The notes under the pieces: generated by a model
What the model was told of the DNA's origin: nothing
Database searches by the model: none
The model's input: the letters and a program-made list of their open reading frames with translations, nothing else
Shown here: piece by piece, positions 1 to 64,000 of the stretch
Layout: the number at the start of each line of letters is the position of its first letter
Numbering within the stretch: the first letter of the stretch is position 1
From: Marinobacter sp. LV10R510-11A
GTDB taxonomy: Bacteria; Pseudomonadota; Gammaproteobacteria; Pseudomonadales; Oleiphilaceae
Length of the DNA: 64,000 bases
Direction: 5' to 3'
Assembly (NCBI RefSeq): GCF_900215155.1
Contig: NZ_LT907980.1
Coordinates: 186,001-250,000, forward strand
Translations under genes and position numbers: made by a program

Positions 1-479
1 CCAAGAAAAAAGCTCTGGGTGAAGATGTTAATGCTGTATCAACCGCTCTAAAGAGTAATCAGGCTGTCCACGAAGAGCTTAGTAGGATATCGAGCCACCT
101 AGATCCAAAATCAATTATCTGCCCAAACTCAAAATGCTCAAGCAATATGGATAAAAAGCCTATTTCCGTCAAAAAGAATGGCAAAACGACTAGCGGAAAC
201 CAAAGGTATATTTGCCTCCACTGTCGGAAGAGTTTTTGTGGTAAACCGAAGGCTCGCAAGCACTCCAAGCCTCATTTAAACAGGTTACTATTCAAGCTCC
301 TGGTCAACAAACAACCGATCAACCGTATTGCTGATGTTTTGGATATTTCAGAAAAAACGGTTTACGACAAAATCAGATTTATTCATCGCCAGTGTTTATC
401 GTTTGTTTCTGAGCGAGAGAGAAGACTTGAGAGCAGAGTTTTGAGCGATTTTATCTTTCAACAGACCGTCAAGTTCTGA
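1..479 (+). CDS. IS1-like transposase, zinc-ribbon/HTH part (5' partial, frameshifted)
   Basis: The frame is open from position 3, so the gene starts left of the window. It encodes an N-terminal helical stretch, a zinc ribbon with paired cysteines (CPNSKC near 135 and CLHC near 212), then a helix-turn-helix-like segment (QPINRIADVLDISEKTVYD). This is the layout of the DNA-binding half of IS1/InsA-type transposases. It stops at TGA 477-479, but the neighbouring frame continues with transposase-like sequence. A one-base backward step at the run GATTTTAT (447-454) would give a continuous product reading SDFYLSTDRQ. I read both parts as one gene with a -1 frameshift, either a mutation or programmed slippage. 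Family assignment is by motif only. Confidence 0.6.
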   Translation, partial: KKKALGEDVNAVSTALKSNQAVHEELSRISSHLDPKSIICPNSKCSSNMDKKPISVKKNGKTTSGNQRYICLHCRKSFCGKPKARKHSKPHLNRLLFKLLVNKQPINRIADVLDISEKTVYDKIRFIHRQCLSFVSERERRLESRVLSDFIFQQTVKF

Positions 480-1597
480 TGACCAACTGGACTCAACGAG
501 GTGACAAAAGGAATTGCGACCTCTACGGAATTGCCACGGCATGCTTGAACTCAGGCTACGTTTTCGCTTTCAACTTTAATTACGATGGCTCTGTGGACTC
601 CAGTTTGGCAGAGCGGGACTCAGTTGATAGTGGTGATCACGAAAGACCAAAACACCACCGAAAACACGCTAGAGTCTGGTTGAGCGAGGAGTTCAATGAC
701 GCTGTAAAGAATCGCTTACCTAGAGAGAAGTTACCATATGCCGGAAATCTTAGAGATGAAATTCAGATCAGAGCTCTGATCGAAAAAAGCTCTAATGTTC
801 CCGATTCGTCGGAGAACATCGATCAAACAAAAAGTCTTCCTAATCGCGGTGCCTTGGTTCATAACGAATACACCATGCTGGCTCACTTCTTTTTACTGAA
901 ACGGTTTTTCAGGAGCACAGGGAAAACTCGCTTCTTTCTGGATCTGGATAGCGGGATGAAGACGGCCTATATTTCTGCGTTTCGTGAGGAAATTGGAGAA
1001 GGCCGATCCGATGGGTTCTTAGTTAGGGCTTCGAAAAATAAAACAAATGATGAGAAAGAAAAGCTGGTAGCAAATTTCAAACGCATGGTTTCCAAAATGT
1101 CAGGAACCCCAGTCAAACAGCTGACCTTCAAAATCCTAATGGATGTAACTAACGGAATTATCGCGGAGCGTTTAAAGAAACCCATTAAGGTTCCGAACTC
1201 GCCTGAGTTTTGGATTGAGCATCCATGGGTGTCCAAGGCAGAGCCGGAGAAAATGGTGGCTGCGGTGACGAATGTGTCTAGGTACGACATTCTGCACCAG
1301 GCCAACCTCTACCGCATGGTGACCCTAGCTCCAGTAGATCGCTTTTTTATGAATATCCGCAGGATGTCTATGTACTTTGAAAGGCCATTCCAGTCAGGCA
1401 CCGGGATGGGGCGTATCTGGCACGGATACTCTGCATATAACCCTGAGATGTACACCATAGTGGGTGACATATTCAGGATTCATTACAACTACTGCACAAG
1501 ATCAAAGAAAAAGGACACACCCGCCATGAAACTGGGGCTTGCAAAAGCCCCAGTCACTGTCGAGAAAATCATTTATTACAATCGATATGCTGGATAG
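479..1597 (+). CDS. IS1-like transposase, catalytic part (second frame)
   Basis: This frame continues the zinc-ribbon gene after a -1 shift; true coding probably resumes near 452 rather than at the ATG at 479, which overlaps the upstream stop as TGATG. Candidate DDE acidic residues are the D of LSTDRQ just before 479 and the D of FFLDLDSGM, with a later E in the 330-aa remainder. The protein is basic and rich in Arg/Lys, as transposases are. No terminal inverted repeats were found to delimit an IS, so it may be a domesticated or decayed copy. Low-GC codon use differs from the purine genes that follow, which suggests transfer. Confidence 0.5.
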   Translation: MTNWTQRGDKRNCDLYGIATACLNSGYVFAFNFNYDGSVDSSLAERDSVDSGDHERPKHHRKHARVWLSEEFNDAVKNRLPREKLPYAGNLRDEIQIRALIEKSSNVPDSSENIDQTKSLPNRGALVHNEYTMLAHFFLLKRFFRSTGKTRFFLDLDSGMKTAYISAFREEIGEGRSDGFLVRASKNKTNDEKEKLVANFKRMVSKMSGTPVKQLTFKILMDVTNGIIAERLKKPIKVPNSPEFWIEHPWVSKAEPEKMVAAVTNVSRYDILHQANLYRMVTLAPVDRFFMNIRRMSMYFERPFQSGTGMGRIWHGYSAYNPEMYTIVGDIFRIHYNYCTRSKKKDTPAMKLGLAKAPVTVEKIIYYNRYAG

Positions 1598-1619
1598 AGT
1601 TGACCGGCTAATTCAAGCC

Positions 1620-1637
1620 AAAAGCTCAGGCTTTTTT
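1620..1637 (+). terminator. Short hairpin terminator after the transposase gene
   Basis: AAAAGC, loop TCAG, GCTTTT followed by more T lies 23 bp after the transposase stop codon. The stem is only six pairs, so termination may be partial. Confidence 0.45.
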
Positions 1638-1689
1638 CGTTGGGAAGCAGGGATGCCAAAACGTCTGCGTTCAGAAATTTTGAATGAAA

Positions 1690-1720
1690 AAAAGCCAGTG
1701 ATTTTTGGTCACTGGCTTTT
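1690..1720. terminator. Bidirectional intrinsic terminator
   Basis: A perfect 12-bp stem (AAAAGCCAGTGA / TCACTGGCTTTT) with a 7-nt loop has A-runs on one side and T-runs on the other. It can stop transcripts from the left gene and from sodB on the minus strand. Confidence 0.75.
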
Positions 1721-1829
1721 CTTACTTGGCTTGCCCAAGCTCAGCCACACTTAAGGTAAATGGCTTGACTAGTAGCGGGCGTTTCTATTCAGCCGTTGCC
1801 GGCTGCATCTGGAAAACCGGTTTGCCGAA

Positions 1830-2408
1830 TTAGGCCAGGTTTTCGTTCACAAAATCCCAGTTTACTAGGTTCCAGAACGCTTCCAGATACTTCGGGCGGG
1901 AGTTGCGGTAATCGATATAGTACGCGTGCTCCCACACATCCACGGTCAGCACTGGCTTGTCAGCGCCGGTCAGCGGTGTTTCTGCATTGCTGGTGCTAGC
2001 AATGGCAACGCTGCCGTCTGCTTTTTTAACCAGCCAAGTCCAGCCTGAACCGAAGTTGTTGGCCGCCTTGTCGTTGAACTCTTTCTTGAAGTCATCGAAT
2101 GAACCGAAAGCTTTTTCGATAGCTTCTTTAGCTGCACCTGTGGGCTCGCCGCCGCCGTTCGGGCTCAGGCAATTCCAGTAGAAGGTGTGGTTCCATACCT
2201 GGGCTGCGTTGTTGAACAACGGGCCACTGGCGCTTTTGATGATGTCTTCGAGCGACTTGCTGGCGTTATCGGTACCTTCAACCAGGCCGTTCAGCTTGGT
2301 GACGTAAGTATTGTGGTGCTTACCGTAATGGTACTCGAGGGTTTCAGCAGAAATATGTGGTTCCAGTGCGTTCTTTTCGTAAGGCAGTGCTGGAAGTTCA
2401 AATGCCAT
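1830..2408 (-). CDS. sodB: Iron superoxide dismutase
   Basis: 192 residues, the usual size of bacterial Fe-SOD. It converts superoxide to hydrogen peroxide and oxygen in the cytoplasm. The N-terminus MAFELPALPYEKNALEPHIS, the HHNTYV helix, the HTFYWNCLSP segment and the DVWEHAYYIDYRN motif are all present. They supply the expected three His and one Asp metal ligands (H in LEYHYGKHH, H in VWNHTF, D and H in DVWEH). Motifs such as NNAAQVWNHTF and FGSGW favour iron over manganese. The ATG has a GGGAGA ribosome site. It lies downstream of purK on the same strand with a 90-bp gap, probably with its own promoter. Confidence 0.96.
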   Translation of the reverse strand: MAFELPALPYEKNALEPHISAETLEYHYGKHHNTYVTKLNGLVEGTDNASKSLEDIIKSASGPLFNNAAQVWNHTFYWNCLSPNGGGEPTGAAKEAIEKAFGSFDDFKKEFNDKAANNFGSGWTWLVKKADGSVAIASTSNAETPLTGADKPVLTVDVWEHAYYIDYRNSRPKYLEAFWNLVNWDFVNENLA

Positions 2409-2498
2409 GAGGTCGTCTCCCTGTTTCTCTTAGTTATAATTTAATGTCACTACTCTAATATAGGGTCGATTTGAGCGATATCAACCCCGTAACGCAAT

Positions 2499-3623
2499 TC
2501 AGCCCTTGCTGTCAGCGTCTAGCGAGCTACTGAACTGAGGGCTGCCGGGCAAAAACTGCACGCAAGTTCGCACGCGCCACACCAGTTCGGCGTAACTGTC
2601 TGCTAGAACGTTTACGTGGCCAAGCTTGCGGCCAGGTCGTTCGCCTTTATTATAGAGGTGTACATGAGCGTAAGGGAGTTCCAGCAGGCGTTCAACATCT
2701 CCATGCTCTGCGATGATGTTAATCATACAGCTCACGCCGCGCGGCTCAACACTACCCAGTGAGTGCCCACTCACCGCCCGAATGTGGTTCTCAAACTGGC
2801 TCGTCATCGCGCCTTCGATAGTCCAGTGCCCTGAGTTATGAACCCGCGGAGCCATCTCATTTGCGATCAAGCCGGTGGCCGTTTCAAACAGTTCGAGCGC
2901 AAGTACGCCTACGTATTCCAACTCGTTTAGCAGAGTTTTGGTGTAGTGCTCTGCATCTTCTTGAACGTGCTTTTCCAATTTCGGCGCCGGGGCAATGGAG
3001 TAGCGCAGAATGCCCTCGTGGTGAACGTTCTCTGAAATGGGATAAAAGGCCATTTGGCCATCTTCGGCGCGCACGGCAATGATGGATACTTCACGGCTGA
3101 ACTCTATAAATTTCTCGACCATCAGCTGAGGATGGCCGATGGATTCCCAGGCGGCTTCTGCATCTTCTGGGCTCTTCAGTATGGCCTGGCCTTTGCCGTC
3201 GTAGCCTTCGGTATTGGATTTTGCCACGACTGGGCAGCCCAGGCTTTGCGCTGCTTCTTTGAGGGATTCGGCGCTGTCTGCGATTTTCCACTGTGGCGTG
3301 GGGATGCCAAGTTCACCGAACAGTGTTTTTTCGGCTTCGCGGTTTTGACAAATCTTTAGCGCGCGAGGGCAGGGGTGAACGGGCTTTTCTTTCGCCAGTC
3401 TTTCGGCAACGCTTACAGGGAGGTGCTCAAACTCGTAGGTTACGCGATCTACCCGTGACAAAAAGTCGTCTAGGTATTTGCCTTCGCGATCAATGATGAC
3501 TTCTCCCAGTCCAGCGCTGGGGCTGCCTGACATGTCATAGAAAACAAAGGTCTTGGCCAGCGGATATCCGGCAAGGGCGAGCATTCTTCCCAGTTGGCCG
3601 GCACCTAATACACCAATTCTCAT
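2499..3623 (-). CDS. purK: N5-carboxyaminoimidazole ribonucleotide synthase
   Basis: 374 residues, an ATP-grasp enzyme of purine synthesis. It uses ATP and bicarbonate to turn AIR into N5-CAIR. The N-terminal [19 protein letters not shown], the ATP-grasp segment around [15 protein letters not shown], and [18 protein letters not shown] near residue 265 are PurK signatures. It is encoded directly after purE with an ATGA overlap (3620-3623), so the two steps are translationally coupled. Confidence 0.97.
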
Positions 3624-4114
3624 GTGTGCTCTCTTGGATCTGGGTTGTCTAGGATCGTTTGGGTTTGTGTTGCCCGGAACTCATCAATAGCTTTACGGAC
3701 ATCTGCATCGGCGGTGCCAATAATCTGTGCGGCCAGCAGGCCAGCGTTTGTGGCACCGGCGTTGCCGATAGCCAGGGTACCTACAGCAACACCGCCGGGC
3801 ATTTGGGCGATAGAGAGTAACGAATCAAGGCCGCTCAGGGCTTTGGATTGTACGGGTACGCCCAGTACCGGCAGGGATGTCTGGGAAGCGACCATGCCAG
3901 GTAGGTGTGCTGCGCCGCCGGCGCCTGCGATGATGACTTTTAGACCGCGGTCGGAGGCGCTTTTGGCGTAGTCAAAAAGCAGGTCCGGGGTGCGGTGGGC
4001 TGAGACGACTTTGGTTTCGTAGGCGACGCCGAGTTTGTCGAGCATGTTGGCGGCGTGTTCCATGGTGGGCCAGTCGGATTTTGAGCCCATGATAAGTCCT
4101 ACAAGCGGCTGCAT
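3620..4114 (-). CDS. purE: N5-CAIR mutase
   Basis: 164 residues from the chosen start. Class I PurE moves the carboxyl group of N5-CAIR to carbon, giving [17 protein letters not shown] is the substrate phosphate loop; SAHRTPD and [11 protein letters not shown] are the other active-site motifs. I chose the ATG at 4114 rather than the in-frame ATG at 4150, because AGGA sits about 10 nt upstream and the protein then begins [14 protein letters not shown], as in the family. It forms an operon with purK. Confidence 0.96.
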
Positions 4115-4264
4115 ACGCAACTGTCCTGTGATAATTGGAAAGCCGGACATTGTATGTTTTGGCTATCTACCATGCAAGGAAGGCGGCCTCGTCATTTCAA
4201 CCTACGAACAAGTGCATGTATTATCGATGGCAATTAATTGAACCGTCCATATTCAGGAGCTGTA

Positions 4265-5230
4265 ATGGAACCCATCCGTCCAGATGACGATGAGCTAAGA
4301 GCCGAACGGCCTGTTGGTGCGCCAGATATGAAGGCGCCAGCGCAGAAGAAACCTAAGTCGGCAGCTGAGGGTGCGGGTGGTAAGCCGAAGCCACCGAAGG
4401 CGGCCAAGGGCGGTAGGAATGACAACGGTGGGGGTAGTGGTCGGTCGAGCTTGGCGGTTCTGTGGTTGTTGGTTATTGCTGTGGCTGTGGCTTTAGTGGC
4501 GGGGTGGTATTCGCAGAATCAGCGGATTCAGGTGCTTGAAGGGCAGTTGGAGGATGCGGATTACGGGGCGCGGCAGAGTAAGTTGGCGATGGCGCGGTTT
4601 GAGGGGGATCTTTCGGAAACGGGGGAGAGTCTGCAGCAGAGTCGTGCGTCGCTGGCTGAGCAGGTTGAAGCCCAGAAGAAGCAGCTTGATGCGGCGGATA
4701 GTGAGATTCGTAAGCTTTGGGTGATCGCAAACGAGCGTAACAAAAAGCAGCTGAATGATCAGCAGGAGCGCATTGCGGCTGCAGAGGCGGGGCTTGCGGA
4801 AGGTAAGAAGGCATTGGCGGATGTGGGTTCCACGGTCGAGAAGGTTCGGACGTCTTTAGGTAGCGACATTGCGGCGGTGAAGAAGCAGACGGAAACCTCG
4901 GTTGCGGCCTTGGAAGATTCTAACCGCCAGTCGGCGGAGCAGCTGACCAAGTTAAGTAAGCAGTTGGCGGATGTGGACCAGGTGGTTGAGCGGCGAGTGC
5001 GTCGTTTTGAGCAGGAGCAGAAGCTTGGAATCAGTGGCATAGAAGGGCGTTTGTCTGCTCTTGAGAAAAAGCTGTCTGGCAGCAATGGAGATAAAGAGCT
5101 CAAGAATGAGCTGGCGGCACTGAAGCGGAATGTTCAGGCTATTGATTCGTCTCGTGCTCAGGTTACGTCGCGCCTTGTGCGTTTGTCGGAAGAGGTTAAT
5201 CAGCTTCGCAGCCAGGTGTCTGGTCAGTAG
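4265..5230 (+). CDS. Single-pass inner-membrane coiled-coil protein
   Basis: 321 residues starting at the ATG with a GGAGC ribosome site. Residues 1-60 are charged and rich in Pro, Lys and Gly. One hydrophobic segment (LAVLWLLVIAVAVALVAGWY, about residues 63-82) is followed by roughly 240 residues of heptad-rich coiled coil with many Gln, Glu, Lys and Ala. The predicted topology is a short cytoplasmic tail with a long periplasmic coiled coil. No enzyme motif is visible and I do not recognise a named family. It stands alone between divergent purE and the lipoprotein gene, and looks like core genome rather than island DNA. Confidence 0.8.
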   Translation: MEPIRPDDDELRAERPVGAPDMKAPAQKKPKSAAEGAGGKPKPPKAAKGGRNDNGGGSGRSSLAVLWLLVIAVAVALVAGWYSQNQRIQVLEGQLEDADYGARQSKLAMARFEGDLSETGESLQQSRASLAEQVEAQKKQLDAADSEIRKLWVIANERNKKQLNDQQERIAAAEAGLAEGKKALADVGSTVEKVRTSLGSDIAAVKKQTETSVAALEDSNRQSAEQLTKLSKQLADVDQVVERRVRRFEQEQKLGISGIEGRLSALEKKLSGSNGDKELKNELAALKRNVQAIDSSRAQVTSRLVRLSEEVNQLRSQVSGQ

Positions 5231-5381
5231 CTGATCTGAAGTTAATGCGGGCGCCGTTGCACGGAAGCGGGCGCTCGGTTCTGTAACGGTTTGTTATCCA
5301 TCCCTTGCGGTAGCTCTCATTTATACGGTTTGGCAGTTGCTATGATCAGGCAACTCACCAAAGGATGAAGAGTTAACAACA

Positions 5382-6266
5382 ATGAAAACCCCAGTGTCTT
5401 TTTTTGAGCCCTTCAAGCTGCGCTCGTTTTGTTTCCGTGTACTGTTAGTCGTGTCGTTGGTGTCCGCATCTGGTTGCACGGTTTATCAGTCTATTGGTAA
5501 AAGTGTCGGGTCGTTTCTGCACCCGGTTTCTGGCCACGACTTTGTACACATTGATAACGACAGCTGGGATCGCAAGCATGCGGTTCTGTATTTTTATCGC
5601 ACCCACTCTCAGTGGGCCGCCGATGAGATTGAAGCGCCCAGTGTTTATATCGATGACGCCCACTATTTCAATATCCGCAACGACAGCTTCACCTGGCTTG
5701 TGGTGAGCCCCGGAGAGCGTCATATCGCCATGCGCCGGCCGCTGCTTGGTCTTGAGGGTTTGAACTCGTTCAGTTTAAGCCTGATTGCCGATGCCACCTT
5801 CAATGTTGAACCTGGCCGTATTTATTATCTGAGGTATAACGAGCTAACCGAACCGACCCAGGCCAATCCGGAGCTAGATCCCGAGCACCCCCTCGCTCAG
5901 GGTGATTTGCAACTGGTCACGCGTGATTACGCCATGCAGGGGCAGGAGATAGTTTCAACCCGCTTCCTGAACAGCGATTTGCTGGCCCCGAACCATGCCG
6001 CGGTTTCCATTGTCGAGTCCAATGAGGACGCGGATTACGAGCGGCGTATGGCGCTTCTGGAAGAAGAGCGCGAGGTGGAAATTGAAAGGCTTGAGCGCGA
6101 AGGGCAGTACGAATCAGCCTCTTGGTACTGGCCTTTTGGTGGCGGCTCTAAGGTTCCGCTTGCGACAGACCAAAAAATGGAACAGCTGGAGCAGGAATAT
6201 GCGGAGCTGGAGTTAGAGCGCGAGCGCCGTGAAGCGGCAGAATCGGATGGTTGGTGGTTTTTTTAG
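5382..6266 (+). CDS. DUF2846-like lipoprotein
   Basis: 294 residues. A signal peptide (FRVLLVVSLVSASGC) ends in a lipobox with the acylated Cys at about residue 32, so the mature protein is a lipoprotein. Residues 60-190 hold the pattern AVLYFYRTHSQWAADE ... VYIDDAHYF ... VSPGERHI ... VEPGRIYYLRY, which resembles the DUF2846 fold of small envelope lipoproteins. The C-terminal 80 residues are a Glu/Arg-rich helix containing SWYWPFGGG and ending in DGWWFF. Its function is unknown. The tRNA promoter starts 18 bp after its stop. Confidence 0.8.
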   Translation: MKTPVSFFEPFKLRSFCFRVLLVVSLVSASGCTVYQSIGKSVGSFLHPVSGHDFVHIDNDSWDRKHAVLYFYRTHSQWAADEIEAPSVYIDDAHYFNIRNDSFTWLVVSPGERHIAMRRPLLGLEGLNSFSLSLIADATFNVEPGRIYYLRYNELTEPTQANPELDPEHPLAQGDLQLVTRDYAMQGQEIVSTRFLNSDLLAPNHAAVSIVESNEDADYERRMALLEEEREVEIERLEREGQYESASWYWPFGGGSKVPLATDQKMEQLEQEYAELELERERREAAESDGWWFF

Positions 6267-6283
6267 AGTTTCCGGAAAAAGAT

Positions 6284-6311
6284 TTGACACCGCCGGGCAA
6301 ATGCTTAAAAT
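6284..6311 (+). promoter_or_regulatory. Sigma-70 promoter of the tRNA cluster
   Basis: TTGACA at 6284-6289 and TAAAAT at 6306-6311 with a 16-bp spacer. The GC-rich GCGCCTC just downstream is typical of stable-RNA promoters under stringent control. Confidence 0.75.
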
Positions 6312-6396
6312 GCGCCTCTCACTTGATTGAGCAATGAGGTCTGTTCGCAGGCAGTATTAGCATTTTCAAGTGAGTACCTTTGAAAGGTGACAAAGT

Positions 6397-6472
6397 GGGT
6401 GGTTAGCTCAGCTGGGAGAGCATCGCCCTTACAAGGCGAGGGTCACTGGTTCGATCCCAGTACCACCCACCA
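6397..6472 (+). tRNA. tRNA-Val (anticodon TAC), copy 1
   Basis: 76 nt including an encoded CCA. The acceptor GGGTGGT pairs with ACCACCC, the anticodon loop is CTTACAA, and the T-loop TTCGATC is present. Confidence 0.96.
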
Positions 6473-6541
6473 CTTTCTTTCAAGGTACGCATCGAGCACT
6501 TGAGTTCGGTGCACGATTCAGGCTTAATGCCGGATCGATGC

Positions 6542-6618
6542 GGAGCGGTAGTTCAGTTGGTTAGAATACCGGCCTGTCACGCCGGGGGTCGCGGGTTCGA
6601 GTCCCGTCCGCTCCGCCA
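6542..6618 (+). tRNA. tRNA-Asp (anticodon GTC)
   Basis: 77 nt including an encoded CCA. The acceptor GGAGCGG pairs with CCGCTCC, the anticodon loop is CTGTCAC, and the discriminator is G. Confidence 0.96.
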
Positions 6619-6643
6619 CTTTTATTATTGTTATATTGTTCCC

Positions 6644-6719
6644 GGGTGGTTAGCTCAGCTGGGAGAGCATCGCCCTTACAAGGCGAGGGTCACTGGTTCG
6701 ATCCCAGTACCACCCACCA
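6644..6719 (+). tRNA. tRNA-Val (anticodon TAC), copy 2
   Basis: Identical over all 76 nt to the copy at 6397-6472. The two copies flank tRNA-Asp and share one promoter and terminator. Confidence 0.96.
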
Positions 6720-6726
6720 GATTCCG

Positions 6727-6762
6727 AAAAAGGGCAAGTCCATTGGACTTGCCCTTTTTTTT
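6727..6762 (+). terminator. Intrinsic terminator of the tRNA cluster
   Basis: A 15-bp stem (AAAAAGGGCAAGTCC / GGACTTGCCCTTTTT) with an ATT loop is followed by T-rich sequence. It also serves the convergent acyl-CoA synthetase gene. Confidence 0.9.
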
Positions 6763-6786
6763 GGTTCATTGCACAGGCGTGAACGG

Positions 6787-8451
6787 TTATTGGGACGCAG
6801 GTGGAAGCGGGTCTTTTAGTAAGCGACGAAGCAGCTTACCGGTCCCGCTGGCGGGCAGCGAGTCACGGAACTCGACGTGCCTCGGATATTTGTAAGCCGC
6901 CATATTGTCCTTCGCCCAGTCGATAATGTCCTGCTCACTGAGCTTGCCTTGATAATCGGGCTTGAGCACCACAAAGAGTTTGACGCTTTCGCCTCGCTTT
7001 TCATCCGGTACAGCCACGGCGGCGGACTGCGCAACGGCGGGATGATTCAGCATCAGAGCTTCCACGTCTTCGGGGAAAACGCTGTAACCGGAGCACTTGA
7101 TCATTTCCTTGATGCGCCCCGTGAAGAAAAGATAGCCGTCTTCATCGAAATACCCTACGTCACCGGTATATACCCATCCTTTTTGAAGTGTTTCGCTCGT
7201 GGCCTCTGGTCGCTGCCAGTAGCCCGTGAAAACAAAGGCGTTACCCACCAGGATTTCCCCGGATTCTCCCGCAGGTTGCTCTTCGCCAGTGCTTAAGCTG
7301 ACTATCCGGATGTCGTTGCCAGGCATGGGTTTGCCACAGCTACCCCACCGAATCGCACCCTGTGGCATGTAGGTATCCATAGTGTGGGTTTCGCTGAGGC
7401 CGTAGGAGGCTTCATGCATCTGGCAACCGGTGAGAGATTTCCATTCATCCGCCAAGCCTTGTGTGACAGGAATGCCAAAACTGGTCGAAGGGTTGAAGCG
7501 CAGTGATGTCAGGTTTCGCGACTGGATGCCGGGCAGGCTCAGGATGGCCCTGTTCATAGGTGCAATGCTGTACCACATGTCTACCTTGTACTTTTCTATG
7601 GCTTGGACAGTGGCTTCCAAATCGAAGCGGGACAAGATTATGGTTGTCCAGCGGCCATAAACGCCGGCGTAAACCCCAAGGCACATACCGGCAATATGGC
7701 AGAAAGGCGCAATGGCCAATGATGTGGTGGCTTCATCCAAACCGTTAGCCTGAAACAGAGCAGCGGTCTTGAAGGTTGCAGCCCCCACCGGCAGCATGGC
7801 GCCCTTGGGGCGACCGGTGGTGCCAGATGTAAACGTCATCAGCGCGATGTCGTTTTCGAAGTCTACTGGCTCGGGTTTGTCGATTGGCTGGGACTGCTGA
7901 ATAGCACCCACCAGATCCGTAGTGTTCTCAGGAGTCCCTTGTGTCTGGGCCAACTCTTCTGGAACTGGCAGGGTAGGGTTTTGGGGTAAATAATCCATAT
8001 AGCGGGTTGTTATCACCAAATCCAGCTTCCCGAGTTTGTCCCGTACGGTTTCGAGCATGGGGTAAAGATCGTTGCTACAAATTACCGCCTTGGCTTCAGC
8101 ACTATCTAGTTGATATTCCAGTTCGGCGGTCTTGTATTGAGGGTTAAGTGGCGTGATCACTGCACCCAGCATTTGGATAGCATAGTGGGCAATGATGTAC
8201 TGCGGGCAATTTTGCAGGTAAATCCCCACGTGATCACCCTTGCCAACGCCTTTGGCCCGCAGAAAGGCAGCAAGCCTCCGGGTTGAGTCTGCAACTTCTT
8301 GCCAGCTGATCTCGCGTCCGTAGAAAACGTACGCAATTTGATGCGGCGCCTCGGCGGCGTTGAGCAATAGGTAATCGTGCATCGGTTTGGGGCCGCGGCG
8401 ATAGGCCACTTGTTTTGCCGCTTCAGAAAACTGCGCATTAGAAAGACTCAT
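6787..8451 (-). CDS. Acyl-CoA synthetase (AMP-forming)
   Basis: 554 residues. It activates a carboxylic acid, probably a fatty acid, with ATP and CoA through an acyl-adenylate. The AMP-binding loop MTFTSGTTGRPKGAML, the YGLSET motif, the hinge YTGDVGYFDEDGYLFFTGR, and a C-terminal catalytic Lys in SGTGKLLRR are all present. I chose the ATG at 8451 (AAGGAG 8 nt upstream); longer in-frame starts would run into the neighbouring regulator gene. It lies 67 bp after the TetR gene on the same strand and faces the carboxylase and thiolase cluster, so a role in fatty-acid or branched acyl uptake is likely. The exact substrate cannot be read from sequence. Confidence 0.9.
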   Translation of the reverse strand: MSLSNAQFSEAAKQVAYRRGPKPMHDYLLLNAAEAPHQIAYVFYGREISWQEVADSTRRLAAFLRAKGVGKGDHVGIYLQNCPQYIIAHYAIQMLGAVITPLNPQYKTAELEYQLDSAEAKAVICSNDLYPMLETVRDKLGKLDLVITTRYMDYLPQNPTLPVPEELAQTQGTPENTTDLVGAIQQSQPIDKPEPVDFENDIALMTFTSGTTGRPKGAMLPVGAATFKTAALFQANGLDEATTSLAIAPFCHIAGMCLGVYAGVYGRWTTIILSRFDLEATVQAIEKYKVDMWYSIAPMNRAILSLPGIQSRNLTSLRFNPSTSFGIPVTQGLADEWKSLTGCQMHEASYGLSETHTMDTYMPQGAIRWGSCGKPMPGNDIRIVSLSTGEEQPAGESGEILVGNAFVFTGYWQRPEATSETLQKGWVYTGDVGYFDEDGYLFFTGRIKEMIKCSGYSVFPEDVEALMLNHPAVAQSAAVAVPDEKRGESVKLFVVLKPDYQGKLSEQDIIDWAKDNMAAYKYPRHVEFRDSLPASGTGKLLRRLLKDPLPPASQ

Positions 8452-8518
8452 TCTCGCACTCCTTGTTTTTGTGATTTGATTGAGAAGACTGCAGGCCCTT
8501 CTTGGCCGGGCTCGGCTC

Positions 8519-9169
8519 TTATTTGGCGGGAGCTCCATAGGCAGCCTTGAGGGTTCGCTTTGCGGCTTCGTAGTGGTTTTGCAGTCGCGTGATTCCGGAG
8601 AACTGGGTAATCGGTGAGCCGAAATACCACAGAGGTGTGATCATCAAAACGACATCCTCAACAGGTGTATCCGCTCGAAGTTCACCGGTGCCAACAGCCA
8701 GCTGCACCGCGTGCGCCACGCATTTCTCGAAGTACTCTGACATCTCGGAGATTCCCTCAGCCACTTCCGCATCCATGGCGCTGAAGTCCAGGCGGGCTCG
8801 GGATGAAAGGCTCCAGGGGGTGCGTTCAGTTTCGGGCTGATTGAATTTCTCAAAGCGTGCTTTGGCATCTTCGAATAACAAGTCGATACGTGCCCCGAGT
8901 GACAGGCTAGGTACTAGCCAAATGTCCGCAAGGCCCGCCCGTACCTCCTGAAAGGTTACCGCGAACACCTCTTTTATCAGTTCAGCTTTGTTGCCGAAGT
9001 GGTAGTGGAGATTTGCTCTGGTAGACCCTACTTCTTTGGCTATGTCACCGTAACTTACGGCATCAATTCCCCGCATAATGAAGAGTCGCCGAGACACCTC
9101 GAGTAATCGAGCCCGGGCATGTCCGGGCTTTCGCTGAGCTGGGCTTGGTGATGCTGAAGCCGGTGTCAT
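8519..9169 (-). CDS. TetR-family transcriptional repressor
   Basis: 216 residues. The N-terminal helix-turn-helix (RLFIMRGIDAVSYGDIAKEVGSTRANLHYHFGNKAELIKEVF) is a standard TetR domain; the C-terminal ligand pocket is variable. The start at 9169 has AGGAGA 6 nt upstream. It is co-directional with the acyl-CoA synthetase and divergent from the single-chain carboxylase. The intergenic region carries two similar operator-like sites, so it probably represses both directions and is released by an acyl-CoA or related ligand (inference). Confidence 0.92.
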   Translation of the reverse strand: MTPASASPSPAQRKPGHARARLLEVSRRLFIMRGIDAVSYGDIAKEVGSTRANLHYHFGNKAELIKEVFAVTFQEVRAGLADIWLVPSLSLGARIDLLFEDAKARFEKFNQPETERTPWSLSSRARLDFSAMDAEVAEGISEMSEYFEKCVAHAVQLAVGTGELRADTPVEDVVLMITPLWYFGSPITQFSGITRLQNHYEAAKRTLKAAYGAPAK

Positions 9170-9220
9170 GAGCTCTCCTGTAAGCATTGCTATTGAGTTC
9201 TTATCATTGCAACTTGCTTA

Positions 9221-9236
9221 CTTACTTGCAAGTCAG
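9221..9236. promoter_or_regulatory. TetR-type operator, site 1
   Basis: CTTACTTGCAAGTCAG has an ACTTGCAAGT palindromic core. The same sequence appears inverted and slightly changed in site 2, 20 bp away. Confidence 0.65.
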
Positions 9237-9256
9237 TTGGTTTTGTACAAAGCTTA

Positions 9257-9272
9257 CTGACATACAAGTAAG
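9257..9272. promoter_or_regulatory. TetR-type operator, site 2
   Basis: CTGACATACAAGTAAG matches the reverse complement of site 1 at 14 of 16 positions. The paired sites sit between the divergent regulator and carboxylase genes. Confidence 0.6.
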
Positions 9273-9285
9273 TGTGAAGCTTGAT

Positions 9286-9318
9286 CGACAACAACGACAA
9301 CAACGACAACAACGACAA
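9286..9318 (+). repeat. 9-bp tandem repeat in the carboxylase leader
   Basis: CGACAACAA is repeated three times plus a partial fourth (CGACAA), ending about 18 bp before the start codon of the carboxylase. It is A-rich and unstructured, so it may act as a translation-enhancing leader or vary in copy number. Confidence 0.85.
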
Positions 9319-9335
9319 ATAGACAAGAGGCTCCT

Positions 9336-12300
9336 GTGAAATTCAATAAGTTACTCATTGCCAATCGTGGGGAAATTGCCGTACGTATTGCCCGGGCCGC
9401 TGGGGATATGGGGCTGGAATCCGTAGCCGTATACTCAGAGGATGACAGTGCCTCACTTCACCTCAGCCACGCTGACCATACGGTGCTCATACCAGGCAAG
9501 GGTGCCCACGCGTATCTGAATATCGATGCCATTATTGCCGCAGCCAAAGAATCTGGCGCGGACGCTTTGCACCCTGGCTATGGCTTTCTCAGTGAGAATT
9601 CTGAACTGGCTAGGCGTTGCAAGGCAGAGGGCATTACCTTTATTGGGCCCGAGCCAGAAACCCTCGACACGCTAGGCGATAAAGCCGCGGCACGTCAGTT
9701 GGCCGAGCTCTGTAACGTTCCCGTGGTGCCTGGTTCCAAAGGCCAAACCACGGTCGAGCAGGTCAAGGACTTCATGGCCGGTCTCGGTGGCGATGTGGCT
9801 GTTGTCATCAAGGCTATTTCCGGTGGCGGTGGCCGGGGCATGCGTATTGTTCAGCCAAATGAGGATGTAGAGGCGGCTTATGAGGCGTGCGCGCGTGAGG
9901 CCAAGGCGGCATTTGGAGATGATAGCCTGTATGTAGAACGCTTGGTGCAGCACGGTCGCCATATTGAAGTTCAGGTTCTTGGTGACGGTAAAGGTGATGC
10001 CGTACATTTTTGGGAGCGCGAATGCAGCCTGCAGCGGCGCAACCAAAAACTGATCGAGATCGCACCCAGCCCCACGCTTTCTGAGAGCACCCGAGAGAAC
10101 CTGCTGGAAGCATCTCTGCGAATGGCCAGAAAGGTCAATTATGCCGGTCTAGGCACTTTTGAATTTTTAGTGGCAGCCAATGGCAACGACTACTTCTTTA
10201 TTGAAGCTAACCCCAGGCTTCAGGTTGAGCATACCATTACCGAGGAAATCACCGGGGTTGATCTGGTTCAGTCACAAATCGCCGTTCTGGGCGGCACCAG
10301 CCTGGCGGATTTGAACCTCACCCAGAATCAGATTGCCGCAGCCAATGGCTATGCCATTCAGTGCAGAGTCAACATGGAGACCATGGACGCCTCTGGTGCC
10401 ACCCAGCCCAGCGGTGGCACGCTTCAGGCTTTTGAGCCCCCCACGGGGCCCGGCGTGCGAGTGGATACGTTCGGCTACAGCGGCTATACCACTAGCCCTC
10501 ACTTCGATTCGCTGCTCGCAAAGGTTATCGTTCACAGCCGTTCCAGTGATTACACTCAAGCCGTTCGCAAAGCCTATCGTGCCCTGTGCCAGTTCCGGGT
10601 AGAGGGAGTGAAAACCAATACATCCTTCTTGCAGGCCCTGCTATCTCGGAAGGAAGTAAGCAAGAACCAGGTCTACACACGGTATGTGGATGACCAGATG
10701 GCAAGCCTAGTGGCGGAAAGTGAACAGGAGCACCCTCGGCTGTTTCGAGCCACTCCAACCACCGCAGGTAGTCGTGCGGGGACTCAAGCCGTTATAGCTC
10801 CAGAAGGCTCAACGTCAATCCCAGCACCCATGCAGGGCCAGCTGGTGGCCACACTGGTGGCTGAGGGAGATATTGTTGCCAATGGCCAGACCCTAGCCAT
10901 TCTCGAAGCCATGAAAATGGAGCATGAGATTAAGGCGCCCACCGCCGGCATTATCCGTGGCTTGCCGATAACCAATGGTGAGTATGTCAGCGAAAGCCAA
11001 GTCATTGCCTTTATCGAGCCTAGTGACAGTGATTCACAAGAAGAAGTTATTGAACAAAAAATCGACCTAGATTATATCCGGCCAGACCTGGCGGAGTCTT
11101 TCGAACGGCACCGCTTGACCTTGGATGAGGCTCGCCCAGGTGCTGTCGCCAAACGCCACAAACTGAATATGCTCACCGCCAGGGAGAACGTTGCCAATAT
11201 CTGCGACCCGGGCAGCTTCATGGAATATGGGGCGCTTACGTTTGCCGCTCAGCGCCGGCGCAGAGACGTTGAAGATTTGATTCGATCAACACCAGCAGAT
11301 GGGTTGGTTGCCGGCATAGGTGCGGTCAATAGCGAAACGTTTGATGAAGACCAAGCGCGTTGTGCCGTGTTGGCCTACGACTACACCGTAATGGCGGGCA
11401 CTCAGGGCACGATGAACCACAGGAAGACTGACCGAGTGTTGCAGGTGGCTGAAGAGCAGCAGCTGCCGGTCATATTTTTCACCGAAGGCGGTGGCGGTCG
11501 GCCCGGCGATACAGACGATGGCACCATAGTGGCGGGGCTCAGCTACGCCACCTTTTTGCGATACGCCCGACTGACTGCCTTAGCTCCCCGAATTGGTATT
11601 GTCGCCGGGCGTTGCTTTGCGGGCAACGCAGTGTTTGCCGGTTGTAGTGACCTGCTGATTGCCACCAAGAACGCCACGCTGGGCATGGCGGGCCCCGCCA
11701 TGATTGAAGGCGGAGGGCTGGGTGTGTATACCTCGGAAGAGGTTGGCCCCATGTCGGTTCAGGTGCCCAATGGTGTCGTTGATTGCCTGGTTGAGGATGA
11801 GCGGGAAGCGGCCCAGGTTGCCCGCAAGCTAATGTCTTATTTTCAGGGCAGTCTCCCTGATTCGACATGTGCCGATCAGCGGCTACTGCGATCCAGCATT
11901 CCCGAAAACCGCCTGCGCTCCTATGATATTCGTGCGCTCATCAGCACTCTGGTAGACACAGACAGCCTCTTAGAGCTTCGCCCGAGTTTCGCCCCAGGAA
12001 TGGTCACGGCCTTCGCTCGTATTGAAGGTCGGCCAATCGGCCTGATTGCAAACGATCCTAGGCATCTTGGGGGTGCGATTTGCGCTAATGGCGCGGACAA
12101 AGCCTCCCGCTTTATGCAGCTGTGCGACGCCTACGACGTACCCTTGCTTAGCCTGTGCGACACACCGGGGTTCATGGTTGGCCCAGAGGCGGAGAAAACC
12201 GGGCTGGTACGTCACACCACTCGCATGTTCGTAACCGCTGCGAGTCTGCAGATCCCCGTGCTATCAGTGGTGCTGCGCAAAGGCTATGGTTTAGGCGCCA

Positions 12301-12635
12301 TGGGTATGACGGCTGGCTCTTTCCATGCACCCTTCTTCACGGCTGCCTGGCCTACGGGTGAGTTTGGTGGGATGGGTCTGGAAGGTGCCGTGCGTTTGGG
12401 CTTTCGCGATGAAATCGCCAACGCTGGCGACGAAGCTGCCCAAAAAGCCATGTTCGAGAAATTGGTTGCGGAACAATATGAGAGAGGCAAAGCCTTAAGC
12501 ATGGCGGTGTCGCTAGAGATCGATGCTGTCATCGATCCAGCAGACACCCGCAACTGGATACTGCGCGGGCTGAAATCCGTGAAAAAACCAGGCCCCCGCC
12601 ATGGCCGTCGCCGGCCGATGGTGGATACCTGGTAA
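9336..12635 (+). CDS. Single-chain acyl-CoA carboxylase (biotin carboxylase, BCCP and carboxyltransferase)
   Basis: 1099 residues joining all functions of a biotin-dependent carboxylase. Residues 1-450 are biotin carboxylase (KLLIANRGEIAVRIARAA, HPGYGFLSEN, ATP loop KAISGGGGRGMR, FFIEANPRLQVEHTITEE). The biotin carrier EAMKMEHE motif is near residue 526. Residues 570-1090 are the two carboxyltransferase halves, with oxyanion-type glycine motifs (CDTPGFMVGPEAEKTG, RKGYGLGAMGM). Long acyl-CoA carboxylases of this one-chain type are known from mycobacteria and proteobacteria. The GTG start has an AAGAGG site. The cluster context points to carboxylation of a fatty, branched or terpenoid acyl-CoA; which one is not visible. 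Confidence 0.93.
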   Translation: MKFNKLLIANRGEIAVRIARAAGDMGLESVAVYSEDDSASLHLSHADHTVLIPGKGAHAYLNIDAIIAAAKESGADALHPGYGFLSENSELARRCKAEGITFIGPEPETLDTLGDKAAARQLAELCNVPVVPGSKGQTTVEQVKDFMAGLGGDVAVVIKAISGGGGRGMRIVQPNEDVEAAYEACAREAKAAFGDDSLYVERLVQHGRHIEVQVLGDGKGDAVHFWERECSLQRRNQKLIEIAPSPTLSESTRENLLEASLRMARKVNYAGLGTFEFLVAANGNDYFFIEANPRLQVEHTITEEITGVDLVQSQIAVLGGTSLADLNLTQNQIAAANGYAIQCRVNMETMDASGATQPSGGTLQAFEPPTGPGVRVDTFGYSGYTTSPHFDSLLAKVIVHSRSSDYTQAVRKAYRALCQFRVEGVKTNTSFLQALLSRKEVSKNQVYTRYVDDQMASLVAESEQEHPRLFRATPTTAGSRAGTQAVIAPEGSTSIPAPMQGQLVATLVAEGDIVANGQTLAILEAMKMEHEIKAPTAGIIRGLPITNGEYVSESQVIAFIEPSDSDSQEEVIEQKIDLDYIRPDLAESFERHRLTLDEARPGAVAKRHKLNMLTARENVANICDPGSFMEYGALTFAAQRRRRDVEDLIRSTPADGLVAGIGAVNSETFDEDQARCAVLAYDYTVMAGTQGTMNHRKTDRVLQVAEEQQLPVIFFTEGGGGRPGDTDDGTIVAGLSYATFLRYARLTALAPRIGIVAGRCFAGNAVFAGCSDLLIATKNATLGMAGPAMIEGGGLGVYTSEEVGPMSVQVPNGVVDCLVEDEREAAQVARKLMSYFQGSLPDSTCADQRLLRSSIPENRLRSYDIRALISTLVDTDSLLELRPSFAPGMVTAFARIEGRPIGLIANDPRHLGGAICANGADKASRFMQLCDAYDVPLLSLCDTPGFMVGPEAEKTGLVRHTTRMFVTAASLQIPVLSVVLRKGYGLGAMGMTAGSFHAPFFTAAWPTGEFGGMGLEGAVRLGFRDEIANAGDEAAQKAMFEKLVAEQYERGKALSMAVSLEIDAVIDPADTRNWILRGLKSVKKPGPRHGRRRPMVDTW

Positions 12636-12659
12636 ACGTCCAAATCACAGAGCTGAGCG

Positions 12660-14066
12660 TTACTTTCCGATCAGCGACTGGCCGCACACGCGTACAGCGT
12701 TGCCATTAACGCCACCGGAGGCGGGGCTGCAGAACCAGGCAATGGTTTCTGCCACGTCTACCGGCTGGCCGCCTTGGGACAGGCTGTTCATGCGTCGACC
12801 GGCTTCGCGCAAGGTCAGAGGCATAGCAGCCGTCATCTGGGTTTCAATAAAGCCCGGGGCTACCGCGTTGATGGTAACGCCGTTCTTTACCTGCTTGGCC
12901 ATGGCTTCTACATAACCAATCACACCGGATTTTGCGGTGGAGTAATTGGTTTGTCCAAAGTTACCGGCAATGCCGCTGATGGAAGAGATGCACACAATAC
13001 GGCCGCCTTCTTTCAGCAGTCCCCGTTCCATCAGTGCATCGTTGATGTGTTCTTCGGCTGTCAAATTCACGGCGATGGTCATGTCCCAGAAGTGCTCTGG
13101 CATGTTGCCCAATGTTTTGTCACGGGTAATGCCTGCGTTGTGAATAACAATATCCAGCCCGCCAAAGTGCTTTTCCGCAAAGTCTGCGATCTTCTTGGGG
13201 GCATCTGCCGCGGTAATGTCGCAGGCTAGGGCTTTGCCTTTGATGGCGTTTGTGACTTTCTCGAGCTCTTCCATGGCAGGCTCAATGTCCAGCCCGATAA
13301 CCGTAGCGCCATCCCGAGATAGGGTAGCTGCAATCGAAGCGCCGATGCCCCGCGAGGCACCCGTTACCAACGCAACTTTTCCAGTAAGTGGTGCAACCGG
13401 GTTTGTGGCTGGCGCGCTGGTGGTTTTGCCAATGCGCACAACCTGGCCGGAAACATAGGCTGATCGAACAGAGAGGAAGAAGCGGAGGCTGGATTCCAGC
13501 TGCGGTTCGGCGTTGGGTGCTATCCAGAGTAGGTTAGCGGTTGCGCCCTTCTTGCCAATTTCCTTGCCCACACTGCGCGTGAAGCCCTCCAGAGCTTGCT
13601 GTGCTGCTGCCTGGGGTGCTTTGCGGCACGTTGCCGGATCCTGGCCGATGATCACAACACGGGCGTTAGCGCCGAGTTTTTTGATGGTAGGGTGGAAAAA
13701 GTCGTATAGGGCGCGCAGATCCTCTGGCCCTTTCAAGCCTGTGGCATCGAACACTAGGGCTGAAAATTTGGTTTCGGTGCCCGAAGCCAAATCCAATGCT
13801 TGCGCTTTATTTCCGGCTTTTGCTGAATCTTCCAGAGTTTCTTTACCGCTGGCGTGATAAAGCGTCGCGGCACTGGCGCCTAAAACATTGCCGATGGTCG
13901 ATATGGCTTTGCCGCCGTTACCAGCGCCCACCAAAACATCGCCTTCAATAAACGGCTGATCCGCGCGCTTGAGTCGTTTGAGAGGCACTGGTGAGGGTAA
14001 TCCAAGGGATTGCGCGGCGGTTTTTCCTATGGGTGTATTTACAAGTTTTAGATAGATATCAGACAT
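12660..14066 (-). CDS. fabG: Long FabG-type 3-oxoacyl reductase
   Basis: 468 residues, twice the length of ordinary FabG. The N-terminal half is a degenerate Rossmann-like domain. From about residue 210 comes a complete short-chain dehydrogenase: VALVTGASRGIGASIA (NAD(P) binding), HNAGITRDKTL, SSISGIAGNFGQTNYSTAKSG with the catalytic Ser, Tyr and Lys, and APGFIETQMT. High-molecular-weight FabG proteins such as FabG4 reduce 3-ketoacyl-CoA or -ACP, often with NADH. I chose the ATG at 14066 with AGGA upstream. It is divergent from the thiolase gene, a common pairing in fatty-acid degradation or synthesis loci. Confidence 0.92.
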   Translation of the reverse strand: MSDIYLKLVNTPIGKTAAQSLGLPSPVPLKRLKRADQPFIEGDVLVGAGNGGKAISTIGNVLGASAATLYHASGKETLEDSAKAGNKAQALDLASGTETKFSALVFDATGLKGPEDLRALYDFFHPTIKKLGANARVVIIGQDPATCRKAPQAAAQQALEGFTRSVGKEIGKKGATANLLWIAPNAEPQLESSLRFFLSVRSAYVSGQVVRIGKTTSAPATNPVAPLTGKVALVTGASRGIGASIAATLSRDGATVIGLDIEPAMEELEKVTNAIKGKALACDITAADAPKKIADFAEKHFGGLDIVIHNAGITRDKTLGNMPEHFWDMTIAVNLTAEEHINDALMERGLLKEGGRIVCISSISGIAGNFGQTNYSTAKSGVIGYVEAMAKQVKNGVTINAVAPGFIETQMTAAMPLTLREAGRRMNSLSQGGQPVDVAETIAWFCSPASGGVNGNAVRVCGQSLIGK

Positions 14067-14244
14067 GGCTTCGTCCTTGCGTTGCTTTGATGTGTGGAGC
14101 ATGTTGGTTGCTAGAGTAAAGATTCCACCAGCTATGTGATTGACTCAATGCATGTAAGGCTTTGTCAGGCATGCCAATGAGACATTGGTAGTTGGCGCTA
14201 GACTGCCCTCATCTCCAGAAAACTGCTAAAGAAAGGATAGCATC

Positions 14245-15606
14245 ATGGCACAGGCTCAGAAGACCAACCAGAAGACTCATCAGAAGACTCATCAGAGGAA
14301 ATCTGCAGCCCCGAAAGCGGTAGAGAAGGGCACCAGTGGCGTTCGCCGCGTTGCCATTATTGGTGGCAACCGTATTCCCTTTGCACGCTCCAATACAGCC
14401 TATAGCAAGATCAATAATCAGGAATTGCTGACATCGGCCTTGCGTGGGTTGGTAGACCGTTATGATCTTCAGGGTAAGCGTCTTGGTGAAGTGGTTGCCG
14501 GTGCTGTGATTAAGCACTCCAGAGACTTTAACCTTACCCGCGAAGCGGCGATGAGCTGTGGCCTTGCACCGGAAACGCCGGCGTACGATATTCAGCAGGC
14601 ATGCGGTACTGGCTTGGAAGCGGCCATTCTGGTGGCCAACAAGATCGCCTTGGGGCAGATTGAATGCGGGATTGCGGGTGGTGCAGACACCACATCCGAT
14701 GCACCAATCGGAGTGGGTGAAGGCCTGCGGGAAATTTTGTTGGATCTGAATCGGGCCAAAACCACCGGTGAGCGACTAAAAATTCTAACCCGTTTTCGTC
14801 CGAGCGACCTGAAGCCCGAGCTGCCGCAGAACGGCGAGCCTCGCACTGGCATGTCCATGGGCGAGCACGCGCAGGTGACTGCGAGTGAATGGTCTATCCC
14901 CCGAGACGAGCAGGACCTGCTGGCGTGGGAAAGCCACCAGAAGCTGATGAAAGCCTATGAAGAGGGCTTCTTTGACGACTTGATCACGCCGCTTGCCGGC
15001 CTTGATAGAGACAACATACTGCGCCCAAGCACAACGCTTGAGAAGTTGGCTAGCTTGAAGCCTGTTTTCGGTGGTGAGAATGGCACCATGACAGCCGCTA
15101 ACAGCACCGCACTGACGGACGGCGCCTCTTGCGTGCTGCTGGCTAGCGAAGAGTGGGCAAAGGCCAATAACCTTGAAGTGAAAGCTTGGCTTACGTTCTC
15201 AGAAGTCGCAGCTGTGGATTTCGTTGAAAAGAAAGAAGGGCTGTTAATGGCGCCAGCTTACGCTGTGCCTCAGCTTATTGAGAAAGCCGGAATTACGTTA
15301 CAGGATTTCGATTTCTATGAAATTCACGAGGCGTTTGCTTCTCAGGTTCTTTCAACGCTCAAAGCCTGGGAAGATCCTGCATTCTGCAAAGACAAGCTGG
15401 GCTTGGACAAGCCGCTAGGCAGCATCGATCGCGCTAAGCTGAACGTAAAGGGCAGCAGCCTTGCGACAGGTCACCCGTTTGCCGCGACCGGCGGGCGCAT
15501 TCTGGCCACGCTGGCCAAGTTGCTGGAAGAAAAAGGCAGCGGCCGAGGGCTTATTTCCATCTGTGCTGCGGGCGGCCAGGGCGTAACGGCTATTCTGGAG
15601 CGATAA
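14245..15606 (+). CDS. Acetyl-CoA acyltransferase (FadI-type thiolase)
   Basis: 453 residues. It cleaves 3-ketoacyl-CoA with CoA, or condenses acyl-CoAs in reverse. The active-site Cys is in QQACGTGLEAA; HEAFASQV and SLATGHPFAATGGR supply the two histidines, and SICAAGGQGVTAILER the second Cys. The first 25 residues are a Lys/Gln/His-rich tail containing a repeated QKTHQKTHQ, encoded by a 12-bp direct repeat. The AAAGGA site is 7 nt before the ATG. It ends 90 bp before the initiator tRNA and marks the right edge of the core segment. Confidence 0.93.
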   Translation: MAQAQKTNQKTHQKTHQRKSAAPKAVEKGTSGVRRVAIIGGNRIPFARSNTAYSKINNQELLTSALRGLVDRYDLQGKRLGEVVAGAVIKHSRDFNLTREAAMSCGLAPETPAYDIQQACGTGLEAAILVANKIALGQIECGIAGGADTTSDAPIGVGEGLREILLDLNRAKTTGERLKILTRFRPSDLKPELPQNGEPRTGMSMGEHAQVTASEWSIPRDEQDLLAWESHQKLMKAYEEGFFDDLITPLAGLDRDNILRPSTTLEKLASLKPVFGGENGTMTAANSTALTDGASCVLLASEEWAKANNLEVKAWLTFSEVAAVDFVEKKEGLLMAPAYAVPQLIEKAGITLQDFDFYEIHEAFASQVLSTLKAWEDPAFCKDKLGLDKPLGSIDRAKLNVKGSSLATGHPFAATGGRILATLAKLLEEKGSGRGLISICAAGGQGVTAILER

Positions 15607-15696
15607 ATTTCGAGAAAGCCGTAATAGTCTTTGACAGGCTCGGTTCGGCGCCGTAGTATGCGCGCCACGGTGATCGAGAGACACCAACCAGTTTGA

Positions 15697-15773
<77 letters not shown>

Positions 15774-15783
15774 TATAAAAGAA

Positions 15784-15816
15784 AGGCAGATCAGTTACTT
15801 ACTGGTCTGCCTTTTT
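15784..15816 (+). terminator. Terminator after tRNA-fMet
   Basis: AGGCAGATCAGT pairs with ACTGGTCTGCCT (one G-T pair) and is followed by a T-run. Confidence 0.88.
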
Positions 15817-15849
15817 TGCGTTTGGGGCGTCAAAAAAGCTCTGTGACGT

Positions 15850-15864
15850 ATATGTGACACATAT
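15850..15864. repeat. Short perfect palindrome near the island edge
   Basis: ATATGTG-A-CACATAT, 77 bp downstream of the tRNA. It could be an integrase or excisionase arm site or an operator for the XRE gene; no direct evidence decides. Confidence 0.4.
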
Positions 15865-16024
15865 GTGCCAAACGCTCTAGCAGTATAATTTGATGTACCG
15901 GTCGAAACGACCGTAAGTCACTTTGTGGCACAAGCGTCATCGAGCTCAAAGTACGTTTCGTAACCCCGCTCATTTTCTCTTTTCCCTTCGCTTGCGCCTT
16001 GTCCAAATTGGCTAATCCAGCCAG

Positions 16025-16231
16025 TTAGTCATCTTGTCGAAATTCCAGAAGCTCGCCGACTTCGCACTCAAAAAGTTTGCAGAGTTTATCGAGCGCATCC
16101 AGATCGATGCGCTGTGCTGTTTCTTTGTATAGCAGAGTCACCGTATTCCGGTTCAATCCCGTCTCTTTTGCTACATCCACGATCTTCATTTTGCGCTCGC
16201 CCATCAGTCGAGCTAGGTGGCAACGGATCAT
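16025..16231 (-). CDS. Small XRE/Cro-type repressor
   Basis: 68 residues, nearly all helix-turn-helix: KIVDVAKETGLNRNTVTLLYKETAQRIDLDALDKLCKLFECEVGELLEF. This matches the short YozG/HTH_26 kind of regulator found at the edge of integrative elements. It is divergent from the excisionase-integrase genes, with palindromes in between, so it probably controls them and itself. AAGGG lies about 9 nt upstream of the ATG. Confidence 0.85.
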   Translation of the reverse strand: MIRCHLARLMGERKMKIVDVAKETGLNRNTVTLLYKETAQRIDLDALDKLCKLFECEVGELLEFRQDD

Positions 16232-16300
16232 TAAAAGCTACCCTTAATATAAAAATGTTATCCAGAATGACAAAAAACGCTTGCAAATGTACTTTTGTTG

Positions 16301-16318
16301 TCTAAAATGTATTTTAGA
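16301..16318. promoter_or_regulatory. Palindromic operator between repressor and excisionase genes
   Basis: TCTAAAAT-GT-ATTTTAGA, with perfect 8-bp arms. A second inverted repeat (CGCTAT-N5-ATAGCG) lies at 16348-16364, just before the excisionase ribosome site. Confidence 0.55.
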
Positions 16319-16383
16319 GTGGCATTCTGATACGAGGAATGTCTTTTCGCTATTTAGGATAGCGCAACAGAAGGAATGTTTCG

Positions 16384-16629
16384 ATGGATAACTCCTATAC
16401 CTATCTGACGACCGAAGAACTAGCTGGTCGTATTAAGTACGACAGTCGCACGATTCGCCAATGCCTGAAAGACACCGTACTGCTGGAGGGACGTCACTAC
16501 ATCAAGCCGTTTGGCCGCCGGAAAATCCTTTTTCTCTGGGAAGAGGTTGAGAAAGAAATGTTGACAGGGGCTCGTGCTCATGAAGCCTTGGCTATTCCGA
16601 TGGCCAGTGGGGTGGTTTGCCATGGGTAA
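16384..16629 (+). CDS. Excisionase-like small DNA-binding protein
   Basis: 81 residues. The segment YLTTEELAGRIKYDSRTIRQCL is a winged-helix/MerR-like DNA-recognition motif, followed by a basic wing (IKPFGRRKILFLWEEVEKEM). This is the usual form of a recombination directionality factor. AAGGA is 8 nt before the ATG. Its 3' end overlaps the integrase start (ATG at 16622), so the pair is co-translated. A purely regulatory role is possible. Confidence 0.75.
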   Translation: MDNSYTYLTTEELAGRIKYDSRTIRQCLKDTVLLEGRHYIKPFGRRKILFLWEEVEKEMLTGARAHEALAIPMASGVVCHG

Positions 16630-17824
16630 GGTAAGAACCCGCAAAGAGACCGGCAGGCTTTATTTAGACTTCATGTGTCAGGGCGTTCGCTGTCGCGAGC
16701 AAACTGCTTTGCCAGATACATCTGCAAATCGTAAGAGGGTTGAAGCGTTGCTTCAGAAAATTGAGGCAAAAATTCTGTTGGGGAACTTCGACTATGCAGA
16801 GCAGTTTCCGGATAGCGGTAATCTTAAAAAACTTAGGTTTGGAGATACCAGAGCGGCTGAAGACGCAGGGGAGAATCAGACTCCACTCTTCGTAGATTTT
16901 GCTGATCAATGGTTTGCGGAGTCCAAAGTCCAATGGCGCAACTCCCATACGCGCAACGTGGAGTCGATTCTTTCAAGCTCCTTGAAACCGTCCTTTAAGG
17001 GCAAGCGCGTAGGGGACGTCACAAAGGCAGACATCCTAGCCGCCCGCACCAAAATGGCCAAGCGCAAGGGTAGGGGAGCCAGTGGTCTGATGGCTCCCAA
17101 GACCATTAACAGCCATTTGACCATTCTGCGAATGATCCTGACCGAAGCGGCAGAGCGGTTTGAGTTTGATAACCCCTACCGGAATATCAAACCACTGAAG
17201 CAACAGAAAGTTCATATCGAGCCGTTCTCGCTGGCGGAGGTGGAACGCATCTGTAAGTACGTCCGAGAAGACTACCGCATCTATTATCTGTTGCGGTTCT
17301 ACACCGGCATGCGTACCGGCGAAATTGACGGTTTGAAGTGGGAGCACGTGGATTTTGCCAGGCAAGAAATTCTCGTACGGGAAACACTGATCAACGGTGA
17401 GACTGAGTACACCAAAACAGATGGCTCCCAACGTGAGGTTCCCATGTTTGGCCCAGTCTACAACGCGCTAAAAACTCAATACGAGGCAACAGGCAAACTG
17501 AGCAAGTTTGTGTTCTGTAATAACGAGGCTAAACCACTGGATCACAACAACGTGACCAAGCGGGTTTGGTACCCGCTCCTAGAAGTCTTGAAGTTGACGA
17601 AAAGGCGGCCGTATCAGACTCGCCACACCGCAGCCACGTTACTGCTGGCTTCCGGCGAAAACCCAGAATGGGTTGCCAGGGTTTTAGGCCACTCATCTAC
17701 CGAAATGCTGTTCAAAGTGTATTCACGCTATATCCCGAACGTCACTCGCATGGACGGTTCGGCATTCGAGCGCTTGCTGCAAGGTCGCGCCACCAATGGG
17801 GAGATGGACAATGAAACTGAATGA
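16622..17824 (+). CDS. Tyrosine recombinase / integrase
   Basis: 400 residues. An N-terminal arm-binding domain of the DUF3596 type (GKVRTRKETGRLYLDFMCQG) is followed by a core-binding SAM-like domain and a catalytic domain. Catalytic residues are Arg in YTGMRTGEIDGLKW, Arg in YQTRHTAATLL (Tyr replaces the usual His two residues before), His in RVLGHSSTEM and nucleophile Tyr in FKVYSRYIPN. It most likely integrated the island at the tRNA-fMet gene 850 bp upstream. The start is set at the ATG 16622 within the end of the excisionase gene. Confidence 0.92.
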   Translation: MGKVRTRKETGRLYLDFMCQGVRCREQTALPDTSANRKRVEALLQKIEAKILLGNFDYAEQFPDSGNLKKLRFGDTRAAEDAGENQTPLFVDFADQWFAESKVQWRNSHTRNVESILSSSLKPSFKGKRVGDVTKADILAARTKMAKRKGRGASGLMAPKTINSHLTILRMILTEAAERFEFDNPYRNIKPLKQQKVHIEPFSLAEVERICKYVREDYRIYYLLRFYTGMRTGEIDGLKWEHVDFARQEILVRETLINGETEYTKTDGSQREVPMFGPVYNALKTQYEATGKLSKFVFCNNEAKPLDHNNVTKRVWYPLLEVLKLTKRRPYQTRHTAATLLLASGENPEWVARVLGHSSTEMLFKVYSRYIPNVTRMDGSAFERLLQGRATNGEMDNETE

Positions 17825-18761
17825 TCTACGCCCGATTCAGAAGAAGACCTTCACTGGCACCTATCGTCTGACTGGACGAGTCACGTGCTTCGATGACGAT
17901 GGCTTCCCGTACTCAAAACTACGCCTGAGCAGCTGTACTGACGATGTTGTGGTGCTTGCGGCTATCAATGCGATGGCCATTCCCGAGCGACTGAGCCATA
18001 TGGAACTGGTCGTGGTGAAAGGACACGTCTGTATTGGGGTTGAGGAAAGCGCGATTCTGCTGACGGACATTCGCCGGCCTCTTAGAACCGAAGTAGCCCG
18101 GTTGCCAGCCCTGCAAACATTGCCGCGAACCTTCTGCCCACAACCGGAACACTTAGATCAGTTGATTGAGAGCGTGCGAGCACTGGAGTCCGAACACCTG
18201 CAGGTCTTTATCAAGCGAGTGCTGGAGCGCCGGGATCGGCTGGAGATTTTTCTGAAAGCACCGGCAAGTAAATGCTACCACCACAACGATCCAGGTGGCT
18301 TGTTGGTGCATTCGCTGGAAGTCGCCAAAGGCGTATTGAACATGATCCGAATTAATGAGCCAGACATGCCCAGGGCGTTGCAAGAAGTCGGCTTTGTCGC
18401 GGGGCTCCTTCACGACATTGGCAAAACCTTTACCTGCGATGTTAAAGGTCGACCGACCGCCGCTGCTCGCCTCTGCGCACACGATGATCTTACCTTGGAA
18501 GTTTGCGCCTTTGGCCTCGCATACCTCGACAAGGTGGATCCGCAGGCAGCCATCACGCTTCGTCACATTTGGACCAGTGCGTCACCAGGGGCCCGCTACG
18601 GAATGCCGGCTGCCATGACGCTGGCGCGTTATGTTCGCGATGCGGACGGACAAAGCGCTATGGCCGATAACCAGAGAAAGGCATTCAAGCGCCGCGAACC
18701 CCAAGGTTTTGCCCGTTTGGGAAGAAATGCCTACTGGTTGCCTTCGCTGGAAGCCCGTTGA
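17811..18761 (+). CDS. HD-domain phosphohydrolase with N-terminal OB-like region
   Basis: 316 residues. The N-terminal 110 residues are beta-rich and OB-like (TFTGTYRLTGRVTCFDDDGFPYSKLRL). The central HD domain has YHHNDPGGLLVHSLEVAKG and GLLHDIGKTFT, then RLCAHDDLTLE, which gives the metal-binding His and Asp set. OB plus HD recalls the YhaM 3'-5' exonuclease, and the HHNDPGGLLVHSLEVA segment recalls the N-terminal domain of TraI_2 relaxase-associated proteins of integrative elements. It overlaps the integrase by 14 bp in the same operon, so a role in element transfer or processing is plausible; its substrate is unknown. Confidence 0.8.
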   Translation: MKLNDLRPIQKKTFTGTYRLTGRVTCFDDDGFPYSKLRLSSCTDDVVVLAAINAMAIPERLSHMELVVVKGHVCIGVEESAILLTDIRRPLRTEVARLPALQTLPRTFCPQPEHLDQLIESVRALESEHLQVFIKRVLERRDRLEIFLKAPASKCYHHNDPGGLLVHSLEVAKGVLNMIRINEPDMPRALQEVGFVAGLLHDIGKTFTCDVKGRPTAAARLCAHDDLTLEVCAFGLAYLDKVDPQAAITLRHIWTSASPGARYGMPAAMTLARYVRDADGQSAMADNQRKAFKRREPQGFARLGRNAYWLPSLEAR

Positions 18762-18798
18762 CTTGTGATGGCCAAAGTCAAAACAAAACTCCACAGGC

Positions 18799-18835
18799 AA
18801 GAGGTGTGGGCCAACGACGTGCCACACCTCTTTCG
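18799..18835 (+). terminator. Terminator-like hairpin after the integrase operon
   Basis: AAGAGGTGTGG / CCACACCTCTT, an 11-bp perfect stem with a 12-nt loop and a short T-run, 37 bp after the HD-gene stop. Confidence 0.65.
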
Positions 18836-18885
18836 CCCATTCTTGCCTACCTCAATTACCGCCGGTGTTCTTGGCGACTATTACT

Positions 18886-19062
18886 CTATTCATGCATTCC
18901 CGGGCGGCAGTCATCGGTTTGAACGCATGGAAGAGTCCTTGGAAATGCTTCGGGAACATGCCGCCCGATAAGGAAGCCGGCTATGGCGCCAATAAGTGCA
19001 GGAATGGGCCCCATCATGCCGCCAACCAAACCGCCACCAAACATCAAAATGATGCTGTTCAT
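18886..19062 (-). CDS. Small glycine-zipper membrane protein, probably SOS-controlled
   Basis: 58 residues. The first 38 are strongly hydrophobic with regular glycines (MNSIILMFGGGLVGGMM, then GPIPALIGAIAGFLIGR), a glycine-zipper or helical-hairpin pattern as in small membrane toxins and holin-like peptides. The tail is hydrophilic with two Cys. About 100 bp upstream lies the left half of a LexA box (CTGTATATGCAG) that an IS1595 element has split from its right half. That spacing and the long leader recall SOS-induced small toxins such as TisB, but no homology is claimed. The ribosome site is weak (GGGGCGAG), so the gene needs experimental support. Confidence 0.5.
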   Translation of the reverse strand: MNSIILMFGGGLVGGMMGPIPALIGAIAGFLIGRHVPEAFPRTLPCVQTDDCRPGMHE

Positions 19063-19159
19063 AGAGCTCGCCCCGCGATACAGGTTCTTAGTTTAGAGTG
19101 AATGATCGTTTCCCGAGTCGCCTCTTGATTTGACCCGGTCACTGCCGTCATTCAGTACA

Positions 19160-19171
19160 CTGTATATGCAG
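19160..19171. promoter_or_regulatory. Left part of a LexA box split by an IS
   Basis: CTGT (19160-19163) plus the 8-bp duplication ATATGCAG. Removing the IS and one duplication joins it to ACAG at 20227-20230, giving CTGT-ATATGCAG-ACAG, a full CTG-N10-CAG SOS box. Confidence 0.8.
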
Positions 19172-19173
19172 GG

Positions 19174-20136
19174 CTATGTTGGTTTTCGTTGTTGGTTTGC
19201 ACTTATCGCAGTGCGCAGCCAAGCCTCTTCAGAAGGTTGTTCACTTTCAAACAGCCGTCGCCAAGCTAAGTAGCTCGGCAAATAAGCAGTCCCCACCCCA
19301 TGAAAGCGAGCCATCCAGCCCTTCAATCGACTGATATAACTATTTACGTTTTGGATGTGGTATTCCTTGCCGATCACCCTTTGATTGTCGAGCGTGATCA
19401 GTCGATGATGCGCAATACCATGGTCTTTCGAGAAGGTTTTATACCAACTGTGGCCGTCTGAACACAAAATCGAATCACAATTAATGATCGGCGTCAGAAA
19501 CTCATGAACCGTCGATTTGTTCAACGCCGGATCTACTAGGTCGCTAATATGACCGTTGCGATCTCTTGCAATAAGTACCGGAATTTTGTCCGCTTTATAC
19601 TTCCGATTACTCTGCCCACCACGCTTTCTGGGACTGCGATGCGTGAGCTTACGCTTACCTTTGCAGGACTCAGCAAAGAAGGTCTCATCCACTTCAATAA
19701 TGCCGGAAAGGTCATTTGCGTTTGCATGGGCGCTGGCGAGCAAAAAACGATGGCGCCACCGAAAAGCCGTCTTCAAATCAATACCTACCCTGGCCGCCGA
19801 CACCCGAAGGGTCAGGCTGTCTCGCATACACCGTAGATAATCAAACCACTTATCACGGTGGCGCAACCTAGCCAGTGGTGTTCGTGAAACAGCATTGAAA
19901 GTCTTGTGGCAGACCGGGTTCTGGCAGCGGTAGCGCTGCAGGCCGGCAGAATAGCCCCATTTTACGAAATATTGACTGCTGCAATGAGGGCAGGAGCGGT
20001 GCGAGGTGGCCGTTTCGAGCAATGCATGAGCCTGAGCATTGATTTGCCCAAGAAGCTGATCAGCAAGATATTTTTTGAGGTCAACGGGAAGGTTGGCTAA
20101 GGTTTTCTCAATAGCAGTAATGTTGGCTCGCTTCAT
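19174..20136 (-). CDS. IS1595-family transposase (copy A)
   Basis: 320 residues from the ATG at 20136. The N-terminal zinc ribbon (CPHCSSQYFVKWG ... RCQNPVCHKTF) precedes the ISXO2-like DDE domain. D is in IIEVDETFFAES, D in ILCSDGHSWYKT, and the third site lies around KEYHIQNVNSYISRLKGW. The protein appears intact and is roughly 70 percent like the copy at 26520-27482 by eye, so the two elements are relatives, not a recent duplication. Confidence 0.93.
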   Translation of the reverse strand: MKRANITAIEKTLANLPVDLKKYLADQLLGQINAQAHALLETATSHRSCPHCSSQYFVKWGYSAGLQRYRCQNPVCHKTFNAVSRTPLARLRHRDKWFDYLRCMRDSLTLRVSAARVGIDLKTAFRWRHRFLLASAHANANDLSGIIEVDETFFAESCKGKRKLTHRSPRKRGGQSNRKYKADKIPVLIARDRNGHISDLVDPALNKSTVHEFLTPIINCDSILCSDGHSWYKTFSKDHGIAHHRLITLDNQRVIGKEYHIQNVNSYISRLKGWMARFHGVGTAYLPSYLAWRRLFESEQPSEEAWLRTAISANQQRKPT

Positions 20137-20155
20137 GGTGCTCTCCACCGAAGGA

Positions 20156-20181
20156 CTGTTTATACAGTAGTATATACAGTA
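20156..20181 (-). repeat. LexA-like half-site cluster in the copy A transposase promoter
   Basis: On the plus strand CTGT-TTAT-ACAG-TA-GTATAT-ACAG-TA. Read toward the transposase this is a repeated TACTGTAT motif with one short inverted half-site. The spacing is not that of a canonical SOS box. Confidence 0.5.
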
Positions 20182-20218
20182 TTATTGAGCCGCACCAACA
20201 ACGAAAACCAACATAGCC

Positions 20219-20230
20219 ATATGCAGACAG
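20219..20230. promoter_or_regulatory. Right part of the LexA box split by IS copy A
   Basis: The duplication ATATGCAG (20219-20226) is followed by ACAG (20227-20230) and then TATTTTAT. See the left half at 19160-19171. Confidence 0.8.
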
Positions 20231-20476
20231 TATTTTATGTAAAGCAGGTGACCCCCACCCGCTTGGTCTTTACAAAATTTCAGTTGTCCTAAATGATCCC
20301 GTCAACCACCTTCGTTAGTGAAGGCAATAGGGCTCGTGAAATTCGCGGCGTTTGGCCTGGTTTCTACATAATTGTCGCCGGAGCGTACATGTCACTGGAA
20401 GCCGTTGCGGTAGGTGGGTTAGTCTTGCGATCAAAAGTCGAGCGTCCCGTCTTCGAGCCAGACAAGGAATCCTGTG

Positions 20477-21475
20477 ATGTCGAGCACCGCTGTCCGTTAT
20501 CTCACCATGCTACGAATGGTGCCTCGCTTTCCTAAGACCATTACCACAACTGAGCTGGCACAGCGTCTGGACGAGCAGGACTTCTCGGTCACGATGCGGT
20601 CGATTCAGCGGGACTTGGAAAAGCTGAGTGCGGATTTCCCACTTCTGGTGGACGAGCGCGCGAGACCTTTCCGTTGGTCATTCGACCGGGATGCCACCAT
20701 GGACATCATCCCGGCTCTGGATCTACCAGCGGCACTGACCTTTGAGCTGGCCAAGGCCTACCTCACACCCATGCTACCGCCCAGGGCTTTGTCGCATCTC
20801 CAACCTCACTTTAAAGAAGCGCACCGTACCTTGTCGCGAGAGAGTAACCCTCTGGGGCAATGGCCGAACCGCGTGCGTGTTATCAACCGAGGGTTAAGCG
20901 GGAGTCGCCCAGCCATAGATGCGGATGTTTTGGAAACTGTGACCGAAGCTCTGTTGCGTGAGTACCAATGCAAACTGACATACCAGGCACGCAACTGGTC
21001 GGAACCTGAGGATATTATCGTTCACCCTTTGGGTCTGGTCTTCCGGGATCCGAATGTGTATCTAATCGGAACCATTGAGGGCAGGGAAGGCGTACGCCAG
21101 CTGGTATTGCACCGAGCAACAACCGGGGAGTTGGTCGAACAGCCGGTAGAGCGCCCGGAAGACTTTGACTTGGACCTCTATATCCATTCGGGTGCCATGG
21201 GAATTCTCAAATCAAACGAGCCAGTATTTCTGAGGCTTCGCTGTGACAAGCCCGTTTTGAACCATCTGATCGAGTCACCCTTGGGTTTTGATCAGCTCAC
21301 TACTGAGATTGATAACGACACCTTTGAAATCTCGGTAACTGTAGACGATACCCAGGATCTGCGCTGGTGGTTGACGGCACAGGCAATTCACTGTGACATT
21401 TTAGAGCCTGGGTGGCTGCGAGATGAGATTGAAGCGGTTTTAGCCGAGGGGCTGGAGCGCGTCAGGAAAACCTGA
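20477..21475 (+). CDS. WYL-domain transcriptional regulator
   Basis: 332 residues. The N-terminal winged helix (TITTTELAQRLDEQDFSVTMRSIQRDLEKLS) is DeoR-like. The WYL domain follows (LTYQARNWSEPEDIIVHPLGLVFRDPNVYLIGTIEG), then a C-terminal WCX extension ending QDLRWWLTAQAIHCDILEPGWLRDEI. Such regulators (BrxR and CapW types) commonly repress phage-defence operons until a nucleic-acid or nucleotide signal appears. The ATG at 20477 has AAGGA upstream. It precedes a two-gene membrane operon and is the main candidate regulator for the shared inverted repeats at 30142, 42447 and 53216 (inference). Confidence 0.85.
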   Translation: MSSTAVRYLTMLRMVPRFPKTITTTELAQRLDEQDFSVTMRSIQRDLEKLSADFPLLVDERARPFRWSFDRDATMDIIPALDLPAALTFELAKAYLTPMLPPRALSHLQPHFKEAHRTLSRESNPLGQWPNRVRVINRGLSGSRPAIDADVLETVTEALLREYQCKLTYQARNWSEPEDIIVHPLGLVFRDPNVYLIGTIEGREGVRQLVLHRATTGELVEQPVERPEDFDLDLYIHSGAMGILKSNEPVFLRLRCDKPVLNHLIESPLGFDQLTTEIDNDTFEISVTVDDTQDLRWWLTAQAIHCDILEPGWLRDEIEAVLAEGLERVRKT

Positions 21476-21993
21476 GCGTGTTATAACAACTCGCATACCT
21501 CTCAATCTGATATGAATTTAGGCGAAATCACCAACTGGGCGGGTTGTGGTAACTCTGCGAGCACTCAATGACGCCATTTGCCTCAGCACAGCGGGCGTCT
21601 CTAATCCCGGAGCCATAAGACTGCTGAGAGCAGGCCAGGTAGCTGAGGAAGCTTTGGCCATTTCGTCGTACTGCGCAATGGTTGCATAGAGCTTTGAGCA
21701 AGCCATTGTTCTAGCGGTCAACCATGAATGGGTTCGACACCATGGAAGCGAGGCAGAACCCAAGTTTGTTGAAACGCTATATTTGTCCGAAAATCGGTTG
21801 TTGATGGTTTTTAGCCGTCGAATAGACGGGAACATCATGCGTTTTACAGCGGGTAAAATCTTGGCATTTTAAAGCGGATCAAGCATTATGATCAGGCTAT
21901 AAAAAGTTAATGAAACCTGACAGTTGGATATGTTTGTCTTCATAGTCAGGCATATAGCCCATATTTATTAAGCAGAGCATCGTGAGGAGAATG
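21476..21993. other. Gene-poor stretch with a possible decayed reading frame
   Basis: About 520 bp without a convincing gene. One plus-strand frame (about 21519-21870) gives protein-like sequence (GRVVVTLRALNDAICLSTAG, later EWVRHHGSEAEPKFVETLYL) but carries an internal TAG near 21678 and lacks a good start. The opposite-strand 106-codon frame (21518-21838) has no ribosome site and odd composition. The right part is AT-rich and should hold the promoter of the next gene; CCTGAC and GTCAGG at about 21919-21953 form a loose inverted repeat there. Confidence 0.4.
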
Positions 21994-22686
21994 ATGCAAA
22001 ATGTTGAGGTTGCGATCTTGCGCCGTCAGGTTCTAGATTGGCGTGACAAGTGGATGGAACAGATTCCTGTAGTGCTGGATCGTGAGCTTTCGTGTCTGTT
22101 AGCGCTACTCAATGCCCAGATTGATCAGATCTCTTTTAAAGAAACACTGTCAGCTGGAAAATACGCAGAGAAAAATATTCAGCCAATCTATAAGTCCTGG
22201 GTCGTAAGAGCGTCTCAGAATATCATGGATCTGGCTCATAAGGATCTGAAGTCGATAGATAGGCACATTCTTGACTACAACTCGAATCTTGAATATTGGA
22301 TTGCATCGGACACATCAGGTAAAAATGTCGTAAATCTGAGCATTGCTTCGGGGAGTGCTGGTGCGGCGGTATTGGGCATACCTGTGGTTCAAGCTTTCTC
22401 AACGGTGTCTGCTGGGTGGGGGCTTGGCCTGCTTGGTGTAACTGTGATCAGCTGGCCTGCTATATTGGGAGGTGCAGCTGTTCTAGGGACAATGGCTGTA
22501 TTCGGCGGCACCAAGTTAGCGAGACACAGAGAGAAGGCTATTCAGGACTTCAAGGGATCAGTAGAAGCTGGACTTCGGTCAGCTGTATTGGCAACTCATG
22601 GTACGAAATCTTCACTAACGATTAGTCTTCAAGAAAAAATAAGAACAGCGGCAGCCGCTTATATGGAGGAATTGAAGAGTGCTTAA
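21994..22686 (+). CDS. Unknown protein with central hydrophobic hairpin
   Basis: 230 residues from the ATG with GAGGAG just upstream. Residues 1-105 are helical and charged. Residues 110-175 form two to three hydrophobic, glycine-rich segments (SIASGSAGAAVLGIPVV, GLGLLGVTVISWPAILGGAAVLGTMAV). Residues 176-230 are again helical. Helix-membrane hairpin-helix is the layout of the stalk/paddle of dynamin-like proteins, but no GTPase motif is present. It overlaps the next gene by 8 bp. No family is recognised; with the WYL regulator upstream it may be the membrane part of a small defence system. Confidence 0.7.
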   Translation: MQNVEVAILRRQVLDWRDKWMEQIPVVLDRELSCLLALLNAQIDQISFKETLSAGKYAEKNIQPIYKSWVVRASQNIMDLAHKDLKSIDRHILDYNSNLEYWIASDTSGKNVVNLSIASGSAGAAVLGIPVVQAFSTVSAGWGLGLLGVTVISWPAILGGAAVLGTMAVFGGTKLARHREKAIQDFKGSVEAGLRSAVLATHGTKSSLTISLQEKIRTAAAAYMEELKSA

Positions 22687-23662
22687 TGAGTTTACCTTCA
22701 AAATTCCAGAATTTTTAATGCCAGGCATTGCTGATAGAAGCTTGACGAGATTTGGCTCAATTATAAAAAATACCCAGACCGGGAAAATTGTGGCACACGT
22801 GCAAGAAACTGGGCTGGGGCAGCAAATATTCAGCTCGTTGGCGTCTTCTCCCTTTTCACCCCTCGAAGCTGTTTCGTCGCTTGCCGCTAATGTGCAGTTA
22901 GGCCAGTTAAAAAGGATGGTTGAAGGTTTACAAGTCTTGCAATATGCCAATCTAGGCGTTGCGCTAACCGGTGTCGGTGTTAGTGTTGTTGGCTTTGCAG
23001 TGGTCAATAAGAAGCTCAAGAACATTCAATCTTCGATTGAAAGGGTTTCTAGTAAAATTGATCAACGCTTTGTCGAATTGTACGAACATCAGTTGCGCAG
23101 AGATTTTTACACCCTTCGTGGGGTTTTAGAACATATTGAGTCAGTAAGAAGGCAATCTAAACCAAAATCTGAACTTATGTCTGCAGGCTCCAGACTTACA
23201 GAGATCAGTTCTATAATGCGAGGTCAGTTGGAGTATCAGCTTCAACTACCGGCGTTTGATGAATATTTATTTACTCAGCTCACTCGGGCAATGTTGATGA
23301 GTGACAATGCGAGGGTTGAAGCGTATATCGTGGCTGAAGAATACGATTCTGCCCATCATGCTGCCACTTCGATTTCTGAATCTTATTGTAATTTGTTCGA
23401 TGACATAACACCGTTTGACCTGAAGCAAAAAAAGCGTTTGAGAAGTATTGATCTTCGTGAAAAAGCTAGAGAGACGGCAGAGAACATCACTGTGGGTGCT
23501 AGTCACCTTGTAGCCGGCTTGCGAGATATCACTGATTCAGCGTTTTGCAAACCGGTGCTTATAGAAGAGCTTGGGCGAAGAGGCATAGCTGGATCAGATT
23601 ACCTTTCTGCATTACGTAACGAAACCAAGGAGCCCATTGTTCTGTTACAGTTTTCAGATTAG
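22679..23662 (+). CDS. Unknown protein with transmembrane and coiled-coil segments
   Basis: 327 residues from a GTG start with GAGGAA 7 nt upstream. One hydrophobic segment near residue 95-113 (LGVALTGVGVSVVGFAVV) is followed by a coiled coil (NKKLKNIQSSIERVSSKIDQRFVEL) and a helical C-terminal domain of about 190 residues. No catalytic motif is visible. It is translationally coupled to the preceding gene. Both are AT-rich relative to the core segment. I can only say that it looks like a membrane-anchored partner of the upstream protein. Confidence 0.7.
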   Translation: MLNEFTFKIPEFLMPGIADRSLTRFGSIIKNTQTGKIVAHVQETGLGQQIFSSLASSPFSPLEAVSSLAANVQLGQLKRMVEGLQVLQYANLGVALTGVGVSVVGFAVVNKKLKNIQSSIERVSSKIDQRFVELYEHQLRRDFYTLRGVLEHIESVRRQSKPKSELMSAGSRLTEISSIMRGQLEYQLQLPAFDEYLFTQLTRAMLMSDNARVEAYIVAEEYDSAHHAATSISESYCNLFDDITPFDLKQKKRLRSIDLREKARETAENITVGASHLVAGLRDITDSAFCKPVLIEELGRRGIAGSDYLSALRNETKEPIVLLQFSD

Positions 23663-23847
23663 CAGTGTTGGATATTGATCCCACAGATTGTTTCTATTCC
23701 GGACTCCTGAGTTCAAGTAATAGGTGCAGCACCACCTTTTTTGAGAGTGCTTCTAGCTGCTTATAATAAGCATAATGTTTGAAAAGTAGTTTGCTCATAT
23801 ATTCGTGTTTACAACTACCCAGCGCTCGAGACAAGCGCCTTCCCACC

Positions 23848-24513
23848 CTAATCTCCAGGCAGCAGTTCCGCTTTCCCTGTCAGTTTCAAATCCTTCGGGC
23901 CGTGCACTGGCTCACACACCAATGGCGCGGGAATATGCGTCTGCATCAGACTCTGAAACGCATCCATTTGATGGAAATCGGGATCCAGCCAAAGATCAAA
24001 ATCATCAGGCCTTAGCATCAGCGGGATACTTTTGGCATGGATGTGGCTGAACCTAGGATGCGGTGGAAGCGTGATTACGGTGAAAGAATTTACTTGCTCA
24101 TCCCCAAAGTGCCACGACTGCCAGAGGCCTGCCAGGGCTGTAGCTTCATTCTGCGGATGAATATTGTAGACCTGCTTGCCTTGCCATTCATGGAAGGCAC
24201 TTACCGGTACGATGCAACGTTTTGAGGGATATATTTTCTTCCAGAGCGCGCTGCTGGTCAGTCGATCACTTCGGGCATTGAAGGTGTGAAATTTCGGATT
24301 GGGTCGGTAACTGTGGCCTTCAGGTCTGGGTTCAATCAGCAAAGACCAAATACCTGGAAGCAGATACCGGTCATCGGCCGCTTGAATCACGAACTCACCA
24401 GTGCCTCCGGGTGGCACGTTGTGCTGGAACCTGGGTGTTATGCTAGGCAGGCCCAGTTGTTCCATCAGTATTCTGATTTCAGGTGAGTCTGTAACGTTGT
24501 ATCGGCCGCACAT
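23848..24513 (-). CDS. SOS response-associated peptidase (SRAP/HMCES family)
   Basis: 221 residues. The catalytic Cys2 follows Met1 (MCGRYNVTDS), and the family motifs FNARSDRL, RCIVPVSAFHEWQ and ALAGLWQSW, with a catalytic His in PHPRFSHIHAKSIPLML, are present. These proteins crosslink to abasic sites in single-stranded DNA and shield them, like YedK and HMCES. It lies 81 bp after umuC on the same strand, so it belongs to an SOS operon umuD-umuC-SRAP whose LexA box is now split by an IS. Confidence 0.93.
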   Translation of the reverse strand: MCGRYNVTDSPEIRILMEQLGLPSITPRFQHNVPPGGTGEFVIQAADDRYLLPGIWSLLIEPRPEGHSYRPNPKFHTFNARSDRLTSSALWKKIYPSKRCIVPVSAFHEWQGKQVYNIHPQNEATALAGLWQSWHFGDEQVNSFTVITLPPHPRFSHIHAKSIPLMLRPDDFDLWLDPDFHQMDAFQSLMQTHIPAPLVCEPVHGPKDLKLTGKAELLPGD

Positions 24514-24594
24514 AGAATCCTCTCAATCAAACACTCAAATCATTCTGATACTTGCCGGCTGTGAGAAACACTCAGCGCATCCATAGAGTGTAGA

Positions 24595-25881
24595 TCAGCG
24601 GACTGTAGGCAGCTCGGACCAGGCGGTGGTGTAGGCCGGCGATAAATGTCCCCTTCGCATTGCATAAACCGCAGGTCCCGCTTCTCTAGCCATGTAGACC
24701 GTTGCCTGGGATTTCCGGTTGATCTCATCCATCACTGTCATCAGGCGTTCTGATCTGGCACTGTCCGGTGTATTGGTTGCCACTGACTCAAACAGGTCGT
24801 CCTGCAACCCCGTTTCATCCACTAATTCACTCAGCATTACCCCAGCTTTCGCATACTCGTACCCTTCATGATACATAGGCCGAAGAAGCCTGAGAGCCTG
24901 CTGCACGATCACTCTGGAGTCCTGGGACGCATTGATCAAACGAACACTCGCACTTCTTGAGTATTGTGGTGCAGTAGTCTTGAAGGGGTTCGTTCTAATA
25001 AACACCATCAGCTCGCCGGCGTATTGATGACCGCTCCGAAGCTTTTGGGTGGTTCTTACTGCAAAGTGTGCCACGGCCTCTTCCAGATTCGCCAGAGACT
25101 GGATGGGCTGACCAAAGGAGCGGGAGCACATAATCTGTTTTTTAGGTGACGGTGCATCGTCCCACGGCAGACAGGGCACACCGTTTAATTCCCGGGCAGT
25201 ACGTTCTAGCACAACAGAGAAGCGTTTTCGTAAGGTACCGAAATCGGTGTCGGCCAATTGTAAAGCCGTGACAATGTCCATGGCATGAAGCTTCGCTGAG
25301 ATCTTGCGGCCTACGCCCCAAACTTCTTCCACGGGCACTCGGGCCAAAAGCCTTCTTTGTCTCGCTGGATCAGTGAGGTCTACGACACCCTTGGTTGCTG
25401 GGTATTTCTTGGCGGCGTAATTGGCGAGCTTCGCCAGAGTTCTGGTGGGTGCAATGCCAACACACACTGGAAGGCCCACGTTCCGGTACACGGTGTGTTT
25501 TATCTGCCTGCCAAAGTCCTCAAGGGACACCAACCGGTCAATACCGGTGACATCCAGGAAAGCCTCATCAATCGAATACACATCCACTCTGGGTGCCAGC
25601 GCTTCCAGCGTTATCATCACCCGATGGCTCAAGTCGCCATAGAGAGTGTAGTTGGAGGAAAACAGCTGAATTCCATGCTGTCGAATCTCCTGTTTGATGT
25701 GGTGTACTGGTACACCCATTTTGATACCCAGGTCTTTGGATTCCTTCGAGCGTGCAACGACACAACCGTCGTTGTTGGACAGTACGACGACCGGTGTATG
25801 CCGCAAATCGGGCCGAAACAGCTTCTCGCAGGAAGCATAGAAGTTGTTGCAATCGACCAATGCAAAGACTGGTTGTTTCAT
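24595..25881 (-). CDS. umuC: DNA polymerase V catalytic subunit
   Basis: 428 residues, full length for UmuC. This Y-family translesion polymerase needs UmuD' and RecA. FALVDCNNFYASCEKLFRPDL carries the first metal Asp; VYSIDEAFLDVT has the second Asp/Glu pair. GVGRKISAKLHAM is the helix-hairpin-helix region, and the C-terminal DUF4113-like segment ends YTTAWSELPTVR. The reading frame is intact although its partner umuD is frameshifted. Expression may be altered because the operon LexA box is interrupted. Confidence 0.95.
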   Translation of the reverse strand: MKQPVFALVDCNNFYASCEKLFRPDLRHTPVVVLSNNDGCVVARSKESKDLGIKMGVPVHHIKQEIRQHGIQLFSSNYTLYGDLSHRVMITLEALAPRVDVYSIDEAFLDVTGIDRLVSLEDFGRQIKHTVYRNVGLPVCVGIAPTRTLAKLANYAAKKYPATKGVVDLTDPARQRRLLARVPVEEVWGVGRKISAKLHAMDIVTALQLADTDFGTLRKRFSVVLERTARELNGVPCLPWDDAPSPKKQIMCSRSFGQPIQSLANLEEAVAHFAVRTTQKLRSGHQYAGELMVFIRTNPFKTTAPQYSRSASVRLINASQDSRVIVQQALRLLRPMYHEGYEYAKAGVMLSELVDETGLQDDLFESVATNTPDSARSERLMTVMDEINRKSQATVYMAREAGPAVYAMRRGHLSPAYTTAWSELPTVR

Positions 25882-25948
25882 CCCGCCTTAGCCTGTTTCT
25901 GATAAAACCCACGTCGTACCGTGACGAAGGAAGCCGGGCTGTGACTGA

Positions 25949-26399
25949 TCATGACTTACCTCCGCGCTTGAGTGATCGAACCACGTTAGTGACTACACCA
26001 AACACCTCCATCGTCATGTCGCCTTCAATGGTAATGGGATGGTAGAGGGGATTTCTGGGCAGCAGTCGAACAGGAGGAGGTGTCAGGTGTAACTGCTTCA
26101 CCGTCATCTCTGATTCCAGGCTGGCGATGATGATGTCGCCGTGTGTGGCTCGTAACGACCGGTCAACTACCAGCACATCGTCTGGAAAAATTCCCGCTTC
26201 GATCATGGACTCTCCCTGAACCCGCACAAAGAAGGTGGCTGCCGGATGCTGGATGCTGGATGCACAGTTCGTTCAGGTCGAGGGTCTTCTCGACGTAATC
26301 TTCAGCCGGAGATGGGAAACCAGCCGACACGCGCTCCAAAAAAAGAGGAATACCCAAACGGGAGAAAGATTGGTAGTCACCAAGAAATGTGCAGGGCAT
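25949..26399 (-). pseudogene. umuD: umuD, frameshifted by a 7-bp tandem duplication
   Basis: From the ATG at 26399 (AAGGTG ribosome site) the product reads VSAGFPSPAEDYVEK, with the Ala-Gly self-cleavage site, up to LNELCIQHP. It then leaves frame at CTGGATG repeated twice (26249-26262). The other frame carries the rest of UmuD: FFVRVQGESMIEAGIFPDD with the catalytic Ser and SEMTVKQLHL with the Lys. Removing one 7-bp unit restores a continuous CIQHPAATFFVRVQGES. All catalytic residues survive, so the lesion looks recent or could be reversible by slippage. Confidence 0.88.
26249..26262. repeat. 7-bp tandem duplication that breaks umuD
   Basis: CTGGATG twice in a row, preceded by a near copy (GCCGGATG). 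The extra unit shifts the frame by one. Confidence 0.9.
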
Positions 26400-26414
26400 A
26401 CTTCACCTTAAATA

Positions 26415-26426
26415 CTGTTTATATGT
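26415..26426. promoter_or_regulatory. Left part of the umu LexA box split by an IS
   Basis: TACTGT (CTGT at 26415-26418) plus the duplication TTATATGT. It joins to ACAGTA at 27493-27498 when the IS is removed, giving a near-perfect TACTGT-TTATATGT-ACAGTA box 16 bp before the umuD start. Confidence 0.92.
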
Positions 26427-26463
26427 GGCTATGTTGGTATCTGCTGTTGGCGTATTTATACAT

Positions 26464-26499
26464 TACTGTATAAAATACTGTATAAAATACTGTATATCC
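26464..26499 (+). repeat. Three 12-bp iterons in the copy B transposase promoter
   Basis: TACTGTATAAAA, TACTGTATAAAA, TACTGTATATCC in direct tandem, 20 bp before the transposase ATG. TACTGTAT equals half of the LexA consensus TACTGTATATATATACAGTA. Confidence 0.85.
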
Positions 26500-26519
26500 A
26501 GTTTTCCCTGGAGTACGTC

Positions 26520-27482
26520 ATGAAGCGAACAGACATCAACGCCATTGAACAGTTACTGTCCCGCCTCCCTGTTGAGCTCAAAAAATACTTCGCCAATCAA
26601 CTTCTTGGGCAAATTAACGCTCAGGCTGACACCCTAATCGAAACGGCTAGACCTCATCCTTTATGCCCTCACTGCGGCAATGAGCACCCAGTCAAATGGG
26701 GTCGTTCTGGTGGCTTACAGCGATATCGATGCCACAATCCAGTGTGCCTCAAAACATTTAACACCCTCACCGGTACGCCCCTAGCCAAACTGCATCACCG
26801 TGATAAGTGGTTTGCGTATCTAGGCTGCATGCTGGATAGCTTAACGCTACGCATCACGGCGAAGCGCTTGGGCATCGATCTAAAAACCGCATTTCGCTGG
26901 CGGCACCGGTTTTTAGCCTCTGCCGCCAAAACCAATGCCAACGCCTTATCGGGGATCATTGAAGTCGATGAAACGTGGTTTCTTGAATCTTGTAAGGGAA
27001 AGCGTCGCCTCACGCATCGGATGACACGGAAGCGCGGTGGGCAAGGCAGCAAAAAGAAGAAAGCGGATAAGGTTCAAGTAGTTATTGCTCGTGATCGCAA
27101 CGGCCATATCAGTGATCTGGTAGGTCCGACGCTCAGTAAATCAGCTGTCCACGCATTTCTGGAGCCGATCATAGACCATGATTCGATTTTGTGTTCGGAC
27201 GGGCACAGCTGGTATAAAACCTTCTCTGCCGAGCATGACATCGCGCATCATCGACTGATCACACTCGATCATCAGCGAGTGATTGGCAAGGAATACCACA
27301 TTCAGAACGTCAACGCTTATATCAGCCGACTGAAGGGTTGGATTGCGCGCTTCCGTGGCGTGGGTACAGCATATTTGCCTAACTACCTAGCTTGGCGGCG
27401 GCTTTTTGAAAACGGAGATTCATCAGAAGAGGCATGGCTTCGTTCTGCGATAGGAATAAAACAACAGCAGATACCAACATAG
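26520..27482 (+). CDS. IS1595-family transposase (copy B)
   Basis: 320 residues. The zinc ribbon CPHCGNEHPVKWG ... RCHNPVCLKTF and the DDE domain with IIEVDETWFLES, ILCSDGHSWYKT and KEYHIQNVNAYISRLKGW match copy A. It appears intact. Its stop codon lies in the right terminal repeat, as in copy A. The promoter region contains three LexA-like half-sites, so the element may itself respond to SOS (inference). Confidence 0.94.
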   Translation: MKRTDINAIEQLLSRLPVELKKYFANQLLGQINAQADTLIETARPHPLCPHCGNEHPVKWGRSGGLQRYRCHNPVCLKTFNTLTGTPLAKLHHRDKWFAYLGCMLDSLTLRITAKRLGIDLKTAFRWRHRFLASAAKTNANALSGIIEVDETWFLESCKGKRRLTHRMTRKRGGQGSKKKKADKVQVVIARDRNGHISDLVGPTLSKSAVHAFLEPIIDHDSILCSDGHSWYKTFSAEHDIAHHRLITLDHQRVIGKEYHIQNVNAYISRLKGWIARFRGVGTAYLPNYLAWRRLFENGDSSEEAWLRSAIGIKQQQIPT

Positions 27483-27484
27483 CC

Positions 27485-27498
27485 TTATATGTACAGTA
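27485..27498. promoter_or_regulatory. Right part of the umu LexA box
   Basis: The duplication TTATATGT (27485-27492) is followed by ACAGTA. See the left half at 26415-26426. Confidence 0.9.
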
Positions 27499-27636
27499 TT
27501 CTGGTGTGATTTTCCCCTTGGGTCAATTCAGTAACGTGAGAAACTTGGCATATTATCTGAGATTGGTAGGACCACATCTAGGAGAGCTGAATGCCGCTTG
27601 TCAGCATATCGGATTTTTTGGATTCCTCTAACCCGG

Positions 27637-28854
27637 CTACCAAGGCTCAACAGCCCTGAAAATGCCGGTCTTGGTCATATCCCGTCGCAGGTCAAACGCA
27701 GCGAGTACTTCCACCGGGTCCACCGCTTCCAGATTACCAAAATGGATCCGGCCCCAGGCTTCACGGCTTACCTTCACGCTATAGAGATACTTGTCCTCAA
27801 CTCCGCCGGTAGCGGCGTTAGATACCTGAGTGAATGCCGACAAAATCACCCGCTCAACTGAAGGCGCACAAGAAAAGCACTCACCCATTAGCCGAACACC
27901 CATACCGTGAACATGGGCCATGTAGAGCTTACGAGAGGCCGTATCTGAAAGCTCGTTAACAGAAACGCCAACACCTCGTTTGTACGTGCGCAGCTCGGTC
28001 GTGGGAAAGTCTTCAATTTCCGGTAAATCCACATCCAGCATCAGTGCTTTGCCGTCGTCGGACAGCTCGAACGAGAGTTCGGTATCCTGGGGCCAGTCAA
28101 TATCCTGCATGTGATCGTCCAGCACAGACTCCATTGCTGCGACATCCCCAAGCCGCGCGTTCCTGTAGAGGTTTTCACGTTCAGACTCGACCTGCTCAAA
28201 GGAGCGCTTCTCGTTTTCCCATTGCTCGCGCAGTTGCCGATACTGGTTACGTTTCTGTTCATTGGAATCGGAAAAAGCTCTGCGCCGGGCAGGGCACAAG
28301 TACGCCAGCCAATCCGGTTTTCGTAACCCTGGCGGTTTGGGCTCGGTGATCTCAAATGGCGTGGGCACAAACGTGGGGAAAGTATGGGGCGGTGGTGTAC
28401 CCAGATGAATATCACTGATCTGTGCCATCATCCGGTTATGGTTATCCACATGCTGCTGTAGCGTATTTTCTAGATCTTCCCGAGCGTAGGTTTTAGCTAC
28501 CTCAATGGCCTCATCGCCAAGATCATCACCGTTGGCATCCAGAATGGTGATGTCACCGGTTTTCGTATTCAGCTGCACCTGAGCAATCTTTTCGGCAATT
28601 GGTGGCAGCGCCGGCGCCGGCTTCGTCGACCGGGCGTTTCGGCTTCCGGCTCTGCCAGCCGCAGTATTTGGCTTTGAAAGTTTTTCACGATAAGAGAAAC
28701 CGGTGCCTGGAATGCCCGCATTACCGTAAAGCCCATTGCGCCCTAAAGTGACATTGGCGCCGCGCATTCCCGCCGAAACGCTCACCCCGCGCTTGCCGAG
28801 GTTGAGGCGAAACCCAGGGAAAATCGACACTGTTCTGCGAAATCTAAAAGCCAT
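27637..28854 (-). CDS. DUF4236-domain protein
   Basis: 405 residues. The N-terminus (FRFRRTVSIFPGFRLNLGKRG, then VSVSAGMRGANVTLGRNGLYGNAGIPGTGFSY) is the glycine-rich beta repeat of DUF4236. The middle (residues 90-260) is helical and charged, and the C-terminal 150 residues are a mixed domain rich in VHG and Val/Asp motifs. The family has no assigned biochemical role but is frequent in mobile and defence regions. CAAGG lies 8 nt before the ATG. It is 38 bp downstream of the PcfJ-like gene on the same strand, probably one operon. Confidence 0.8.
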   Translation of the reverse strand: MAFRFRRTVSIFPGFRLNLGKRGVSVSAGMRGANVTLGRNGLYGNAGIPGTGFSYREKLSKPNTAAGRAGSRNARSTKPAPALPPIAEKIAQVQLNTKTGDITILDANGDDLGDEAIEVAKTYAREDLENTLQQHVDNHNRMMAQISDIHLGTPPPHTFPTFVPTPFEITEPKPPGLRKPDWLAYLCPARRRAFSDSNEQKRNQYRQLREQWENEKRSFEQVESERENLYRNARLGDVAAMESVLDDHMQDIDWPQDTELSFELSDDGKALMLDVDLPEIEDFPTTELRTYKRGVGVSVNELSDTASRKLYMAHVHGMGVRLMGECFSCAPSVERVILSAFTQVSNAATGGVEDKYLYSVKVSREAWGRIHFGNLEAVDPVEVLAAFDLRRDMTKTGIFRAVEPW

Positions 28855-28892
28855 GAAAAACCTTGCCTGTTATTAAACGAAAAACCTCACTA

Positions 28893-30107
28893 TCAACGCT
28901 CGACCCAACGTCGAATAATATCCAGTGCCCCAGGCGAGGGATTAGCATTACGGCTCCCCCGCACTTCGCCAACAATCCAGCGGTTATTGCGGTACTCCAG
29001 TGAAATGGTCAAGCGCTCTGGCTGCATCATGCGGTAAATAAACACCTCACCCAGCGCGACGAACGTATCGTAGCTACCCACGCAGTGACGCATAGAAGAG
29101 CCTTCTTCCAACAACTCTAGCCACGACGCCAGAGGCTCAATGCCGTCAATGATAGGGAAGGGTGGAGCCGGGAAGTTTCCATGTTCCTGCACCAGCGCCT
29201 CAGCATGGGCGGCGCGTTTGGCATCGGATCCCATGCTGTTAAACCTTCCGACCAAAAGGTCGTGGAGTTCTTGCAGCGCCTGCCGTGAGCTCACCCGCTC
29301 CAGCATCTGCCTATTGCCTGCCGCCATATTCAGCGTGTCCCGAATCATTCGGCATAGCCATGTGATGTCCAAAGCTGAAGAGTGCTTATCGACCAGATAC
29401 AGCATGCCCGGCCAAAGAGGCTGCCGTTGACGGAGCAGAAAGCGCAGGTGATTCAGGTGCACGCTCGGATGGTGCCTGAGCAGCGACAGAAACTCAGGCT
29501 GACTCAGCGATTTGACAACATCTTCAAGCTCCCAAGGAAGCAGCGGGGAGAGTTCAATCCGATTAATCAAACGAACCAAAGATTTGCTGGCTGGCAGGCC
29601 GACCTTATCAAGAATGACGGTGCGCTTCAGGGCTAACAATTGCTCGAACTCTTCAACACAGAGCGCTTGCCTGCGTGCGTAATCCACCAGAAGGATGAAC
29701 AGCAGCGGGGAGTTTTCAGCTAACTCCCAGGCAGCCTCTGATACCGCACAGGCCTGTGCGAGCTCGAAATCCATCGCAGGCATTAACCTGGCAATAACCA
29801 ATATGCCTTCGGGTATGCCGTCTGAAACCCGCGCTCCCCTGTCATCTTCCAGCGTAAACAAGGGCAGCCCTGGCGCCTCCAGAAAACGACCCTCGGCCAC
29901 GATGCCGTCGTCATTCCTGCTGAACCAACGAAGCGGCCGGGCGGAATGCCAACTGTGAACAACCAATTGAATGGGGTAGTTGAGGATGGCGCTGAGATCG
30001 AAAACCACCTGGCTTTTTGGATGCATTGCCTTTTTCGTGACCACCTTTCCATAGCTCCGTCGTCGGGTTTGATTACCGTGATAGACAATAAACGTTCTTT
30101 GCGCCAA
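28893..30107 (-). CDS. PcfJ-like domain protein
   Basis: About 404 residues from a tentative TTG at 30107; the frame stays open to 30266 and the next ATG is at 30026, and none has a good ribosome site. The C-terminal 100 residues (LEEGSSMRHCVGSYDTFVALG ... LTISLEYRNNRWIVGEVRG) match the PcfJ-like family first seen on conjugative plasmids; the rest is helical. It is divergent from the AAA ATPase operon, and the intervening 94 bp carry an inverted repeat shared with the drm/dru promoters. Function unknown. Confidence 0.65.
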   Translation of the reverse strand: MAQRTFIVYHGNQTRRRSYGKVVTKKAMHPKSQVVFDLSAILNYPIQLVVHSWHSARPLRWFSRNDDGIVAEGRFLEAPGLPLFTLEDDRGARVSDGIPEGILVIARLMPAMDFELAQACAVSEAAWELAENSPLLFILLVDYARRQALCVEEFEQLLALKRTVILDKVGLPASKSLVRLINRIELSPLLPWELEDVVKSLSQPEFLSLLRHHPSVHLNHLRFLLRQRQPLWPGMLYLVDKHSSALDITWLCRMIRDTLNMAAGNRQMLERVSSRQALQELHDLLVGRFNSMGSDAKRAAHAEALVQEHGNFPAPPFPIIDGIEPLASWLELLEEGSSMRHCVGSYDTFVALGEVFIYRMMQPERLTISLEYRNNRWIVGEVRGSRNANPSPGALDIIRRWVER

Positions 30108-30141
30108 AAGCGTTCGATAATTCAGATGATATAGGAGGGTA

Positions 30142-30158
30142 GCGACATTTTCTGTCGC
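30142..30158. promoter_or_regulatory. Shared inverted repeat, site 1 (AAA/PcfJ divergent promoter)
   Basis: GCGACA-TTTTC-TGTCGC, a perfect 6-bp inverted repeat between divergent genes. A possible -10 (TACAAT) for the AAA gene follows at 30169-30174. The same GCGACA-N5-TGTCG arrangement recurs at 42447 and 53216. Confidence 0.7.
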
Positions 30159-30201
30159 ATACGGATCGTACAATACTCCTAACGATTCTGGAGGCCTGCC
30201 T

Positions 30202-32310
30202 ATGCTGCTGTGGAACGAACTCATTAATGAAGCCCGCGAACTGGAACAAGACACGACCGCGTCCAAAGATGATCTGAGGCTGCTTCAGATCTATCTCTGC
30301 AGGCTTTACCTCACCCCCGCATACGAGAACACCCTGAGCTTGTTTAACGCTGAAGAAAGCTTGGCGTTTCTCGGTATTAAACCGCCGGAAGACGCTGATA
30401 CCCTGGGCACACGAGCGCATCTGAACATCATACGCAAGCGGGAAAAGGCGCTGACATTCTCGCTCAAAGGCAAGCCGAAACTTTCCTTCGAGCCGCTACT
30501 GGCAAGCTTGGTGAAGCTCTTAAAACCCAACCTGGTGGAGACCAAGCTGTTGGTTTATGCGATGTTGCTGCTCAAACACCCGCAGGCTCAGTCGGTGCTT
30601 CGGGAGCTCGAAATAAGTGAGCTCAACAATTCCGTGAATGCACTGGCCAGGGCTATGCGTGAATCCTCCCGCACAGTTGCCCGTGCGCTGGAGGACGATT
30701 CCATGCTGCGCCAGATTCGGCTGTTTGAAACTCCCAATCGCGGCAGTGATATCTGGGATTTGGTGGAAGCCGGCCCGTTGCTTGGCCAGCTGGTACTGGC
30801 TACTTCTGACGGTGAGAAAGGCCAAAGCGAAAGTGACATTGAGCAGATGTTGTTTCGCCATGTTTGTCCGCCTGGGCCGGAAGCTCAACACCAGATCAGC
30901 GAGTTTCAGGGCGTGCCGGAACTACAGTTGATGCTCGACTATTTGCAGAATGCGCTCGCCACCAAGGCCAGAGGCAAGAACATCCTGCTTTACGGCAAGC
31001 CAGGCACTGGCAAAACCCAGCTGGCCCGGGCCATGGCCGAAAAGCTGTCGGCTCCTCTATACGAAGTACCAACCAAAGACGGTCGCTCCGGTGCTATGAC
31101 CGGCCGTATTCGACTGGACGCGGCCAAGCTGGCTCAGATGTTTCTGGAAGATCGCTTGGGTGCAATATTGCTGTTCGATGAAATGGAAGACGCCTTCCGT
31201 AAAGCGGATGATCTTGCAAAAGGCTGGTTCAACCAATTACTGGAAGAAAACCAAGCCCCTGCGATCTGGATCAGCAACAACATCAGCGCGGTGGACTCGG
31301 CCTTCTTGCGCCGCTTTGATTTCATTTTTGAAGTGGAGGGGTCTGGAACGGATCAACAGGCCGAAAAGCTTGAACGTGATCTGTCGGCTCTGCCCGTTAG
31401 CCAAGCCTGGATAACAGAAGCGGCCCGCACATCCTGGATGACCCCGGCACTGGCCAAAAACCTGTTAGAAGTCGCGCAGTACCTGCCCGCAAGACAGATC
31501 ATCCGTAACCAGCAGCGTCTGGAAACCCTGATGCACCAGCGCCTGTCTGCCATGGGAGAGCGCAAGCCAGCACAGTTATTGAAACGAAAACAAACACAGG
31601 ACTTCCCCGAATTCCGGCAGGAATGGATTAACACCAAGCCGACTCTGAAAAACGTGGAACGCCTGGTTCGCAAGGAAGGGGCCGCTAAAGTGTGCCTGTA
31701 TGGCCCGCCCGGCGCCGGTAAAACCGCCTATGCTCAGGAGCTGGCCAAGCGTCTGGAAAAGCCCTTTATGCTCCAGTCCGGAAGTGACCTTTTGGACAAG
31801 TTCATTGGTGAGACCGAGAAGAATATCGCCGCTATGTTCGACAAAGCGGAGAGAACCGGTGCTGTCTTGCTGCTCGATGAGGCCGACACGTTCCTCTACA
31901 GCCGGGGTATGGCTCAGAGCAGTTGGGAAGTGAGCGCAGTCAATGAGTTCATGATTCGCCTGGAACGGTTTGAAGGTGTTCTCCTGGCGACCACCAACCG
32001 CTTCGACAGCCTGGACAAAGCCATCCTGCGCCGCTTCCACCTGAAGGTGAAGCTCGGATACCTCAGTACCGACCAACTGAAGGAGCTTATCGAAGCCTGC
32101 GTGATGGACAAGGACAAAGCCCGAGCGTTGCGACCTGATCAACTCGCGCAATTTGTGTACCTGACACCGGGCCTGGTGCGAGGAGCGGTTCAGGGCCTTC
32201 GCTTACGAGGTTTCAAGCCGCGTACAGAACGGCTATTGGAAGCACTAAAAGCCGAACAGAGCCAGCAGACCGATGGTGTTATTGGCCAACCAATTGGCTT
32301 TGTGCAGTGA
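30202..32310 (+). CDS. Tandem AAA+ ATPase
   Basis: 702 residues. A helical N-terminal region of about 240 residues is followed by two AAA+ modules. Module 1 has Walker A YGKPGTGKTQLA (near 265) and Walker B ILLFDEMEDAF. Module 2 has Walker A YGPPGAGKTAYA (near 505), Walker B VLLLDEADTFLYS, a sensor ATTNRFDSLDKAILRRF and Arg fingers. This resembles the CDC48/FtsH-like class and a protein remodelling role is likely. It has a GGAG ribosome site and heads an operon with two small genes, a phosphatase and AddB/AddA-like proteins. No known defence family is recognised with confidence. Confidence 0.85.
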   Translation: MLLWNELINEARELEQDTTASKDDLRLLQIYLCRLYLTPAYENTLSLFNAEESLAFLGIKPPEDADTLGTRAHLNIIRKREKALTFSLKGKPKLSFEPLLASLVKLLKPNLVETKLLVYAMLLLKHPQAQSVLRELEISELNNSVNALARAMRESSRTVARALEDDSMLRQIRLFETPNRGSDIWDLVEAGPLLGQLVLATSDGEKGQSESDIEQMLFRHVCPPGPEAQHQISEFQGVPELQLMLDYLQNALATKARGKNILLYGKPGTGKTQLARAMAEKLSAPLYEVPTKDGRSGAMTGRIRLDAAKLAQMFLEDRLGAILLFDEMEDAFRKADDLAKGWFNQLLEENQAPAIWISNNISAVDSAFLRRFDFIFEVEGSGTDQQAEKLERDLSALPVSQAWITEAARTSWMTPALAKNLLEVAQYLPARQIIRNQQRLETLMHQRLSAMGERKPAQLLKRKQTQDFPEFRQEWINTKPTLKNVERLVRKEGAAKVCLYGPPGAGKTAYAQELAKRLEKPFMLQSGSDLLDKFIGETEKNIAAMFDKAERTGAVLLLDEADTFLYSRGMAQSSWEVSAVNEFMIRLERFEGVLLATTNRFDSLDKAILRRFHLKVKLGYLSTDQLKELIEACVMDKDKARALRPDQLAQFVYLTPGLVRGAVQGLRLRGFKPRTERLLEALKAEQSQQTDGVIGQPIGFVQ

Positions 32311-32389
32311 ACTAAGCGATAGCGCGTAATGTGCGACATAAGCCGTCACATCCGCGTTGCATAATGATCATATCAAACAGGAGGGTCTT

Positions 32390-32647
32390 ATGAACGCAAA
32401 CTTCACGCCTAAGCAAATCTCCAAAGCTCTATTCGAAGCCGATCCCATGAACACCTGCTGCCGAGAGAACGATTGCTTCGATGAGTACGACCGCGTTGCC
32501 CAAACGGTGACAGAGAGGCTAGCCGAGGGATTGAGTCTCGACCAAGCATTGGTCGAAGAAGTCTCGAAATGGTTTTTTGACGGCGCGCACTTCGATGTCA
32601 GTAGGCTGACCCTTGCTTTCAAGCTACTCAGGGAGGATTGGCAATGA
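32390..32647 (+). CDS. Small unknown acidic protein
   Basis: 85 residues with a strong AGGAGG ribosome site. The CCRENDCFDEYD motif gives three Cys close together, and the rest is helical. It overlaps the next gene by ATGA, so the two are co-translated. I do not recognise the family. A degenerate relative of the shared inverted repeat (GCGACA-TAAGC-CGTCAC at about 32333) lies upstream. Confidence 0.7.
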   Translation: MNANFTPKQISKALFEADPMNTCCRENDCFDEYDRVAQTVTERLAEGLSLDQALVEEVSKWFFDGAHFDVSRLTLAFKLLREDWQ

Positions 32648-33291
32648 TCGATAACTTCAAAACCGATTTGGTGGTTCGTGTGGCCGCCATACCCCGAGAA
32701 GAACTCCTTAAAGCTGTGGGCTATCAAAAGCCAACCTCGGCAAACCTAGAACGCCTGCAGGGTGTAATGGACTGCCCAGATTTTGGGCTGAGCGATGGAG
32801 GCTTTGATTTTAAGTTTAGTAGCGAAGGCTTTTTGAGAGCCATGTGCACGGTTGTCGGCATGGACATGGCGTTGACGAACCAGCGTATCATCCGGCTGAA
32901 AAAGCGCCTTGCAGAAGAGAAGACGGCCTTTAAGCCTTACCTCTGGGTAGATACCGGCTTCAAACGTAAAAGTCAGCCGCTTTTTGCGCTGGCAGCCTGC
33001 GAACACCAGCGTTATTTGCATTTTGCAAAGGGGTTTTGGCGTATGGCGCTCGACCAACAATTGGGTCGTGCGCAGTGTATGGTTCGTGAACATGTCTATA
33101 GAACCGGCACAGACCTTGGAATTTGGGGTGGGATCGAGCAGTATTGGTTTTACTATAAAAAAGACGCTGCCTATTTATTAGCTCGTAATGGTGAGGTGAT
33201 TGGGAAGCAAATTGGCCCAGTGCCAAACCAAGCCATAGGTAGCCGAGAGCTTAATGTGATTGCACCTAGCACCCGTGAAGCCCAGCAATAA
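32644..33291 (+). CDS. Unknown protein of the AAA operon
   Basis: 215 residues starting at the ATG inside the upstream stop (ATGA). An N-terminal helical segment (LVVRVAAIPREELLKAVGYQ) and a central basic region lead to an aromatic C-terminus (WGGIEQYWFYYKKDAAYLL). No catalytic motif is seen. It is encoded 21 bp before the phosphatase gene. Confidence 0.7.
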   Translation: MIDNFKTDLVVRVAAIPREELLKAVGYQKPTSANLERLQGVMDCPDFGLSDGGFDFKFSSEGFLRAMCTVVGMDMALTNQRIIRLKKRLAEEKTAFKPYLWVDTGFKRKSQPLFALAACEHQRYLHFAKGFWRMALDQQLGRAQCMVREHVYRTGTDLGIWGGIEQYWFYYKKDAAYLLARNGEVIGKQIGPVPNQAIGSRELNVIAPSTREAQQ

Positions 33292-33312
33292 TAGCCTGAG
33301 GAAATACTGACA

Positions 33313-34266
33313 ATGTACGATTTGATTGGTGATATTCACGGCTATGCTACCGAGCTGAAAGCACTACTCGCTAAAATGGATTACCAAGAAATCGACGGCG
33401 TTTGGCAGCACCCTGAACGCAAGGTGATTTTCCTCGGGGACTTCGTGGATCGTGGGCCAGAACAGGTAGAAACCGTTAGGGTTGCTCGGAACATGGTCGA
33501 AAGTGGTAACGCCCTAGCCGTGATGGGAAACCATGAATTCAACGCTGTTTGTTGGGCTACGCCAGACCCCGAAAACTCCGATGAATATCTACGGCCCCAC
33601 ACCGCTAAGAATCTAGGCCAGCACCAGGCGTTTCTGGATCAAGTAGGTGAGGGGAGTGATCTGCACCGAAGCATGACTGAATGGTTTAAAACATTGCCAA
33701 TATATCTCGATTTGACAGGTCTGCGAGTGGTGCATGCCTGCTGGCACCCCAAGTATCTAAAAACCATTGGCAAGTTTACGGATGATCAGAATCGACTGTT
33801 ACCAGAAGCATGGGAAGCCAGCAGCCGAAAAGGCAGCGAAGCCTACGATACGATCGAAACCCTGCTTAAAGGCCTCGAAATTCCTTTGCCACCCGGGCAC
33901 TACTTTCTGGACAAAGATGAAAATAAACGTACTGATGTACGAACCAGATGGTGGCAAACCGAAAAGTTGACCTACCGCGACCTTGCCATGGTTCCGGGAT
34001 CTGAGATCGACAAAATTCCTCATGACCCAGTTGAAGCGGACATCCTTCCTGGATATGACGGCGAAAAGCCGGTGTTTGTTGGGCATTATTGGCTAAAAGG
34101 CGAGCCGGCCCCCTTGAGCGACCACATTGCTTGTTTAGATTACAGCGTGGCTGGGGGCGATCGCGGTGGAAAGCTTTGTGCGTATCGTTTCGATGGCGAA
34201 GCAAGTTTACGTCCACAGGGCTTTGTATGGGTTGATGGAATGACACGCCCAACCCAAAAAAGTTAG
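33313..34266 (+). CDS. Metallophosphoesterase (PP2A/PrpA-like)
   Basis: 317 residues with the calcineurin-type metal motifs in order: DLIGDIHGYATEL (GDxHG), FLGDFVDRGPEQV (GDxVDRG), AVMGNHEFNAVC (GNHE), and C-terminal His sites (VVHACWHPKYL, VFVGHYW). It is likely a phosphatase acting on phosphoproteins or nucleotides; the substrate is unknown. It lies between the small unknown gene and the AddB-like nuclease gene on the same strand with short gaps, so it may be a signalling part of the operon. Confidence 0.9.
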   Translation: MYDLIGDIHGYATELKALLAKMDYQEIDGVWQHPERKVIFLGDFVDRGPEQVETVRVARNMVESGNALAVMGNHEFNAVCWATPDPENSDEYLRPHTAKNLGQHQAFLDQVGEGSDLHRSMTEWFKTLPIYLDLTGLRVVHACWHPKYLKTIGKFTDDQNRLLPEAWEASSRKGSEAYDTIETLLKGLEIPLPPGHYFLDKDENKRTDVRTRWWQTEKLTYRDLAMVPGSEIDKIPHDPVEADILPGYDGEKPVFVGHYWLKGEPAPLSDHIACLDYSVAGGDRGGKLCAYRFDGEASLRPQGFVWVDGMTRPTQKS

Positions 34267-34295
34267 AAGCTAGAACCACAAAAAAAGGAACCGAA

Positions 34296-36938
34296 ATGGA
34301 CTTCATCCTAGTCTCGGATGCATTAACCGCCAGCGAAGCTCGCTATGCACTCGCCCAGCGCAATACCATGGGCGCAAAAGTCGGCAGCTTTTCTGTACTA
34401 CTCGAAGCGTTGGCCGAGCTATGGCTTATTGAACCATCGGAGTTGGACTGGGATGTTGCGCTCCAAGAGTATGCGCTATCCATGCAGGGTGCTTTTTGGG
34501 CTCGAAGCATTCAGGTAGACGAGCCAGCAACCGTTGCGGAGTTAAAGGCCAGCCTGCGGTTTTTGCTCAACCATTTGCCTCTTGGTATTCAGCCAGTAGA
34601 AATCTTGGAACCGGCTAGTCGGTACGAGCGCTATTACAACGACCTGGTGTGCCTGCTGAAGAACATCGGGGAGCGCCCAGCGCAGGACGAGTTGGCGGAA
34701 CAGTGGGTGATAGAGCACGAGGGGCTGTGTATTGAGTCGTTGTATGTCTATCAGCCGGTAAACACCGAGTGTCTATATCCCTGGCAGCAACAGGTTCTCG
34801 ATATCCTGGCGGAAAAGGGCTGGTTAGCGCCGGAGCCAGAAAAGTACAATTTTATTCAGCAGCCGATACCTGCGAGTGAGAGTGCACCGATCCAGAAGTT
34901 TGCCCAAACGCTCTTTCGCCCCGAGTCAGGCATCGTCGCGAACGATGACCTGTACTGGCTAACCTGTCGTGACCAGGTTCAAGAAGTAGAAGCGGTAACT
35001 TCTTTGATTCAAAGCGCCCTAGATAACGGCACAGCCCCAGAGTGCATCGCAGTCACTGTACCCCGAGGTGGAGACTACGAGGCCTGGTTGGTAAAGCACT
35101 TTGAGCATGCAGGCATTATTGCCAGCAACCTGCGCTCTAATTCTGGTGTTTTTGATTGGCAATCTGCTCTAGTTCACGACCTCCTTACCGGATTGATTCA
35201 AAACGATATTCCCATGGCCAGCATGAGCGTAATGATCAATCCGTTGATGCCTTGGAGCGCCAGTATTGGCCATAAACTGGCGGAACAGTTGGGAGAAGGG
35301 CGAGAGCTCGACCCAGGAGTAGAGTTAAGTGCCGAAGGCCAAGCCATGCTTGAACTCTTGCAGAACCTTCCTGAGCAGACTCCGGCCGCGATTATGAGTT
35401 GGTTGAACGCTGTCGTTGCGCAGTGCGGCACTGCACGTATAAAAGGCCTAGGCAAACAGCGGTTAAAAGCACTTGTAGAGAGCACCCGCCGACTCTTAGC
35501 GCTCTACGGGGACTTCCCCTTCGAGGAACAGCTCAAACGAGTTGTCCGTCAAACACCAGTGGCGACCCTAGAATCACAAGATGACAGGGTTCGTTACCTG
35601 CATGCGATCAATATCATCCAAGAAGGCGAGCCACTACCCTTTCAGGTAGACGAGTTGTTCGTCATTGGGTTCAATCAAGGTCATTACAGTTACCAGCCAG
35701 AGCATACCGCCCCGATCCACCGAGATGCTTGGGACCAGCTGGCAAGCACGGTTGGTCTCGCCATTCCAACAGCAGAAACGAGCCTGCAGCAATGGCAAAA
35801 AGAGTTTACGGAACTGCTTGGCAGAGTCGATAGCCGCATAACATTCATACGGGCGATGAACGACTATCAAGGTAAAAGCTTGGAGCCAAGTGAAACACTG
35901 CTAGATATGGCTCTTTGTTTTCAGCCTTTGGCAGAACTCGACCCTGAACAGCTAGAACGACCCGTCATGCAGTCTAGTCATCCATTGCTACGAACCATCT
36001 CCTCTAAGCTGGATGAGCAAGACAAACCAAAGTTGGAAAACCTCCAGCTTGAACAGGAACTTTTACACGCTGTCAGGCACCAGCAGGATGGCACGATCAA
36101 GCCGGAATCCACCAGTAGCCTTGAGAAACTGATGCAATCACCGTTGGCATGGCTGTTGTATCGATTAGGCATCAAGCCTCAAGTGTGGGAGCCACAAACG
36201 CCCACAATTTCTGTGCAGGGGACAGTAGCTCACAAGGTGTTTGAGTTGTTCTCGGTCAAGCAAGGAGATCCTTGGAGCGAAGCGCTGTTCGATGAGCTGT
36301 TCAGTCAGTCAGTAGAGCAAGAGGCGTCCTTTTTGGATTCACCCCAATGGCGACTTAAGCGAACACAGCTCAGAAATAAGGTCTACAAAGCCTTGGACGG
36401 TTTTTGTGGCTGGTGTGAACAGGAAAAGTGGGATATTTCGGACACCGAACTAGAGCTGCAGGGCGAACTATGGGGAACGCCTCTGAGAGGATTTGTAGAT
36501 GCCGTGCTCACTAATGGCAATCAAACGCTGATCGTAGATTACAAAACGTCAAAACATAAGCAGCGGTTGAAGCAGCTTGAAGCGGGTTACGACCTGCAGA
36601 CCCTGATTTATCGCGAACTGTATCAACAGAAGAATGCCGGCAGCCAAGTCATGAGTGGATACTACACCCTGAATGACACCACCCTGCTTGCCGACCGATC
36701 ATTGAGTGCTAGCGATCGGTTGAGTGTCGTCCAGCCGAGCCTCTCATTAGATGAGCAGTCTGCCAGTGCCGTTGAACTGGTCGAACAAAGGCTCGGTGAG
36801 CTGGAAAGCGGCACGATTAAACTCAATCAGACCTCAGATGATAAAACCTGGGACAAGCGCGGCATAAAAGCGTACGCCCTGACTAACAATCCTGTGGTGA
36901 CGCGCTTCACCCGAGACAGTGAGGAGGAGGCGGTATGA
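34296..36938 (+). CDS. AddB-like PD-(D/E)XK nuclease protein
   Basis: 880 residues. The N-terminal 600 residues look like a degenerate superfamily I helicase fold without a Walker A, as in AddB. The C-terminal nuclease has PLAWLLYRLGIKPQ, GFVDAVLTNGNQTLIVDYKTSK (catalytic D...DYK) and QTLIYRELYQ motifs. It overlaps the AddA-like gene by ATGA (36935-36938), so the two subunits should form a complex that resects or degrades DNA ends. This pair is in the island, not with core recombination genes, so it is probably a defence or element-borne version rather than the housekeeping RecBCD/AddAB. Confidence 0.82.
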   Translation: MDFILVSDALTASEARYALAQRNTMGAKVGSFSVLLEALAELWLIEPSELDWDVALQEYALSMQGAFWARSIQVDEPATVAELKASLRFLLNHLPLGIQPVEILEPASRYERYYNDLVCLLKNIGERPAQDELAEQWVIEHEGLCIESLYVYQPVNTECLYPWQQQVLDILAEKGWLAPEPEKYNFIQQPIPASESAPIQKFAQTLFRPESGIVANDDLYWLTCRDQVQEVEAVTSLIQSALDNGTAPECIAVTVPRGGDYEAWLVKHFEHAGIIASNLRSNSGVFDWQSALVHDLLTGLIQNDIPMASMSVMINPLMPWSASIGHKLAEQLGEGRELDPGVELSAEGQAMLELLQNLPEQTPAAIMSWLNAVVAQCGTARIKGLGKQRLKALVESTRRLLALYGDFPFEEQLKRVVRQTPVATLESQDDRVRYLHAINIIQEGEPLPFQVDELFVIGFNQGHYSYQPEHTAPIHRDAWDQLASTVGLAIPTAETSLQQWQKEFTELLGRVDSRITFIRAMNDYQGKSLEPSETLLDMALCFQPLAELDPEQLERPVMQSSHPLLRTISSKLDEQDKPKLENLQLEQELLHAVRHQQDGTIKPESTSSLEKLMQSPLAWLLYRLGIKPQVWEPQTPTISVQGTVAHKVFELFSVKQGDPWSEALFDELFSQSVEQEASFLDSPQWRLKRTQLRNKVYKALDGFCGWCEQEKWDISDTELELQGELWGTPLRGFVDAVLTNGNQTLIVDYKTSKHKQRLKQLEAGYDLQTLIYRELYQQKNAGSQVMSGYYTLNDTTLLADRSLSASDRLSVVQPSLSLDEQSASAVELVEQRLGELESGTIKLNQTSDDKTWDKRGIKAYALTNNPVVTRFTRDSEEEAV

Positions 36939-39900
36939 GTCATTCAGCGATTCTCTCCCCGCAAGAACTCACATTGATCAAAGCCGGTGCGGGTGCCGGA
37001 AAAACCTACACCATTCAGAACACTCTTGCTGAATGGGTCAAGCGGGGCCAGGTAAAAGCCGACCGAATACTCGCAGTAACCTTCACCACCGATGCAGCCA
37101 GCGAAATGAGCACGAGAATTCGCCTGGCCCTTTTAAAAGAAGGACTGATGAAGGACGCACGGCTGCTGCGGAAATCGACCATCTCGACGATCCACGCTTT
37201 TGGCTTTGAGATTCTGAAAACCTTCGCTTACGAAGCTGGTAATTCACCCACACCTAGACAGCTAACCGAACAGGAACAAAATTTCCTACTAAGGGAGGCC
37301 CTAGATAAGGCGAGGTCCATCCAGCCCCTGCTCGAGGATTTGCAGCATTTTGGGTATACCGGCGGTCACGCTGGGGATGAGTACCAAGAGGGTGTCGATC
37401 AGCTTACTAGCACCATTTTGAGCGTTATCGGCAAACTCCGTTCCCTTGGTAAAGGCTTTGCTACGTCGCCAGAGGAGCGGCAAGCACTGCTCGGCCAGGC
37501 GAAAGCGGTTATTACCAAGGTATACGGCCACGTTCAGAATGACGGAGCTGCATTAACCGGCGACCTGTGGCGGGCAATTGAGGCCGTTAAAACTGAGTAT
37601 CCATATCAGAAAGAGCTTGAACAAAAGAGTGAGTGGGGCAACAACAAACAAACTCGCGCGTTTGTAGGCGATATCTATGCGGCCAGCCAACAGCGTTTAG
37701 AGAGTGATTGGAAGCTGTGGGCAAGCCTTCAACACTCTGAAGACTTTAAAAAAATCCAAGAGAAGCACCCCCGCGCAGACTTGGCGGAGGCTGTTTGGAA
37801 TGCTGCCGAAAAACTCAGTGTGCATCCAGGCCCATTAAACGATGCCTTACAACACATCGAGTGCCTTATAGAGGGTGTGCTGGAAGTTTTGGCAGAGTAT
37901 CAGCAGACAAAAGAACAGGCGGGCTTAGTGGACTATGGCGACATGGTGCACCTCGCCAACGATATGCTGGCCAGCAATCCGGCATGGCTGGATGAAATCG
38001 CCAGTGGATACGATTGCCTGATAATCGACGAATTCCAAGACACCAACCCATTGCAGTACGCGTTACTGCGCCGCTTCCAAAAAAGCAGTAAACACACCTT
38101 CATAGTGGGTGATCTGAAGCAATCGATTATGGGTTTCCAAGGCTCGGATAGCCGTTTGTTCGCCACCTTGTTGGATGACAGCGATCAGCAGCCTGAGGTG
38201 GTTAAAGAATTGGATAGCAACTGGCGTAGCACGCCGGAGTTGATGGATTTCATCAACGATATGGGCGAGACGCTTTACGCTGCCCAGTATAAGAAATTGG
38301 CACCCAAAGCCGGCTATCAATCTGACTTGCCCGCCTTACAAGCACTACGATTTAACAAAGACAGTTGGAACCTGGATGCCAACTCCAGAAGCTCCAAGCT
38401 CGGCTTTACGAGCGAGGGCAACACGGCGCTGGCTAACCACATTGTAGATCTGCTGTGCAGTGGTAAAGAAATCACCGATCGGCAAACAAAAACCAAACGA
38501 GCGATTCGCGGTGCGGATATCGCCGTATTGGCAAGAGGGCACCGCCGACTCCGTAAGTTTGCGGATGCCTTACGCACAGCAGGAATAGACGTTCAAATCC
38601 AGCAACCGGGTTTTCTAGACTGCGATGCGGTGCAGTGGGTGCTGAATGCCCTGCAAGGATTGAATAACAGCCGAGATCAATACGCCTGGTTGGATTTACT
38701 GACCTCGCCCTTGATCAAAGGACAAAACACCGATCGATTGCAGGCACTGCTGACCGGCTATCGTGAAAAATTCAGATTTGAAAACGAATTAACCGAACAA
38801 CTTATACCGCTGCGTAAATTTCTACGGACTCAGCCGGTTAAAACACAGCTGTTAACCATCATCGAAGAAACTCAGCTTTTTGAGAGTTTGCGTACACAAC
38901 CCCAAGGGCCGCAGTATCGAGCAAACCTGATCAAGTTGATCGGCTTGGCAGATGAGTTCGAGGCGCTGCAGCCTGAAACACTCAACGCCATGGGCATTGC
39001 GGGCAAGAACGTCGCAACCTTCCAAGTTTGGCTGAAGCAGAGCAAAGACGGCATCGATGACCAACCAGGGGCAGACCCTCAGGCGGAGAACGCCGTTGTG
39101 CTTAAAACCTGGCACTCCTCCAAAGGCTTGGAGTGGCCGGTGGTTATGGTGCTGGATGCTGAAAAGGCGTCAGAGCCTCGCTTCCCCAACATCAGCATGG
39201 CCTATCCCGATGGTGGCATCGACACCATGCTCGAACAAAGCTTTGTGCAGATATTGCCCCAGTTCGACAATAAAGCCACCAAAGAGCGTTGCTCGGAATT
39301 ACTGGCAGAAGATGAAACGGAGACAACAAAAAACCTGTACTACGTGGCCTTAACGAGGGCGCGAGAGCAGATCATCCTACCTTGCTGGGAAGGTTATACC
39401 GATGGCTCGATGCTTACCTATATCGAACCGCTGCTAAGCGCGCGGGCGGAACAGGGTAATAGTGCGCTGTATGAGGAAAGGAAGGTGATTTCCTCAGATG
39501 CCGACTTGCGTGAGGACACCGTAAAAACAGTAGAGCGGACTGAACTGCTGATTGCCCAAAACGAGCAGCCAACGAAACTCCAGCACACCATCAGCCCTTC
39601 ACTAAGCAAAGACGAGGAAAGACAGGAACTGCCTGAGACGCAAACCACTGCCTACAGCTCAGGGCTTAACCTCGATACGTTCAGTGGGATACCGGCTAAT
39701 GAGCTAGGCATCTGGGTGCATCGGTTGTATCAGGTCTATCTAACGGAACCAGCCTTGATTGATAAAGCCATGGCTATGCACCCCTGCTATCTCACGGACG
39801 AGGTTCAAAAAAATGCTTTGATGCTGCATTTTGAGGCATTCACAACCCACATGAATCAACTCATGGGTGGCGTGGTGCAGTGGCGTAACGAAGTGCCTGT

Positions 39901-40117
39901 AGTGGGAATGAACCAACAGGGACAAGTATGTAGCGGGGTAATAGACTTGATACTGGTTGGAGAAAATGAAAGTTGGTTGGTGGATCATAAAACGGATAGA
40001 CGTTCCAAAAATACAAGCTATTGGCATCAGTTGCGTTATTACAGTGCTATTTCTGGCATAGAAAAGATTGCCATCAATTGGGCTGCGCAAAATACATTTG
40101 AGATAAACCGTTTATGA
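36935..40117 (+). CDS. AddA-like UvrD-type helicase-nuclease
   Basis: 1060 residues. Superfamily I helicase motifs are KAGAGAGKTYTIQN (motif I, residue 15), AVTFTTDAASEM (Ia), LIIDEFQDTNPLQY (II), IVGDLKQSIMGFQGSD (III), LKTWHSSKGLEWPVVMVLD (V) and NLYYVALTRAREQI (VI). The C-terminal GVIDLILVGENESWLVDHKTD is a PD-(D/E)XK nuclease. This is the architecture of AddA or RecB. It is translationally coupled to the AddB-like gene and ends the operon. Confidence 0.9.
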   Translation: MSHSAILSPQELTLIKAGAGAGKTYTIQNTLAEWVKRGQVKADRILAVTFTTDAASEMSTRIRLALLKEGLMKDARLLRKSTISTIHAFGFEILKTFAYEAGNSPTPRQLTEQEQNFLLREALDKARSIQPLLEDLQHFGYTGGHAGDEYQEGVDQLTSTILSVIGKLRSLGKGFATSPEERQALLGQAKAVITKVYGHVQNDGAALTGDLWRAIEAVKTEYPYQKELEQKSEWGNNKQTRAFVGDIYAASQQRLESDWKLWASLQHSEDFKKIQEKHPRADLAEAVWNAAEKLSVHPGPLNDALQHIECLIEGVLEVLAEYQQTKEQAGLVDYGDMVHLANDMLASNPAWLDEIASGYDCLIIDEFQDTNPLQYALLRRFQKSSKHTFIVGDLKQSIMGFQGSDSRLFATLLDDSDQQPEVVKELDSNWRSTPELMDFINDMGETLYAAQYKKLAPKAGYQSDLPALQALRFNKDSWNLDANSRSSKLGFTSEGNTALANHIVDLLCSGKEITDRQTKTKRAIRGADIAVLARGHRRLRKFADALRTAGIDVQIQQPGFLDCDAVQWVLNALQGLNNSRDQYAWLDLLTSPLIKGQNTDRLQALLTGYREKFRFENELTEQLIPLRKFLRTQPVKTQLLTIIEETQLFESLRTQPQGPQYRANLIKLIGLADEFEALQPETLNAMGIAGKNVATFQVWLKQSKDGIDDQPGADPQAENAVVLKTWHSSKGLEWPVVMVLDAEKASEPRFPNISMAYPDGGIDTMLEQSFVQILPQFDNKATKERCSELLAEDETETTKNLYYVALTRAREQIILPCWEGYTDGSMLTYIEPLLSARAEQGNSALYEERKVISSDADLREDTVKTVERTELLIAQNEQPTKLQHTISPSLSKDEERQELPETQTTAYSSGLNLDTFSGIPANELGIWVHRLYQVYLTEPALIDKAMAMHPCYLTDEVQKNALMLHFEAFTTHMNQLMGGVVQWRNEVPVVGMNQQGQVCSGVIDLILVGENESWLVDHKTDRRSKNTSYWHQLRYYSAISGIEKIAINWAAQNTFEINRL

Positions 40118-40509
40118 CCAGTTCGAGAAGATGCATGCTTGGTGAATGGACACGGTACGTAAACTAACTTTAAAAGGCCTTAGTCAGGAGTAATTATGGA
40201 AATCATTAAAATAGATTACAATCAGCACAATGGCATTAATTGCCCAATCACCGGGCGTTTTATTGACTTTGACGTGGACGAGTGGGAAAACGATCAGGTT
40301 CCGGTTGGAACCATCATAGTTGCTATCCTCGACCAGGAATCGCCGGATCAGGCGATGTTTGCTTCCGACAAATTTAGCTCAAGCTGGTCTTCTTTTTACG
40401 AAGCAAAGGCAGAAATTAACGATTTCCCATTTTTAGACGAGATGGCTGAGATGTACCCAGGGGATCAGTTCAAAGCACTAATTATTTCAGGGTCACAGCT
40501 GGTAGGAGG

Positions 40510-42167
40510 CCAATGTCATCAACTTAAGACATTTCCCTAAAAATATCATATAATTAGAGCTCAACCACCAACGAGGAAATGCCCTATGGAGCGCAATAAA
40601 AAACCAACGGTTGACAACCCAACCGAGGTCCTGGCTGAAAATTGTACATAAATTAACCAACCTACTAAGCTGCCCCGATTTTATTGCCCAGCATCGCACC
40701 CATCCGAAGCACTTTACCCGCAAACGCCATCTGACCTTCCCCAATCTGATCCTGTTTCTGCTGAATCAGCCTAAAAGCGCCTTGCAAACCGAACTGGATG
40801 CCTTCTTTCAGACCCTCAATGGCTCGGCCTTTGAAACCCAAGTGGTCACCGCCCAAGCCTTCAGCAAAGCCCGCCAGAAGCTCAGCGCGTCCGTCTTTGA
40901 GGCTCTCAACAGCGCCCTGCATGCCCAGATGGATGAGCTGGGGCTGCACAAGACCTGGCAGGGCCTGCGCCTGCTGGCCGTGGACGGCTCCAGCATGCAC
41001 TTGCCGCTGGAAGACCCACTGGCCCGGCATTTCGGAACCCACAACGGGTTGCCGGTGGCCCGGGTGTCGGTCCTGCAAGACCTGCTGTCCGATCAGGCTC
41101 TGCACACCCTCCTGATCACGCCGGATGTGGATGAGCGGGGCTGTGCCAGCATGCACCTGAAGCATGCTCCTGACCACAGCCTGATTCTGTTTGACCGGGG
41201 CTATCCCGCCCACTGGCTCTTTGTTGAGCTACAGCGCTGTGAACAGCAATTCCTGATGCGCCTGACACTGACCCATTCCCGAGAAGTCCGCGCGTTTGTG
41301 GATTCTGGAAAAGACGACGACACCGTCTCCATGACGTGCCGATCCCGGTTATCCCGACAGGTCTGTAGGCAGTCCGGTTTAGATCCGGACACACCCCTGC
41401 GGATTCGGCTGATCCGGGTGACGCTGCCCACCGGGGAAACGGAAGTGCTGGCCACCTCGCTCCTGGACACCGAGGCCTTCCCCGCCGAGCTCTTTGCCGA
41501 CCTGTATCACCGGCGCTGGGGCATTGAAACCGACTACCGCCGGCTTAAGCAAACCCTGAGCCTGGAAAACGTCAGTGGCCGGACGGTCTGTGCCGTACAG
41601 CAGGACATCCACGCCTGCCAACTGCTCAAGAACCTGGCCCTGCTGATGCAGGCCCTACAGCAGCCCGACATTGAGCGCAAAACCGCACACCGGAAACTGG
41701 CCTGGAAGGCTAACTTCACTCAGGGCGTGTCCCGCCTGAAGCATACCCTCGTCGCCCTTCTGGTGCGGCCCAGCTGTGAGGCCCTGGATAATCTGTGTCG
41801 TCTGATGGGTAACAGTCTGAGTGCGGTGCGCCCCGGGCGGAGTAGCCCACGACGCCGAAAACGACCGGCCACCAAAGGCTGTGAAGGGTACAAGCCGACT
41901 CGCTGACCGACACCAAACCTCGACGACGTTTAACGAGATTTCCTGACAGACTGTGCTGGCCACCGGTCGGATGACGCTCGCCCTGAATAGTGCTTAAATC
42001 GCTCTGACACACCTGCAAATGCACCATTGACGGTCTTTGGAGCTGATTTCGGGTTAGACTCTGACTTTAATCGCCTGTCGATTCAATAGTAGGCTGTCTC
42101 ACGATTGGTAATCTTGGTGACTCAGAAGGTCATGATGGACTTTTGGGGCTTAAGTTGATGACATTGG
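40510..42167 (+). mobile_element. IS4-family insertion sequence (1658 bp)
   Basis: 19-bp terminal inverted repeats (CCAATGTCATCAACTTAAG at the left, its complement at 42149-42167) are flanked by an exact 8-bp duplication GTAGGAGG (40502-40509, 42168-42175). One transposase gene and about 240 bp of 3' non-coding sequence lie inside. The intact ends and duplication indicate a fairly recent insertion. Its GC content is higher than that of the interrupted gene. Confidence 0.93.
40611..41906 (+). CDS. IS4-family transposase
   Basis: 431 residues. The DDE motifs are LAVDGSSMHLPLEDP, SLILFDRGYPAHWLF and YHRRWGIETDYRRLKQTLSLE (the Y-R-E-R-K signature of IS4). The frame begins at a TTG (40611) without a ribosome site. 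The well-placed ATG at 40586 (GAGGAA upstream) is in another frame and stops at 40651, so the natural 5' end may involve a frameshift, or the element may be weakened. Confidence 0.88.
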   Translation: MTTQPRSWLKIVHKLTNLLSCPDFIAQHRTHPKHFTRKRHLTFPNLILFLLNQPKSALQTELDAFFQTLNGSAFETQVVTAQAFSKARQKLSASVFEALNSALHAQMDELGLHKTWQGLRLLAVDGSSMHLPLEDPLARHFGTHNGLPVARVSVLQDLLSDQALHTLLITPDVDERGCASMHLKHAPDHSLILFDRGYPAHWLFVELQRCEQQFLMRLTLTHSREVRAFVDSGKDDDTVSMTCRSRLSRQVCRQSGLDPDTPLRIRLIRVTLPTGETEVLATSLLDTEAFPAELFADLYHRRWGIETDYRRLKQTLSLENVSGRTVCAVQQDIHACQLLKNLALLMQALQQPDIERKTAHRKLAWKANFTQGVSRLKHTLVALLVRPSCEALDNLCRLMGNSLSAVRPGRSSPRRRKRPATKGCEGYKPTR

Positions 42168-42446
42168 GTAGGAGGCTCTTATTGCATTGTGATTGGTAAA
42201 GAATATGACTTGAACAGTCTTTTGTGCTCAGCTGACTAAATCGCCCCGGATATTTTATACATTCATCAGGCTCTGAGAAGGGCCTGCCTAAAAAACAGCA
42301 ATAGGCACTGTGCATGCATTAGTCCGCATATTCAAACAATCGACAAATCAAACAGTTAAATAACAAGATTTTACAGCCCCTCCCTTTCTCTTTACATCAA
42401 TCTGCCGCATTATCTTACTCATAACTAAATTGTAATTTCGTATATA

Positions 42447-42462
42447 GCGACATTGGATGTCG
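42447..42462. promoter_or_regulatory. Shared inverted repeat, site 2
   Basis: GCGACAT-TGG-ATGTCG, directly after TATATA, a possible -10. It matches sites at 30142 and 53216. Confidence 0.7.
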
Positions 42463-42527
42463 GGTCTCACTGTTAGTATCCCACCCGAATCAATAAAAAT
42501 CGTCGCGAAATTTTTCAGGGGCCAAGC

Positions 42528-42620
42528 ATGCAAATACTGAACGCACCAAGTGCGCGCATTTTAGTGCGAGGTTTGGAATGGATCCTTTGCCGCGCATCCT
42601 TCGTTCGACTGGATTGCTAG
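42528..42620 (+). pseudogene. Truncated drmD start (30-codon remnant or leader peptide)
   Basis: ATG with AGGGG upstream encodes MQILNAPSARILVRGLEWIL and ten more residues before TAG. It matches the DrmD start [20 protein letters not shown] residue by residue. Homology ends near 42597. The stop is 19 bp before the start of the next gene, so it might still act as a translated leader. Confidence 0.75.
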
Positions 42621-42639
42621 GTGGTTGCGAGGTGACGTT

Positions 42640-45177
42640 ATGACTGCCAAGCGTTCAATACTTACAGCAAAAGAGTGGGAGGAATGCCTACAACACCATT
42701 ACTTGCGAACGGATGGGCCGAGTGGAAGCACGCCTCTGGATTCGCTGGATGCTACGCCTTCAGAACTTCGCACAGCGGCCGGCCTTGAGGATCTGTCTGA
42801 CGAAGAGATTCTTAGTGCATTTATGGCGATTTTTTCTCGGGATACTGTAAGAAAAGTTCTGGGTACGGAAGTGTCCAAATATGTAGGTTCTCATGTGTAC
42901 CACCGTTTCCACTTCCTCGTTTTAACCTGTGTTGTGAGCGCAACAACAACTGAAGCCGGCGACTCTGGTAATTTTCGTGAGCGTTTAGGCGTGCTGTTTG
43001 ATGATGGTAATGGTCAGGAGCAGCAGGTCCAAGGCGTCAACTCTCTTTGGCGCTCATTAGCAAGGTGGATCGATAACGAAATCTCAAAAGGGGAGCCATT
43101 TAGACGGATCGTTCTACCTGAGCCAGGAAACATGACCCAGATAGGGTATGCAGTTCGGCTAGCATATCCATCAAGAAATGATCGATCTCAGCTGAAAAGC
43201 GTTCTGAAACGATTGCCAGAACGAGCTCTGGAAAACCGCTATGTCCTTTTTCAGCAGTTATCTAGAGAAAGCGCTCAGCTTCCGGAGCGCATGCAGAATG
43301 ATCTGCGCGAATTGGAGATGCTTTATCGGCAGAGCGGTTCCTTTGAGCAGAATTCATTTTGGCGGCTGATCGAGAATGTACTGGCAGAGCTTTCGCAAAG
43401 TGAGCCCGGAAGATCCTCTCTGCTGTGGTGTTTATCTCTTGCTTTTACCGGCTGGGATGGCGACGAAATTGAAGCTTCGTTGGCGCGGGGAAACCGGAGG
43501 TCTCAGTTAGATTACTCATATTGGTCTGGTAGCTTTGAAGAGCTTTTGAATTATTCCAACGCGCCTCTTCAAGTAAAAAAACTACTCAATTCTGGTGTTG
43601 TAATCTTACATGAAATTCCCGGTGGTCTGTGGGTTCAAGATGACCGAAAAGCACCGGAAGACTGCAGAGTCATAGTCCTTTCATGTCTGGATGATGTCGT
43701 CGCTTCTATGCGGGCTATCTTGACTGCTGGCAGATACTGGAAGGTCACGGAACCGATGACCCTGGCTGAAGCGCTTGAGCTGACCAGAGGGAAAGGGATC
43801 GTTAAGAAAGAGGTTTCACAGCCTAGTGTTCAACTAGAAGGCGGAGTGCCGCTTGGTCGGGGAAAGTGGCTTAACAGGCCCGGTTTGTTGCCCTACATAC
43901 GACTTCATGATTGTCGACAGCTCACCATCATTCCGGAAGTAGCCCTCAGGTATGAGGGAGGCGTGGCCATAATGGAAGACTCTTCGCCAACTGATGGTCG
44001 ACGACGAATGGATGCCTCAGCCAGCGACGCATCCATTTTTAAAACATCGTTTCAGCTACTACGCAATGCTCCGCTAGCAACTCGATGGGCAGCGAGATCT
44101 GAACGTCATGAGGAGTCAGTGGAGGTGCGCTTTGAAGGCGGGCCATTTCTTACGGATGGTGCACATCCCTTTAGCGCGGGTTTGTATCCGAATCGCTTCG
44201 CTGACGTTCTAGAAGCTATATATGCACGTGCTGGATCGCCACGCCCAGAGGGCGAGATAGTTCAGCTCATCAAACGAGTAGTGCCTAGCTCAGTGTCCCC
44301 TTGGGATATCCAGCGCTCGCTGGAGGAGGCTGGCTGGATTGCTCAGGATCTAAATCGGCAATGGCGGGGGCGATTTTGGAGAGTGATGCCACCTCATATT
44401 GTACTGACGGGTGGCGAAACGGCGCTGGTTGAGGGGGCCTTGGGCAGCGCTGAGCTGGATCTGCTGACGGTTGAAGCAAAAAAAGTCTCAGTAGCAATTA
44501 TGATAAACGCAGAAAATCCCTGGGCTGTACCTGTTGTTGGGCTTGTTGGTGATCGTATTCCTGAGGTGGCCGAAAAGCTAGATTACAAAATTTATCAGGC
44601 AAAAATTCCGAAACTTCGACCAGCTCCCGCTTGTTGGCTGGAGGAGAAGCGTACAACGCAAGGTCGTGAATGTGCAGGAATCTGGCACTCTGAGTTAAAA
44701 AAGTTCATACCGGGCGATGTAAACAAAGCGGTCACCTGGGCGCTTTCACGCTTTATCCGAGATGATGATAGAGATGTGTATAGCGTTAGAGGAAAGAGTC
44801 ACGAGTTTGTCGCTTCTCAGCGCGTTGTTGCGTTCCTGGAATATTCCCGCCTTTCCAGAAAATCGCAATTTGAGTGGTTTGATTCGATTCTCCGCAGCAA
44901 ACGCCCTGGAGGACACCTTCCGTTACCAGTCGCCCAATGGTTAAGGCGGGCGTCCTTTGTGCAAACAGGGCCAGCTCTGGTTGAATCCGGCCAGTCACAT
45001 TATTTGTATGGTGTTAGCCTCAGCCAAGTAAACGTTCTGACGACGATATTTGGGGAGGCCATATCCCTGCAAGGATTACAGAGCCATAAGCCGGCTGCAG
45101 CATCGCTTGCTATACAGCGGCGAAGGGGCGAACGATTGAGTATTTATAAGCATGGAGGTGCAGGTTTTTATGGCTAA
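42640..45177 (+). CDS. Unknown protein of the Druantia-like operon (DruF position)
   Basis: 845 residues from the ATG with GAGGTGA upstream. No enzymatic motif is visible. It is a mostly helical protein with an N-terminal region (ILTAKEWEECLQHHYLRTDG) and a winged-helix-like C-terminal third. By position and size before a second mid-size protein and a giant DEAD/DUF1998 helicase it fits DruF of type II Druantia, but I cannot confirm this by sequence. It overlaps the next gene. Transcription comes from the duplicated drmD-type promoter. Confidence 0.7.
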   Translation: MTAKRSILTAKEWEECLQHHYLRTDGPSGSTPLDSLDATPSELRTAAGLEDLSDEEILSAFMAIFSRDTVRKVLGTEVSKYVGSHVYHRFHFLVLTCVVSATTTEAGDSGNFRERLGVLFDDGNGQEQQVQGVNSLWRSLARWIDNEISKGEPFRRIVLPEPGNMTQIGYAVRLAYPSRNDRSQLKSVLKRLPERALENRYVLFQQLSRESAQLPERMQNDLRELEMLYRQSGSFEQNSFWRLIENVLAELSQSEPGRSSLLWCLSLAFTGWDGDEIEASLARGNRRSQLDYSYWSGSFEELLNYSNAPLQVKKLLNSGVVILHEIPGGLWVQDDRKAPEDCRVIVLSCLDDVVASMRAILTAGRYWKVTEPMTLAEALELTRGKGIVKKEVSQPSVQLEGGVPLGRGKWLNRPGLLPYIRLHDCRQLTIIPEVALRYEGGVAIMEDSSPTDGRRRMDASASDASIFKTSFQLLRNAPLATRWAARSERHEESVEVRFEGGPFLTDGAHPFSAGLYPNRFADVLEAIYARAGSPRPEGEIVQLIKRVVPSSVSPWDIQRSLEEAGWIAQDLNRQWRGRFWRVMPPHIVLTGGETALVEGALGSAELDLLTVEAKKVSVAIMINAENPWAVPVVGLVGDRIPEVAEKLDYKIYQAKIPKLRPAPACWLEEKRTTQGRECAGIWHSELKKFIPGDVNKAVTWALSRFIRDDDRDVYSVRGKSHEFVASQRVVAFLEYSRLSRKSQFEWFDSILRSKRPGGHLPLPVAQWLRRASFVQTGPALVESGQSHYLYGVSLSQVNVLTTIFGEAISLQGLQSHKPAAASLAIQRRRGERLSIYKHGGAGFYG

Positions 45178-47155
45178 CGGACTCTATCTCGGTTACTCAG
45201 ATTATCTTCCCAATCCCTATACAAGAATTACCTGTGTAGCAAAGGCCGTCGCAGGACAATGGCGGCGAGACGAAGATTTTTCCGCAGACCTGCCGCCATT
45301 TGGGAAGGCTTTTGCCGTCAGTTTGTCGTGGTTACAGTTGAATCAGCCCGTGGCCATTACGGCCGTCTTGAATCCCAGAACTTCTCTTGATGAAAATAAA
45401 GACCAGTTTATCGTTGATCAGGCAAAGTCCTTGAGGCAAGTGGTTGATTTCAGGAAAAGAGGAATGGAGGCAGCAAGAGCGGCGTTACTTGAAAATGGAG
45501 TAGTCCGAGTGGCTCCCCGGTCTTCTGAGCTTATTGCTGCCATTTCAGATACTCAATGCGCTGTTATAACTCTTTCCGAGCATCCGGTGTCTGGAAGGCT
45601 GGTAGCGCCCTCCGGTGCGATAAAGCTGTTCAAGTTAAACCCTGAAGTATTTTCAGGTGATAAGTTCGATGACCAGTTTCTGGAAATTCCAGGGGTAACT
45701 GTTGGTGAGTTTCAGGAAGAAATACATTGGCAGATGGATCAGGACCTGCTCGATACGGTGCTTAAACGCCTCAAGAAGTTCGATGAAAAGGGACCTTCCA
45801 AAACTGAACGTGAACGAATTATTTCTGTTTTGAATCGGGCATCCGCATTAGCCCAAGAACAACCTGAGTGGGACTCATTAAATGAGTGGCTAGAGAGCTA
45901 TTCTGCCCGCGCTCAAGAACACCTCAACTCTCCAGAGGAAGTTGCGGTGGCTCTTTCGGATCTTGCACCAGTGCGGGATGAGCTAGAGCTTATTCGAGCG
46001 CGTGCAGCTGAGGAGCTACGTTGCGACCTTGAACCTGTTGTGAGAGCTGAAATAGAGAAGGATCTGAGTGAGCTTTACGATCAATGGGACACGGTGGAAG
46101 AAGAGTTAGAAAAAGAAAAAACTAAGCTGGGAGAGGTCCTTCACGAGTATGAAAATGTTTCAAAAACATTAACGACTTTCAGGCAACAACTTTTTACTGA
46201 AGTTGCAGAGCTAAACGGTGTGCTGGGTGATATTCGTGAGCCGGATAGTGAAAGTTCTCAAGATTTGGTTGACCGCTTAAAGGAGTCGCTGGGTTCAGCA
46301 GGAGCTCTGATTCAGCCTGTTGACCAGACACTTCCCCCTTGGGCGCGTGTCGACCAGTCAGCTGTGGCGCAGCCAGTAGACTTCAAAGCATTCACTGAAC
46401 GCCTGTCGGTGGATGCGAGAAGGGTTGGTCTAAACATTGAAGACCTATCTTCGCTGGATATAGCGTTGCGATCTGGTGCACTCACCATACTGCCACAAGC
46501 TGCCGCAGAGATTGTGCTCCCTTCTTACGCCAACGCGGCTACCGGCGGCGAATTTGTGCGACAACCGCTTGGGCCAGGCGTTTTAAGCCTAGATGACTTA
46601 TGGACTGAACCGGTTAGGGGAGCTTTAACCGCATTTGCTCGGGCCTGGAACGCGGCCCTAAAAAATAGTGAACGCTTCTACCTTGTATGGCTTGATGGCC
46701 TGCAGCGGACGCCGATGGATGTCTGGTTGCCGAGCTTGGTTGGGGTGCTTGCTAGTCAACACCGACCGAAAAACTTGCTTATAGCCGCAAGCCTTGATGC
46801 TCCTCTTCTTGATCGCGATCGCATTTTCCCGAACTTGGACAAGGTAGCTGTTTCGCTGACTCCTTCTCTGAGTGGGCTTAGGCCTGCCAATTTTCTTACC
46901 GGAAACAATAGCGCAGCGCCTCAAAATACGGTTCTTATCACTGACCAGCCATCTGAGATGGATAGTGCCGATTTACTGGACTACCTCGACGATGTGCAAG
47001 AAAAGGAAGAGGGCGTCATCTCTCTGGAGGCAGGGATGTTTCGAGCTGCATGCCATTATGCCGAAGGTAACACCTCGGCAACTGACATATTGAAACAAAC
47101 CACTGCACTGCGTGATAGCGGGCGTAGCTGGTTAAAAGCACTTTTTGAGAATTAA
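45170..47155 (+). CDS. Unknown coiled-coil protein of the Druantia-like operon (DruG position)
   Basis: 661 residues from the ATG at 45170 (GGAGGTG upstream), overlapping the previous stop. Residues 1-180 are beta-rich (LYLGYSDYLPNPYTRITCVA). Residues 210-380 are a long Glu/Arg/Leu coiled coil, and the C-terminal part is globular with a predicted strand-helix region (FYLVWLDGLQRTPMDVWLPSL). No catalytic motif is seen. It is likely a structural or adaptor partner of the helicase encoded next. Confidence 0.7.
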   Translation: MANGLYLGYSDYLPNPYTRITCVAKAVAGQWRRDEDFSADLPPFGKAFAVSLSWLQLNQPVAITAVLNPRTSLDENKDQFIVDQAKSLRQVVDFRKRGMEAARAALLENGVVRVAPRSSELIAAISDTQCAVITLSEHPVSGRLVAPSGAIKLFKLNPEVFSGDKFDDQFLEIPGVTVGEFQEEIHWQMDQDLLDTVLKRLKKFDEKGPSKTERERIISVLNRASALAQEQPEWDSLNEWLESYSARAQEHLNSPEEVAVALSDLAPVRDELELIRARAAEELRCDLEPVVRAEIEKDLSELYDQWDTVEEELEKEKTKLGEVLHEYENVSKTLTTFRQQLFTEVAELNGVLGDIREPDSESSQDLVDRLKESLGSAGALIQPVDQTLPPWARVDQSAVAQPVDFKAFTERLSVDARRVGLNIEDLSSLDIALRSGALTILPQAAAEIVLPSYANAATGGEFVRQPLGPGVLSLDDLWTEPVRGALTAFARAWNAALKNSERFYLVWLDGLQRTPMDVWLPSLVGVLASQHRPKNLLIAASLDAPLLDRDRIFPNLDKVAVSLTPSLSGLRPANFLTGNNSAAPQNTVLITDQPSEMDSADLLDYLDDVQEKEEGVISLEAGMFRAACHYAEGNTSATDILKQTTALRDSGRSWLKALFEN

Positions 47156-47170
47156 CACTGAGGCGTTGTG

Positions 47171-50100
47171 ATGATAGACCCTATAGGTGCATATAAAGAT
47201 ATCCAGGAACTCTATCTTTCCTATCTGGATACAGTTTATCGACTCAGACGCGACGATCTGCGGCAGGAGCGCATGAAACTGCTATCCCAGCCGGGTACGT
47301 TGATGCCAGAACCTTTCCTTGAGCCTGTTGTGCGTTATCGTCCAGCAGAGAACTCTATGGAGTGTTTGTTTGATCAGGAGTCGGATGAGAATCCACTTTG
47401 TCGCTTTTCGAAAGATGAGCGCCAAGCCATCATAGAGATGACCCTTTCTGGCTTGTTCCCTGGCAAAGAATCAGAAGGCGACCTGAGGCGAAGCAGCCTA
47501 TTTAAACCCTACCAGCATCAAATGGATATGCTCCGCCGAGGCTTGAGGCCCGGGCATCCCGGTATAGTGACTTCGGGTACTGGGTCAGGGAAAACAGAAG
47601 CTTTTCTGCTCCCCATACTTGCCGAGCTTATGGCAGAGGCTACTCGCTGGCCAGCACCGGGCTCTGGCTACCTTGATACCCGCTGGTGGAAAGACGGTGA
47701 TGCTTTTGCTCCGCATAGAAAAGAGGAGTCTCGCTCCCGTCCTAAGGCCGTAAGAGCGTTGCTACTTTATCCAATGAATGCCTTGGTTGAAGACCAGATG
47801 GTTCGGTTACGGAAGATGCTCGATTCTCCCGAAGCTGAAACGGTTTTGAATCAGCGTGCTAATGGTAATCGGATATTTTTTGGTCGGTACACCAGTGCTA
47901 GTCCGGTGCCGGGTTATCTGATGCATCCCCGGCGCGTTGATCAGCAGGAGAGAACACGCGGAAAAAGGCGTTTGGAGCGGGCACGTATCGCACTTTGTGG
48001 CCTAGCCGAAGACCAGAACAAGGCACAGCGGTTCGATGCTATTTCCGGAGAGTCTTCAGACCCAACCCGGTACCTTTTCCCGTCACCGGAAGGCGCTGAA
48101 CTGATCACCCGGTGGGATATGCAGGAGACACCACCAGACCTTTTAGTGACAAACGTTTCGATGCTGAACGCTATGCTTTCGCGCGAAGTAGACGCTCCAA
48201 TCTTTGAACAGACGCGGCTATGGCTGGAAACTGATCCAGAGGCTTACTTCTTCCTTGTTCTCGATGAGCTTCATTTGATACGTGGCTCCACTGGTTCTGA
48301 AGTTGCGTCTTTGATTCGAGTTTTAATTAATCGACTTGGACTGGATCGTCCTGAACTTCGTCACAAATTACGAATTCTGGCTTCGAGCGCCTCACTACCA
48401 ATAGAGGGCGACGAGAGATCGGCAAGCCTGCAGTATTTGTATGATTTTTTTGGCCCTTTTGGAAGCTTTGTAAACCCGTCAAGCAAAGGGAACGCCAGCC
48501 CAGACGACTGGGCCACTTCAGTGGTAACGGGTGAGGTGTCCTTACCTCAACCTTCAGTCTCAGGACAAATTTCACCAAGTCCCTTCGAGGCACTGACCAA
48601 GCATTTGAGTCCGAGTGCTGAATACATCGGCAAGCTTAACTGTGAGCCTGGAAAAGACCCAGAACTTGATCGACTTATAGCCATTTGCGGTGAGGTGCTG
48701 GGGTTATCTGCCAATGCTTCATTACCGAACATCGTAGATGAGGCTGCAGCCATGCTCACGTATGGGTGCGCTGACGACAGTGGTGAAATCAAGGCTAGAC
48801 CTTTATCCCAGTTAGCTCGGAAAATTTTTGGCGATCCTGGCGCGATAACTGCAGTACGAGGTTTGACGCTGATCAGAGGCCTTGGGGATGAGGTGGGGTC
48901 TGAGAGTATTGCATTTCGTGAGCACCTTTTTTTGCGAAGCTTGGAGGGACTATTTGCAACCCCACTGATGACGGAAGAGGGGTTGCAATACGAAGGGTTG
49001 ACGGTCGAGCGGGGCGCCAGTCACGTCGAAACGTCTCAGGGAGCGCAGCGGCTGTTTGAGCTGTTTCATTGTGAAGGGTGCCATTCGGAGTTTATTGGCG
49101 GTTTAAGGGGGCATGGAGGCCATCGTGGGCCAAATCCACCGATAGAGCTGCTCCCTCATACTCAGGATCTTGAGAAGCTTCCAGAGTCTGGTGCAGGCCG
49201 GAGTTTTGAGGACCTTAGCCATGAGGAGTTCGTTCTTTTCTGGCCTTCCAATAAGGATCCCAGGAAGGGAGACAATGACGCCGAAAGTTGGGTGCCAATG
49301 TGGCTAGATACCAAAAATGGGCAGTTGCGCCGCGGTCCTGCGGCTCAGGGTGAAGTAGGGACTATAAGTGGAAGCGCCTTCTCAATCATAAAAGGCGGTA
49401 AAAGAGATACGAAGGCCCCGAAGACTGCAGCTCCAAATTGCTGTCCGGCTTGCGGTTCTGATTATTTTAGGCGAAGTGATCAGTACCGTCGTTCACCGAT
49501 TCGAAACTTCAGAACCGGCTTTGCTAAAACCTCTCAGCTTCTGGCTACTGAGGTTCTTGAGCTTTTGAAGCGCTCAGGCAACGCTCCCAAAGTTGTTGCG
49601 TTTTCTGATAGTCGGCAAGATGCGGCGAAAACGGCCATTGATATAGAAAGGCATCATCACAATGACGCTCGGCGGAAGGTTTTGGTGGATGCTTTACAAA
49701 AAGCGGCTCAACCGACAGAGGATCTTCCTACACTGAGGAAGCGTCAACAAACAGCAGAAGATGATGGTGATTATGAATTGTCAGATGAGCTGACCGCACT
49801 AATAAGGCGGGCTAGAAATCAAGGAGCTACCGACCGCATTCCGCTGGAATACGTCCTCGAGATTTCGGATTTCAGCGCACCGAGGAGCGGCACTAAAGCT
49901 CATCCGCTTCTGCAGGGGATGATCAATATTGGTGTTCACCCAACAGATGAGACGGGTGTAGAGCAGATAGCAGGCGCCGACGGAAAATGGGCCAAGTTTG
50001 ATTGGCCCGAACTCTTCAAGAGGCAAGAAGGTTCAATTCATTGGAACACAGACCTTGATCCACTTGATATCAACGCAGCGCGTGTAGAAGTGGCCAAAGC

Positions 50101-52999
50101 CCAGAGAACACTAATCGAAGATGTGTTGTTTTCTCGGAACTATTTCGCACTGGAAGAGACCGGGCTTGGCTATCCCTGTGTCGAAGTCGGTAAAGGGGCA
50201 GGAGCCGAGGCTGAGGCAGAGGAACTTGATGCGTTCCTTCGCGTTCTCGCTGATAACTACCGGGTACTGGCCAATAAGTGGGTTCGTGAAGATGACATCA
50301 AAGAATGGGTTGATGGCCATTCCGTCAGTAATCGTCGCGTGAAGGGGTTCATGAAGGCGTCAGCAGTGGATGCCTCAGGTATGACCGGGGTTTTACAAAA
50401 ACTCGAGAACCTTGGCCATAAAGGGGGGATTATTCGGCTTGAACGGCTGCGTGTTCGCCTAGTTAAACCGGATGCGCCCGTGTTTGAATGCCAAACCTGT
50501 GGCAGGGCGCACCTGCACCGGGGAACCGGTGTTTGTACTCGTTGTCATGATCCTTTGCCTGAAAAGCCGAACCTTACCGCAGGTGATTTACGCCGCCGGA
50601 ATTACATTTCTTTGCGACTTGAGAAAGCGCTCTCGGATGAACAATCTTCGTTCAGGCTCCGGTGCGAAGAACTGACAGGCCAGACCAGTTCGCCTGCGGA
50701 TCGACTGCGTCGCTTTCAGGGAATATTTCTGGATGAAGAGGCGGGCAGCCTTAAACGGCTTGCTGAGGAAATAGATCTGCTCTCGGTTACCACAACGATG
50801 GAAGTGGGCATCGACATTGGCTCGCTCCAAGCGGTCTACCAGGCGAACATGCCTCCCCAGAGATTTAACTACCAGCAGCGTGTTGGCCGGGCGGGGCGGC
50901 GTAAACAAGCCTTTTCCTTGGCCATGACACTCTGCCGTGGGCGAAGTCATGATATGCATTACTTTCGTCATCCAGAGGCGATTACTGGCGATGCACCACC
51001 GCCACCATTCCTCACTCAGGATCATATAGACATCGCTCTTCGGCTGGTGCGTAAGGCTTGGCTGACTAAAGCTTTTGGGCTCTTGCGTCAGGAGGAAGGG
51101 GCTGAATTTCCTGGAGATCAGGCACCGCCGGACATTCATGGTGAGTATCTTCCGGCAAGAAATTTTTATGAACAAAACAGCAGCTGGCCGGTGCGCTTGG
51201 AGGCAGCGTTATTGCGAACGATCCATGTATCTGACGAAATTTGTAGTGTGCTGGGTGCAGGCATACCGGGAAGAGCAGAAGCTTTGAGCGGGCATATGCA
51301 GCCCGAACTTGTTATGAAAGAAATAATAGCTTTGGAGGCTGAAGGGGCGCGCAGAGATATCGGGTTGGCTCAGTTCCTTGCGGAAAGCGGTTTGTTGCCT
51401 ATGTTCGGTATGCCAACAAGAGTTCGGCCCATGTACCTTGGGCTTAAATCTGCCGGGCAGGATGGCGTTGAGTGGGATTTGGTCGACAGAGAGGTTGACG
51501 TCGCGATCTATGAGTTTGCGCCTGGCCAGGTGGTTGTTCGCGACAAACGACTCCATGAGAGTATCGGGTTTACAGACCAGCTAGGTTATGTACAACGGTC
51601 AAAGGGCGGATCCAAGATTTTACCTTCGCCCAGTGAGAACTGGTGGGCTGAAAAGGCAGGCATTGCAGATTGCCCAAGTTGTGGTGCATTGAATCGGACG
51701 GACGGCGACATAGAGCCAAAAAACCTGAGTTGCGATGACTGCGGCAAAGATATTCCCGCTGAAAATGTTGAACTGTATTTCTCACCAGCCGCATTTCGCA
51801 CAGACTTCATACCAAGAACTTCTGATGGCACAGAGCCACCGAGAAGCATGGTAAGGCGTGAGACTGGCGCAATCATAAAGCCTATGGAAACGACTATTGT
51901 CAGCGATACCAACCTCTCCGTTGCCAGTGGAACTGAAGCCTATGTGATCAGGCGCAATCGCGGCCCGATTGCAGTAGGGGGAGAGCCTGAAACCTATGAA
52001 ATCGTTACCCGGGCACAGAGCCGAGTATTCGTACCAGTGAAGGGGTTCAAATCCATCACCGAGCTGCCCAATCAAGCCATTCTTGCGGAGAAAGCGAAAA
52101 GCCGCGAACACTGGATTGAGCAGCCGGAAGGACCGGCCCCTGCGCAAGTCAGACTTTTCTCCAGTAAGCGAACTGATGCGATCAGTATAGGTATGCTCGG
52201 TATTGCCGATGGGCTTTCAATGGATCGTATTGGGCCAAGAAGGCAGTCAGGGACTAGCCTGAGGGCCGCTGCATTAAGTGCAACTCATATGCTCGTGCAA
52301 AGAGCATCTTTGGCTATGGATATTGCACCTGAAGAGTTTGAGCCGCTTGAACCAAGATTGCGCGATGGGAAACCATACTTACAAATCGCGGACACTTTGG
52401 TTAACGGTGCAGGATTTTGCCGTCGATTAGCTAAAGCAGGTAAAGGGCCTGAGCCGTTCGTTGTCGAGTTAATCCGTTCTTTGATCGACAACCCCGACGA
52501 TGCGATGACTGGAGCTTTCTTTGAGCAAACTCATAAGGGGGAATGTATCCGATCCTGTTACCGCTGTATCCAGCGATACGGTAACCGGGGTTACCATGGT
52601 TTGCTCGATTGGCGACTCGGCATTGGCTTTCTTCGAGCTCTGGTTGACCCGACATACAAGGCGGGACTCGACGGGGAATTCCATCGCTATCCTGAGCTAG
52701 AGGATTGGCACAGCCAAGCAAAAATGGCGGCTGAAAACATCCGCCGTTTGAATCCGGATCATTGCAGGGTGGTATCGATTGGGCGTATCGGCCTGCCTGC
52801 GGTAATCGACAAGAGCAACCCCGAATCACACGAGGCGTTTGTGATCGTTCATCCTTTCTGGGATCTCCATACCCCAGCTCCAGCGCTCAAAGAGGCCGTG
52901 GATGAACTGGATCACTCTCTCGCGGTGTACTTTGTAGACACGTTTGAAGCTAGTCGCCGGTTAATGAGCGCAATGCAGTTTGCGAGGACACGAATATGA
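47171..52999 (+). CDS. druE: Giant DEAD-box/DUF1998 helicase, Druantia DruE-like
   Basis: 1942 residues. Superfamily II motifs in order: IVTSGTGSGKTEAFLLP (motif I, residue 133), LLYPMNALVEDQ (Ia), FLVLDELHLIRG (II), LASSASLP (III), VTTTMEVGIDIGSLQAV (V) and NYQQRVGRAGRRKQAF (VI, near 1235). Several Cys pairs form zinc ribbons (CEGCHSEF, CPACGSDYF, CQTCGRAHLHRG, CPSCGALNRTDG). The C-terminus ECIRSCYRCIQRYGNRGYHGLLDW is DUF1998-like. The length and order match DruE of Druantia, an anti-phage system. DISARM DrmA/DrmB as one fused chain is the alternative reading. Confidence 0.78.
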   Translation: MIDPIGAYKDIQELYLSYLDTVYRLRRDDLRQERMKLLSQPGTLMPEPFLEPVVRYRPAENSMECLFDQESDENPLCRFSKDERQAIIEMTLSGLFPGKESEGDLRRSSLFKPYQHQMDMLRRGLRPGHPGIVTSGTGSGKTEAFLLPILAELMAEATRWPAPGSGYLDTRWWKDGDAFAPHRKEESRSRPKAVRALLLYPMNALVEDQMVRLRKMLDSPEAETVLNQRANGNRIFFGRYTSASPVPGYLMHPRRVDQQERTRGKRRLERARIALCGLAEDQNKAQRFDAISGESSDPTRYLFPSPEGAELITRWDMQETPPDLLVTNVSMLNAMLSREVDAPIFEQTRLWLETDPEAYFFLVLDELHLIRGSTGSEVASLIRVLINRLGLDRPELRHKLRILASSASLPIEGDERSASLQYLYDFFGPFGSFVNPSSKGNASPDDWATSVVTGEVSLPQPSVSGQISPSPFEALTKHLSPSAEYIGKLNCEPGKDPELDRLIAICGEVLGLSANASLPNIVDEAAAMLTYGCADDSGEIKARPLSQLARKIFGDPGAITAVRGLTLIRGLGDEVGSESIAFREHLFLRSLEGLFATPLMTEEGLQYEGLTVERGASHVETSQGAQRLFELFHCEGCHSEFIGGLRGHGGHRGPNPPIELLPHTQDLEKLPESGAGRSFEDLSHEEFVLFWPSNKDPRKGDNDAESWVPMWLDTKNGQLRRGPAAQGEVGTISGSAFSIIKGGKRDTKAPKTAAPNCCPACGSDYFRRSDQYRRSPIRNFRTGFAKTSQLLATEVLELLKRSGNAPKVVAFSDSRQDAAKTAIDIERHHHNDARRKVLVDALQKAAQPTEDLPTLRKRQQTAEDDGDYELSDELTALIRRARNQGATDRIPLEYVLEISDFSAPRSGTKAHPLLQGMINIGVHPTDETGVEQIAGADGKWAKFDWPELFKRQEGSIHWNTDLDPLDINAARVEVAKAQRTLIEDVLFSRNYFALEETGLGYPCVEVGKGAGAEAEAEELDAFLRVLADNYRVLANKWVREDDIKEWVDGHSVSNRRVKGFMKASAVDASGMTGVLQKLENLGHKGGIIRLERLRVRLVKPDAPVFECQTCGRAHLHRGTGVCTRCHDPLPEKPNLTAGDLRRRNYISLRLEKALSDEQSSFRLRCEELTGQTSSPADRLRRFQGIFLDEEAGSLKRLAEEIDLLSVTTTMEVGIDIGSLQAVYQANMPPQRFNYQQRVGRAGRRKQAFSLAMTLCRGRSHDMHYFRHPEAITGDAPPPPFLTQDHIDIALRLVRKAWLTKAFGLLRQEEGAEFPGDQAPPDIHGEYLPARNFYEQNSSWPVRLEAALLRTIHVSDEICSVLGAGIPGRAEALSGHMQPELVMKEIIALEAEGARRDIGLAQFLAESGLLPMFGMPTRVRPMYLGLKSAGQDGVEWDLVDREVDVAIYEFAPGQVVVRDKRLHESIGFTDQLGYVQRSKGGSKILPSPSENWWAEKAGIADCPSCGALNRTDGDIEPKNLSCDDCGKDIPAENVELYFSPAAFRTDFIPRTSDGTEPPRSMVRRETGAIIKPMETTIVSDTNLSVASGTEAYVIRRNRGPIAVGGEPETYEIVTRAQSRVFVPVKGFKSITELPNQAILAEKAKSREHWIEQPEGPAPAQVRLFSSKRTDAISIGMLGIADGLSMDRIGPRRQSGTSLRAAALSATHMLVQRASLAMDIAPEEFEPLEPRLRDGKPYLQIADTLVNGAGFCRRLAKAGKGPEPFVVELIRSLIDNPDDAMTGAFFEQTHKGECIRSCYRCIQRYGNRGYHGLLDWRLGIGFLRALVDPTYKAGLDGEFHRYPELEDWHSQAKMAAENIRRLNPDHCRVVSIGRIGLPAVIDKSNPESHEAFVIVHPFWDLHTPAPALKEAVDELDHSLAVYFVDTFEASRRLMSAMQFARTRI

Positions 53000-53032
53000 T
53001 TAGACTTACAGCATGTCAGATCTGAGGCAAAT

Positions 53033-53058
53033 AGAGAGGCCCTGAGAAGGGCCTCTCT
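53033..53058 (+). terminator. Strong hairpin after druE, no T-run
   Basis: AGAGAGGCCCT, loop GAGA, AGGGCCTCTCT, an 11-bp perfect stem. A U-tract is lacking, so it may attenuate or protect the 3' end rather than terminate. A degraded version lies at the start of repeat copy 1. Confidence 0.5.
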
Positions 53059-53390
53059 AAAAATCAGCAATGAATGCAGAGCGTGCAATTAGTTCACTTA
53101 TGCAAACAACCAAAAATCAAGCAGTTAAATAACAAGATTTTACAGCCCCTCCCTTTCTCTTTACATCAATCTGCCGCATCATCCTACTCTTAACCAAAAT
53201 GTAATTTCGTATAAAGCGACACCGGATGTCGGGGCTTGCGGTTAGTATCCCGCCCGAATTAATAAAAATCGTCGCGGAATCTCTCAGGGGCCAGGCATGC
53301 AAGCACTTTACGCACCAGGCGCACGCGTCGTTGTTCGGGATTGCGAATGGATCGTTCGTCGCGCAGACCCCTGTGACGATGGCGGTTACA
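53041..53390 (+). repeat. drmD promoter region, copy 2 (native)
   Basis: Second copy of the roughly 350-bp direct repeat, here fused to a full-length drmD. The two copies are 10.8 kb apart in the same orientation and bracket the druFGE-like genes. Confidence 0.88.
53216..53231. promoter_or_regulatory. Shared inverted repeat, site 3
   Basis: GCGACA-CCGGA-TGTCG, one arm pair weaker than in site 2. It lies about 65 bp before the drmD start codon. Confidence 0.68.
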
Positions 53391-56209
53391 TTCTCACCGT
53401 AGATGGCCTGTCTGAACTGGTGAGCGGCAAAAGTGCCCAGTTTCTTACCCGTTTGGAAGAAGACGCCGACGCCATTCGCGTATTAGATCCAGCCGAAACT
53501 CGGTTTGAGCAGGACATGAGCCCAGGCTTTGAGAAAAGCCGCCTGTTTATTGAAACCCAGCTGCGCCAGATTACCCCTGCGGATGATCGTATTCACCTTG
53601 GCCACCACGCGGCCATGGATCCGGTTCCGTACCAGCTCGATCCGGCCCTGCAGGCATTGAAGCAAAACCGTCAGCGTATTCTGATTGCTGATGCAGTGGG
53701 TCTGGGTAAGACTCTGGAAGCCGGCATTCTGATGACGGAGCTAATGCGTCGAGGTAAGGGTAAGCGCATTCTGGTACTCACCCTCAAAAGTATGATGACC
53801 CAGTTCCAGAAAGAACTGTGGAACCGTTTTACCATCCCGCTTACCCGGCTTGATTCTCAAGGACTGCAGCGGGTGCGTAATAACATCCCCGGCAACCACA
53901 ATCCGTTTTACTATTTTGATAAGTCGATCATCTCCATCGACACTCTCAAGCAAGACAACGAATACCGTCGCCATTTGGAGCAAGCCTACTGGGATATCAT
54001 CGTGATTGATGAAGCCCACAACGTCGCCGAGCGCGGCTCCAGCTCCCAGCGGGCAAAGCTGGCGCAACTGCTGGCGGGCCGGTCGGATTCGCTGATCATG
54101 CTCTCCGCCACGCCTCACGATGGCAAAGCGCGTTCCTTCGCCAGCCTGATGAATATGCTCGACCCCACCGCCATCAGCGATCCAGACGACTACGCCAAAG
54201 AAGACTTCCGCGATAAAGGCCTAGTGATTCGTCGGTTCAAGAAAGACATTCGTGATCAGGTTACGCAGGAATTCAAAGAGCGGGTAGTCAACGATATTTA
54301 TCTGGATGCCTCGTCAGAAGAAGAGGCCGCGTACCAAGAACTGCTGCAAGTGCCGTTCACTTATCGTGGCGAGCACAGTCCAAGCAAAAACGGTCAGCTA
54401 GTACGTGTGGGTCTGCAGAAGTCCATCTTCAGCTCACCGGCAGCGGCACAAACATCGGTTGAGCAGCGCATCAAAAAGCTGCAAGCCAGAGACGAACCTA
54501 CCGAAGACGAACTGCTGGAAGGCGAGTACCTGCAATCGCTGCTGCTAGCTCTGCGCAACGTCACCCCAGCGCACTTTAATAAATACCAGCAACTGCTCAA
54601 ACTACTGAAAAGCGCCGATTACGGCTGGAAGAAAACCGATACCCAAGACCGACTGGTCATCTTCAGCGAACGCATCGAAACTCTTAACTGGCTGCAGGAA
54701 AACCTAAAGTCAGATATGAAGTTAAAAGATGACGCCGTAGAACTTCTGCACGGGGGTCTGAGCGATGTGGATCAGCAGAAAATCGTTGAAGAGTTCGGCA
54801 AGACTGAATCCAAACTGCGGGTACTGTTGTGTTCCGATGTTGCGTCGGAAGGTATCAACCTGCATTACCTGTCGCACCGGTTGGTGCACTTTGATCTGCC
54901 CTGGTCGCTGATGGTGTTCCAGCAGCGGAATGGTCGGGTAGACCGCTACGGCCAAACAGAAATTCCGATCATCACTTACCTGATCAACCAGAGCGACAAC
55001 CCCACGGTGAAAGGGGATCAGCGCATTCTGGAAATCCTTAAAGAGAAGGACGAGCAGGCCTATAAGAACATCGGCGACCCGGCCACCTTCATGAAGGTGC
55101 ACGACCCAGAGCAGGAAGAAAGCCTTACCGCCGAAGCTATGGCCACAGGTACTGAGGCGAACGCTTTTGATGAGCAGTACCAGCCAGACGACAGCAACGA
55201 AGGCGACGACTTGCTGGCTATGTTCCTCAACCCAGAGGCAACACAACCCAAGCCCGAACAAGAAGTGGTTGCGCAAACAGTAGAACGCTACAGCTTGTTC
55301 CCCAGTGATTTTGAGTTTGCCCGCCAAGCACTGGAGGCGATTAACCGCGAGCGCAGGCAGGTTAGCTTTACCGTTAACCAGGAACGCCAAACCATCACTC
55401 TTACGCCGCCAGACGATCTGGAATACCGTTTTCGCTTTTTGCCGCCAGAAATCAACGCAGATAGCGGCAGCATGGTGCTCACCGCCGACAAACAGCGCTT
55501 TGAGGATGAAATTCGCCGCAGCCGCCAAGATGAAAACGCCTGGCCCAAGCTTCATTACCTGTGGCCACAACACCCAACCATTCAATGGCTGCAGGATAAG
55601 CTGCTGGCACAAGTAGCCCGCCACAGTGCACCGGTATTGGTGTTGCCAGACACAGACGCGGTGACAAACGCTCTGCAAGCAAATGAATCGGTATTTTTGG
55701 TCTCCGGCCTGATCCCCAACCGCAAAGCCCATCCGGTGATTTGGGAGTGGTTCGCCATTCGTTGCCATAACAACGCCGTGGTAGACATTCAGCCGGCAGA
55801 AGCCTGGCTTAAAGAGTTGCAGCTAGATAACCGCCTTCCCAATCGGGGCCAGCCGGTCAACATCACTCCGCTGGAAGCTCTGCGCGGTTCCGTTATCGAA
55901 AGCGCGAAAGCACAAATGGCCAAGCGCCAGCAGGAATACGCAAGCACGAGTGAGCCACAACTGCAGCAGCAGCTTGCCGAACTGCAAGCGTTGAAAGACC
56001 GGCAAATCGCCCAGTTGGACAAACAACTGCAAGGCTCGGCCCAGGCTGAACACTTCAAAGCCGCCCGCCGTGAAGAACGCACCGGCCGCATCGAAACCGT
56101 GTTCAACGATTATCAGGCCTGGGTACGCGACACCCTCACTATCGAGCCGGTGCCCTATATACAGATTATTGCCGTGTTCACCCGCGACAGTGACCAGAGC
56201 AACGGTTAA
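53297..56209 (+). CDS. drmD: SNF2-family helicase, DISARM DrmD-like
   Basis: 970 residues. Helicase motifs are [20 protein letters not shown] (motif I, residue 133), [14 protein letters not shown] (II), [13 protein letters not shown] (III), [18 protein letters not shown] (V) and [14 protein letters not shown] (VI). The Ala in place of Glu at ADAVGLGKT and the overall layout fit DrmD of class 1 DISARM, a restriction-type anti-phage system. AGGGG precedes the ATG. The methyltransferase gene starts 15 bp later. The other DISARM core genes (drmA, drmB, drmC) are absent from the window, and a DruE-like helicase lies upstream instead. Confidence 0.8.
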
Positions 56210-56223
56210 ACAGGACAAACATC

Positions 56224-59200
56224 ATGGTCGTACAAGATTCCGCCGCCACGTTTATTGGCCTGACCAACGATAACGACTTTTTCAGCGCCCATTACCTGGC
56301 CGAAGTGTTTCAGGGTGATTTTGCCGAGGTGGTAAAAGACTGGGACAGCCGCGAAGAGCAAACAGACTTTACCAGCCCGCACCGAGGCCTGCGCAACCTC
56401 AACCAGCGTTATTTTGCCATGCGCCACAAGCTCAAAACCGAGCGCAGTGCCACAACGCGCATCGCCCTGCAGCGGGATTTTTATAAAGACCTGATGGCGG
56501 TGCTGGGTATTCCCTGGCAACCGCACAACCGCGACGTAGCACCTAATACCGAAGTACCCGTGCTCAGTGTGCTGGGCGATCAGTTGTGGGTACTTGGTGC
56601 ATTGGATGCCGACAACGATGGCGAAGACCCGCTCTCTCTAAACCTGCACAGCAACCAGTTCTATGGCGACGGCCCTCATCATGACAGCCTGAGTAACAGC
56701 AGTTGGTACAGCATTCTCAACGAAGCGGTGTTTCGCCAGCACTCGCCCCACAACGAAAGCCCACCGCGCTGGGTACTGTTGATCAGTGATCGCCAAGGCA
56801 TACTCATCGACCGCTACAAATGGTCGCAGAACCGCATGCTGCGCTTCGATTGGGAAGAAATTCTTGGCCGCCGTGACGACAAAACCCTGAAGGCCAGCGC
56901 CGTACTGCTGCACCGCGAAAGCCTGGCACCGGAGGATCAAGCCGGGCAGGGCCAATGCCGACTGGATAACCTGGACGAGAACAGCCACAAACACGCCTTC
57001 GCGGTGTCTGATGACCTGAAATACGCCCTGCGCCAGGCCATTGAAGAACTGGGTAACGAAGCCACCGTTCAGCTGATCGCCCAGGCCAAAGACCGCAAAG
57101 AAGGCATTTACAGCGGCAGTCGCGCGCTAGACCCAGACCAGCTTTCCAAAGAATGCCTGCGCTACATGTACCGCATACTGTTCCTGTTCTACATCGAAGC
57201 ACGGCCAGAATTGGGCTACCTGCCACACCAGCACAGCGCCTGGCGCAGCGGCTACAGCATGGACAGCCTGCGCGATTTGGAAATGGTGCGGCTAACTACC
57301 GAAGACAGCCAGCAGGGCACCTACTTTCACCACAGCCTGCAGCGCATGTTCGGTTTGATCTATCAGGGCTACAACCCAACCCATTACCATTCTGGCAACG
57401 AACATGAGAGCGAAAGCGCCAGCAACGCCTTCACCCTGCAAGGGTTAGACAGCCACCTGTTCGACCCCGCCAAAACCCCGTTGCTAAACCGCGTGATATT
57501 CAGCAACGCCACCTTGCAGCAAGTGGTGCAGTCCATGTCGCTGACTCGCGCGACCAAAGGCAAACGTCGCCGTGGTCGTGTGAGTTACACCCAGCTGGGC
57601 ATTAACCAATTAGGCGCCGTGTACGAAGCCCTGCTCAGCTACCGTGGTTTTTTTGCCATCGAAGACCTCTACGAAGTCGCCGCCAAAGGCAGCAACATAA
57701 ACCCGGATTCGCTGGAAACCGGCTACTTTGTAACGCGCCAGCAGTTGGACGAATTTTATGAAAAAGAACGGGTATACGACAAAGTAGACGGCAAGCTCAG
57801 CCTGCGCCTGCACCCTAAAGGCAAGTTTATCTACCGCATGGCTGGCCGCGACCGCGAGAAATCTGCCAGTTACTACACCCCGGAAGTGCTCACCAAAAGC
57901 TTGGTGAAATACACCCTAAAAGAATGCCTAGGCGATGTATCCCCCTCACCCCTTGCGGGAGAGGGGCTAGGGGAGAGGGGGGAGCAGCTAGCTCCAATAT
58001 CTGCCGACGAAATCCTAAACCTCACCGTCTGCGAGCCCGCCATGGGCAGCGCGGCCTTCTTGAACGAAGCCGTAAACCAACTGGCCGAAGCCTACCTGGG
58101 CCGTAAACAGCAGGAATTGGGCGAACGCATACCCCACGAAGATTACCAGCGCGAACTGCAGCGGGTAAAAATGCACATCGCCGACCACAACGTATACGGC
58201 GTCGATTTAAACCCTATCGCTGTAGAGTTGGCAGAAGTGTCCCTGTGGCTGAACGCCCTGAGCGGCGGCCACAACGTACCCTGGTTTGGTTACCAGCTAT
58301 TCACCGGCAACAGTTTGGTAGGCGCCCGCCGCGAAGTGTACGCCAACAGTGCCTTGAAAAAGCAGCACAAAGACGGCCTCTGGTACAACAATGCTCCCCG
58401 CCGCCTGCCACCGGAAACCTTGTTGCAACCAACAGCCGAGGGCGGCCGCAAAGCCGGTGAGATATACCACTTTTTACTACCCGATCCGGGTATGGCCGGC
58501 TACAACGACAAAGTAGCCAAACAGCTGCGCCCCGAAGCGTTCAAACAAATCAAAGACTGGAAAAAAGATTTCTGCGCCCCGTTGGACGACAACGAACTGC
58601 GCACCCTAGAACTGCTCAGCCAAGCCGTCGACCGCCTGTGGCGTGAACACACCCAAATGCTGGTGCAAGACCGCAAACGCACTCAAGACAACTTCCACCT
58701 TTGGGGACAGGGGCCAGACGAAGAAGTCTTTATTAGCACCCGCGAGAAAGACGACATACACCGCCACGGCATCTTCAACACCAATGCCCGCATCGCATCG
58801 CCTTATCGCCGCCTGAAACTGGCCATGGATTATTGGTGTGCCCTGTGGTTCTGGCCACTGGATAAAGTCGACCAACTGCCAGACCGGCAAAAATGGCTGT
58901 TCGACCTGAATACCATCCTAAACAGCGCCGGCACCTTCGAATTCGCTCCAGAACAAGAAGGCCTCTTCTCTGAAGGTGAGACAAACATACCCTCTCCCTC
59001 GACGGGAGAGGGCCAGCATTCTTCCCTCTCCCTAGACGGGAGAGGGATCGAGGGAGAGGGTGAGGGTGAGGAGTCCCCCTTCACAAAACCCCAAAACGAC
59101 ATGTTTGCCGCAGACGACGACCAACTGACCCTGCGCGAAGAAACCAAAGCCGCCCGCGAAGTAAGCAACCAACACGGCGACCTCAACCTAGACAAACTGT

Positions 59201-61425
59201 TCAAACAGCCCTTCTTCGCCACCCTGAACATCGCCAATCAATTGGGCGAACAGTTCCGCTTCTTCCACTGGGAACTGGCCTTTGCCGACATCTTCGCCAA
59301 TCGCGGCGGTTTCGACATAACCCTGGGGAACCCGCCCTGGCGCAAAGTGGAGTGGCAGGAAGGCGGCATCTTGGGCGACTACAATCCACGTTTTGTGTTG
59401 CACAAGCTCAGTGCCACGCAGCTAACCGCCGAGCGCGAAGCCGCCTTCGCCCGCGATGCACAGCTAGAGGCCAACTGGTTTGCCGAACTGGTGGAAGCGG
59501 AAGGATCGCAGGCGTTTTTGAACGCCATGCAGAACTACCCGCAGCTCAAAGGCGTACAGACCAACCTGTACAAGTGCTTTTTGCCGGTGGCTTGGGCCAA
59601 TGTGAACACGCAAGGCGTAAGTGGATTTCTGCATCCGGAAGGGATTTATGATGACCCCAAGGGAGGTGCGTTTCGACGTGAGCTCTATCCCCGCCTACGG
59701 GGACATTTTCAGTTTATCAATGAAGCGAACTTGTTTGCCGAGGTTCACAATCAAACGCTTTTCAGCATTAATATTCATGGGCCGGTGCAACCCCCAGCGT
59801 TTAAGAATATCTCGAACCTGTTTGTCCCCAGCACCATTGATATGTCGTTTCTACACGATGGAAAAGGGCAAGTTCCAGGCATCAAAGAAGAAATCGAACT
59901 ACCTGATGGTCGCGTCAAGGTGAAATGGAATTTTGACGGCCACCGTGACCGGGTTATCGAAATCGGCGAACACGAACTGACCCTGTTCGCCCAGCTATAT
60001 GACGAAGCGGGCACCGATCCCTTGGAGGCTCGGTTACCCGCACTGCATGCTCGCCAGTTGACTAACGTGCTGGAAAAATTTGCCGCCCAGCCGCGCAGGC
60101 TAGGGGATCTAAAAGGGCAGTATTTGTCACTGGAAATGTGGCATGAAACGAACGCGCAACAAGACGGAACCATCGAGAGGGATATTCGCTTCCCTGATTC
60201 TCCGCAGGAGTGGGTTCTATCGGGCCCGCATTTTTTCGTTGGTAACCCTTTCTTCAAAAGCCCTCGAACCACGGGCAAGAGTAATAAAGATTACGATATT
60301 CTCGATCTGCAAACCCTGCCGGACGACTACCTGCCGCGCACCAACTACGTCCCCGCCTGCGATCCCGACACCTACCGCGACCGCACCCCGAGGGTGACCT
60401 GGGAAGAGGAAGTCATCGTTAATTTGCATTGGGGACAGATGACTCCTGAGGAGGCTGATAGAAGTGGAGAATACGGAGAGTGGCCAAGATTTATTCGTAA
60501 AAGAGTAACCGATTACTATCGATTGGTTAATCGAGAAATGATCGGGTCATCGTCCGAACGTACATTGATGACAACGATCATCCCAAAAGGCGCAGCGCAC
60601 ATTAACACCTGCCTATGTTCGGCATTCAAATCTGAACAAACCATGCTCGACTACTTCAGCATGACGTTGTCAGTGGTATTAGATTATCGGGTGAAAAGCA
60701 CAGGCATGGGTCATGCGAATACGTCTTTGATCAATCAGTTGCCTGTTTTGACGGATGACCGCAAGCGTGGGACTTTGCATGTCCGAGCGCTGGCATTGGT
60801 AAGCCTCACCAACCACTACGCCGATCTCTGGCAATCCAACTGGCAAGACAGCTTCCGCGAGCAACGCTGGGCCATCGCCGAACCCAACAACGCCTTGCCC
60901 CAGGACTTCTTCACCAACCTCACTCCAGATTGGCAACGCAACAATGCCCTGCGCAGCGATTACGCCCGCCGCCAGGCACTGGTAGAAATCGACGTACTGG
61001 TCGCCCTGGCCCTCGGCCTAACCCTGCAAGAACTGCTCACCATCTACCGCGTGCAGTTCCCGGTCATGCGCCAGTACGAAGCCGAAACCCACTACGACCA
61101 AACCGGCCGCATCGTCTTCACCCCCAGCAAAGGCCTGGTCGGCGTAGGCTTGCCCCGCAAAGCCAGCAAAAAAGAACTCGGCGAAGGCACCCACTACCGC
61201 GTAAACGCCCCCGACAACCAACAACAAAACACCGCCCTCGGCTGGGAAGACATCCAGCACCTACAAGAAGGCAGCGTCTACAAAACCTATATGGACGACA
61301 CGCTACCCGGCGGCCCCACCGAGCGCACGGTGGAGTATAAAGCGCCGTTCTTCAGGCCGGATCGGGAAGAGGATTATGCGGTGGCTTGGGAGATTTTCAC
61401 AAACTTGGAGAGTAGTACTGGATGA
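56224..61425 (+). CDS. Large adenine DNA methyltransferase (Eco57I/DrmMI-like)
   Basis: 1733 residues. The N-terminal 550 residues contain a nuclease-like or recognition region ([15 protein letters not shown]). [19 protein letters not shown] leads into the N6-adenine methylase, with SAM motif [18 protein letters not shown] (near 600), [20 protein letters not shown] and catalytic NPPW in [13 protein letters not shown] (near 1035). Such enzymes mark host DNA in DISARM class 1. Two inserted low-complexity stretches (57944-57982 and 58990-59073) are translated repeats. It overlaps the LeoC-like gene by ATGA, so both are in one operon with drmD. Confidence 0.85.
57944..57982 (+). repeat. REP-like palindromic element inside the methyltransferase, first
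   Basis: A CCCTCACCCCT ... AGGGGCTAGGGGAGAGGGG type palindrome, translated in frame as [15 protein letters not shown] between the YYTPEVL motif and the SAM-binding motif. This composition is typical of dispersed intergenic repeats that code for PLAGEG-type peptides. Confidence 0.8.
58990..59073 (+). repeat. REP-like palindromic element inside the methyltransferase, second
   Basis: Two perfect CCCTCTCCC-N5-GGGAGAGGG hairpins (58990-59012 and 59024-59046), then GA-rich tail repeats. It is translated in frame as PSPSTGEG ... SLSLDGRG ... GEGEGEE within a variable linker before the NPPW domain. Confidence 0.85.
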
Positions 61426-62216
61426 ACGCTAATCAGGATTTTAACCGGCTATATCGTGATATTTCTAAAAACATGGCATCGGCCATGGAAGACCTTGGCG
61501 GTTTGAAGGTTGAAAACAAAGAAGGTCAGGAGCGGCTTTTCAATATCACCGGGAAACTCCGAGAGATCCAGGCAGGTTTTGATGAAGAGCTAGAGTTTCT
61601 TGAAACGAACGCCGAGTGGGAGAAGTTCACTATGGCGTTTTTTGGGGAAACCAATGCAGGCAAAAGCACGATCATCGAATCTCTCCGAATACTGTTTAAC
61701 GAAGAATCAAGGCAGCAACTGATCGATCAAAACCAGGGGGATGTCGATAAGCTCGCCGAGCTAATTAACATTCACGCAGGCCACGCAGAGCAAGCGTTGC
61801 TTCAGGCTTTTCAAAAGCATGCTGATGACCTGGCGGTCGCTCGGCGTGAGTGCAACCAACTGGCAAAAATTTTGAATGATGAGGCATCAGAGCGCGTCAA
61901 GATCGCCGAGCGTCAGGCCGCAGAAAGTAAAGAATTAGCTGAGCGGGAGGCAAAAGCGCGTTTGGAGATTGCAGAACGGCAGGCTGCAGAAAGTAAAAAA
62001 TTGGCTGTGCGTGAAGCAGAGGCGCGCCTGAAAATGGCAGAGCTGCAGGCAGCGGAAAGTAAAGATCTTGCCGAGCGCGAGGCGGCGGAGCGATTAAGGA
62101 TTTCAGAAAGTGAAGCCGATACTCGAACAAAAAATAAGAGGATTTTAGCCGGGGTTTTAGGCGTCTTAGTCGGCGCAGGACTTGCTGCCACCGCGTTGAT
62201 TGTTGTGGGGATATAA
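61422..62216 (+). CDS. leoC: LeoC-like half of a split dynamin GTPase (P-loop half)
   Basis: 264 residues. The ATG overlaps the methyltransferase stop. Residues 1-70 are helical. Residues 73-84 hold the P-loop [18 protein letters not shown]. Residues 130-235 are a heptad coiled coil built on repeats of (E)[13 protein letters not shown] type, and residues 240-262 are a hydrophobic C-terminus ([21 protein letters not shown]). Later GTPase motifs are missing here and lie in the next gene. In E. coli ETEC, LeoB and LeoC are described as together making one dynamin-like protein, which fits. Confidence 0.75.
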
Positions 62217-63851
62217 ATGATGAATGAGGTGGTTCAACAGGCCAGTAGTCGCTTGCCAGTGCTTGCCCAATCCATAATTGATTGTGAAAAAAAGAAGGCG
62301 CTCATTCGTCGAGTTGATGGCCTCATTATCGGTACTGGCAAGAGTGATTTTACCCAAGGTAACGTGCCCTATGCACTTAAATATAAAGGTAAAATCTTTG
62401 AGCTGATTGATGTACCAGGTATTGAGGGGGATGAGTCGCGATTTATTGGCTTGGTTCAGGAAGCTGTCGCAAAGGCCCATTTGGTGTTTTATGTTAATGG
62501 CACCAACAAAAAGCCCGAAAAAGCGACAGCAGCAAAAATTCGCTCTTACTTAAGGCGGGGTAGCAGTGTATGCCCGCTGGTTAACGTTCGCGGCAGTGCG
62601 GACAGCTATGAATTTGAGGAAGACAGGGAATCTCTTGATCAAGGAAGTGGAGGTGTAATTCTGAAACAAACCGAGGCAGTGCTTGCTTCGGCGCTAGGTG
62701 AACATGTTTTGTTGCCGGGACATTGTGTACAGGGGCTCATCGGTTTTTCATCTCTGAGTTTTGATCATGAGCTTAGTGCCAGCACAGTTCATCCCGACAG
62801 AGAGTCGGATCTTGTTCGTCACCAACGTAACTTCCTTAACCATTTTGACGATTCCGATGCCATGTATCGGTTCAGTCAGATGGAGTCTGTGGTCGAGGTG
62901 CTCACAGGTAAGTTGTCGACTTTCAGGGAAGATATTGTTGAGAGCAACAAGGCAAAGGTGCGTGAATTACTTGCCGAAAATCTGAACGTTCTGAAAGAAA
63001 CCCTCGAGTCTCATAAAGAGTTTGTCGCTAGGGTCGCGCCAGAGTTTGATAAGTGTCGAGCGGCCATTACCGAAGCCGTTTCCAGTTTTGAGCGTCTCGT
63101 TACATCAGCGCGCCGAAATATATATAACGAGCTTTTTAATAAGCTGGTTGAAGACAGTGACAATATTGTCGCGGATAACTTCGGTGAGGCTGCGGATATC
63201 AAACGAGAGATTGAATCAGCGTTTGAACGACACAGCCAAGACGCTCAGGCTGAGCTGGAGGCGAGCCTGGAAAAGAACATGGGTGGTTTGCAGTCCCAAT
63301 TAGAAGAAAGCGTGGAGCGATTGCTTGAAGATGTTGAAAGGGTGAAGTTTCAACAGAAAGTCCGGGCTGATCAGGCATCACGCTGGAGCTTTCAGCACTC
63401 CGATGATTTGGGTTGGAATCTGGGCCTGGGTGACTTTGGGTCTTTTGCCTTTCAAATAGGCAGCTATGCACTAAGCGGTGCCGCTGTTGGCACTTTTTTA
63501 CCGGGTTTGGGAACCATTATTGGTGGTGCCGTTGGTGCAGCTTTGGGTCTCGCCATGGCCTTGTTGAACCTGTTTATGAGCAAAGCCCGCCGAATTCGAA
63601 AGTCTCAAGTTGAGGTTCGCAAGAAATTTGAAAGTTTGCGAGATAAAAAACTTGCAGACATAGAGCCTGAGATTAGCGCCTTGATGGAGTCCGTTCGCAA
63701 GAGTGTTGAAGAGGACGTTGTTCAGCAGGTCGACGTTTTAGAAAAGAGTTTGGACGCGCCACTAGAAGTCATCGATAAGCAGATTTCGGCGTTGAGCCAC
63801 GTGAAAAACACAATTGAGATGATGCCCTATGGATCAACTAAAGCAGTTTGA
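62217..63851 (+). CDS. leoB: LeoB-like half of a split dynamin GTPase
   Basis: 544 residues. The start ATG follows the LeoC stop with no gap and in the same frame. G2-like TGKSDFTQGN, G3 IDVPGIEGDE (near 64) and a G4-like NVRGSADSY (near 122) are present; no P-loop. Residues 230-400 are a helical stalk. Residues 405-455 are hydrophobic and glycine-rich (LSGAAVGTFLPGLGTIIGGAVGAALGLAMALL), a likely membrane paddle, with a helical C-terminus. It needs the P-loop of the upstream protein to be a complete GTPase. Membrane remodelling is inferred from the family. Confidence 0.75.
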   Translation: MMNEVVQQASSRLPVLAQSIIDCEKKKALIRRVDGLIIGTGKSDFTQGNVPYALKYKGKIFELIDVPGIEGDESRFIGLVQEAVAKAHLVFYVNGTNKKPEKATAAKIRSYLRRGSSVCPLVNVRGSADSYEFEEDRESLDQGSGGVILKQTEAVLASALGEHVLLPGHCVQGLIGFSSLSFDHELSASTVHPDRESDLVRHQRNFLNHFDDSDAMYRFSQMESVVEVLTGKLSTFREDIVESNKAKVRELLAENLNVLKETLESHKEFVARVAPEFDKCRAAITEAVSSFERLVTSARRNIYNELFNKLVEDSDNIVADNFGEAADIKREIESAFERHSQDAQAELEASLEKNMGGLQSQLEESVERLLEDVERVKFQQKVRADQASRWSFQHSDDLGWNLGLGDFGSFAFQIGSYALSGAAVGTFLPGLGTIIGGAVGAALGLAMALLNLFMSKARRIRKSQVEVRKKFESLRDKKLADIEPEISALMESVRKSVEEDVVQQVDVLEKSLDAPLEVIDKQISALSHVKNTIEMMPYGSTKAV

Positions 63852-64000
63852 AATTCAGAAGCAACACACACTGAAAATTCTTGGTGATTTAAAAGGAATT
63901 CTTGAAGAGTTAGGAGATATCGGAATGGAGGTCGAGGGTGATCTGGCCAAAGTCGGGTCTGCCGTGGCTTCTTTTCAAGATGATGTTCTTCGTATTGCGT
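63829..64000 (+). CDS. leoA: LeoA-like dynamin protein (3' partial)
   Basis: The first 57 codons run off the window end. MDQLKQFEIQKQHTLKILGD and the helical stretch to SFQDDVLRIA are what precedes the P-loop in LeoA-type dynamins. It overlaps the LeoB-like gene by 23 bp. The gene order leoC-leoB-leoA matches the described E. coli locus. Identity is by order and N-terminal style only. Confidence 0.55.
   Translation, partial: MDQLKQFEIQKQHTLKILGDLKGILEELGDIGMEVEGDLAKVGSAVASFQDDVLRIA

Follow-up and report, generated by a model that had tools for sequence, protein, structure and literature searches.

Two insertions in two LexA-type boxes

Why do two different insertion sequences, within a single 64-kb stretch of the genome of Marinobacter sp. 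LV10R510-11A (the whole stretch being called the window), each lie exactly in the centre of a LexA-type (SOS) box? Copy A is a 1047-bp ISMsa1-like element on the minus strand (19172..20218) with terminal repeats GGCTATGTTGGTTTTC and a transposase gene (19174..20148, minus strand) encoding a DDE_Tnp_IS1595 domain and an N-terminal zinc ribbon. Direct reading places its 8-bp target duplication ATATGCAG at 19164..19171 and 20219..20226, preceded by the left half CTGT of box A (19160..19163) and followed by the right half ACAG (20227..20230). Copy B, likewise ISMsa1-like, is 1058 bp long and lies on the plus strand (26427..27484; transposase 26520..27482, plus strand) between two copies of TTATATGT (26419..26426 and 27485..27492), the left half CTGT of box B being at 26415..26418 and the right half ACAG at 27493..27496. 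All eight bases of the palindrome CTGT-N8-ACAG are thus present in each box, and the coordinates agree with the preliminary description, which had stated that N8 is exactly the duplication. Elsewhere in the window no uninterrupted CTGT-N8-ACAG is found, and no Rfam family reached its gathering score between 19000 and 28000.

Box B is the umuDC operator, as had been proposed: it lies 16 bp ahead of the umuD start (26399, minus strand), with umuC (24595..25881, minus strand) behind umuD. The umuD gene itself (25949..26399, minus strand) is frame-broken: its two pieces, 25949-26227 and 26163-26399, overlap and are read in different frames. Next to box A no SOS-type gene was recognised by family searches on selected neighbour genes. 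In the same genome the motif CTGT-N8-ACAG is found ahead of lexA, recN, imuA and a second umuDC, and the LexA of this host presumably uses it.

As judged from their sequences, A and B are members of the IS1595 family. Their transposases score 64.7 and 61.2 bits with PF12762 (DDE_Tnp_IS1595; cutoff 27), 195.4 and 189.7 with NF033547 (cutoff 75) and 47.9 and 43.3 bits with NF050000, which describes the N-terminal zinc finger (cutoff 28). According to passages of PMC8101967 this finger is present in every IS1595 group except IS1016. Both elements also have the RNase-H-like DDE catalytic fold that marks the family, an 8-bp target duplication, one transposase gene and ends starting GG; a sequence search for a relative of solved structure gave no clear match (best E 0.066). 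In A and in B the terminal repeats match at 16 of 16 positions and start GGCTATGTTGG. The two copies share only 70.5% DNA and 74% transposase identity, which bears out the earlier remark that they differ in sequence and makes them different elements.

The target motif in related copies

Is the box also the target of other copies? Relatives with the motif were found in Marinobacter, Halomonadaceae and a few other sources, and 37 insertions had a verifiable duplication with no more than one mismatch in its 8 bp. With the duplication numbered 0-7, T(-3), A(10) and G(11) occur in all 37 insertions, G(-2) in 36 and C(9) in 35. Taking the majority base at each of 20 positions gives TACTGTATATATATACAGTA, which agrees with the LexA consensus at all 20. 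The duplications are 79% A+T. The sample comprises 33 distinct target sequences, since a repeated transposon supplies the same box to four rows and a single umuD box is common to two. The preliminary description had tied its claim to CTGT and ACAG flanks at further copies; the motif is indeed kept in Marinobacter, Halomonadaceae and others, but the strict form CTGT...ACAG is found in only 18 of the 37 insertions, whereas CTG...CAG is complete in 28 and nine targets lack the full CTG or the full CAG. Weak LexA-like sites such as CTGA...ACAG and CTGG...TCAG also serve as targets, pointing to a recognition that is looser than a perfect operator.

A genome that was searched only once the motif had been fixed yielded two copies, and both fit. 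Two elements of 81.6% DNA identity use a common umuD box with the same 8 bp. L020 and L147 are different elements that lie in one box with the same orientation. Three pairs of identical elements within one genome (L054/L055, L121/L131 and L119/L130) occupy different target sites; among these six copies CTG/CAG is complete in four, and T(-3), A(10) and G(11) are present in all six. In viral contigs scanned with the L010 transposase, L135 and L136 fit the motif and ten more distant loci were left uncounted, while a scan of viral contigs with alignment A1 confirmed no relative. Phage records gave two distant Streptococcus matches at the limit of E 1e-20, and E. coli genomes searched with copy B gave no match.

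The remaining rows fall outside the count of 37 for defined reasons. Among complete or near-complete copies with a duplication below 7/8, L021, L083, L161 and L120 keep both half-boxes; also below 7/8 are L062 and L076, with a half-box on one side, L017, with intact ends and neither duplication nor box, and L122 (5/8, flanks CTAT and CCAG). One-ended, contig-edge or broken copies were left out (L022/L065/L105/L196, L068, L069, L104, L112, L116, L118, L123 and L132), as were incomplete copies with a readable ACAG side (L063/L195 and L037/L072/L205) or CTGT side (L078), shorter fragments such as L014/L015 of the genome studied here, and L159, which adjoins an integron integrase and has ends that could not be delimited. 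L019 and L030/L031/L045-L047/L215 all mark a single site and entered the count as one row. In one genome the ends of two insertions fall on separate contigs; their identical 8-bp sequences were used to pair them as L056+L058 and L057+L059.

Could the agreement be accidental? The motif occurs 47 times in 123,520 flank positions, a background of 3.8e-4 per position, against which its presence in 26 of 35 rows gives log10 p = -81, and in 22 of 31 distinct target sequences log10 p = -68, rows being treated as independent in both cases. No match remains when the register is shifted by 1-6 bp. Sister IS1595 groups served as a further control: 26 copies were entered, 18 of them with a verifiable duplication, and none of these 18 has the motif; some sister copies (L125, L128 and L129) come from the same host family. 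Background, register shifts and sister groups together reject chance, which had been called very unlikely from the start.

In a tree, all 31 box-targeting rows that were entered lie in one fork of 37 rows (support 95/94). L077, L151 and L160 belong to the same fork without having the motif in full. Six label changes are needed on this tree, at least five of them by supported branches, so that box targeting, with the labels used, does not form one clean clade. Every named host of a box-targeting copy belongs to the Gammaproteobacteria, and host range can for this reason not separate a contribution of the host LexA from that of the transposase.

Genes at the targets

Which genes lie at the targets? 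The claim that SOS operators are the targets holds for 11 of the 37 insertions, ten being next to umuD and one next to a LexA-type gene, but a recognised SOS operator is not present at every target. Four targets lie at genes with a known or suspected link to SOS, and 22 are not beside a gene linkable to SOS, family searches having been run on selected neighbour genes. Of these 22, five fall within another transposon's leader, which gives a strong hairpin for the single sequence that was folded, and 17 lie elsewhere. CTG-N10-CAG is absent from the inside of nine of twelve elements looked at and falls within the coding part in the other three (L006, L147 and L127); SOS control of the transposase by a box of its own is therefore not supported.

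How is the box recognised?

The data show a motif with an exact register, which recurs in several hosts and in different elements, is missing from the sister groups and also stands ahead of host SOS genes. The transposase of the ISMsa1-like IS1595 elements and their relatives probably selects TACTGT-N8-ACAGTA, the same motif as the LexA (SOS) operator, as its target, and direct reading of the target by the transposase appears to be the likeliest account. The transposase would pick this palindrome and make staggered cuts, 8 bp apart in the two strands and precisely where each half-site borders the centre, whereby the central 8 bp would become the duplication and one half-site would be left on each side of the element. 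The half-sites may be read by the transposase itself, each by one subunit of a symmetric complex. As the target is the same as the LexA operator, insertions would accumulate in SOS promoters, above all that of umuDC, and LexA control of the gene would presumably be lost upon insertion; genes may in this way be switched off or rewired, as had been proposed. The LexA motif is widespread across Gammaproteobacteria, and the specificity could have evolved since such a motif is conserved, intergenic and widespread.

Alternatively, the transposase could contact LexA, or the DNA shape that LexA imposes at the operator, and be recruited there, the motif then being that of LexA. Such a guidance would fit the agreement of the consensus with that of LexA, which extends over all 20 bp and takes in the TA on the flanks as well as the alternating AT in the centre; it would also fit the targets at umuD and the LexA-type gene. 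However, LexA bound as a dimer would probably shield the very phosphates to be cut, the targets of L050, L054, L055 and L119 deviate from a good LexA site, and sister groups of the same host family use other targets, which ties at least the specificity to the element; recruitment by LexA is considered unlikely. Similarly doubtful is the more far-reaching idea that the SOS system acts as targeting and timing device of the element, with LexA marking the operators or its cleavage after damage exposing them, such that transposition during the damage response would be directed to SOS promoters and would rewire umuDC translesion repair in the carrier lineage.

A general preference for AT-rich palindromes, cruciforms or promoter -10 regions, of which LexA boxes would be a by-product, could draw on the A+T content of the duplications and on the five targets in the hairpin-containing transposon leader, but is very improbable given the near-invariant non-AT bases G(-2), C(9) and G(11), which are no general property of AT palindromes. 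Least credible of all is near-random insertion followed by retention of copies in SOS operators for changed expression of repair genes, for while ten of 37 targets at umuD might suggest it, it is contradicted by the base-exact register also at sites without a recognised SOS gene, by the fit of the identical within-genome pairs and by the lack of the motif in sister groups.

Relation to known elements

Most insertion sequences have loose targets. Tn7 with TnsD, Tn10 and group IIC introns are likewise mobile and have a defined target sequence or site, but Tn7 relies on a protein dedicated to target choice, Tn10 recognises a different palindromic consensus and group IIC introns use terminators; to our knowledge none of them uses LexA operators. 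Here, a small single-gene element would have a target of 16-20 bp whose consensus is a widespread regulatory operator of Gammaproteobacteria. Its insertions would repeatedly cut LexA control from error-prone polymerase genes, offering a natural route to altered control of mutation rate, and its transposase, a compact single protein that prefers a defined sequence, would be open to direct tests.

Sister IS1595 groups, including ISAma5 and ISOar1 (names taken from annotation), have the transposase family and the 8-bp duplication in common with A and B but not the LexA motif, so that the determinant of target choice should be mappable by comparison; for ISAchd1 (L148) no duplication was found. 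ISApl4, of the IS1016 group and thus also of the IS1595 family, makes 8-bp duplications that are preferably A/T-rich; its transposase gene is shorter (654 bp), and the parts of PMC12561309 drawn on here report the A/T preference with no operator or palindrome. Box targeting is, as far as the compared elements indicate, a new behaviour within a known family, and the literature searches returned no description of an SOS-box specificity, in line with the earlier statement, nor of a target preference of ISMsa1. The latter, a name from a PLSDB plasmid annotation, is closest to the elements described here: its transposase is 84% identical to that of copy A, its first 12 end bases are the same, its duplication is likewise 8 bp, and the annotated copy on the Marinobacter salarius plasmid pHL2708Z5 lies directly ahead of umuD-umuC.

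Insertion sites in the window

Copy A (19172–20218) and copy B (26427–27484) both have ends matching at 16 of 16 positions and an exact 8-bp target duplication, and removal of each element together with one duplication restores CTGT-ATATGCAG-ACAG (box A) and CTGT-TTATATGT-ACAG (box B), so that both elements sit where the preliminary description had placed them, each centred in a LexA-type box CTGT-N8-ACAG. Box B lies 16 bp ahead of the umuD start, in agreement with its assignment as the umuDC operator. Both transposases are assigned to IS1595 by Pfam and NCBIfam, and the nearest named element found is ISMsa1, the protein of which is 84% identical to that of copy A. Since copies A and B are only 70.5% identical in DNA, they are different elements that arrived in separate events, as had been proposed. 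Each insertion splits its box into halves on either side of the element, and LexA control of the gene would thereby be lost.

The umuD gene next to copy B (25949–26399) is frame-broken; eight other umuD genes scanned are open. The presence of a phage-type tyrosine integrase (16574–17824) close to copy A points to a mobile island in this part of the window. Of 23 ISMsa1-like leaders examined, 22 contain two or three CTGTATA direct repeats, 12 bp apart (at 26464–26501 in copy B; L051 has one), which resemble a LexA half-site and sit just ahead of the transposase start. These leader repeats make no CTG-N10-CAG box and were observed in none of the other groups that target the box.

The target motif

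How specific is the choice of target? Boundaries of related copies were set by terminal repeats and duplications, and counts cover only copies with ends found. Among 42 copies of the box-targeting groups, 35 have a duplication matching at 7 or more of 8 positions, to which two later copies were added, giving 37 insertions into 33 distinct target sequences. With the duplication numbered 0 to 7, the left flank reads C(−4) in 31, T(−3) in 37, G(−2) in 36 and T(−1) in 27 of the 37, and the right flank A(8) in 32, C(9) in 35, A(10) in 37 and G(11) in 37. This survey of related copies, which the preliminary description had proposed, upholds the CTG and CAG cores, found together in 28 of 37; the strict CTGT/ACAG form is present in only 18 of 37. 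The majority base over 20 positions gives TACTGTATATATATACAGTA, which is identical to the E. coli LexA consensus. A chance origin, already considered very unlikely, can be put in numbers: CTG-N10-CAG occurs at 47 of 123,520 positions of flanking DNA, so that 26 of 35 observed corresponds to log10 p = −81 (−68 for 22 of the 31 distinct sequences), rows taken as independent, and shifts of the register by 1–6 bp either way yield zero CTG-N10-CAG in every case. As a prediction test, a genome of the genus first searched once the motif was fixed (G1138) was found to contain two copies, both with 8-bp duplications within CTG...CAG (AGCTGG[ATGCCCAT]ACAGTT and TACTGT[TTATATAT]ACAGTA).

One complete copy, L017, lacks both the duplication and the box. 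In four others (L083, L161, L120 and L021) the duplication does not match, yet a half-box is found on both sides, a pattern that recombination between two copies located in different boxes would produce. In one genome, two copies with equal match scores (L192 and L200) are separated by about 500 bp and occupy separate boxes.

In the 4.44-Mb genome of the strain itself, both ends are present in four ISMsa1-like copies, of which one has a frame-broken transposase; the genome also contains five copies of a second IS1595 element (46–47% identical, ends GGCGCTGTTGTGC) plus one fragment with undelimited ends. In each of the nine delimited copies the 8-bp duplication is flanked by CTGT and ACAG, except that one has CCAG. 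Free WACTGTN8ACAGTW occurs four times (backward control: 0), ahead of a second umuDC, imuA and recN, and at a fourth site with no recognised SOS gene alongside. In addition, CTGTATAAACAAACAG is located about 90 bp ahead of the LexA-matching part of an open frame (247.8 bits). With the same motif ahead of the second umuDC, imuA, recN and lexA, the SOS boxes of the host itself appear, by sequence, to share the motif that the elements target. The WACTGTN8ACAGTW pattern is also found at six of the nine occupied sites, and six of ten such boxes thus hold an element, four of these six in copies of one transposon.

Genes at the target sites

Gene assignment covers 35 copies, with those of G1138 kept apart. 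Ten are at umuD (copy B, L018, L020, L051, L052, L053, L060 at the second gene, L121, L131 and L147), eight of them above the UmuD model cut-off, L147 by its annotation and copy B with two pieces below the cut-off. A LexA-family gene (112.6 bits, cut-off 110.95) follows one target (L058 and L056). Four further targets are at genes with a presumed SOS link, namely a radical SAM gene of the PA0069 type (L057 and L059), a CLCA_X gene with part of umuC behind it (L011), a truncated integron integrase (L127) and a weak LexA/UmuD-like gene (L130), the latter two with matches below cut-off. PA0069 in Pseudomonas and integron integrases are under LexA control. Five copies (L006, L009, L010, L012 and L013) lie within the leader of another transposon, the transposase of which has a zinc ribbon of the IS1 type; the one leader folded forms a strong hairpin that contains the box. 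All five copies of it found in the genome of the strain (four alike, one about half identical; contig C1 near 185.7, 497, 609, 2085 and 4238 kb) carry an IS1595 element in the leader. The remaining 15 of 35 and the two G1138 copies are at other sites, including a LexA-type box split ahead of the DNA phosphorothioation gene dndB (L049, 2419–3607) and sites ahead of a phage integrase (L135), an Ogr-type gene (L136) and a tyrosine recombinase (L048).

L020 and L147 occupy one umuD box at the same 8 bp and in the same orientation, with elements only 81.6% identical, and in the four alike transposon copies the box is taken once by an ISMsa1-like element and in the other three by the second IS1595 element, in both orientations. 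Pairs of elements in one genome that are identical from end to end (L054/L055, L121/L131 and L119/L130) occupy different targets.

Target recognition

The target motif is symmetric about the cut, with cuts 8 bp apart, a pattern that one would expect from a pair of transposase subunits, each reading its own half-site. The predicted structure of the transposase comprises N-terminal helices (2–18 and 22–48), a strand-rich region at the zinc-ribbon match, helices at 98–140 and an RNase-H-like catalytic core. Since zinc-ribbon, helical and catalytic columns are common to sister transposases in the alignment, no extra targeting domain is seen. Together with the symmetry of the motif and with several targets that would be poor LexA sites, this favours direct reading, and the transposase itself probably recognises the box. 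That LexA guides insertion is unlikely, as such poor sites speak against it. No paper on IS elements targeting LexA operators was found in the literature searched, which covers few subscription papers and includes PMC12561309 and PMC8101967; a description may exist elsewhere.

Distribution among relatives

Genus searches gave matches in 14 of 100 genomes (E 1e-3) and 11 of 124 (1e-60), searches of Halomonadaceae in 22 of 275 (1e-50), of the order in 7 of 390 for an alignment query and 5 of 390 for the L135 transposase (both 1e-60), and of the class in 2 of 369 (1e-50), the strain's own genome counted. Genomes reached from loci matched in 15 of 16 cases (1e-30), and genome contigs provided 32 loci. 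Among plasmids 38 records matched, and 19 regions of 18 records were examined; viral contigs also contributed copies. Wherever the host of a box-targeting copy is named, it belongs to the Gammaproteobacteria.

As control served 26 sister IS1595 copies, some from the same genomes. None of the 18 with a verifiable duplication has both CTG and CAG, and L077 alone has CAG only. In a protein tree of 62 sequences selected from the loci, with long branches flagged among the outer rows, all 31 box-targeting members fall into one fork of 37 (support 95/94), which also contains L151 and L160 (a single insertion each, with no box), L077 (ATGG...GCAG), L078 (CTGT on the readable side), and L017 and L159 (label uncertain). 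Labels change six times on the tree, compared to a mean of 21.1 after shuffling, and none of 500 shuffles is as low. Supported branches force at least five changes with labels as given; box targeting is therefore clustered and does not form one clean clade, and both one gain followed by losses and more than one gain would fit. In a sister group with ends GGCTATGTCCC or GGCTATGTACCC (L067, L079, L084, L128 and L129, though not in L088), the duplication is, by eye, mostly a T-run that immediately follows a GC-rich hairpin, as though intrinsic terminators were the target.
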